NCBI GenBank assembly: GCA_021827405.1
Contig: JAKAVY010000022.1
Coordinates: 1-33,275 of the forward strand
Reading direction: 5' to 3'
Length of the DNA: 33,275 bases
Origin: Thermoplasmata archaeon
GTDB lineage: Archaea > Thermoplasmatota > Thermoplasmata > Lutacidiplasmatales > UBA184
The notes beneath the pieces were generated by a model, which was not told the DNA's origin, made no database searches, and was given only the letters and a program-made list of their open reading frames with translations. The position numbers and the translations under genes are program-made. How positions within the stretch are numbered: the stretch's first letter is position 1; each line of letters opens with the position of its first letter. Positions 1 through 33,275 of this stretch are shown here, piece by piece.

Positions 1-27
1 GGAGAGGATCTCTCGGTTGTCCATCAT
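1..27 (-). CDS. Possible 5' end of a gene running off the left edge
   Basis: Reading the minus strand, ATG ATG begins at 27 and nine open codons (MMDNREILS) run to the window edge. A TATA-like stretch (CTTTTGTAGG on the minus strand, about 48-57) lies roughly 26 nt before this ATG, the same spacing seen at several firmer starts in this window. The product cannot be identified from nine residues, so this is only a suggestion that a gene starts here. Confidence 0.3.
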
Positions 28-104
28 GCCCCCGGGCCCCCGGGGCCCTACAAAAGGCCTTCCGGGGCCGCCGAGGCGGGGGGGTAGCGCCCCCTCGCCC
101 GGGA

Positions 105-680
105 CTATCCCCCCTTCGGTCCTCCCGCCTCGAGTTCCGCCCGGTGCCAGTCCTCCACCTTGCCCAACGGCGGTTCCACGTCCATCTGCCAGAGGAGGGC
201 ATTCAACTCTCCCCGGTGCTGCAGTTCCTCCTCCACCATGTGCCAAAGCACATCGGTCACCGGGAAGCGGTGTTCCACGACCCCTTCCGGGGTGGTCTCA
301 TGGCAGAGCAAGGGGTTCTCCAGGTCGCTCTCCCGTAGCCCGCCGACGTAGGCAAGGACCTGGCGGTCGATCTCCTGTTCGAGCGCCCTCAGGGCTTCCG
401 GGTCCAGGTCCCTCCCCCGAAGCTCCTCGAGCCCGGAGACCCGGTCCTGGGGCACGGCCACCAGCCAGAAGCGCAAGGCCTCCAACACATGGACGTAGAT
501 CTCCTGGAGGGACGGGTAGGAGGCCCCCCGGTCCCGGAGACGCTCCTCAGGGGGGAGACGGAGGAGGGTCTCCAAGTAGCGCTTCCGCACCTGGGAGTTC
601 CAGGTGTAGAGGACCCGAAGCACCTCCAGCTCGCTGCGCCGGCCACGGGACGCCCCGGGCCTAGGGCCGGGCTCGGTCAA
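105..680 (-). CDS. DinB-like four-helix metal-binding family protein
   Basis: About 191 residues, unknown substrate. It looks like the DinB/YfiT-like superfamily: a helical protein with spaced histidines, one in the helix EIYVHVLEALRFWLV and a C-terminal pair in HMVEEELQHRGELNALLWQM, which is the usual metal-ligand region. Members of this family include thiol-dependent S-transferases and many uncharacterised proteins. I chose the TTG at 680 because GGAGGTT lies just upstream (spacing of about 4 nt) and it gives a normal family length; a GTG at 731 is open further upstream. It lies downstream of the DUF885 gene on the same strand with a gap of about 110 nt, so the two may be co-transcribed. 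Function is inferred only from fold-level motifs. Confidence 0.7.
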   Translation of the reverse strand: MTEPGPRPGASRGRRSELEVLRVLYTWNSQVRKRYLETLLRLPPEERLRDRGASYPSLQEIYVHVLEALRFWLVAVPQDRVSGLEELRGRDLDPEALRALEQEIDRQVLAYVGGLRESDLENPLLCHETTPEGVVEHRFPVTDVLWHMVEEELQHRGELNALLWQMDVEPPLGKVEDWHRAELEAGGPKGG

Positions 681-792
681 CCAACCTCCCTGGCGATGGT
701 CTGGGAACCGAGGACCGTGCGGCGGGCGCACTGGAGGAAGGCCCGCCCATGGCCCCGGGGGGGCGGAGCGGTGCGGCCGGGAAGCTCCGTCA

Positions 793-2481
793 TCACGGGC
801 CGGAGAGAAGGTCGTGGACCCATCCGACGGGGGGGGCCCCCAGGGAGAGGAGACGGTCGTGGAACTCCTTCAGCGAGGAGGAGGGATGCGCCTCCCGGTA
901 CTGTCGGCGTGCCTCCAGGATCTCGAGCTTTCCCAGGGTGTAGCAGAAGTACTCGGGGTTGAACGTGCCCCGGAGGGCCTCCCGCTCGGCGGGGAACCGG
1001 GCCAGGTGGCCCTCCCGCTGGAAGAGCGTTGTCGCCTCCTTAAGGCTCCGTCCCCGGCAGTGCATGTCCACCGAGGCCAGGAGCCGGCAGTCCCGGAGCA
1101 GGGCATCGTGGAGCTGGGCCATCTCCGCTTCTGGCGAGCCGGCCCGGTACCCCTGTTCGAGGACCAACTGTTCGGCGTAGTGCGCCCACCCTTCCACGAA
1201 CGCGCCGGAGAGGAAGCACCGCCGCGTCAGGCTCTTCGCCTGGGCCCGGAAGTGCAAGAGCTGCAGATAGTGACCGGGATAGACCTCGTGCGCGGTGACG
1301 TTCCTAAGGACCGGACGGTTGAACGACTCCAGCCACTCCCGCTGCTTCTCCTCGTCCCAGGTCGGTTCCACGGGGGTGATGTGGTAGACCCCCTCGTAGG
1401 TGGCCGTCTCGAAGGGGCCGGGGGGGTCCAGGCTCGCGGTGGTCCAGGCCCGGGAGACCGGGGGCGTCTCCTCGACCCGGCAATGTTCGGGCGAGGGGAG
1501 GGTGACGAAGTCCTTCTGGAGGACGAACTGCCTCAGCTCCTCGGTGAACTCCCGGGCCTCGGGCACCAGGGTCTCCGGGGTGGGATGGTCCCGGGAGATC
1601 TCCGCCAGAGCCTCCGCCGGGGAACTCCCCGGCCTCCGCTGTTGGGCCAGCTCCGTCAGGCGCTTTTGGTTGCGCCTGAGGTCAGACTCTCCCCGCTTCC
1701 GGAGCTCCTCCCACGGGATCGTGAGCCCCTCCCGGACGTAGAGGAGGCGCTGGAAGCGCTCCGGTCCGAGGGCGAAGTCGTCCGTCGCCCGGTCCGCGGC
1801 CCGGGCGAGATGGGCGAGGAATCCCTCCACGGCGGCGTCCGCCTCCTCCCGGGCCTTCCGGTACCCCGGGAGCGCCCCGGGGGCCGACTTCTGGACGAAG
1901 CGCTCGGTCTCCGCGTAGTGGGGGCTGAGACCCCCCGCCATGGCCCGGCTGACCGACAACAACGGGGCGGGCAAGGGGTCCTTGAGACGCCGTCGGCCCT
2001 CCGCCAGGACCCCGGGGACCCCTCCCAGGAGGCGGACCATCGCCTGGACCCGGACCTCCGCCGGCGCGTACGGCCGGGCCAGGTACGGGACCAGTTGCAG
2101 CCCCTCCACGTAGGCCAAAGGGAAGCGCTCCAGCGTTCGGAGCTCCTTCAGCGAGAAGAGCTCCGAGGCCAGCATCAGGCCCAGGAGGCCCCGGTCCCGG
2201 CGGGCGTCCGGGAGGAGCTCCGCTTCCGGGACCCCGTCCAGCTCCTGCTGAAAGCGTCGGATCCCCTGGCAGTGCCTCTCCTCCGATCCCTCGGAGAGGT
2301 CCGGCACGAGGCCGTCGTAGGCATGCAGCCCCAGCTGCACCGCCCCCGACGGGGAGAGCGCGAACAGGTGATGGAGGAGGTGTTGCTCGAGGTCCACGAA
2401 CGCCCGGTCCGCGGAAGAGGCCCCAGGGGGGAGTTCGGTCCGGGGGAGGACGGACAAGGGCACGGGGGAGGAGAAGGGCAT
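793..2481 (-). CDS. DUF885 family putative metallopeptidase/hydrolase
   Basis: 562 residues, the usual size for DUF885 proteins. The family is predicted to be zinc-dependent and peptidase-like. The zinc-site signature HEVYPGH is at residues 398-404 and is followed by LQLLHF; the downstream glutamate motif GAFVEGWAHYAE has its acidic residue near 430. No signal peptide is apparent (the N-terminus is proline-rich, not hydrophobic), so a cytoplasmic enzyme is likely. The start ATG at 2481 lies about 27 nt downstream of a TATA-like GGATTTAGG (minus strand, 2504-2512) with no clear Shine-Dalgarno, which suggests a leaderless message. Substrate is unknown. The long plus-strand ORF over the same DNA is a GC-driven shadow. 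Confidence 0.9.
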   Translation of the reverse strand: MPFSSPVPLSVLPRTELPPGASSADRAFVDLEQHLLHHLFALSPSGAVQLGLHAYDGLVPDLSEGSEERHCQGIRRFQQELDGVPEAELLPDARRDRGLLGLMLASELFSLKELRTLERFPLAYVEGLQLVPYLARPYAPAEVRVQAMVRLLGGVPGVLAEGRRRLKDPLPAPLLSVSRAMAGGLSPHYAETERFVQKSAPGALPGYRKAREEADAAVEGFLAHLARAADRATDDFALGPERFQRLLYVREGLTIPWEELRKRGESDLRRNQKRLTELAQQRRPGSSPAEALAEISRDHPTPETLVPEAREFTEELRQFVLQKDFVTLPSPEHCRVEETPPVSRAWTTASLDPPGPFETATYEGVYHITPVEPTWDEEKQREWLESFNRPVLRNVTAHEVYPGHYLQLLHFRAQAKSLTRRCFLSGAFVEGWAHYAEQLVLEQGYRAGSPEAEMAQLHDALLRDCRLLASVDMHCRGRSLKEATTLFQREGHLARFPAEREALRGTFNPEYFCYTLGKLEILEARRQYREAHPSSSLKEFHDRLLSLGAPPVGWVHDLLSGP

Positions 2482-2503
2482 AGGTCACGGGAGGGCTGCC
2501 CGT

Positions 2504-2512
2504 CCTAAATCC
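2504..2512 (-). promoter_or_regulatory. TATA-like box for the DUF885 gene
   Basis: GGATTTAGG on the minus strand, centred about 27 nt before the ATG at 2481. It is AT-rich against a very GC-rich background. The spacing fits an archaeal TATA box with transcription starting at or next to the start codon. Confidence 0.5.
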
Positions 2513-2527
2513 TTCTGGCGAGGCCGG

Positions 2528-3418
2528 TCAATCGCTCCAGCGCATCCCGCAGACGGGGCAATACCCCTCCTTCAACGGGCCGCCGCAGACCATGCACCGG
2601 GGGGCGGGGGAAGGGGTGGGGGGCAGGACCGAGGGAAAGGTCTTCCTTCCTTCCTCCGCCCCGGCGGGAGCCGCCGCCGGGGGCGGGCCCCCCGGCCCGG
2701 AGAGGGGCCCGTCGGAAGGGGGCGCCGGGACGGGACCCGGCACCAGCGACGGGGTGCAGTTCGGGCAGGGTGCGTTGGGAGCGCTGAGAGGCCCCCCGCA
2801 GAGCGGGCAGACGGCCTGGTCGACCATGACGACCAGAGGGGTCGGACCGGCGGGAGCGAGGGGCCGCGAGGGGTTGGGGGAGACCTCGGGAAGGGGAGGG
2901 GCGGCCGGGGCCTCCAAGGGACCCGGGCTCCCCCCGGGGCTTCGGGGCGGGGGGACGGGGCCGCCCGGGGAGGGGGTACGGCCCGCGTTGGATCCGGGAA
3001 GGTTCCCGGAACCTTGCCCCGCGGTCCGGGGAGCGGCCGTTCCCTCCTCCTTCCTCTTCCGGAACCGCAAGGAGAAGCCCACCGCCGCCAGGAGCCCAAG
3101 GCCGATCTCACCCAACCCCGGCAGGAACGGGACCAGGCCCGGGGCCCCGGGCGGGGCGGGCCCGGAGAGGGGGGCCCCCGACCCCGACGGCGAGAGCGCG
3201 ACGTGGCCTCCCACCTCGGCTTCGGACCGAAGGCTCGCAGGGAGGGGTAGGCCCGAGGCTACCCCCGGGCTCCCGGCGGACCCGGCCGGCGCATGGAGGA
3301 GAGGGAGGGCCGAGGTTGCCAGGAGGAGGAGCAACAGGAAAGCCCCCCACTCCAGGGCCCGCCGGGGCACCGCCAGGCGACCGCGGACCGGCCCGGATGC
3401 GGCCATGGGGGGACCCAT
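2528..3418 (-). CDS. Membrane-anchored proline-rich protein with two C-terminal zinc ribbons
   Basis: 296 residues from the ATG at 3418. Order of parts: a basic N-terminus, a hydrophobic segment EWGAFLLLLLLATSALPLL (signal peptide or anchor), a glycine/proline-rich region, a second hydrophobic stretch (FLPGLGEIGLGLLAAVGFSL) followed by RFRKRKEE, a long Pro/Gly/Ala-rich linker, then two CxxC-x(n)-CxxC zinc ribbons (CPLCGG...CPNC and CMVCGG...CPVCG). This topology would place the ribbons in the cytoplasm behind the basic stop-transfer residues. Proteins with this layout are frequent in archaea and mostly uncharacterised; no function is assigned. The gene diverges from ridA. An ATG at 3526 is open upstream but would run across the ridA promoter, so I prefer 3418 or the next ATG at 3406. 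Confidence 0.65.
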   Translation of the reverse strand: MGPPMAASGPVRGRLAVPRRALEWGAFLLLLLLATSALPLLHAPAGSAGSPGVASGLPLPASLRSEAEVGGHVALSPSGSGAPLSGPAPPGAPGLVPFLPGLGEIGLGLLAAVGFSLRFRKRKEEGTAAPRTAGQGSGNLPGSNAGRTPSPGGPVPPPRSPGGSPGPLEAPAAPPLPEVSPNPSRPLAPAGPTPLVVMVDQAVCPLCGGPLSAPNAPCPNCTPSLVPGPVPAPPSDGPLSGPGGPPPAAAPAGAEEGRKTFPSVLPPTPSPAPRCMVCGGPLKEGYCPVCGMRWSD

Positions 3419-3443
3419 GCTCCAATTGAGGCCCGACAGGGGT

Positions 3444-3449
3444 CTATAG
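3444..3449 (+). promoter_or_regulatory. TATA-like box before ridA
   Basis: CTATAG (within GGTCTATAGTC) is centred about 24 nt before the ridA ATG at 3471, fitting a leaderless start. The core is palindromic, and it could also serve the divergent zinc-ribbon gene starting at 3418. Confidence 0.55.
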
Positions 3450-3470
3450 TCTTTCTGGCCTGGGCCTCTC

Positions 3471-3953
3471 ATGACCCCGACAGACCCCGCCGAGCGATGG
3501 TGGAGCGAGCATGAAGTACCTTCCAAGCCGGCGGCCCCCCGGGGTGCGTACGTCCCGGTGGTCGTCCAGGGGGATCTCGCCTACGTCTCCGGCCAGCTTC
3601 CCTTCCGGGAGGGGAAGCTCTCCGCCGAGGGCCTGGTCGACGAGGAGGTGGGCCTCCCGCAGGCCCAGGCGGCGGCGCGGCAATGCGCCTTGAACGCCCT
3701 GGCCGCGCTCCGGGCCGAGATCGGCAGCCTCGCGCGGGTCCGGCAGGTGCTCCGGGTGGGGGTGTACGTGGCCAGTTCCCCCCGTTTCACCTCCCAGCCC
3801 CTGGTGGCGAACGGGGCCTCGGAGCTCTTCCAGGAGGTGCTGGGGGAGCGGGGACGGCACAGCCGGGTCGCCCTGGGGGCGGGCCGATTGCCCTTGAACA
3901 GCCCCGTCGAGGTGGAGGTCCTGGCCGCGTTGGGTCCCCTGCCGGCCCCTTAA
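3471..3953 (+). CDS. ridA: RidA/YjgF/UK114 family protein (enamine/imine deaminase-like)
   Basis: 160 residues. Rid proteins hydrolyse reactive enamine/imine intermediates from PLP enzymes, releasing ammonia; some members have other roles. The sequence shows the characteristic order: VVVQGDLAYVSGQLPF near the N-terminus, the helix with AAARQCALNALAALRAEIGSL, VLRVGVYVASSPRF, and the C-terminal HSRVALGAGRLPLNSPVEVEV, which holds the conserved arginine and the ending typical of the family. It is slightly longer than the 125-130 residue RidA archetype and may belong to one of the larger Rid subgroups. A TATA-like box about 24 nt upstream suggests it is the first gene of a transcript that may include flpA, which starts about 40 nt after it. 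Confidence 0.88.
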   Translation: MTPTDPAERWWSEHEVPSKPAAPRGAYVPVVVQGDLAYVSGQLPFREGKLSAEGLVDEEVGLPQAQAAARQCALNALAALRAEIGSLARVRQVLRVGVYVASSPRFTSQPLVANGASELFQEVLGERGRHSRVALGAGRLPLNSPVEVEVLAALGPLPAP

Positions 3954-3992
3954 GGGTCGGCGGCCCCTTCCTCCCCCGAGGCAATCTCTCTC

Positions 3993-4655
3993 TTGGAGCC
4001 CTACCGCGATCCGGGACTCTTCCGTCGGGGCCCCAGCCTCTACACGGTGAACCGGGACCCCGGGGTCCGGGTCTACGGCGAGACCCTCCTCCAGGAAGAG
4101 GGGACGGAGTACCGGGAGTGGGACCCCTATCACAGCAAGTTGGCCGCCTACGTGCTCCGGGGAGGCCGTGCGTGGCCCTTTGACCGGGTCCGCAAGCTCC
4201 TCTACCTGGGGGCGAGCCACGGGACCACGGTGAGCCACCTTTGCGACCTCCTCCCTTCGGCGAGCCTCTTCGCGCTGGAGAAGTCCGCCCGGACGTTCGG
4301 GACCCTCCTGGCCCTCGCCCGGCGCCGGACGAACCTCTACCCCATCCTGGCCGACGCCCGGCTCCCCGAGCGGTACCGGGCCGAGGTGGGGGAGGTGGAC
4401 CTGCTCTACCAGGACGTGGCGCAGCGGGACCAGGTGGAGATCCTCCTGGAGAACGTCCGGGCCTGCGCCCGTCCGCACGCGACGGTCCTGTTCATGCTGA
4501 AGACCCGGTCCGTGACCCAGACCCTCTCCCCCCGGCGGGTGCTTCGGGAGGCCGAGGAGGCCCTCCTGGCCGGCGGGCTGGAGCGGAAGGAGACGGTGGA
4601 CCTCTCCCCGTATGCCCGGGGGCATTACGCGGTGGTCCTCGAGGCCCCGGGCTGA
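3993..4655 (+). CDS. flpA: Fibrillarin-like rRNA/tRNA 2'-O-methyltransferase
   Basis: 220 residues. FlpA is the SAM-dependent catalytic subunit of archaeal C/D box sRNPs, which 2'-O-methylate rRNA and tRNA together with Nop5 and L7Ae. The N-terminal VYGETLLQEEGTEYREWDPY and HSKLAAYVL segments are family hallmarks. The SAM site is LLYLGASHGTTVSHL (about 69-83). Catalytic tetrad candidates include K49, D141 (in LLYQDVAQ) and K170 (in LFMLKTRS). The start is TTG at 3993, which matches the usual N-terminus; no clear ribosome binding site was seen. The usual partner gene nop5 is not adjacent; instead ridA precedes it. Confidence 0.93.
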   Translation: MEPYRDPGLFRRGPSLYTVNRDPGVRVYGETLLQEEGTEYREWDPYHSKLAAYVLRGGRAWPFDRVRKLLYLGASHGTTVSHLCDLLPSASLFALEKSARTFGTLLALARRRTNLYPILADARLPERYRAEVGEVDLLYQDVAQRDQVEILLENVRACARPHATVLFMLKTRSVTQTLSPRRVLREAEEALLAGGLERKETVDLSPYARGHYAVVLEAPG

Positions 4656-4680
4656 ACGCCCGGCGAGGGGCCCCGCCAGA

Positions 4681-4689
4681 ATCTTAACC
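4681..4689 (+). promoter_or_regulatory. TATA-like box before the 4711 gene
   Basis: ATCTTAACC is centred about 26 nt before the ATG at 4711. It is the only AT-rich patch in the gap after flpA and fits a leaderless start. Confidence 0.45.
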
Positions 4690-4710
4690 TCCCTCCCCCT
4701 AGGGGGGTCC

Positions 4711-5154
4711 ATGGCCGATCCCTCCATCCCCGGGCGGCACGTCCCTCCCCGGACCGGTTTCTCCCCGGTGCTCCGGACCGGGCCGCCCACCCCCCCGCCG
4801 GTGACCCCGCAGGGGGGGGAGAAGCGAGGCTCCCCGGAGGACCCGCTGCGGGCGACGCTCCTGGAGGCGTTGCGCCTGCTCAATCAAGCGGAGAGCTTCG
4901 ACCACGAGGAGGAGAAGGGCCTGGAGTTGACCGAGCTGGAGTTCCAGGCGTCCGATTTCTGGGGGGTCGTGCAGGCCCAGATCAAGATCCCGTTCGTGCT
5001 CGGACTGCTCCTCAGGAACCGGATGATCCGCTACATCCCCGGAGGGGCCCACTCTTGGACCCGGCAGCGGGCCATGGGACCGCACTACCGCATCGACACG
5101 GCGGGGAAGGAGTTCCTGGCCCAGTCCATCGTCCAGGATGGCCGGATCGCGTGA
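4711..5154 (+). CDS. Hypothetical protein, possibly winged-helix
   Basis: 147 residues. The first 45 residues are proline-rich and probably disordered. From about 46 to the end it is compact: a helix (LRATLLEALRLLNQAESF), an acidic LTELEFQ segment, the unusual SDFWGVVQAQIKIPFVLGLL, a basic RNRMIRYIPGG turn and HYRIDTAGKEFLAQSIV. Helix, helix, then a strand-turn with Y-I-D-x-x-G-K-E-F-L resembles the C-terminal wing of archaeal winged-helix regulators (R-Y-x-I-T-x-x-G), but no family can be named. The start ATG at 4711 has a TATA-like box about 26 nt upstream. A transcription-factor role is inference. Confidence 0.65.
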   Translation: MADPSIPGRHVPPRTGFSPVLRTGPPTPPPVTPQGGEKRGSPEDPLRATLLEALRLLNQAESFDHEEEKGLELTELEFQASDFWGVVQAQIKIPFVLGLLLRNRMIRYIPGGAHSWTRQRAMGPHYRIDTAGKEFLAQSIVQDGRIA

Positions 5155-5285
5155 GCCGCTGGCCAAGCCCCGCCGGGACCGGCCTGGGGCCGGGCTCACC
5201 GGCTTGAGGGAAGAGGGTCGGATCCCAGAGAGGGAACCCCAAGGCTATCTAGCCCGCGTTCCTATCGGAGAGCCCAGAGGGGACC

Positions 5286-6047
5286 ATGCCGGACCACCCA
5301 AAGCCCCGGTTGCCGGAGGGCCCCCCCATCGCTGAAGTGATGCTCGAGGTCGAGTTCACGTGGAGGGAACGACCCTCCTGGGACCCGTCCTACGTAGGAG
5401 GCTTCTTTACCCGGATCCAGGCCGGATACCCGACCATGGAACCGCGGGTGGAGCAAGGGGTCGAGCTCCAGCGGCAGGGCGACACCTTGGTCACCCGGGT
5501 CCTTCCCCCGCAACCCCGTACCCTGTTCCGTTCTCGGGCCGGCGACCGGGTGGTCCAACTGATGCAGGGACGCGTGGTGCTGAACGTTCTCCCCCCCTAT
5601 CCCGGATGGGCCAAGGTCAAGGGGGAGATGGGAGAAGTCTGGAAGACCCTCAAGGAAGTGGTGCCCCTCACCAAGGCTTCCCGGCTCGGTCTCCGCTACA
5701 TCAACAAGCTCGCCCGTACTGGAGAGGGGGACGTGCTCGGCCGCTGGTTACACAAGAGCCCCTACTTGTCCGACTCGGTGCTCTCGGCCCGGGGGGAGTT
5801 CTCTTCGAACGTTCGGATCGCTCAGACCCCCTCCGAGGAGGTTCAGGTGACCTTGGCCCGCTCACCCCCGGGGAAGGATGCGCGCTACGGCACCTTCGTC
5901 TTCGACATCCACCGCGCTCACCGTGTCCTGGACGAGGGGACCTCGATCCTGAGCGCCTTCGACACGCTGCACGAAGGGGTCCGGGAGATCTTTGACGCGA
6001 CCCAAGAATCCCCTTCGCAAAGGCTCAATACCCCCCGGCCCCCCTGA
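5286..6047 (+). CDS. TIGR04255 family protein (sporadically distributed, unknown function)
   Basis: 253 residues. It has the pattern I associate with TIGR04255 proteins: LPEGPPIAEVMLEVEF at the start, RTLFRSRAGDRVVQLMQGRVVLNVLPPYPGW in the middle, a regularly spaced SRLGLRYINKL, a central variable part, and FVFDIHRAH...FDTLHEGVREIFDATQES at the end. The family is patchily distributed in bacteria and archaea, consistent with horizontal movement; no activity is established that I can state. CTATCTAG (5245-5252) or CCTATCGG (5261-5268) upstream could be the TATA box. The next gene starts 13 nt after the stop, so the two are likely an operon. Confidence 0.75.
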   Translation: MPDHPKPRLPEGPPIAEVMLEVEFTWRERPSWDPSYVGGFFTRIQAGYPTMEPRVEQGVELQRQGDTLVTRVLPPQPRTLFRSRAGDRVVQLMQGRVVLNVLPPYPGWAKVKGEMGEVWKTLKEVVPLTKASRLGLRYINKLARTGEGDVLGRWLHKSPYLSDSVLSARGEFSSNVRIAQTPSEEVQVTLARSPPGKDARYGTFVFDIHRAHRVLDEGTSILSAFDTLHEGVREIFDATQESPSQRLNTPRPP

Positions 6048-6060
6048 CCACGCAAGGAAC

Positions 6061-6471
6061 ATGGCAGACCGGACGGAGACGACCCTCACCCTCCCCGGGC
6101 CGGGCGGAGGGCTGCCGGACGCGCCCTCTGGTGTCTCTTCCGATTATTCCCTCCGTGGGGAGGCTCCCACGACCGGCCCCGCGGGCGGGAGCCGACGACC
6201 GGCGGTCCTGGCCCCCTTGCCCAGGTCGCCCTGGCCGGTACCTCTCCTCTCTCTGTCATTGGGGGAGGACCTGGTGGGGCTCTACCTGGAGAGTGCGCTC
6301 GAGTGGGTCCGATCGCAAAGCCTGGAAATGTCTGGAAGCGGCAGGAAAGACTCCACCGAGGCCTACGTGGCCGAAGTGCTCGTCTCGCTCTCCCCGGACG
6401 AGCGCAAGCGGCTCCGGCGGGTGGAGGCCCTGGCGGAGCGGTACCACCGTGTCCTGGAGCTCCTGGGTTAG
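6061..6471 (+). CDS. Unknown partner of the TIGR04255-like gene
   Basis: 136 residues. The N-terminal half is Pro/Gly-rich with no recognisable fold; the C-terminal 70 residues are charged and helical (LSLGEDLVGLYLESALEWV, then STEAYVAEVLVSLSPDERKRLRRVEALAERYHRVLELL). I do not recognise a family. I chose the ATG at 6061 because AAGGA precedes it closely, and the in-frame ATG at 5992 lies inside the previous gene. Its stop codon overlaps that of the Fic/Doc-like gene on the other strand. Genes downstream of TIGR04255 members are a natural place to look for a functional partner, but that is inference. Confidence 0.65.
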   Translation: MADRTETTLTLPGPGGGLPDAPSGVSSDYSLRGEAPTTGPAGGSRRPAVLAPLPRSPWPVPLLSLSLGEDLVGLYLESALEWVRSQSLEMSGSGRKDSTEAYVAEVLVSLSPDERKRLRRVEALAERYHRVLELLG

Positions 6472-6879
6472 GCCTGGCGGAAGGACCGCCGGACCCAACG
6501 GATCACCCGGTCCTCTTCGTCTTTAGGGATATCCCGGATGCCCAAGAGGAACTCGGCCACCTCGTCTTCCGGGATGGAAAGCTTGTAGCCCGCCTCGTCC
6601 ATGACCGCTTCCAGGCCGAGGAACCCGGTCCGGTGATTGCAATCGATGAAGGGTTGGTAGACCACAACCCCGAAGAGAAGGCGTCCTGCGAGGACCGCGG
6701 GGTCCTCCGGGAGGGGGGGGGCGCCGGGCCTGGCCACAGACATACCGGAGGGTACCCATACGAATGTCCTTCGAACGGTCTCCCGTGAGATGATGGGGCC
6801 CGCCCCTGCCCTTCACCTGGTCCCAGAGGGCGATCAGGAACCTGGGATGGACCCGCGTGGCGATCCTCCTCATGGTCAT
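6468..6879 (-). pseudogene. Fic/Doc-like (death-on-curing) toxin gene, frameshifted
   Basis: The 3' part (open from about 6812) reads ISRETVRRTFVWVPSG, then AVLAGRLLFGVVVYQPFIDCNHRTGFLG, which matches the Fic/Doc core HPFxDGNxRT, and ends with EDEVAEFLLGIRD. The 5' part lies in another frame from ATG 6879 (or 6873): MTMRRIATRVHPRFLIALWD, then QVKGRGGP. The joined product would be about 137 residues, the normal Doc size. The frames switch in the G/C run near 6797-6812; in the downstream frame a TGA sits at 6813-6815. Doc proteins phosphorylate EF-Tu and Fic proteins AMPylate targets using the motif histidine. Here that histidine is Q and the following Gly is C, so activity is doubtful even without the frameshift. 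A sequencing error, programmed shift or real decay are all possible. It converges on the TIGR04255 partner. Confidence 0.65.
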
Positions 6880-6894
6880 GGAAGGGATCGGTGG

Positions 6895-6913
6895 GGGCCA
6901 TGGTCCATGGCCC
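6895..6913. promoter_or_regulatory. 19-bp perfect palindrome upstream of the Fic/Doc-like gene (operator candidate)
   Basis: GGGCCATGG-T-CCATGGCCC: two perfect 9-bp arms around one central base. It lies 16-34 nt upstream of the Fic/Doc-like start (6879, minus strand), where a repressor would block the archaeal promoter. Toxin-antitoxin loci are commonly autoregulated through such palindromes. No adjacent antitoxin gene was recognised. Confidence 0.5.
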
Positions 6914-7058
6914 ATGAAGGAGCGGGAGCCAAGGCCTCTCACCCTGGGGAGAGGGTCCGAGGGGCCCACCCCCCGACGGCGAGAGCGCGGCCCCCGTTCG
7001 CCGGACAGGGGCGGGGTCCCTCGCCCGTCTCGGACTGGGAAGATTCCCCCGCGCTACG

Positions 7059-7066
7059 CTTAAGTA
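7059..7066 (+). promoter_or_regulatory. TATA-like box of the rpsO-gyrA operon
   Basis: GCTTAAGT is centred about 29 nt before the rpsO ATG at 7092. It is the AT-rich element in the 212-nt gap between the Fic-like start and rpsO, and is probably the promoter for the six overlapping genes that follow. Confidence 0.5.
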
Positions 7067-7091
7067 GGTCGTTCCGGTCGGCCTGGCCCCC

Positions 7092-7547
7092 ATGAGCCGA
7101 ATCCACTCCGGGCACAAGGGCCGCTCCGCGAGCCAGCGGCCCTACCCGGCCGTGCGGCCGTCCTGGCCCGTCCTCGAGAAGGACGAGCTGATCGAGGAGG
7201 CGGTGAAGCTCGCCCAGGCCGGCAACGCCCCGTCGCGGGTGGGGCTCGTCCTGAGGGACTCCTACGGCGTCCCCTCGGTCCGGCTGCTCACCGGCCAGAA
7301 GCTCACCCCCATCCTCCGGGGTCGCAAGGCCACGAGCGACCTGCCCGAGGACCTGGCCGCGCTGCTCAAGCGCGTCGTCCACCTGCAGCAGCACCTGGAG
7401 CTCCACCCGAAGGACCTGTCCAACCGCCGGGGGCTGAGCCTGGTGGAGTCGAAGATCCGCCGGCTTTCCCACTACTACCGGCGACGGGGCCGGCTACCTC
7501 CAGGATGGCGCTACCGCGCGGAGACCGCGGCCCTCCTGGTCCAGTGA
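7092..7547 (+). CDS. rps15: 30S ribosomal protein S15 (archaeal/eukaryotic S13 type)
   Basis: 151 residues, full length for archaeal S15, which binds the central domain of 16S rRNA. The start MSRIHSGHKGRSASQRP is the archaeal N-terminal extension absent from bacterial S15. The core contains NAPSRVGLVLRDSYGVPSV, then ALLKRVVHLQQHLELHPKDL and the C-terminal SKIRRLSHYYRRRGRLPPGW, all standard. The TATA-like box about 29 nt upstream makes it the likely first gene of the operon. Pairing of S15 with a DHH/RecJ-like gene is a recurring archaeal arrangement. Confidence 0.97.
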   Translation: MSRIHSGHKGRSASQRPYPAVRPSWPVLEKDELIEEAVKLAQAGNAPSRVGLVLRDSYGVPSVRLLTGQKLTPILRGRKATSDLPEDLAALLKRVVHLQQHLELHPKDLSNRRGLSLVESKIRRLSHYYRRRGRLPPGWRYRAETAALLVQ

Positions 7548-8959
7548 AGGGCGCGGCCCTCGAGGAGCTCCGGGAGTTCCCCGGGGCCATGGAGGAGCTG
7601 GGGGCCGCCCGGGACCTCCTCGCGGGGACCCCGGGTCGGTGGCGCGTCCTCTACCACAACGATGGGGACGGCATCGCCTCCGCCAGCGTGGCCGCGGTGG
7701 CGCTCTCCCGGTGGGGCCGGCCCTGGCAGCTCACGCCGCTGGTGAGCCTGGAGGAGGCCCGCTTGGACGCGCTGCTCACCCGGACCCGTGGCCCCGTCCT
7801 CGTCCTGGACACCGGGGCGAGCTACCTGGAACGCCTCCGACGGCATCCCCGGCCGGTGCTCGTCTTAGACCACCACCGTCCCCCGGCGCCGGAGGGTCCG
7901 GGGGGCGGTCATCTCCTCCACGTGAACCCGCACCACTGGGGGGTGGACGGAATGAGCGAGTGCTCGGCCAGCATCCTCACCTACCTCTTCGCCCGGTGCC
8001 TGGACCCGGCCAACGAGGACCTGGTCGCCTACGGTTTCGCCGGGGCGGTGGCGGACCGGATGCAGGTGGGAGGGTTCCGGGGCCTGAACCTCCGGCTGCT
8101 GGAACGGGCAGAGAGGAAAGGTCTCCTCCACCGCCGGCGCGAGCCTACGTTGACGGGCCCCACCCTGGGGGAAGGCCTGGCCCGGTCGGTGGACCCGTAC
8201 GTGGCAGGGCTCTCCGGGCGTCCCGGGCCGGTGACGGGCTTCCTCCAGGCCCTGGGCCTGGACCCGCAGGCGACGGTGCGCTCCCTCTCCGAGGCGGACC
8301 GCCAGACCCTGGTGAGCGCGTGGGTGCTCCGCCTGCTCGACCAAGGGGCCCGACCCGAGTTCTGCGAACGGGTGACCGAGGAGCACCTCTATCCCCTCCC
8401 GGAGGGGGAAGAGGTCGTGACCCTCTCGGCCTTCCAGAACGCCTGCGCCCGGGAAGGGGAGCCCTCCCGGGGGATCGCCCTCGCGCTGGGGGACCGGGAG
8501 TCCCGGCGCCGGGCCGAGGAGCTGGAAAGGGACTGGCAGGGCCGGGTCCTCCGGGAGCTGGGGCGGCTGGAGACGGAGCGCCCGGTCGAGGGGTTCGGAT
8601 CCCTCCAGGCCATCTGGGTCCCGGACGCGAACCTGGCCGGGCCGGTGGCCGGGCTCGCGCTCGCCTACCTCCTCGACCCCTCGCGACCGGTCTTCGCGCT
8701 CTCCTCCGAGCCGTCCCGGACCAAGGTCTCGGCCCGGGGGACGCCCTTCCTCACCGACCGGGGGCTGGACCTGGCCACAGCGGTCCGGGAGGCGGCCCGG
8801 GCGGTGGGAGGGGAGGGGGGAGGGCACCGGGTGGCCAGCGGCGCCTCGGTCCCCAAGGGACATGAAGGGGCGTTCCTTCAGGAGGCCGACCATCGGCTCT
8901 TCCTCCAGGGGTTCCGCCCGGCCCCCCGGGAGTCCTGGCCGAAGGAGAGTTCCCCATGA
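7544..8959 (+). CDS. DHH superfamily phosphoesterase (RecJ-like exonuclease family)
   Basis: 471 residues. It shows the DHH signature set: motif I HNDGDG at 38-43, the D-H-H triad at 109-111 (VLVLDHH), a further acidic site in GAVADRMQ, and a DHHA1-type C-terminal GGGHRVASG with H428. Such enzymes cleave phosphodiesters with Mn/Mg; archaeal members near S15 are usually described as RecJ-like single-strand exonucleases or GINS-associated nucleases (GAN). I cannot tell which from sequence alone. I chose the GTG at 7544, which overlaps the rps15 stop (GTGA), implying translational coupling; an ATG at 7505 is open but would overlap rps15 by 43 nt. gyrA follows with an ATGA overlap. Confidence 0.9.
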
Positions 8960-11502
8960 CCGAGATCCAAGAGGACCCTGCCCCCGACGGGGCCGGCCGG
9001 GTCCGGGCCCAGCCCCTCGAGCGGGAGATGCACCGCTCGTACATCGACTACGCCATGAGCGTGATCGTGGGGCGGGCGCTCCCCTTCGTGGAGGACGGTC
9101 TCAAGCCCGTGCACCGCCGGATCCTCTGGGCCATGTGGGAGGGAGGGGCCACCCACGACCGGCCCTTCCGCAAGTCCGCCCGGACCGTGGGGGACGTGCT
9201 CGGGAAGTACCATCCCCACGGGGACCTCTCCGTCTATGACGCCCTGGTGCGGATGGCCCAGCCCTTCTCCCTGCGCTACCCGCTGGTGGAGGGCCAGGGG
9301 AACTTCGGCTCCATCGACGGCGACGGCCCCGCCGCCATGCGCTACACCGAGGCCCGTCTCTCCCCCGTGGCCTCGGAGATGCTGGAGGACCTGGAGAAGG
9401 ACACGGTGGCCTGGGGGGACAATTTCGACGGCTCGCTCAAGGAGCCGATGCTGCTGCCCAGCCGCCTCCCCACCCTCCTGGTGAACGGTTCCGCGGGCAT
9501 CGCGGTGGGGATGGCCACGAACCTCCCCCCGCACAACCTGGGGGAGGTGGTGGATGCCCTTCGGCTCGTCCTGGAACGACCCGAGGCCTCCCTGGACGAG
9601 GTCTTGAAGGTGCTGCCGGGGCCGGACTTCCCCACCGGCGGGCTGCTCTCCCGGGAGGGGATCCGGGAGGCCTACGAGACCGGGCGCGGCACCCTCCTTC
9701 TCCGGGCCAAGGCGGAGATCCGGGAGCGGGACAACAAGACCGAGGTGGTGGTCACCGAGATCCCCTACGAGATCAACAAGTCCCAGCTGTTGGAGGAGAC
9801 GGCGGAGCTCATCAAGGGGAAGCGCATCGACGGGATCAGCGACCTCCGGGACGAGTCCGACAAGGACGGGATCTCGGTGGTCTTCGAGCTCAAGCGGGAC
9901 GCCTCGCCCGAGCTGGTGCTCAACCAGCTCTACGCGCACACCCGGCTGGAGACCTCCTTTGGCGTGATCAACCTCGCCCTGGTCGAGTCCAAGCCCCAGG
10001 TCCTCCCGCTCCTGGGGCTCTTGCGCTCGCACCTGTCCTTCCGCAAGGAGGTCCTCACCCGGCGCTCGCGCTTCGAGCTGAAGAAGGCGCAGGACCGGCA
10101 TCACCTCCTGGAGGGGTTCCTCACGGCCATCGACCACATCGACGAGGTGGTCCGGATCCTCCGGCGGAGCAAGGACTCGCCCACGGCGCAGACCGCCCTC
10201 ATGGGGAAGTTCCTGCTCTCCGCCGAGCAGGCCAAGGCGATCCTGGAGATGCGGCTCTCCCGGCTCACCGGCCTGGAGCGGGACGCCCTGGTCTCCGAGG
10301 CGAAGGAGAAGGAGGCGGAGATCCGCCGGCTCCAGGAGATCCTAGGCGACATCCGGAAGCTGCAGAAGGTCCTGGACGACGAGCTGGTCTCGCTGAAGGA
10401 GCGCTACGCGGACGCCCGGCGGACGCTTCTCGTCGACGCCTTCTCCGAGCGTTCCTTAGAGGACCTGATCGCCGACACCGACGTGGTGGTGCTGGTCTCC
10501 AACACCGGCTACATCAAGCGGCTCCCCCTGGAGGCCTACCGGCGGCAACGCCGGGGAGGGAAGGGCCTGGTCCAGATGGAGACGAAGGAGGAGGACTTCG
10601 TCACCCGGGCCTTCCTGGCCCGGACCCACGACGACGTGCTCTTCTTCACGAACCAGGGCCGGGTGTACCGGCTCAAGGCCTACGAGCTGCCGGAGATGGG
10701 GCGGCACGCCAAGGGGAAGGCCATCGTGAACCTGCTCCCCCGCCTGAAGCCGGGGGAGCGGATCCAGACGGAGCTGCCGGTCCGGGGCCTCTCCGGCCCG
10801 GGGACGCTGGTCTTCGCCACCGCCAAGGGGCTGGTGAAGCGCACCCCGCTGAGCCGCTACCAGAACATCCGGGTCACCGGCATCCAGGCCATCCTCCTCG
10901 AGGAGGGCGACGAGCTGGTGGACGTGGCCCTCACCGACGGGGCCTCGGAGGTCCTCCTCGCCACCCGGGAGGGGCAGGTGGTCCGCTTCGCTGAGCGCCG
11001 GGTCCGGCCCACCGGGCGCTCCACCTACGGGGTCCGCGGGCTCAAGCGGAAGGGAAAGGAGGACCGGGTCGTCGCCATGGCCCCCGTCTCCCCCCAGTTC
11101 CCCTCCCTGCTCACGGTCACCTCCACGGGGTTCGGGAAGCGCAGCCCGGTGGAGGACTACCGCCTCACGGGCCGGGGCGCCAGCGGGGTCATCGGGATCA
11201 AGACCGGGGGCCGCAACGGGCACGTGGTCACCGTCCTCCCGGTGACCGGGGACGACGAGGTGCTGCTCACCACGCAGAAGGGGGTCACGCTCCGGGCGCC
11301 GGTCTCCCAGGTCCGGGAGCAGGGCCGCAACACCCTCGGGGTCATCCTGATGCGCCTGGAGGAGGGGGACGAGGTGATGGCCGCCGTCCGCTTGGTCGCC
11401 CCCGGGGAGGCCCCCGCCCCACCCCCGCCGGACCGCCCGGGAGGACCGGGGGACGAGGCCCCCCCGGAGGAGGACGATGCCCCCCCGTCGCCGACGTCCT
11501 AA
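8956..11502 (+). CDS. gyrA: DNA gyrase subunit A
   Basis: 848 residues, near full length. GyrA cuts and rejoins the transported DNA gate and, with GyrB, introduces negative supercoils. The N-terminal breakage-reunion domain shows [50 protein letters not shown] and the catalytic tyrosine Y130 in MRYTEARL. The C-terminal beta-pinwheel carries an intact GyrA box QRRGGKG (about 531-537) and repeated blades (e.g. [38 protein letters not shown]), which marks a gyrase and not topoisomerase IV. The last 30 residues are a Pro/acidic tail. The start overlaps the DHH stop (ATGA). No gyrB lies in the window; gyrA commonly sits beside gyrB in gyrase-bearing archaea, so the location is notable. Confidence 0.97.
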
Positions 11503-11659
11503 GGGAAAGGTCCTGCTCCTCTGCCCGAAGTGCCGGTCCCCCGAGGTGGACCGGGACGCCACCTTGTTCACCGGGGCCACCTACACCTGCCGCTCCTGCG
11601 GATACCGGGGGACCTTCGTCCTGGAGGAGGACGTGCCGGACGTGGGGTCGGACCCGTGA
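11477..11659 (+). CDS. Small zinc-ribbon protein
   Basis: 60 residues with one four-cysteine zinc ribbon: CPKC near 16-19 and CRSCG near 38-42, separated by 18 residues, with the TFIIS/RPB9-like pattern [18 protein letters not shown] basic N-terminus ([11 protein letters not shown]) and an acidic C-terminus flank it. GGAGGAGG stands just before the ATG. It overlaps the end of gyrA by 26 nt in another frame and its TGA overlaps the GTG of the next gene. Archaeal proteins of this type are usually uncharacterised; a nucleic-acid or transcription-related role is inference. Confidence 0.85.
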
Positions 11660-12852
11660 GGACCCTCATCTACACCGGGAAGGGCGGGGTGGGGAAGACC
11701 TCCCTCGCCTCCGCCACAGGGCTCGCCTCCGCCGCCCGGGGGCACCGGACGCTGGTGCTCTCCACGGACAGCGCCCATTCCCTGGGGGACTCCCTCCAGG
11801 TCCCCCTGGGCCCCGAGCCCCGGGAGGTGGAGCCGCGGCTCTTCGCCCAGGAGGTGGACGTGCTCACGGAGATGGAAGGGCACTGGAAGGAGATCTACGG
11901 TTACCTCACCACGTTGCTCTCGGCGCAAGGGGTGGAGGAGATCACCGCGAAGGAGGCGGTGGTCTTCCCCGGGATGGAGCTCATCACCGCCCTCCTCTTG
12001 CTGGAGCGCTACCGGCGCGAGTCCACCTGGGACGTGGTGGTGGTGGACACCGCCCCCACCGCCGACACCCTCCGGCTGCTCTCCCTCCCGGACGTGCTGC
12101 GCTGGTACTTCGACCACGTGCTCAAGGTCCAGCGCGGGATCCTCAAGGTGGCCCGGCCCACGGTGGGCCGGGTCATGCGCACCCCGCTGCCCTCCGAACA
12201 CTTCTTCGACACGCTGGAGACCCTCTACACCCAGTTCCAGTCCGTCCGCGAGCTCTTGAGCGACGCGGAGCACACCTCGGTCCGGCTGGTGCTGAACCCC
12301 CAGAAGATGGTGATCAGCGAGACCCAGCGCGCCTACACCTACCTCTGCCTGTTCGACATCCCGGTGGAGATGCTGGTGGTGAACCGGGTGCTCCCGAGCT
12401 CCGCCACCGGCGACTTCCTCAAGCGGGAGCGCAGGGAGCAGCAGGAGAACCTCCACTTCATCCAGGAGGCCTTCGGCGAGGTCCCCCAGCGCGAGGTGCC
12501 CCGCTACCCGGAGGAGGTCTTAGGGAAGGAGAAGCTCCTCCAGTTGGCTCGGGACGTCTTCGGGGAGGAGGACCCGACGCGGATCTTCGCCCGGGCGCAC
12601 CCGGTCCAGTTCTATGCGAAGGGAGGCCGCAAGTACATCCGCCTGGAGCTGCCCTTCGCCGAACGGGAGGCCATCGACGTCTCCTCCCGGGGGGACACGC
12701 TCTACCTGAAGGTGGGCTGGTACAAGCGGACGCTGACGCTCCCCTTCGCCTATGCCGGGGCCCCCGTCGCCCGGGCGTCCTTCGACCACGGGGTGCTGCT
12801 GGTGGAGTTCGCCGGGGAGGCGTCACCGAAGGGGAAGCATGCCTCCCGGTAG
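11656..12852 (+). CDS. ArsA/Get3 family ATPase with C-terminal HSP20-like domain
   Basis: 398 residues from GTG 11656 (GTGA overlap with the zinc-ribbon stop). The deviant P-loop GKGGVGKT is at residues 8-15, switch I is LSTDSAHSLGDSL, and switch II is DTAPTADTLRLLSLPDVL. The C-terminal 80 residues (FYAKGGRKYIRLELPFAERE to GVLLVEFAGE) match the alpha-crystallin/HSP20-like domain attached to many prokaryotic ArsA homologues. The family includes arsenite pump ATPases and the Get3/TRC40 targeting factor for tail-anchored membrane proteins. No arsB, arsR or cysteine-rich arsenite site is seen, so a targeting or chaperone-type role is more likely than arsenic resistance, but this is inferred. Confidence 0.92.
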   Translation: MRTLIYTGKGGVGKTSLASATGLASAARGHRTLVLSTDSAHSLGDSLQVPLGPEPREVEPRLFAQEVDVLTEMEGHWKEIYGYLTTLLSAQGVEEITAKEAVVFPGMELITALLLLERYRRESTWDVVVVDTAPTADTLRLLSLPDVLRWYFDHVLKVQRGILKVARPTVGRVMRTPLPSEHFFDTLETLYTQFQSVRELLSDAEHTSVRLVLNPQKMVISETQRAYTYLCLFDIPVEMLVVNRVLPSSATGDFLKRERREQQENLHFIQEAFGEVPQREVPRYPEEVLGKEKLLQLARDVFGEEDPTRIFARAHPVQFYAKGGRKYIRLELPFAEREAIDVSSRGDTLYLKVGWYKRTLTLPFAYAGAPVARASFDHGVLLVEFAGEASPKGKHASR

Positions 12853-13261
12853 GGCCCGGCGAGCCCCGTCCCTGTCCCTTCCCCCCTGGGCGGCCGACTG
12901 GCTGCTCCAGCGGGGGGCCGCTCTGGGACGGGGGATGCGGGACCCGAAGTTCCTTTTGAAGGTCCAGAAGGCCCTGGAGGAGGCGCAGGCGGGGATCGAA
13001 CGGGGCCTGAGGAAAGGGCTCAACGACCCCGAGGCCCTCACCCGGGGGCTCCGGGCGCTCACGGCGCTTCGCGAGGCGACCGAGATCCTGGCCCAGGGCC
13101 TGGCCTCCCCGGCCGGGGGCGTCGGGGAGACGGGGGTCCCCTGGCGGGAGATCCCGCTCGAGCCGGCCCCTTCGACGCCCCGGACGACCCCGCGCCGGAT
13201 CCGCCGACGCCGGGAGGTCCGGCCCCGGCCGGGCCCGGCCGCAAGGCGTGCAGGACCCTGA
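12839..13261 (+). CDS. Hypothetical helical protein ending the gyrA operon
   Basis: 140 residues, no family recognised. A basic start is followed by helices (PPWAADWLLQRGAALGRG; KFLLKVQKALEEAQAGIERG; LTRGLRALTALREATEILAQ), then a Pro/Arg-rich low-complexity tail. It starts at ATG 12839, 14 nt inside the ArsA-like gene, with GGGGA upstream. Its 3' end overlaps the convergent folP gene by about 200 nt; in that overlap both proteins are low complexity. Confidence 0.6.
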   Translation: MPPGRARRAPSLSLPPWAADWLLQRGAALGRGMRDPKFLLKVQKALEEAQAGIERGLRKGLNDPEALTRGLRALTALREATEILAQGLASPAGGVGETGVPWREIPLEPAPSTPRTTPRRIRRRREVRPRPGPAARRAGP

Positions 13262-14429
13262 GCGCGCGGGCGGTGGGACCTACGTCGTGGACCCGGACCA
13301 CGGCAGCGCCCCGCTCCACCGCGAGGAGGGCCGCCGCCACAGAGACCTCCAGCCGTTCCGCCGGAGGCGCCCCGCCCAGGAGGGCGCCCAGGAACCCCTT
13401 GCGGGAGGCCCCCACGAGGACCGGGTACCCCAGGGCCCGGAACTCCCGGACATGGCCGAGGAGCTCCCAGGTCCCTGGGAACGACTTCCCGAACCCCAGC
13501 CCGGGGTCCACCACCAGCGCTTCCGGAGGGATGCCCTCGTCCTCCGCGAGGCGCGTGCGGTCCTCCAGGAACGCGTAGACCTCGGCCCGGAGGTCCCGGT
13601 ACCGCACGTCCCGCTGCATGGTCCGGGGGGTGCCGCGCATGTGCATCACCACGGCCCCGGCCTCCTCCCGGCGGACCACCCGGCGCAGGGCCGGGTCCCT
13701 AAACCCCCCCACGTCGTTGACCACGTGCGCCCCGGCCCGGAGGGCCTGCCGGGCCACCTCGGCGTGCCGGGTGTCCACGGAGAGCAGGGTCTCGGAGGTC
13801 CGGGCGAGCCGTTCCACCACGGGCAGGACGCGCCGAAGCTCCTGGGAGGGGTAGAGCGGGCGGGCCCCCGGCCGGGTGGACTCGCCTCCCACGTCTAGGA
13901 GGTCGGCCCCCTGTGACGCCAGAGAGCGGGCGTACGCCGCGGCCTCGTCGGGGCTCCGGAGGCGTCCCCCATCGAAGAAGGAGTCGGGAGTGACGTTCAC
14001 CACGCCCATGATCCGGGGGACCGCCCCCACCGTGAGCGCCCGCCCGTGGGCGAGGCGCCACGGCCGAGGGGCCTCGGAGAAGAAGTTCGCCAGCGCCCGT
14101 CCCACGGGGCCGGCCAGGAGCGCCAGGGGACGGGGGGCCCGTTCCCAGGCCCCGGGGAGGGAGCGGAGGGTCTCCGCCGATCCGAGGAGGGTGAGGGAGC
14201 GGGCGCCGCGGGGCAGCACGCGGAGGTGAGGGAGGGGGGCCGGGCGACCCGGCCCGAGGGAGGCCCGGGCCCCTCTCGGCAACCGGTCCAGCTGGAGCCC
14301 GAGCTCCCCCGGGGAAAGGCGCCGGTCGACCGGCGTCCCCGGCGGACCCTCCCACGTCAGGACCCGGACCCGGAGCGGTCCCGGGGCCGGGCTTCCACCG
14401 CCCACAGCCGGGCGAGGGGAAGCGGCCAT
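13059..14429 (-). CDS. folP: Dihydropteroate synthase with long N-terminal extension
   Basis: 456 residues against about 280 for a bacterial enzyme. DHPS joins p-aminobenzoate to dihydropterin pyrophosphate; archaeal homologues may act in folate or methanopterin-type cofactor synthesis. All core motifs are present: MGVVNVTPDSFFDGG (141-155), LLDVGGESTRPGA (177-189), VVNDVGGF (236-243), VVDPGLGFGKS (306-316), GASRKGF (340-346) and RVHDV (379-383). Residues 1-125 form an extension of unknown role (LTLLGSAETLRSLPG, ALLAGPVGRALANFFSEAPR), and the last 55 residues are a Pro/Gly/Arg tail that overlaps the convergent gene. The start ATG 14429 is 65 nt from the divergent gene start at 14495. Confidence 0.93.
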   Translation of the reverse strand: MAASPRPAVGGGSPAPGPLRVRVLTWEGPPGTPVDRRLSPGELGLQLDRLPRGARASLGPGRPAPLPHLRVLPRGARSLTLLGSAETLRSLPGAWERAPRPLALLAGPVGRALANFFSEAPRPWRLAHGRALTVGAVPRIMGVVNVTPDSFFDGGRLRSPDEAAAYARSLASQGADLLDVGGESTRPGARPLYPSQELRRVLPVVERLARTSETLLSVDTRHAEVARQALRAGAHVVNDVGGFRDPALRRVVRREEAGAVVMHMRGTPRTMQRDVRYRDLRAEVYAFLEDRTRLAEDEGIPPEALVVDPGLGFGKSFPGTWELLGHVREFRALGYPVLVGASRKGFLGALLGGAPPAERLEVSVAAALLAVERGAAVVRVHDVGPTARALRVLHALRPGPAGAGPPGVGGSGAGSSGASKGPARAGSPARGPPSPRRPRPGRPGPGPGSRSPREAP

Positions 14430-14494
14430 ATGGCGCTTTGAGGGGAGGCGGCAAGGTCTTTGAGGCGGCCTTCGGAGTAGCGGCCGGGGGGGTC

Positions 14495-14941
14495 ATGGGG
14501 GTGACGGGCAGCGTTCCGCCTCCGGCAGGGGTCGGTGCCCGGGCGGGACGGCGGCCCGCGATCTGGTCCCTGATCGCCGGCCTGGAGGCGGCGCTGGCCC
14601 TCGCCGGGCCCTTCCTCCTGGCCGAGGGCCTTCTCCGGCGCCAGGGGACGCCGATCGCCGAGGGCTTCGGGCTCGTGGCCCTGGCGGTGGGGCTCTTCCT
14701 GTGGGAGGCCCGGCGGGCGCCGCTCCCCCCCTCCCTGGGGTCCGGGACCGCTTTGGCGGCCCGGGGCCGGCCCTGGTGGACCCATCGGACGCCCTGGGTG
14801 GGGCGTTACCTTTGCGTCGCCTGCGGTTTCCGGCAGGAGGAACCGGCGACCTTCTGCCCCCGATGCGGGAAGCCGCTGGTCCGTCTGCCCCCGGTGCGCA
14901 GGCCGGGAACGGGGCCCGAGGACGGCGGTGCGGGTCCCTGA
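14495..14941 (+). CDS. Two-span membrane protein with C-terminal zinc ribbon
   Basis: 148 residues. Two hydrophobic segments, AIWSLIAGLEAALALAGPFL and EGFGLVALAVGLFLWE, are followed by a basic loop and a four-cysteine zinc ribbon (CVACGF...FCPRCGKPLV). Function is unknown. I took the ATG at 14495; an ATG at 14438 is open but would start close to the folP start region. It lies 48 nt before the LSm gene on the same strand, though LSm probably has its own promoter. Confidence 0.65.
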   Translation: MGVTGSVPPPAGVGARAGRRPAIWSLIAGLEAALALAGPFLLAEGLLRRQGTPIAEGFGLVALAVGLFLWEARRAPLPPSLGSGTALAARGRPWWTHRTPWVGRYLCVACGFRQEEPATFCPRCGKPLVRLPPVRRPGTGPEDGGAGP

Positions 14942-14947
14942 TGGTCA

Positions 14948-14956
14948 AAGCTTATC
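14948..14956 (+). promoter_or_regulatory. TATA-like box before the LSm gene
   Basis: AAGCTTATC is centred about 38 nt before the LSm ATG at 14990, which would leave a leader of about 10 nt. Confidence 0.4.
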
Positions 14957-14989
14957 AGTCCGTCGTAGGGTCGGCCGCGGGTCCTGGCC

Positions 14990-15202
14990 ATGAAGCCGTT
15001 GGAGCTCCTGCAGCAGAACCTCCATCAGCGGGTGCTGGTGGAGCTTCGCGGGGGCCGCTCGTACCGGGGCGTGCTCCAGGGGTTCGACCAGCACATGAAC
15101 GTGGTCCTCTCGGGGGCGGAGGAGGTCGACGCGGAGAAGGTCACGCCGCTCGCCGGCCTCACCGTGGTCCGGGGGGACAACGTGGTCTTCATCTCGCCGT
15201 GA
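14990..15202 (+). CDS. Archaeal Sm-like (LSm/SmAP) RNA-binding protein
   Basis: 70 residues. SmAP proteins form heptameric rings that bind U-rich RNA. The Sm1 motif is seen in RVLVELRGGRSYRGVLQGFD with QHMNVVLSGAEE after it, and the Sm2 motif as TVVRGDNVVFI (the R-G-D/N-x-V/I signature). It directly precedes L37e by 24 nt, a conserved archaeal gene pair, so the two are very probably co-transcribed. Confidence 0.96.
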   Translation: MKPLELLQQNLHQRVLVELRGGRSYRGVLQGFDQHMNVVLSGAEEVDAEKVTPLAGLTVVRGDNVVFISP

Positions 15203-15226
15203 GAGGAACGCCCGGAGGGAACGAAG

Positions 15227-15427
15227 ATGGGAAAAGGCACACCCGCGCGTCGCGGGGGAAAGACCGTCCACGTGCTCTGCCGCCGTTGCGGGCACCACTC
15301 CTACCATGTCCGCAAGCGCGTCTGCGCCAAGTGCGGCTACGGGGACACCGCCCGCCGCCGGACCTATGCGTGGTTGAAGCCCCGCCAGGGGAACGTCCAC
15401 CCGAAGATCCGGATCCGCAAGCACTGA
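15227..15427 (+). CDS. rpl37e: 50S ribosomal protein L37e
   Basis: 66 residues. It has the full L37e pattern: MGKGTPARRGGKTVHVLCRRCGHHSYHVRKRVCAKCGYG, with its four zinc cysteines arranged CxxC...CxxC, and the basic tail RRRTYAWLKPRQGNV...RIRKH. It is a structural protein of the large subunit, specific to archaea and eukaryotes. It is followed within 7 nt by a strong hairpin. Confidence 0.97.
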   Translation: MGKGTPARRGGKTVHVLCRRCGHHSYHVRKRVCAKCGYGDTARRRTYAWLKPRQGNVHPKIRIRKH

Positions 15428-15433
15428 CGGGAG

Positions 15434-15459
15434 GGCCGTCGCGTCGGACCGCGACGGCC
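15434..15459 (+). terminator. Perfect 10-bp stem hairpin after L37e
   Basis: GGCCGTCGCG-TCGGAC-CGCGACGGCC, a perfect 10-bp stem with a six-base loop, starting 7 nt after the L37e stop. No T-run follows, so it is not a typical archaeal terminator; it may stabilise or terminate the LSm-L37e mRNA. Confidence 0.45.
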
Positions 15460-15521
15460 GGGACCGGCCCCGGCCCCCCGGTGGCGCAAGGTCTCTTCCC
15501 GTTCCCGGGAGGTCCCCCTCC

Positions 15522-15689
15522 ATGAGCGGTGCCCTCCCCTGGTCCACGAACGCCTCGTCCCTTCCGTCGAACGACCCCTCCGCCGTCCTCCAGCGCCTGG
15601 AACAGAACACCACGAACCTGTTGCACTGGGTCCGGATCCTGGTGGTCGTGGTCATCGTGCTGGACCTGGTGATCATCTTCGTCGGCTGA
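15522..15689 (+). CDS. 55-residue single-span membrane protein
   Basis: A short ORF with a good ribosome binding site (GGGAGGT, about 7 nt before ATG 15522) ending in TGA at 15687-15689. The N-terminal 35 residues are polar (MSGALPWSTNASSLPSNDPS, then an amphipathic stretch VLQRLEQNTTNLLHWVR), followed by one transmembrane helix ILVVVVIVLDLVIIFVG to the end. The valine/isoleucine-rich composition of the span differs from the Pro/Gly/Arg content of chance ORFs here. No family recognised. A small membrane-bound regulator or a subunit of a larger complex is possible. Confidence 0.65.
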   Translation: MSGALPWSTNASSLPSNDPSAVLQRLEQNTTNLLHWVRILVVVVIVLDLVIIFVG

Positions 15690-15760
15690 GGTCGCAGGAC
15701 CCTCCCCGCGGGGGCGGTGGGCCCGAAGCCCCTAAAGCGAGCCCGGGGATGGAGAGGGGC

Positions 15761-17494
15761 ATGGCCCTCCCTGGTCCGCGCTCTCCCGGGGACGCGGCCG
15801 GCGTCCTGCCCGCCATCGGGAGGGCGGGGCTGGTGGGGCTCACCCCCAAACAGCTGGCGGCCACCACGGACCTCCCCCTTCCCGTGGTCCAGAGCGAGCT
15901 CGCGAGGCTCGCGTCCGGGAAGCGGGTGGTCAAGGTGGGCCGGGGCCTCTGGGTCGCCCGGGAGTTTGCCGGGGACCCGAGCGCGGACCCCACCTTTCAG
16001 GGGCCCGCGTGGTACACGGAGCAGTTCGAGAGGGCCTTTGACCTCCGTCCGGCGCCGTTTGCCGGGCCCATCCAGTTCAACCCTAACGAGCGGCTCCCGG
16101 TCCATCGTTGGTGGTCGTACGTGCAGGGTTTCTCGGCGGAGTTCGTCGAGAGGGTGCTCGCCGAGTACGCCGTCGGACCGGGGGATACGGTGCTGGACCC
16201 GTTCGCCGGTTCCGGCACCGTCCCGGTGGTCGCCCGGCGGGCCGGGGCCGCCTCGGTGGGGATCGAGCTCATGCCCGTGGCCGCCTTCGTGGCCCGGGCG
16301 AAGCAGCTCTGGTCGGTCTCCCCGGCCTCCCTGCGCCAGGCGGCCCGTAGCCTCCTCCGGAACGAGGGGCTCCCTCCCACCCTCTCCCCCCCCTTCCTGA
16401 CGGAGACGCGCCGCCAGTTCCCCGGGGCGGTGCTCCGCTCCCTCCTCCGGATCAAGGAGGACCTCGCGGGGCTGCCGGACGACGGCGCCCGCACGCTGCT
16501 GAAGCTCTCCTTCGCCGGCATCCTGGTGGAGTCCAGCCACCTGAAGCGGTCCCCCTGCTTGGGCTACGCGAAGCGGGAGGGGCTCAGCGCCCGGACCCCC
16601 TATGCCCTCTTCCAGGAGCGGGTGGAGACCATCGCCACGGACTTAGAGGGGCTCAACGGGACCCCGGTCGGGCCGGAGGCCCGGATCGTCCAGGGGGACG
16701 CCAAGGACCCCTGGCTTCCCCCGGAGAGCGTGGACCTGGCGATCACCAGCCCTCCGTACGTCAACGGGATGGACTACGTGAACAACTACAAGATCGAGCT
16801 CGCCTGGCTCGACCTGGCGGAGAGCTACGAGGACCTCCGGACGCTGCGCTCCTCGCTGGTGGCCTGCGACAACGTCTCTCGCTCCGTGATCCAGGGGCAT
16901 CGGCCCGGCCCGGCCACCGCCCACGAGCCCTGGCTCACCGCCATCTCCGCCCGGATCCAGGAACGCCTGGCCCAGAAGCCGGGGTACCGGCGGGGGGACA
17001 TGGCCGGGGTGGTGACGAAGTACTTCGACGACCTGGCCTCCGTGCTCCACCGGGTCTACGACGCGCTGCGGCCCGGGGGCCGCTTCGTGGTGGTCAACGG
17101 GGACTCCTTCATCGCGGGGACCTACGTCCCGGGGGACCTCCTCTTCGCCCGTCTGGCCCACGCCCAGGGCTTCGAAGTGGAGCGCTTCCAGGTGGCGCGG
17201 GCCCGGCGGTCCGGCCAGCGCCGGAGCTTCCGGCTCCGCGAGTCCGTCCTCACCCTCCTTAGACCCGGGCCCCGGGAGCCTCCCGGCCGCTCGCGGGCGC
17301 CCGGTAAGGGTCGCGCCCCCCGGGGGGCGGACCCCCGGCCCTTCGCGCCGGTGAGCGGAGAGATCAACCCGAGGGGGGAGAGGTCGGGGAGGGGGAGCCC
17401 TCCCGGAACGGACGGGTCAGGTACCGCGCCACCGCCTCCCGGGTCTTCGCGGCCTCCGCCCGGGTCGCCGCGATGGCGCTCTCCCAGGCCTTAA
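15761..17494 (+). CDS. Winged-helix plus DNA methyltransferase (N4-cytosine/N6-adenine type), orphan
   Basis: 577 residues from ATG 15761 (GGAGAGG just upstream; an ATG at 15749 is open). Residues 1-65 look like a winged helix (LVGLTPKQLAATTDLPLPVV...RLASGKRVVKVGRGLWVA). Motif I is DPFAGSGT at 146-153, and the catalytic motif IV is TSPPY at 329-333 followed by VNGMDYVN. SPPY is typical of N4-cytosine or some N6-adenine amino-methyltransferases. The order I then IV with about 175 residues between them, including HLKRSPCLGYAKREG, suggests the target-recognition part sits there. The last 75 residues are a Pro/Arg/Gly tail overlapping the convergent gene. No restriction endonuclease gene is nearby, so it is probably a solitary methyltransferase; an RNA substrate cannot be excluded. 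Confidence 0.82.
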   Translation: MALPGPRSPGDAAGVLPAIGRAGLVGLTPKQLAATTDLPLPVVQSELARLASGKRVVKVGRGLWVAREFAGDPSADPTFQGPAWYTEQFERAFDLRPAPFAGPIQFNPNERLPVHRWWSYVQGFSAEFVERVLAEYAVGPGDTVLDPFAGSGTVPVVARRAGAASVGIELMPVAAFVARAKQLWSVSPASLRQAARSLLRNEGLPPTLSPPFLTETRRQFPGAVLRSLLRIKEDLAGLPDDGARTLLKLSFAGILVESSHLKRSPCLGYAKREGLSARTPYALFQERVETIATDLEGLNGTPVGPEARIVQGDAKDPWLPPESVDLAITSPPYVNGMDYVNNYKIELAWLDLAESYEDLRTLRSSLVACDNVSRSVIQGHRPGPATAHEPWLTAISARIQERLAQKPGYRRGDMAGVVTKYFDDLASVLHRVYDALRPGGRFVVVNGDSFIAGTYVPGDLLFARLAHAQGFEVERFQVARARRSGQRRSFRLRESVLTLLRPGPREPPGRSRAPGKGRAPRGADPRPFAPVSGEINPRGERSGRGSPPGTDGSGTAPPPPGSSRPPPGSPRWRSPRP

Positions 17495-18116
17495 CGGAGG
17501 CCGGCGGCAGGTGGGAGGGGAGGCAGGACCGGGCGAAATCCTCCGAGTAGCCCTCCCAGGAGAGCTCCGCCGTGCATTCGTTGGTGATGACCAGGCCCAA
17601 GAGCGAGGCGGCGCCGGACCAGCGGGCCTGATATCCCACCAGGGCGCCTCGGATGGAGGCGACCCGGTGCTCGGCCCGTTCTGGCTCCCCCTCCAGCGCT
17701 ACCAGGGGCAAGAGGCAGGTGTCGTCATGAGGGACGCCGGGGGTCGCCCGGGCGAAGCCCTGTACATGGACCTCGTGCAGCCGATGGAGGTAGGCCTCCA
17801 GGAGATCGAGCCCCTGCTCCAGCACCGGGATCGACACGGGCTCCCCGCGGCCGATGGCCTCGCCGATCTCCCTCAGCCGATGGAGCAAGGGCTCGAGCAC
17901 CTCCTCGCGCTCCGTCCGGAGGTCCTTCAGCAGGGCGCCGACCACCGCCTCGGTGGAGACCTCGCCGGGAGGGACGGAGGTCCCCTTCGCCTTCGAAGGG
18001 GCCTTCTTCCCCGCCCCCCGGTGAAGGAAGGAGGAGCCGCGATCGTTCCGGGCCAGGCCCGGCGCCCTCCGAAGGTCCCCCGGCGCGCGCCCCCGCCCCT
18101 CGCCCTTCTCCGTCAT
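17364..18116 (-). CDS. Helical protein, possible hemerythrin-like domain
   Basis: 250 residues from ATG 18116. The first 50 are basic and low complexity. From about 55 on the protein is all helical with spaced His/Glu: EPLLHRLREIGEAIGRGE, LDLLEAYLHRLHEVHVQGF, HDDTCLLPLVALEGEPERAEH and SIRGALVGYQARW, a pattern reminiscent of hemerythrin HHE domains, which bind a di-iron centre and sense oxygen. The match is weak because the canonical HxxxE pair is not clean. A TATA-like GGCTTACC (minus strand, 18138-18145) lies about 26 nt upstream. Its last 130 nt overlap the convergent methyltransferase gene. Confidence 0.65.
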   Translation of the reverse strand: MTEKGEGRGRAPGDLRRAPGLARNDRGSSFLHRGAGKKAPSKAKGTSVPPGEVSTEAVVGALLKDLRTEREEVLEPLLHRLREIGEAIGRGEPVSIPVLEQGLDLLEAYLHRLHEVHVQGFARATPGVPHDDTCLLPLVALEGEPERAEHRVASIRGALVGYQARWSGAASLLGLVITNECTAELSWEGYSEDFARSCLPSHLPPASVKAWESAIAATRAEAAKTREAVARYLTRPFREGSPSPTSPPSG

Positions 18117-18137
18117 CGGTCCACCCCTCGCCAGGGA

Positions 18138-18145
18138 AGGTAAGC
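18138..18145 (-). promoter_or_regulatory. TATA-like box before the hemerythrin-like gene
   Basis: GGCTTACC on the minus strand, centred about 26 nt before ATG 18116. A second AT-rich patch (TTAAGCC, near 18155) lies further upstream. Confidence 0.35.
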
Positions 18146-18210
18146 CGGGCTTTGGCTTAATGACCTGCCGGTTCAGCGGGCTTGACCCGGCGGGTCCCCT
18201 GGGACCCCCT

Positions 18211-19071
18211 TTACCCCCGATCGACCCGGGGGTTTCCGGGCGGGCCGGACGGACCGCCCGTGGGAGGGTCCGGCCCGGACCCCGGGCCGGGGAGGTCGGG
18301 AGGGACGAGCCGCCCGGTCCAGGGAGGGGGAGGGAGCTCCAGGAGCTGGGAGAGCTCCAGCGCGTTACGGGGGGCGTCGGCGCGGAAGTGGTTGTTGAAG
18401 AAACCCAGGACCTGCGACGAGCGCTCCTGGAGCTCCCGGACCCGGGGGACCCAGGCCGAGAGCTCCTCGCTCCGGTACGTGTAGTCGTACCACAGGGGGG
18501 ACCCATGGCCATGCCACCGCACGTAGGCGAAGGACGGATCGCTCCGGAGGAAGACGGGGAGCTTCGGCTCGTCCACCACCACGGGGGCGAACCCGGCATC
18601 CTGGAGGAGGTGGAAGGAGGCCTCCGTAAGCCAGCTCTCCTCGCGAAACTCCACGGCCACGGGGACGTCACCGGCCATCCGGCGGTAGAAGTCCCGGACC
18701 TCTGCCTCCCGGAAGGGAAGGGAGGGGGGAAGCTGGACCAGGAAGGCGGAGAGCTTCCCCGCGCGGACCAGCGGCTGGAAGGCCCGGCGGAGGGCTTGGA
18801 GCGGCTCCTCGACGTCCTGGAGCCGGCGGTCATGAGTGATCTCCTGGGGGACCTTGGCGGTGAAGCGGAACCCGTTCGGGGTCCGGCGGGCCCACGACTC
18901 CACGGTCCGGGCGGTGGGCAGGTGGTAGAAGCTGGAGTTCACCTCCACCACGGGGAAGACCCCGGTGTAGTATCGGAGCCGGTCCTCCACCCCGCGCCGG
19001 GGGTAGAAGCGGCCCACCCACTCGGCATAATCCCAGCCCGAGCAGCCCACGAGGACTCTCCCGGCGGTCAC
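18211..19071 (-). CDS. DUF72 family protein
   Basis: 286 residues from GTG 19071. DUF72 proteins adopt a TIM barrel and are of unknown function. The family start is clear: RVLVGCSGWDYAEWVGRFYP, followed by YYTGVFPVVEVNSSFYHLPT, GFRFTAKVPQEITHDRRL, LSAFLVQLPPSLPF, VPVAVEFREESWL and FAYVRWHGHG...YDYTYRSEEL, and FFNNHFRADAPRNALELSQL near the end. The last 35 residues are a Pro/Gly tail. GTG is chosen because the conserved N-terminus begins right after it and GGGAGG lies about 12 nt upstream; a TATA-like CGCTTATCTC about 100 nt upstream would give a leader of about 75 nt. Confidence 0.9.
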   Translation of the reverse strand: MTAGRVLVGCSGWDYAEWVGRFYPRRGVEDRLRYYTGVFPVVEVNSSFYHLPTARTVESWARRTPNGFRFTAKVPQEITHDRRLQDVEEPLQALRRAFQPLVRAGKLSAFLVQLPPSLPFREAEVRDFYRRMAGDVPVAVEFREESWLTEASFHLLQDAGFAPVVVDEPKLPVFLRSDPSFAYVRWHGHGSPLWYDYTYRSEELSAWVPRVRELQERSSQVLGFFNNHFRADAPRNALELSQLLELPPPPWTGRLVPPDLPGPGSGPDPPTGGPSGPPGNPRVDRG

Positions 19072-19264
19072 GGGCGGGCTCGGCCTCCCCCGGGGGCCCC
19101 GGGGTGAGCGGCCGCGCCCGAGAAGGGGGTCGCATCGCCCGTGGGGTCCGTCCGCGTCGCCATGGGAGATAAGCGAGGGAACCGGAGCATATCCCGCTCC
19201 CGGGGGGCGCCCGGCCGGGCCGCGCGGTTGAAGGGCTTTTCCGCCGGGACGGGTCCCCGGGCCC

Positions 19265-20296
19265 ATGCAGAACCGGAGGCTGGGGCGTAGGGGCGTGTTG
19301 GTGGGCGAGCTCGGCCTCGGGACCATGACCTTTGGTGGCCGGGGAGAGGGTTGGAGGGTCGACGAGGAGACGAGCCACCGGATCCTGGACCGGTTCGTCC
19401 AGGCGGGGGGGAACCTCCTGGATACCGCGGACGTGTACTCCGGGGGTCGGTCCGAGGAGATCCTCGGCACCTGGCTGGCCCACCAGGACCGGGAGGAGGT
19501 CTTCCTGGCCACCAAGGCCCGGTTCCGCACCGGCCCCGGGCCGAACCGGGTGGGGCTCTCGCGGAAGCACCTCAGGAACGCCGTGAGGGAGAGCCTGCGC
19601 CGGCTCCGGACGGACCATGTGGACCTCCTCCAGGTGCACGCCTGGGACCCCTGGACCCCGTTGGAGGAGACCTTCGGGACGCTGGACCAGCTGGTGAAGG
19701 ACGGGCTCGTCCGCTACGTCGGGGTGAGCAACTTCCGGGGCTGGCAGTTGGAGAAGGCCCTGCAACTCTGCCGGCAGCGCTCCTGGGAGGAGCCGGTGAG
19801 CCTCCAACCTCAGTACAGCCTCTACGCACGGGCCAGCGAGTTCGAGCTCCTCCCGCTCTGTGAGGCCGAGGGGCTGGCGGTCCTGCCCTGGAGCCCGCTC
19901 GCCGGGGGCGTGCTCTCGGGGAAGTACGTCCAGGGGGTCCGTAACCCCCCGGCCGGTTCCCGGATCGCCAACGCCGAGGACCCCGGGGCGTATGCCCGGC
20001 GGTTCGACAACGAACGGACCCGGCGGACCCTCTCGGCGCTCTCCGGGGTGGCGCAGCAGGCGGGCCGGACCCCGGCCCAGGTGGCGTTGAACTGGCTTCT
20101 CGCCCGGCCGGCCGTGACCGCCCCCATCCTGGGGATCCGCTCCGTGGAGCAGCTCGAGGAGAACTTAGGCGCGACGGGTTGGTCGCTCACCCCCACGGCC
20201 CGGGCGCAGTTGGACGAGGCGAGCGAACTGGAGGTCACCTACCCCTACGACCGGCGGGCCGAGGAGCAGCAGACCGCCGACCGTACCTCCCCGTAG
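19265..20296 (+). CDS. Aldo/keto reductase
   Basis: 343 residues, NADPH-dependent carbonyl reductase family, substrate unknown. The catalytic tetrad is complete: D53 and Y58 (LLDTADVYSGG), K84 (LATKARF) and H125 (LLQVHAWD). The family-typical VRYVGVSNFRGWQLEKAL, VSLQPQYSLYAR and VLPWSPLAGGVLSGKY segments follow, and the C-terminal PILGIRSVEQLEENL is the cofactor-binding loop. It resembles the YajO/Tas/Gcy-like subgroup. It diverges from DUF72; GGGCTTTTCC about 28 nt upstream is the best promoter candidate. Both neighbours are single-gene units, so no pathway can be read from context. Confidence 0.94.
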   Translation: MQNRRLGRRGVLVGELGLGTMTFGGRGEGWRVDEETSHRILDRFVQAGGNLLDTADVYSGGRSEEILGTWLAHQDREEVFLATKARFRTGPGPNRVGLSRKHLRNAVRESLRRLRTDHVDLLQVHAWDPWTPLEETFGTLDQLVKDGLVRYVGVSNFRGWQLEKALQLCRQRSWEEPVSLQPQYSLYARASEFELLPLCEAEGLAVLPWSPLAGGVLSGKYVQGVRNPPAGSRIANAEDPGAYARRFDNERTRRTLSALSGVAQQAGRTPAQVALNWLLARPAVTAPILGIRSVEQLEENLGATGWSLTPTARAQLDEASELEVTYPYDRRAEEQQTADRTSP

Positions 20297-20373
20297 CCCT
20301 CCGGCGGGCGGGAAGGCCCCGGGGCCCCGAGGGGACGCTACGGACCTTCTGCCGTAAGGCCCCACGGCGCTCG

Positions 20374-21006
20374 TCAGCCTCGAGGTCGTCGCGAACGGAA
20401 AGACGGCCCCGGGGTGGACCGCCTTCTCGGGGCCTTCCGTCCTGAACGGGGGGCGGAGACCCAGGGCGAACCTTCCACCAGGAAGCGCAGAGGGCGCTCC
20501 GTCCCCCGAGAGATCCCGATGCGGGGACCCCGGAGGGAGACCGGGGAGGGGCCCTCCCGGGGCAGGACGCTAAGGAAGGGACGGGCCAGGGGGCGCCCGT
20601 CGTCCGCGCGGGTCAGCTCCAGCTCCCGGGCGAGCCTCCCCGGGCCCGAGGGGTTCTTCAGTCCGGGGGTCAGCGGCTCCCCGGCGCGGAGCAGGACGGC
20701 CTCGCCCCGGCGGGTGGTCAGGTTGGCGCAGTGTACCTGGTGGATGCGGTAGACGTACAGGTGACCCGGACCCAGGAACATGCTCCGGTTCCGCGGCGTC
20801 ATCCCCCGGAAGGCGTGGTTCGCCGGGTCCCCCCGCACGTAGGCCTCCACCTCCACCAGGCGGACCATCCGGACGGTCCCGTCGGGAAGGACCCGCCTCA
20901 GGCGGCATCCCAAGAGGTCGCCCGCGACCTGGAGGGCGGAACGGTCAAAGAACGCCCTCGTGAGGGGGGAGGGGGCAAACGCCCGGGGCCTTCGCTCCGG
21001 AGCCAT
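20374..21006 (-). CDS. Alkyladenine/3-methyladenine DNA glycosylase (AAG/MPG family)
   Basis: 210 residues, base-excision repair enzyme removing alkylated purines and hypoxanthine. Family motifs: LQVAGDLLGCRLRRV, catalytic glutamate E54 in LVEVEAYVRGDPANHAF, TPRNRSMFLGPGHLYVYRIH, CANLTTRRGEAVLLRAGEPL, SGPGRLARELELTRADDG, and the C-terminal ISRGTERPLRFLVEGSPWVS. Start ATG 21006 has a TATA-like box about 24 nt upstream, consistent with a leaderless mRNA; the longer open frame to 21186 is Pro/Arg-rich and probably not translated. The last 20 residues are a basic tail. Converges on the aldo/keto reductase with a gap of 77 nt that contains GC-rich self-complementary sequence (GGCCCCGGGGCC). Confidence 0.93.
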   Translation of the reverse strand: MAPERRPRAFAPSPLTRAFFDRSALQVAGDLLGCRLRRVLPDGTVRMVRLVEVEAYVRGDPANHAFRGMTPRNRSMFLGPGHLYVYRIHQVHCANLTTRRGEAVLLRAGEPLTPGLKNPSGPGRLARELELTRADDGRPLARPFLSVLPREGPSPVSLRGPRIGISRGTERPLRFLVEGSPWVSAPRSGRKAPRRRSTPGPSFRSRRPRG

Positions 21007-21024
21007 GGCCCGGGAATCCTTGGG

Positions 21025-21034
21025 AGAGATAGGG
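21025..21034 (-). promoter_or_regulatory. TATA-like box before the AAG gene
   Basis: TCCCTATCTC on the minus strand, centred about 24 nt before ATG 21006. Confidence 0.5.
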
Positions 21035-21112
21035 ATGTGGGGCGGGTCCTCCCCTCGGGAGCGTTCCCGGGGGGAAGCGGAGCCCCTGGCCCTCCCCCGC
21101 CGGGGCTCGGAC

Positions 21113-22162
21113 CTAAGCCCCCGGAGGGTCGGGGAAGGGGGGTCTCGTCCCCTCCGGGGCGGCCGCCGGGGCGGCACGCGCGTCAACGCCCGGGTCCGAG
21201 GGCGGCGTTCCGGGGGGACCGCGCCTTCGAAGGTCCTTCACCAGTGTGTCGGTCCGCCAGCGGAGGGAGAAACCGTGCCTCTCGAGGAGCGCCGAGGTCC
21301 GCCGCTCGTACTCCGGGACCGTGACCGCGGCGCGGTCGGCCCCGCGCTGGGAGAGCCAGTCAAGCGCCACGGAAAGGAGCCCCTCGCTCTCCTCCGGCGC
21401 GATATCCTCCGCCACGTAGGGAAGGGAGAGGAGGCCCGGTTCCCGAGGGGTGGTGAACGTGCCTCGGGCGTAGGCGGTGGGGCGGCCGGGCGGGCCCGTG
21501 CACCAGGCGGAGCTCTCGGAGAGAAGGACCCGGTCGAGATACCGGCGCGGAAGGAGGGAGGAGACGCCCGCGGGAAGGACCTCCCGGACCCGGGGCGGCA
21601 TCCCTTCCCGGTGGGCCTCCACCAGGAAGGGGACGTCGGAGGGCAGGGTGGCCCGGACCCGTCCCGGGGGGGGAGGACGCAGGGATGCCGCCGGGAGGGG
21701 GTGGACCCATCCTTCGACCCGGCGGAGCCGTTCATAGCCCCGGCCGCGGTAGAGACGTTGGGCCGCCAGGTTGTCCTCCATCACGTCCAAGACCGAGTAG
21801 CGTCGCCGGCGGCGTCGGCAGGCGAGCTCGGCCCGGTCGAGAAGGGCGCTCGCCACCCCTCGTCGCCGGTGATCCGGGTCGGTCATCACCATGGCCAGGT
21901 ATCCCAGTCCCCCCTGGAAGGAGACGAAGGTGGTCCCCACGAGGCGGTGGTCCTCCTCGGCCACCAGGAAGAGCACCGGTGGGACCCCGAAGAGCCGGCT
22001 CAGCCGGAGCAGGGTCCCCAGGGCGCCGTGGTACGCCTTCTCCACCACCCGGAGGAAGTGCGAGGCATCCATCCCGGTGAGGGCGTTCTCCTGGGCGAAG
22101 TTGAGGGAAAGCTCCCGGAACACCTCGGGGCCGTCGGACGGGCGGAACTCCCTCAGCATCAT
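21113..22162 (-). CDS. Tandem GNAT-family acetyltransferase
   Basis: 349 residues from ATG 22162. The first GNAT domain (1-160) contains LREFRPSDGPEVFRELS, VLFLVAEEDHRLVGTTFVSF, the acetyl-CoA site in VMTDPDHRRRGVASALLDRA (R-R-R-G-V/A pattern) and LDVMEDNLAAQRLYRGRGYE. A second, more divergent GNAT-like half follows (RVRATLPSDVPFLVEAHREG to AVTVPEYERRTSALLERHGF). Such double-GNAT proteins acetylate small molecules or protein amines; no substrate is predicted. The last 35 residues are a proline tail. Its ATGATG start contains the TGA stop of the upstream HEAT gene, so the two are translationally coupled. Confidence 0.88.
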   Translation of the reverse strand: MMLREFRPSDGPEVFRELSLNFAQENALTGMDASHFLRVVEKAYHGALGTLLRLSRLFGVPPVLFLVAEEDHRLVGTTFVSFQGGLGYLAMVMTDPDHRRRGVASALLDRAELACRRRRRRYSVLDVMEDNLAAQRLYRGRGYERLRRVEGWVHPLPAASLRPPPPGRVRATLPSDVPFLVEAHREGMPPRVREVLPAGVSSLLPRRYLDRVLLSESSAWCTGPPGRPTAYARGTFTTPREPGLLSLPYVAEDIAPEESEGLLSVALDWLSQRGADRAAVTVPEYERRTSALLERHGFSLRWRTDTLVKDLRRRGPPGTPPSDPGVDARAAPAAAPEGTRPPFPDPPGA

Positions 22163-23712
22163 CGTCCCCGGTCCCCTCCAGGGACCCGGCCCGGGAGGAC
22201 GCCCCGGGAGACCTCCCGGCGGGTCGGGACCCTCCCCGGGGGATGGGACTCCATCCGGGGGAGCGCCAGGGGGCGGTCGGCCTGCCCCCACGGGAGCGCC
22301 TCCAAGGAGCGGGCGAGGGCCTCGAGGACGCGGCTGCGTTCCAGGGGAGGGGATCGGGCCGCCTCTCGTGCCAGGGCCAGCAGGAGCCCGTCCAAGAGGG
22401 TCTGGGGGGCATCGCTGCGGAGGCGGAGGGACCCTTCCCGTTCGGCGATCACCGTCACGGTGGGCCCCCCGGGGGTGGCCCGGTCGCCTTCCCCCGGCCG
22501 GGAGGCGGAGACGGCCTCCTCGAGCATGGAGAGCAAGCGAGGCCGGGAGCGGGGGTCCCCGATGCGTCCGACGGCCCAGACCGCGGCCAGCCGTACCTCA
22601 CCGTCCGGGTCTGAGAGGCGGGCCCTCAGCGCGGAGGCGGTCCGGCGCGACCTAAGGTAGCCGAGCCCCACCGAGGCTCCGCGCCGTACCCATGGGTCCG
22701 GGTCGGAGAGGCGTTCCACGAGGCGGGGGGTCTCCCCTCCGCCGCCCAGGCGTCCTAAGACCTCGGCCGCGGTCCCCCGGATGGTCCGGACGGGGCTCGA
22801 CAGCAGCGACCGGACCCGGGGGACCGCCTTCCTCATCCCCAGTTCCCCGAGGGCGTGGAGGGCGGAGACCACGGTGGGGGAGGCCGCCTCCTCGGTGGCC
22901 GCGAGCAGCGTGGGGAAGGCCCGGGGGTCCCGGATCCGGCCGAGGGCCACCAGGAACGCGGGCCGGGAACCCGAAGGCTCATGGGGGTAACGGTCCAGGA
23001 GGGTCCCCACGCTCCGCCGGTCCCGGAAGCGCCCGGCCGCGACCGCCGCCGCGATGCGGACCCGTTCCGAGGGGTCGGAGAGGAAGGGACGGAGGCGTTC
23101 CATGACGTGAGGGACCGGGACCCGGGCGAGCCCCAGGACCGCCTCCCGCCGCACCCGCTCCATGGGGTCGGCCAACCCTCGCATGAGCCAGGGCTCGGCG
23201 CGAGCGTCCCCATAGTTGGCGAGGGTGGCGAGGGTCCCCCTCCGGATGAGGGGGTCGGGATCGTCCAGGAGCCGGTCGAGCGTCTCCTTCCCTTCCGGAC
23301 GGCCGAGGTCGTTCAAGACCCAGGCGGCGGGGATGCGCACCTCGGCCGACGGGTCGGAGAGGACGGCGAGCAGCGCCTCCACGACCCCCGGCCCGGCAAG
23401 CCCCCCGAGCCTCTCCGCGGCGAGGGCCCGGACCCGGAAGTCCGGGTCTTGGAGGGACCCGAGGAGGGCCGGTCGCGCTCCGGCGGGGGGAGACCGTCTC
23501 AGCGCCCAGAGCCCGCCGAGCCGGACGGAGGGGTGAGGGTCCTTCAGGGCGTCGAGGAGGGGCGTCAGGTCGGGAAGCGAAGGCGCCTCCCCGAGAAGGC
23601 GAAGGGACTCCAGGCGCTCCCGTAGGGTCCCGTCCTTCAGGCGGGCGAGGGTACGCTCCAGCCCGGGGGGCACCGGCCCCGGGCGGGTCGGCGAGGGGGA
23701 AGAGGGGCTCAT
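22159..23712 (-). CDS. HEAT-repeat protein
   Basis: 517 residues from ATG 23712. About 11-12 HEAT (PBS-lyase-like) repeats of 30-31 residues run from about 35 to 385, with recurring cores such as LKDPHPSVRLGGLWALRRS, LQDPDFRVRALAAERLGGLA, LSDPSAEVRIPAAWVLNDLG, LSDPDPWVRRGASVGLGYL and LSDPDGEVRLAAVWAVGRIG. The C-terminal 100 residues (TVTVIAEREGSLRLRSDAPQ, then helices) are distinct. HEAT arrays are protein-binding scaffolds. An ATG at 23724 is open, but the TATA-like box at 23734-23742 sits about 27 nt before 23712, favouring the latter as a leaderless start. Coupled to the GNAT gene. Confidence 0.9.
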   Translation of the reverse strand: MSPSSPSPTRPGPVPPGLERTLARLKDGTLRERLESLRLLGEAPSLPDLTPLLDALKDPHPSVRLGGLWALRRSPPAGARPALLGSLQDPDFRVRALAAERLGGLAGPGVVEALLAVLSDPSAEVRIPAAWVLNDLGRPEGKETLDRLLDDPDPLIRRGTLATLANYGDARAEPWLMRGLADPMERVRREAVLGLARVPVPHVMERLRPFLSDPSERVRIAAAVAAGRFRDRRSVGTLLDRYPHEPSGSRPAFLVALGRIRDPRAFPTLLAATEEAASPTVVSALHALGELGMRKAVPRVRSLLSSPVRTIRGTAAEVLGRLGGGGETPRLVERLSDPDPWVRRGASVGLGYLRSRRTASALRARLSDPDGEVRLAAVWAVGRIGDPRSRPRLLSMLEEAVSASRPGEGDRATPGGPTVTVIAEREGSLRLRSDAPQTLLDGLLLALAREAARSPPLERSRVLEALARSLEALPWGQADRPLALPRMESHPPGRVPTRREVSRGVLPGRVPGGDRGR

Positions 23713-23733
23713 CCTCCCCCGCATGCGCGCGGG

Positions 23734-23742
23734 GAATAACTA
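23734..23742 (-). promoter_or_regulatory. TATA-like box before the HEAT-GNAT pair
   Basis: TAGTTATTC on the minus strand (GAATAACTA on the plus), centred about 27 nt before ATG 23712. Together with the box at 23794-23803 it makes 23713-23825 a divergent promoter region. Confidence 0.5.
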
Positions 23743-23793
23743 CTCCCGGAAGGGGTCGTTTTTCCTCGAGAAGAGCGCCCGGACTCCGCAGGG

Positions 23794-23803
23794 CCTATAT
23801 ACT
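23794..23803 (+). promoter_or_regulatory. TATA box of the ATP synthase operon
   Basis: CCTATATACT is the clearest TATA box in the window, centred about 28 nt before the atpF ATG at 23826. A T-run (TTTTT, 23759-23763) lies further upstream. The spacing predicts a leader of only a few nucleotides. Confidence 0.65.
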
Positions 23804-23825
23804 CCGCCCGCCCGGGGAAGCCGAT

Positions 23826-24167
23826 ATGCCCGCGGGCGAGCCGGCCAAGCCGGTGGCCGTGATCGGAGAGCGCGAGCTCGTGATCGGTTTCCGGTTGATC
23901 GGGGTGAAGGACACGTTCCCCACGAACGAGCAGAACGCCGTGAAGGAGTTCCAGCGCGTGTTCGACGAACGGTCCCACAGCCTCATCCTGGCCAGCCGGA
24001 AGATCCAGACCCTCCTCCCCGAGACGCTCCGCCATGCGGTGGAGAGCTCCATCGACCCGCTCGTGGTCTTCCTCCCCACCCCGGGGGCCGGGGAGGAGCC
24101 GGAGAGCGTCGCCACGCTGGCCAAGCGGGTCCTTGGGGTCTCCCTGGAGACCCTGGTCGCCCCTTGA
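23826..24167 (+). CDS. atpF: A-type ATP synthase subunit F
   Basis: 113 residues. Subunit F is the small central-stalk subunit of archaeal A1Ao ATP synthase. It shows the family pattern [20 protein letters not shown] at the start, [20 protein letters not shown] in the middle and [12 protein letters not shown]...[10 protein letters not shown] at the end. First gene of the operon and 13 nt before atpA. Subunits K, E and C, which precede F in many archaeal operons, are absent. Confidence 0.93.
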
Positions 24168-24180
24168 AGAGGAAACAACC

Positions 24181-25950
24181 ATGGCGCAAGGACAAGTGAA
24201 GCGGGTCTCGGGCCCGGTGGTGGTGGCGAGCGGCCTGGAGGGACCCCGGATGTTCGACGTGGTCCGGGTGGGGGAGCTCGGGCTGGTGGGGGAGGTCATC
24301 CGTCTGGTGGAAGGCGACGCCACCATCCAGGTCTACGAGGACACCACGGGGATCCGGCCGGGGGACAAGGTGGAGAACACCGGCCAGGCGCTCTCCGTGG
24401 AGCTGGGCCCGGGACTGTTGAAGTCCATCTACGACGGGATCCAGCGTCCCCTGAACGTGATCCAGCAGCAGGGAGGGGACTTCATCGCCCGGGGCCTGAG
24501 CGCGGCGCCCCTCGACGAGAAGGCCGTCTGGGAGTTCACCCCCACGAAGAAGGTGGGGGAGAAGGTGGTCCCGGGCGACATCCTGGGGACCGTGCCCGAG
24601 ACCCCGCTGCTCACCCATCGGGTGCTGGTCCCGCCGGGCGTGGAGGGGACGCTCCGCCGCCTGGCGGCCGGGCGCTACACCGTGAGGGACACCATCGGGG
24701 AGGTGCAGACCGCGGAGGGCAAGAGCGTCCCGTTGGGGCTCTCCCACCGCTGGAAGGTCCGGGTCCCCCGGCCGGTGACGCGGAAGCTCCCTCCCGTGGT
24801 CCCCCTCATCACGGGGCAGCGGGTCATCGACACCTTCTTCCCCATCGCGAAGGGAGGCACGGCCGCCATCCCCGGGCCCTTCGGCAGCGGGAAGACCGTG
24901 ACCCAGCAGCAGCTGGCGAAGTGGGCCGAGGCGGACGTGGTGGTCTATGTGGGTTGCGGGGAGCGGGGGAACGAGATGACGGAGGTGCTCACGGAGTTCC
25001 CGCACCTGGAGGACCCGAAGAGCAAACGGCCGCTCATGGAGCGGACCATCCTCATCGCCAACACCTCGAACATGCCGGTGGCGGCCCGGGAGGCCAGCAT
25101 CTACACCGGCATCACCATCGCCGAGTACTACCGGGACATGGGCTACGACGTGGCCCTCATGGCGGACTCCACCAGCCGTTGGGCGGAAGCGCTCCGGGAG
25201 ATCTCCGGGAGGCTGGAGGAGATGCCGGGCGAGGAGGGGTACCCGGCCTACCTGGGCCGCCGCCTGGCCGAGTTCTACGAGCGGGCCGGCCAGGTGGAGG
25301 TCTTGGGCCCCGGGGCCCGTCCGGGCTCCGTCACGGTGATCGGCGCGGTGAGCCCGCCGGGCGGGGACGTCTCCGAGCCCGTGAGCCAGAACACCCTGCG
25401 GGTGACCCGGGTCTTCTGGGCGCTCGACGCCTCGTTGGCGAACCGGCGGCACTTCCCCTCCATCAACTGGCTTTCCAGCTACTCCCTCTACACGGGGGAC
25501 CTGGGCCCGTGGTACGCCGAGCACGTGGCGAAGGACTGGGCGGCGCTCCGCAACGAGGCCATCGAGCTCCTCCAGAAGGAGGCGGAGCTCCAGGAGATCG
25601 TCCAGCTGGTGGGGTCGGATGCCCTCCCCGAACGGGAAAAGGCGGTCTTGGACACCGCCCGGATGATCCGGGAGGACTACCTCCAGCAGAGCGCGTACGA
25701 CGAGGTGGACACGTACACCTCCATCGGGAAGCAGTTCCGCATGCTCCGGGCCATCCTGGACTTTGGCCGGCGGGAGACCGAGGTCGTGGGGAAGGGGGTG
25801 GCGCTCTCCAAGGCCGTGGAGCTCCCGGTCCGGGTGAAGATCGCCCGGATGAAGACCCAGAGCGAGAAGGAAGGCCTCGGCGCCTTCGACCTGTTGGACC
25901 GGGAGATGACCGACGGGTTCCGGGTCTTGGAGGAGGAGGTGGTGGCGTGA
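24181..25950 (+). CDS. atpA: A-type ATP synthase catalytic subunit A
   Basis: 589 residues, full length and intein-free. The Walker A motif GPFGSGKT is at 232-239. Other landmarks: the non-homologous insert region ([20 protein letters not shown]), [16 protein letters not shown] with the catalytic glutamate, [20 protein letters not shown], and [20 protein letters not shown] with the arginine-finger side residues. It forms the A3B3 head with AtpB and hydrolyses or synthesises ATP. Start ATG 24181 follows GAAGAGG; the ORF is open further upstream but only within atpF. Confidence 0.98.
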
Positions 25951-27356
25951 GCGCCCCCCGGACCCCCCCGGTCCCGGTGGACTACCGGACCATCGAGCGG
26001 ATCGCCGGGCCGCTGCTCTTCGTGGAGGGCGTGGACAACGCGGCCTACGGGGAGATCGTGGAGATCACCCTCCCGGATGGGGACCGGCGGACCGGTCAGG
26101 TGCTGGAGTCCCGGCGGGGGCTCGCCATCATCCAGGTCTTCGGCGCGACGCTGGGGATGAACGACACGTCCACCACGGTGAAGTTCTCCGGCGAGGTGGC
26201 CCGGCTCGCCTGCTCCGACGAGATGCTCGGCCGGGTCTTCGACGGCCTGGGGACGCCCCGGGACGGGGGCCCCAAGCTCATCGCCAAGGACCGGCGGGAG
26301 ATCGTGGGGAACGCCATGAACCCGTACTCCCGGGAGCAGCCCAGCGAGTTCATCCAGACCGGCGTGAGCGCCATCGACGGCTCGAACACCCTGGTCCGCG
26401 GACAGAAGCTCCCGATCTTCTCGGCGGCGGGGCTCCCGCACAACGCCCTGGCGGCCCAGATCGTGCGGCAGGCGAAGGTCCTCAACGCGTCGGAGAACTT
26501 CGCGGTGATCTTCGGGGCCATGGGGATCACCAGCGAGGAGGCGAACTACTTCCTCAAGGAGTTCGAGGACACCGGGGCGCTCCAGCGGACCGTGGTCTTC
26601 CTGAACCTCTCCTCCGACCCGGCCATGGAGCGGGTGATCACGCCCCGGATGGCGCTCACCACGGCGGAGTACCTCGCCTACGAGCGGGACATGCACGTCC
26701 TGGTGGTGCTCACGGACATGACCAACTACTGCGAGGCGCTTCGGGAGGTCTCCGCCGCGCGGGAGGAGGTCCCCGGGCGCCGGGGGTACCCCGGGTACCT
26801 CTACACCGACCTGGCGCAGCTCTACGAGCGGGCCGGGAAGCTCAAGGGGCGTAAGGGGTCCATCACCCAGTTCCCCATCCTGACGATGCCGGCCGACGAC
26901 ATCACCCACCCCATCCCGGACCTCACCGGCTACATCACGGAGGGGCAGGTGGTGATGAGCCGGGACCTGCAGCGGCGGGGGGTCTACCCGCCCATCGACG
27001 TGCTGCTCTCCCTCTCCCGGCTGATGAACCAGGGGATCGGGAAGGGTCGGACCCGGGAGGACCACCGGGGGGTGGTGGACCAGCTCTTCGCCGGTTACGC
27101 CACCGGGAAGGACCAGCGGGCGCTCTCCGCCATCGTGGGGGAGGAGGCGCTCAGCGACGTGGACCGGATCTATCTGAGGATCGCCGACCGCTTCGAGCGG
27201 CGGTTCGTGAACCAGGGCTACGAGGAGGACCGGAGCATCGAGACCACGCTGGACATCGGCTGGGACGTGCTCGCGGAGCTGCCCGAGCGCGAGCTCAAGC
27301 GCATCAAGCCGGAGTTCATCCAGAAGTACCGCAAGGCACCCGCCCCGGCCGGCTGA
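25947..27356 (+). CDS. atpB: A-type ATP synthase regulatory subunit B
   Basis: 469 residues from GTG 25947, overlapping the atpA stop (GTGA) and preceded by GGAGGAGGAGGT. As expected for subunit B the P-loop position is degenerate ([17 protein letters not shown]). Strong family segments: [60 protein letters not shown] and [20 protein letters not shown]. The much longer open frame beginning at 24921 only reflects a stop-free frame across atpA. Confidence 0.97.
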
Positions 27357-27370
27357 GGACGGAGCCGACG

Positions 27371-28042
27371 ATGCCGAACCTGGAGGTCACCCGCCCCACC
27401 CGGCTGGAGCTCATCCGGGCCAAGCGCCGGATCGTGCTGGCCAAGCGGGGGCTCAACCTGCTGAAGCTCAAGCGCTCCGCCCTCATCGCGGAGTTCTTCA
27501 AGATCTCCCGGCAGGCCCTGGAGCTCAGGGGGGACCTGGCCCAGCGCCTCCGGGAGGGGTACACCGCCATCCGGGAGGCCGAGCTCGCCGAGGGGAGGAT
27601 CCGGCTGGAGAGCGTCTCGTTGATGCTCCCCCAGCTCAAACCCTTAAGCGTGGAGAGCCGCAACGTGATGGGGGTGAGGACCCCGGCCATCGCGGACGCG
27701 CGCTACGACCCCGAGACGGCCCGGGCGCTCCTCAGGCTCCCGGCCAGCGTGGACGAGTCCCTCCGCCGGTTCCAGGGCGTCTACGCGGTGGTGCTCCAGG
27801 TGGCGGAGAAGGAGAACGCCATGCGCCGGCTCCTCCGGGAGATCGAGAAGACCAAGCGCCGGGCCAGCGCCATCGAGAACGTCATGATCCCCCGGCTGGA
27901 GGGGACCGTGCGCTACATCAAGTTCCGCTTCGACGAGCTCGAGCGGGACAGCTTCGCCATGCTGAAGACCGTCAAGCGGAAGATGGAGCGGGAGGCCGAG
28001 GCGCCCCGGGCCCCTCCCGAGGAGACCCATGCCCTCGCGTGA
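27371..28042 (+). CDS. atpD: A-type ATP synthase subunit D (central stalk)
   Basis: 223 residues. Subunit D is the coiled-coil rotor shaft. The N-terminal PTRLELIRAKRRIVLAKRGL NLLK region and the C-terminal EIEKTKRRASAIENVMIPRL with the following YIKFRFDELERDSFAMLKTV are the two conserved helices. It ends in an acidic tail and overlaps the next small ORF by 14 nt. Confidence 0.95.
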   Translation: MPNLEVTRPTRLELIRAKRRIVLAKRGLNLLKLKRSALIAEFFKISRQALELRGDLAQRLREGYTAIREAELAEGRIRLESVSLMLPQLKPLSVESRNVMGVRTPAIADARYDPETARALLRLPASVDESLRRFQGVYAVVLQVAEKENAMRRLLREIEKTKRRASAIENVMIPRLEGTVRYIKFRFDELERDSFAMLKTVKRKMEREAEAPRAPPEETHALA

Positions 28043-28151
28043 GGAGGCGCTCCGGCGGATGTGGACGGTCCAGCGGGGCTTCTTCCTGCTCAAGCTGGCG
28101 CTCCTCGGGGTCTTCGCGGCCGTGCTCTTGAACGTGCTGGGGGGGCTCTGA
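28029..28151 (+). CDS. 40-residue single-span membrane protein inside the ATP synthase operon
   Basis: ATG 28029 lies inside the end of atpD and TGA ends at 28151, one base before the atpH ATG. The product starts with a charged helix (MPSREEALRRMWTVQRG) and ends with one transmembrane helix (FFLLKLALLGVFAAVLLNVL). It fits tightly between two recognised genes and is too hydrophobic to be a chance frame. It is not the proteolipid K/c subunit: that needs at least two spans and an ion-binding acidic residue in the membrane, neither of which is present. It may be an accessory or assembly peptide of the Ao part; no family is recognised. Confidence 0.7.
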   Translation: MPSREEALRRMWTVQRGFFLLKLALLGVFAAVLLNVLGGL

Positions 28152-28152
28152 G

Positions 28153-28539
28153 ATGGCCGTCTCCCCGGGCACGGGGGAACCCTCCGTGGAGGCGCTCCGC
28201 CGGATCAAGGAGGCGGAGACCGCCGGGGACGCCCGGCTCAAGGAGGCCCGGGAGCGGGCGGAGAAGGAGAAGGCCCGGGCCCAGGAACAGGCCGCTGAGG
28301 AGCTCAAGCGGGCCCGGGAGGCGGCGGAGTCCGCCGAACGGGACCGGCGGGAGTCGTCCCGGCGGGAGGCCCAGGCCGAGGCGGCCCGGATCCTTGCCGA
28401 GGCGGAATCCCAGGCCCGGACCCTGGGCCAGATGACCGAGGCGGAACTGGACGACCGCTTCCCCGAGGTGGTGACGGCGCTCTTCGGGGACCTCTGGCCC
28501 CCGGCGGACGCGGGGCGGCCCGGCGCCCGGAAGCGCTGA
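28153..28539 (+). CDS. atpH: A-type ATP synthase subunit H (peripheral stalk)
   Basis: 128 residues, dominated by one long Ala/Glu/Arg/Lys coiled coil (about 15-98, e.g. LRRIKEAETAGDARLKEARE and AEAARILAEAESQARTLGQM), with a short C-terminal globular end (LDDRFPEVVTALFGDLWPP). This matches AhaH-type peripheral-stalk subunits, which pair with subunit E. Position just before atpI agrees with the usual H-I order. Coiled-coil composition alone would be weak evidence; context makes the call. Confidence 0.82.
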   Translation: MAVSPGTGEPSVEALRRIKEAETAGDARLKEARERAEKEKARAQEQAAEELKRAREAAESAERDRRESSRREAQAEAARILAEAESQARTLGQMTEAELDDRFPEVVTALFGDLWPPADAGRPGARKR

Positions 28540-28556
28540 AGGGCCGGGAGAGCACG

Positions 28557-30572
28557 ATGGGACTGCGCTCCGCCCCCATGAGCCGGGTGGTCCTGGTGGG
28601 GCTCAAGGAGGACCGGGACCGGATCCTCTCCTACCTCCACGACCACGGGGTGATCCAGGTGGAGTCCCTGGGCAAGGAAGGGTTGCGGGAGTTCTCCCCC
28701 GACCATCCCGGGGGGGAGCAACGCGAGGTCCTCGAGCAGCAGGCCCGGGTGAAGGCGCTGGTCCAGGCGCTCCCGCCGGTGCCGGTGACCCTCAAGCAGC
28801 GTTTCGAGGACGTCCCGAGCCTCCTCGCCGCCGCCCGGGCCGTGCCCGTCGACGAGGAGGTGCGCCAGCGGAAGCGGCGGGAGGACCAGTTGATCACGGA
28901 GCGGAAGGCGGCGGAGGACGAGCTCCACCTGGTGGAGGACTACGCCTTCTTCCCCGGGGACTTCGAGCTCCTTCGGGCCCAGAGCCTGGTCTCCTACTTC
29001 GGGGAGGCTTCCGAGGAGGCCTTCGCCGAGTTCGAGTCCGAGCTCTACCGGGAGGCCCCGGACCGGCTCCTCTTCTATCGTCTGACCGAACGCCGGGTCC
29101 GGTTCGTGGTGAGCCTCCCCCGGGAACGGGCCGAGGGGGCGACCCGGTCGGCCCAGAAGCTCTCCGTCCGGCTCATCCCGGTGCCGGAGGGGCTTTCCGG
29201 GACGGCCAGCGCGCTCGCCCCGGCGCTCGCCGCGCTCGTGGAGGAGAAGGAGAAGGCGCTCGCGGAGGTCCGCCGAGAGCTCGCGGAGCTCGCCCGGCGC
29301 TGGGTCCCGGTCCTGCTCCCCCTGGAGGAACAGCTGGACGTCGAGGCGCGCAAGGCGGAGCTCATCAGCCGGATGGGGGCGAGCCGGGAGGTCTTCGCCC
29401 TGGAGGGCTGGATGCCGAAGGACCGGGTGGAGGGGCTCTCCCGGGGGCTGGAGACCCTCACCCGGGGGCGGACGTTGCTCTTCCCGGTGAAGAGCGAGGA
29501 GGCGCCCCCCACCCTCTTGAAGAACCGCCGGGGCCCCCGGGCCTACGAGTTCTTCATCCGGTTCTACTCCTTCCCGCAGAGCGCAGAGCTGGACCCCACC
29601 TTGGTCTTCGCCATCGTCTTCCCGATCTTCTTCGGGGTGATGCTCGGGGACGTGGGCTACGGGGCCGTCATCCTGGCGATCTGCCTCTGGCTCATCTGGC
29701 GGGTGGGGAACCCCCGGGCCGGCCGCACCCTCGTTCCCCGGTCCCTGGTCCGTTTCACCAGCATGATCATGCCCCCGTCGGCGATGAAGCAGCTGGCCAA
29801 GGCGCTCATCCCCGGGTGCCTGGTCGCCATCGGGCTGGGCGTGCTCTTCGACGAGTACTTCGGGTTCTCCCTGGCGCAGCTCACCTTCGGGCACTACAAC
29901 TTCCAGCTCTTCGACCCGGTGAGCAACTCCGGGGTGGCGAAGCTCCTGCTCTACACCGGCTACACCGGGCTCGCCATGGTGAGCCTCGGGTTCCTCTTCG
30001 GCGTGGTGAACTCCCTGACGGAGGGGAACCGGCGGGAGGCTGTCGCGAAGGGGATCTGGCTGGTCCTCGCCTGGGACATCGCGCTCGCCGGGCTCGCGCT
30101 ACTCCACAAGCAGATCACCATCAACCCGGTCGCGACCCCGCTCACCGGGGTCTTCCTGGGGGTGGCGGTGGCCCTCATCCTGGGGGTGGCGGCCCTGGAG
30201 GGGGGGCAGGGGGCCATCGAGGTGATGAGCCTGGTGAGCCACATCCTCTCCTACACCCGGCTGGTGGGCATCCTTCTGGCCTCGGTGATCCTGGCGGTGG
30301 TGATCAACAAGATCGCCTTGGGTCTCTTCCACAACGGCTTCCTGGCCATCGTGGGCGTGGTCATCCTGGTCATCGGGCAGGGCTTCAACATCGTCCTGGG
30401 GGTCTTCGAGCCGGGCATCCAGGGGGCCCGGCTCGTCTACGTGGAGTACTTCTCGAAGTTCTACCACGGCGGGGGCCGGATCTTCCGTCCCTTCGGGGCC
30501 CCCCGGCGCTACACCGAGCCCCAGTTCGCGCCGCCGTCGTCTCCACCGGCCGGACAGGTCCCCGGCCCCTAG
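28557..30572 (+). CDS. atpI: A-type ATP synthase subunit I (a-type membrane subunit)
   Basis: 671 residues. The N-terminal half (1-320) is soluble (SRVVLVGLKEDRDRILSYLH; LEGWMPKDRVEGLSRGLETL), the C-terminal half membrane-embedded. Hallmarks: DPTLVFAIVFPIFFGVMLGD with VGYGAVIL, a series of hydrophobic spans, the proton-path arginine R568 in ILSYTRLVGILLASVI, and QGFNIVLGVFEPGIQGARLV, YVEYFSKFYHGGGRIFRPF. It forms the proton half-channels against the K ring. It is the last ATP synthase gene in the window; the K gene expected next is absent, and a transposase gene starts 170 nt downstream. Confidence 0.96.
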   Translation: MGLRSAPMSRVVLVGLKEDRDRILSYLHDHGVIQVESLGKEGLREFSPDHPGGEQREVLEQQARVKALVQALPPVPVTLKQRFEDVPSLLAAARAVPVDEEVRQRKRREDQLITERKAAEDELHLVEDYAFFPGDFELLRAQSLVSYFGEASEEAFAEFESELYREAPDRLLFYRLTERRVRFVVSLPRERAEGATRSAQKLSVRLIPVPEGLSGTASALAPALAALVEEKEKALAEVRRELAELARRWVPVLLPLEEQLDVEARKAELISRMGASREVFALEGWMPKDRVEGLSRGLETLTRGRTLLFPVKSEEAPPTLLKNRRGPRAYEFFIRFYSFPQSAELDPTLVFAIVFPIFFGVMLGDVGYGAVILAICLWLIWRVGNPRAGRTLVPRSLVRFTSMIMPPSAMKQLAKALIPGCLVAIGLGVLFDEYFGFSLAQLTFGHYNFQLFDPVSNSGVAKLLLYTGYTGLAMVSLGFLFGVVNSLTEGNRREAVAKGIWLVLAWDIALAGLALLHKQITINPVATPLTGVFLGVAVALILGVAALEGGQGAIEVMSLVSHILSYTRLVGILLASVILAVVINKIALGLFHNGFLAIVGVVILVIGQGFNIVLGVFEPGIQGARLVYVEYFSKFYHGGGRIFRPFGAPRRYTEPQFAPPSSPPAGQVPGP

Positions 30573-30613
30573 CCCCCCATGTCCCGGGGAGAGCGCCCGG
30601 GGCTGGGCGTCCC

Positions 30614-30638
30614 GTTCGGTGGCGAGGCCTCACCGAAC
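30614..30638 (+). terminator. Hairpin downstream of atpI
   Basis: GTTCGGTG-GCGAGGCCT-CACCGAAC: an 8-bp perfect stem, with a further GAGG/CCTC complementarity inside the loop, 42 nt after the atpI stop. It could end or stabilise the ATP synthase transcript, or be part of the insertion-sequence end that begins about here. The rest of 30573-30741 holds GC-rich sequence, then an AT-rich patch (30672-30720). Confidence 0.4.
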
Positions 30639-30703
30639 TTCCGCCGGAATCTCACATCTCCGAGAGAGGACCCGAACAATGTAGTTATCTGCTAATGTTA
30701 TAA

Positions 30704-30712
30704 GTAGGTATC
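30704..30712 (+). repeat. Direct repeat copy GTAGGTATC (left)
   Basis: GTAGGTATC occurs at 30704-30712 and again at 32559-32567, on either side of the transposase gene; a one-mismatch copy TGTAGTTATC is at 30680-30689. These could be vestiges of element ends or of target duplication. Confidence 0.45.
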
Positions 30713-30720
30713 TTTATCGG
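30711..30720 (+). promoter_or_regulatory. TATA-like box of the transposase gene
   Basis: TCTTTATCGG is centred about 27 nt before the transposase ATG at 30742. It sits in the window's most AT-rich stretch (30672-30720); a second candidate, GTTATAAG, is at 30697-30704. Confidence 0.45.
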
Positions 30721-30741
30721 TGCGCGCGCCTATCCCTTCTC

Positions 30742-32550
30742 ATGGCCCGCCGCTCCGGCAGCCTCCACCTCAAAGCCATCCCCAAAGGCGAGCGTACCTA
30801 CTACCACCTGGCGACCAGTTTTCGTGACGGCCCTCATGTCCGGACCCGGTACCTCCATCACTTCGGCGCCCTGACCCCGCAGCAGGCCGAGGGGTTACGC
30901 CACTGGCTCGGCCAGTGGACCGCCCTCGGTCCGGGCCGTGTGCCGTCCCTCGCAACGTCTCCGCGGGATGCCCTCGAGTTCGAGGAGAACCTCCCCTCCT
31001 TCCGCCACGGCATCGTGGCGCTCGGCCACGCCGCCGTCGGGCGGATCGGTCTTCGGAGCGCCCTCAACGACGCCTTCGGTCGCGTTCCCGAGAGGGGCCT
31101 CCGCCTCAAGCTCGTCGAGGCGATGGTCCTCAACCGCCTCGAGGACCCCTCCAGCAAGCTCCGCCTCGCCGAGGAGTGGTATGGACGGACCTCGCTGCCC
31201 CACCTCCTCGACCTCGCCGTCTCGAGCTTCGATGAGGACGACCTCTACGAGACCATGGACCTTCTCGACGCGCGTCGGGACCGGATCGAGGCGCTCGTCT
31301 ACGAGCGGGTGGTCCGACCGCTGGAAGGCGGGGGGAGCGGCGGGGTCCTGATGAAGGACATCAGTTCGACGTATTTCGAAGGCCAGGGAGTCCGCAGCAC
31401 CCTGGAGGCGAAGGGCTACTCGCGCGACCGGCTGCGGGGCTCGCTCCAGGTGAACTGGTCGCTGGTGCTGACCCCGAAGGGCTACCCCGTCACGCTCGAA
31501 ATCTACTCGGGGAACACCAAGGACGAGACGACGGTGGTCGGGACCGTCGAGCGGCTGGAACGGGTGTTCGGGCTGAAGGAGGGCACGTTCGTCGGGGACC
31601 GGGGGATGCTCACGGAGACGAACCTGAAGCTGTTGCACGCGGCGGGGTTCCACTATGTGGTGGCGGAGACACTCTGGAACGAGAAGGAGGTCCTGGCGGA
31701 GGCGGCGAAGAAGACGCGGACCCCGATGAGCCCGGTACGAGTTGCGGGAAAGGGACGGCAGTCCCGTCTGGAGGTGGGGAGCTCCCCAGAAGTAGGGGAA
31801 GAGCTGCGGGAGGAGAGTTGGTGCGAGGTGGTCGGGAAGGACGGGCGGCGTCACATCGTGGTCTACTCGGAGGTGAAGCGGCAGGACGAGTTCGAGTCGC
31901 TCGAGGAACGCCTGGCAGCGGGTCGGGCGATCGAGACGTGGGCGCGAGCCGGGGTCAAGAGGGGCGAGTGGACGGAGGCGAACCACCACGAGCTGGTGAA
32001 GTCGGTGACGAAGCAGCTCGTGAAGGAAGGGGCCGACCTGCTCTACGAGGTGGAGTGGGACCAGGACAGCGTCGGCGGGCTCAACCTCCTGGTGAACCGG
32101 GAGCGCAAGGAGTGGGAGGAGGCAAAGGCCGGGTGGTGGATGCTGACCACCGACACCGAGCTCTCGGGTCCGGAAGTGGTGGAGGTGTACAAGTCGCTCG
32201 CGGTGGTGGAGCGAGCGTTTCGGACGATCAAGGGGCCGATCCAGGTGCGACCGGTGGGTCACCAACTGGACCGGCGGATCCGGTCGCACCTGTACGTGTG
32301 CGTGCTGGCGTATCTGGTGGAGCGGTGGATCCAACTCAAGGTGCGGGAGGGCGGAGAGCCGGGGTGGGCGCGTCTCACCGGGGAGCAGGCGCTCGAGGAG
32401 GTCCGAGAAGGACGGCTCCAGCAGGTGGGGATCCAGGGAACGGAGATTCGACGATGGAAGGTGGCCGGGTTCACTCGAGTGGCCGAGCTTCTCCTCGAGA
32501 AGCTGGGAGTGAAGGCCGAGGCGATGAGGGTCCCGACGGGGCTCCTGTAG
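30742..32550 (+). CDS. IS1634-family (IS4-like DDE) transposase
   Basis: 602 residues, uninterrupted. It cuts and rejoins element ends by a DDE mechanism. Proposed catalytic triad: D206 in LMKDISSTYFEG (the D-x-S/T-x-x-Y-F-E-G signature of this family), D286 in FVGDRGM, and E490 in SLAVVERAFRTIKG, followed by the typical VRPVGHQLDRRIRSHLYVCV. The start MARRSGSLHLKAIPKGERTY with YYHLATSFRDG is also characteristic. The reading frame is complete, so the element may be active. Codon use includes more non-GC-ending choices upstream of the gene than the ATP synthase genes, compatible with recent arrival. Confidence 0.93.
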   Translation: MARRSGSLHLKAIPKGERTYYHLATSFRDGPHVRTRYLHHFGALTPQQAEGLRHWLGQWTALGPGRVPSLATSPRDALEFEENLPSFRHGIVALGHAAVGRIGLRSALNDAFGRVPERGLRLKLVEAMVLNRLEDPSSKLRLAEEWYGRTSLPHLLDLAVSSFDEDDLYETMDLLDARRDRIEALVYERVVRPLEGGGSGGVLMKDISSTYFEGQGVRSTLEAKGYSRDRLRGSLQVNWSLVLTPKGYPVTLEIYSGNTKDETTVVGTVERLERVFGLKEGTFVGDRGMLTETNLKLLHAAGFHYVVAETLWNEKEVLAEAAKKTRTPMSPVRVAGKGRQSRLEVGSSPEVGEELREESWCEVVGKDGRRHIVVYSEVKRQDEFESLEERLAAGRAIETWARAGVKRGEWTEANHHELVKSVTKQLVKEGADLLYEVEWDQDSVGGLNLLVNRERKEWEEAKAGWWMLTTDTELSGPEVVEVYKSLAVVERAFRTIKGPIQVRPVGHQLDRRIRSHLYVCVLAYLVERWIQLKVREGGEPGWARLTGEQALEEVREGRLQQVGIQGTEIRRWKVAGFTRVAELLLEKLGVKAEAMRVPTGLL

Positions 32551-32558
32551 GACGGGAT

Positions 32559-32567
32559 GTAGGTATC
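32559..32567 (+). repeat. Direct repeat copy GTAGGTATC (right)
   Basis: Second exact copy of GTAGGTATC, 9 nt after the transposase stop codon. With the preceding T it reads TGTAGGTATC, and 5'-TGT is also the usual outer end of IS21-family elements. Confidence 0.45.
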
Positions 32568-32579
32568 CCGGCGGGGGGT

Positions 32580-33032
32580 TCAAAACGACCCGCTCACGTC
32601 AGAAAGTGCCCGTGGCTCCTGGGGGAAGTTCGGGGTCACGAACCGCGCGTCCGACCCGTTCTGAATCGCCCGGTACGCAATGGCCACGGCGATGTGCGAC
32701 TTCCCGGTCCCCGAGGGACCGAACGCCACCAGGTTCCTCCCCTCCTCGACCAGCTCCGAGCCCAGGTAGGGCCCCAAGAGATCCTTCCGAAGAGACGACT
32801 GGAACGGGCAGTCGAACTCCTCGATGGTCCGCAGGAACGGGAAGTGTGCCCGCCGGGTCATCCGCTGGACCCGCGTCTGGCCACGATGGACGATCTCCTC
32901 GGAGAGGAGGATGCGGAGGTACTCCGCATACCCCATCCTCTCCTTCTCGGCCCGGACCTGGAGCTCGCTCCAGAGCCGACGGACCGTCGGCATGTGCAGT
33001 CGCTTCAACATCGCGTCTACCTCCGTGGTCAT
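32580..33032 (-). pseudogene. istB: Truncated IstB-like ATP-binding protein (IS21 helper)
   Basis: 150 residues against about 250 for intact IstB, the AAA+ helper that selects target DNA for IstA. The N-terminal domain (MLKRLHMPTVRRLWSELQVR, then AEYLRILLSEE) and Walker A GPSGTGKSH (105-113) are normal. Homology stops after ARFVT at about residue 133 (near position 32634); the Walker B region, sensor motifs and C-terminus are missing, and 17 unrelated residues lead to the stop. The sequence after the break resembles the non-coding end of an IS21 element, suggesting an internal deletion. ATG 33032 overlaps the istA stop (ATGA). Confidence 0.8.
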
Positions 33033-33275
33033 GCCTTCGCCTCCACGATGGAGAGCCACCGTCCGATGGACTCCGAACGATACCACCCGCGTTCCAGCGC
33101 CTGCTGGAACGCCTGGGAGAGCCGCTCGGGGCCATGCTAGAGGAGCAGATCGAAGAGGTTCTCCACGTCCCAAGCCCACACTCGGGGACGGCTGTGGACG
33201 AGCTCCGTCAGGAACTCCTCGGCGGTGGGCCCGACCTCGAAGAGACGCTGGCGCTTGTAGTAGAGCTGGGCCCGG
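33029..33275 (-). pseudogene. istA: 3' end of IS21-type transposase IstA with in-frame amber stop, partial
   Basis: Read leftwards from the edge on the minus strand: RAQLYYKRQRLFEVGPTAEE, then FLTELVHSRPRVWAWDVENL, FDLLL and a TAG at 33137-33139, after which the same frame continues HGPERLSQAFQQALERGWYR and SESIGRWLSIVEAKA to a TGA at 33029-33031. Helical content and the ATGA junction with istB show the frame is the true IstA C-terminus, so the TAG is an internal nonsense codon (most simply GAG to TAG). The gene is cut by the window edge. Confidence 0.7.

Follow-up and report, generated by a model that had tools for sequence, protein, structure and literature searches.

A small single-span membrane protein gene between atpD and atpH in acid-type archaeal ATP synthase operons

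The atp Locus and Its Small Gene

The stretch of DNA considered here (33,275 nucleotides, hereafter the window) makes up the entire contig G000:C18 of an acid-habitat Thermoplasmata archaeon from the Lutacidiplasmatales/UBA184 group, and carries ATP synthase genes in the order atpF, atpA, atpB, atpD, small gene, atpH, and atpI (Table 1). The product assigned to atpH/G has only weak Pfam matches (vATP-synt_E, V-ATPase_G). Upstream of atpF, the opposite strand carries genes for a GNAT acetyltransferase and a HEAT-repeat protein, and the contig ends downstream of atpI with a DDE transposase gene, which directly follows atpI, and an IstB-like IS21 ATPase gene.

Table 1. Features of the window around the atp genes.
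Feature	Position	Strand	Basis
GNAT acetyltransferase	21113..22189	-	
HEAT-repeat protein (521 aa)	22159..23724	-	
atpF	23826..24167	+	PF01990, E 7e-13
atpA	24178..25950	+	PF00006, E 1e-76
atpB	25947..27356	+	PF00006, E 9e-82
atpD, central stalk subunit D	27371..28042	+	PF01813, E 2.2e-47
Shine-Dalgarno-like motif GAGGAG	28013..28028	+	Within atpD 3' end, upstream of small gene ATG
Small gene, 40-aa single-span membrane protein	28029..28151	+	ORF with ATG start; conservation, dN/dS, predicted helix
atpH/G, peripheral stalk	28153..28539	+	Coiled-coil-like, H/G position; aligns with relatives' counterparts
atpI, membrane stator subunit ('a')	28557..30572	+	PF01496, E 6.6e-22
DDE transposase	30742..32550	+	PF01609
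IstB-like IS21 ATPase	32580..33179	-	PF01695

The small open reading frame (ORF) lies exactly where an earlier sequence-only reading of the window had placed it: 14 nt are common to its 5' end and the 3' end of atpD, and a single base separates its stop (28151) from the atpH start (28153). Its 40-aa product, MPSREEALRRMWTVQRGFFLLKLALLGVFAAVLLNVLGGL, has a hydrophobic span that begins near residue 18 (mean of 2.6 on the Kyte-Doolittle scale across 17 residues), and a single-sequence AlphaFold2 model consists of one helix from residue 4 to 39 (mean pLDDT 91.7), in agreement with the charged helix and single transmembrane span of that reading. Likewise, the V-type peptides described below (36–63 aa) combine a basic N-terminal segment with one membrane helix that extends almost to the C-terminus, leaving a tail of about five residues. 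Since the segment preceding the span is net positive in 79/79 V-type members, the positive-inside rule predicts a cytoplasmic N-terminus (N-in) and a membrane-crossing helix.

The remaining ATP synthase genes of this genome are found on a separate contig in the order K-E-C (G000:C52:4223-6153, locus L213). The K proteolipid encoded there beside E and C (G000:C52:5902-6153) has 83 aa and two spans, and is about 84% identical, over the aligned part, to K of a V-type Nitrososphaeria genome. The small peptide, with one span and no match to PF00137, is thus not the K proteolipid (c subunit), as had been supposed from the sequence. The text of PMC9287336 gives the gene order of Lutacidiplasmatales as FABDH/GICEK; because K-E-C is on another contig here, and not 3' of I as published, mobile elements may have split the atp operon in the genus of the window.

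Conservation and Selection within the Family

Family loci were gathered by AtpD similarity, with Candidatus Lutacidiplasma among the close relatives of the window. Among 68 distinct family junctions, about 63 hold an in-frame single-span ORF between D and H, 61 of these ORFs having been found by an automatic filter and two (L083 and L088) by inspection; the frame of L083 is intact and lacks the usual start codon. The filter-found ORFs are 36–63 aa long, all but one (60/61) start 7–22 nt before the end of atpD, and in most family members the stop lies within a few bases of atpH. A short hydrophobic ORF free of frameshifts is thereby conserved between atpD and atpH in nearly all relatives, whereas frameshifts or the lack of a conserved ORF would have refuted the sequence-only reading.

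The start of the small gene is accompanied by a four-base Shine-Dalgarno-like motif, located 4–16 nt upstream and inside atpD, in 60 of the 60 family members tested, vs. 5–11 of 60 in shifted control windows. Together with the overlap, this motif supports the co-translation with atpD that was suggested earlier, and by its sequence features the small gene bears every sign of translation. Purifying selection, proposed at the outset as a check, is apparent as well: codons overlapping atpD being excluded, 16 independent close pairs gave a pooled dN/dS of 0.245 (p ~1e-22) and the 12 pairs of the V-type subset a dN/dS of 0.264 (p 5e-15), these p-values being indicative as substitutions were treated as independent. 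In the 16 pairs, substitutions at codon positions 1/2/3 numbered 71/33/154, a third-position excess. Between the window and its nearest relative, the congener L006, Sd was 9.5/30.3 and Nd 4.5/71.7, and the two single pairs with dN/dS above 1 have few substitutions each.

Spurious ORFs are numerous in GC-rich DNA, and a chance open frame in a GC-rich genome would be one account of the 40-codon ORF. This account is refuted by the conservation, the dN/dS, and the Shine-Dalgarno-like motifs. The ORF is moreover kept in AT-rich genomes of other phyla and is found in none of the control loci (0/42), leaving chance a vanishingly small likelihood. That the small ORF is a real gene under selection is therefore practically certain. 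Its mean column identity, 22%, is lower than those of the core subunits, a value that fits a loosely constrained accessory part and a peptide with few specific contacts equally well.

The small gene is absent from genus g4 (L033, L036, L037, and L208) and from locus L086, where H begins 1–16 nt after D. A profile built from the family found one clear place in each whole genome, at the atp locus, with E-values down to 1e-16, many of these genomes having contributed to the profile; genomes without sequences of their own in it (G034, G036, G026, and G029) also matched at the atp locus, with E-values of 2e-13 to 5e-8. No copy was detected elsewhere in the g4 genomes by this profile, which argues against relocation in that genus. 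Fusion to a neighboring gene was discarded too, as AtpH of the gene-lacking lineages has no added span and the span counts of AtpI are similar. The profile gave weak or no matches in the highly diverged G012, G008, and Thermoplasma, and since it is insensitive to the most diverged members, absence by profile alone is not proof; the loss in g4 rests mainly on the direct D-H junction. Because the gene was lost in g4 and L086 and no copy was found elsewhere in g4, the enzyme can work without it: the small gene is not strictly essential, and is helpful rather than indispensable. In L086 (10381-12248), the genes run F-A-B-D-H-I-C-K, C and K both lying downstream of I, an order close to the published FABDH/GICEK and unlike the split arrangement of the window.

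The Small Gene in Other Archaeal Operons

Outside the family, the nearest AtpD proteins belong mostly to Nitrososphaeria and Marsarchaeota (50–55%), those of other Thermoplasmatota being at about 31–51%. This pattern matches the horizontal transfer of the acid-type "V-type-like" ATPase operon described in the text of PMC6863869 and the FABDH/GICEK order in that of PMC9287336. At the D-H junction, the small ORF is found in six Nitrososphaeria loci (L106, L107, L108, L110, L155, and L156), of which L155 and L156 have a TTG start and a hydrophobicity marginally below the filter cut-off, in the Marsarchaeota locus L111, and in 12/12 Thermoplasmatales loci examined, where the ORF of G140, for instance, encodes MIRNPWFDIGTRKYVKNVDITRAKDPKLIRKFIIIRNLIMLFNVAVAALILVLVWS. 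With s denoting the small gene, the operon reads K-E-C-F-A-B-D-s-H-I in Nitrososphaeria, Marsarchaeota, and Thermoplasmatales, and F-A-B-D-s-H-I in the family of the window. The small gene has thus shared the evolution of the acid-type (V-type-like) ATP synthase operon of archaea and, to judge from these gene orders, has kept its position through transfer of the operon between phyla.

A second layout characterizes other Thermoplasmatota, in which the order is H-I-K-E-C-F-A-B-D-s (full operon in L216); H-I-K-E-C-F-A-B-D is given in the text of PMC9287336 as the arrangement of most Thermoplasmatota orders. In 53/82 of these loci, D is followed by a single-span ORF of 40–60 aa that frequently contains a motif like DTPEKKAKW or EDPVKLRR, and among Thermoproteota A-type loci no such ORF occurs at the atpD stop (0/42). 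One member of this operon-end group matched PLDc_N, which was dismissed as a single-span look-alike. Comparison of the V-type and operon-end peptides by hhalign gave a probability of 4% (P 0.0095), with EALRRMWTVQ aligned to TPEKKARLIR, and the real sequences outscored composition-preserving shuffles with z of 4 to 7, values inflated by relatedness. Taken together, these scores are only suggestive of homology between the two groups; the common neighbor D in two permuted operons would be a stronger argument for it than the scores.

These layouts also bear on whether the peptide matters at all. The ORF could be a translational spacer, the reading of which couples atpD to atpH translation while the peptide itself is idle, as its start overlapping atpD and its stop a few bases from atpH in most family members would suit. 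However, its amino-acid sequence is under purifying selection with the single span and basic N-terminus kept, atpD and atpH couple directly where the small gene was lost, and the similar ORF of classic Thermoplasmatota is the last in its operon, leaving no further atp gene to be coupled, all of which makes a mere spacer very unlikely. Alternatively, the peptide could be unrelated to the enzyme and ride in the operon, e.g., as a general membrane or ion-homeostasis protein; it has no family match, and its link to the enzyme comes from sequence and position. Against such a passenger, which we regard as highly improbable, stand the strictly kept position next to atpD across phyla and in two permuted layouts, and the occurrence of a single copy linked to the atp locus. 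That the product of the small gene works with the ATP synthase is thus very likely.

Comparison with Known Small Membrane Proteins

The small peptides have no sequence match in Pfam, NCBIfam, or PDB, and a Foldseek search of PDB found nothing. Several small proteins of ion-motive ATPases are nonetheless comparable. AtpI, the first gene product of F-type operons, has two spans. AtpI/UncI is likewise a small operon-encoded membrane protein, with c-ring assembly as its candidate function, but the small peptide has a single span and no Pfam or NCBIfam match that would place it in that family. KdpF, a subunit of the Kdp K+-ATPase, is likewise a tiny single-span protein of an ion-motive ATPase, yet belongs to a different ATPase class; the KdpF family gave best E-values of 0.1 to 0.45 in a few V-type members, which are non-significant, and none for the window peptide. 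In the bacterium Enterococcus hirae, ntpH of the Na+ V-ATPase operon (ntpFIKECGABDHJ) also directly follows subunit D (PMC3608713), a likeness to the small gene in gene order.

The closest parallel is AhaG of Methanosarcina mazei, a 6.3-kDa protein of unresolved role in the enzyme, encoded by the last gene of the ahaHIKECFABDG operon, with a positional counterpart in the ahaGDBAFCEKIH operon of Methanothermobacter (PMC4350412; PMC3087415). Like the small gene, ahaG belongs to an A/V-type operon, comes immediately after the gene for subunit D, and encodes a small product with one hydrophobic stretch. It lies at the operon end, whereas the 40-aa gene of the window is internal, between D and H, so that the operon-end ORFs of Thermoplasmatota are the closer positional match. 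By position and topology, the small gene may be regarded as a counterpart of methanogen ahaG. Because ahaG was already known directly after subunit D in Methanosarcina, the label "unrecognised" given to the peptide by the sequence-only reading was only partly right: it holds for this lineage, as far as the texts of PMC6863869 and PMC9287336 go, which list nine subunits for acid-type operons with no mention of the small gene. AhaG has been stated to be missing from T. acidophilum and the plasmas of acid mine drainage (PMC3750248); this may be true of orthologues recognizable as AhaG, but does not extend to a small single-span gene downstream of D.

Proposed Role in the Membrane Sector

Overall, the best explanation, and a probable one, is that the small gene is an AhaG-like tenth gene of the acid-type archaeal ATP synthase operon, encoding a supernumerary membrane subunit or an assembly factor of Ao. 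The small gene begins within atpD and has a ribosome-binding motif of its own, so that its protein would be produced along with D. Its basic segment would then stay in the cytoplasm while the helix inserts N-in, and the peptide would join the membrane sector, most likely packed against subunit I or the c-ring. There, it could stabilize Ao or its assembly, by analogy with KdpF or with those small subunits of F-type enzymes that span the membrane once.

The suggestion of an accessory subunit or assembly factor stands insofar as the gene is selected, linked to atp, and single-span, the role itself being deduced from these properties. A stable supernumerary Ao subunit is our first choice, with about an even chance of being correct, and an assembly factor, which would transiently assist the insertion or joining of subunit I and the c-ring and be absent from the finished enzyme, is a close second, possible though rather unlikely. 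AtpI/UncI has such an assembly role for F-type enzymes. The product of the small gene is similarly small, membrane-bound, operon-encoded, and dispensable in one genus, but has one span vs. the two of the AtpI type. AhaG was not reported among the subunits recovered from M. mazei subcomplexes, which would suit an assembly factor, and is expected to give one very hydrophobic tryptic peptide (PMC4350412). A bolder reading of the stable subunit, less likely than not, is that of a conserved tenth subunit, homologous to AhaG, which would have accompanied the operon in each of its passages between phyla and, under low pH or high pressure, would aid the handling of protons or the stability of Ao.

Implications

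The invasion of acid soils and deep oceans by archaea has been credited to the acid-type ATPase operon, which is said to comprise nine genes. A tenth selected gene traveling with this operon appears to have been missed so far because it is only about 40 codons long, and projects that rebuild or express the acid-type operon should check for its inclusion. The clean losses in g4 and L086, with direct D-H coupling, constitute a natural experiment on its function. The finding also bears on the question of AhaG as a component of the A-type enzyme. If the homology with AhaG is true, a small single-span subunit encoded after D would be an ancient feature, as yet uncatalogued, that many rotary ATPases of archaea share.
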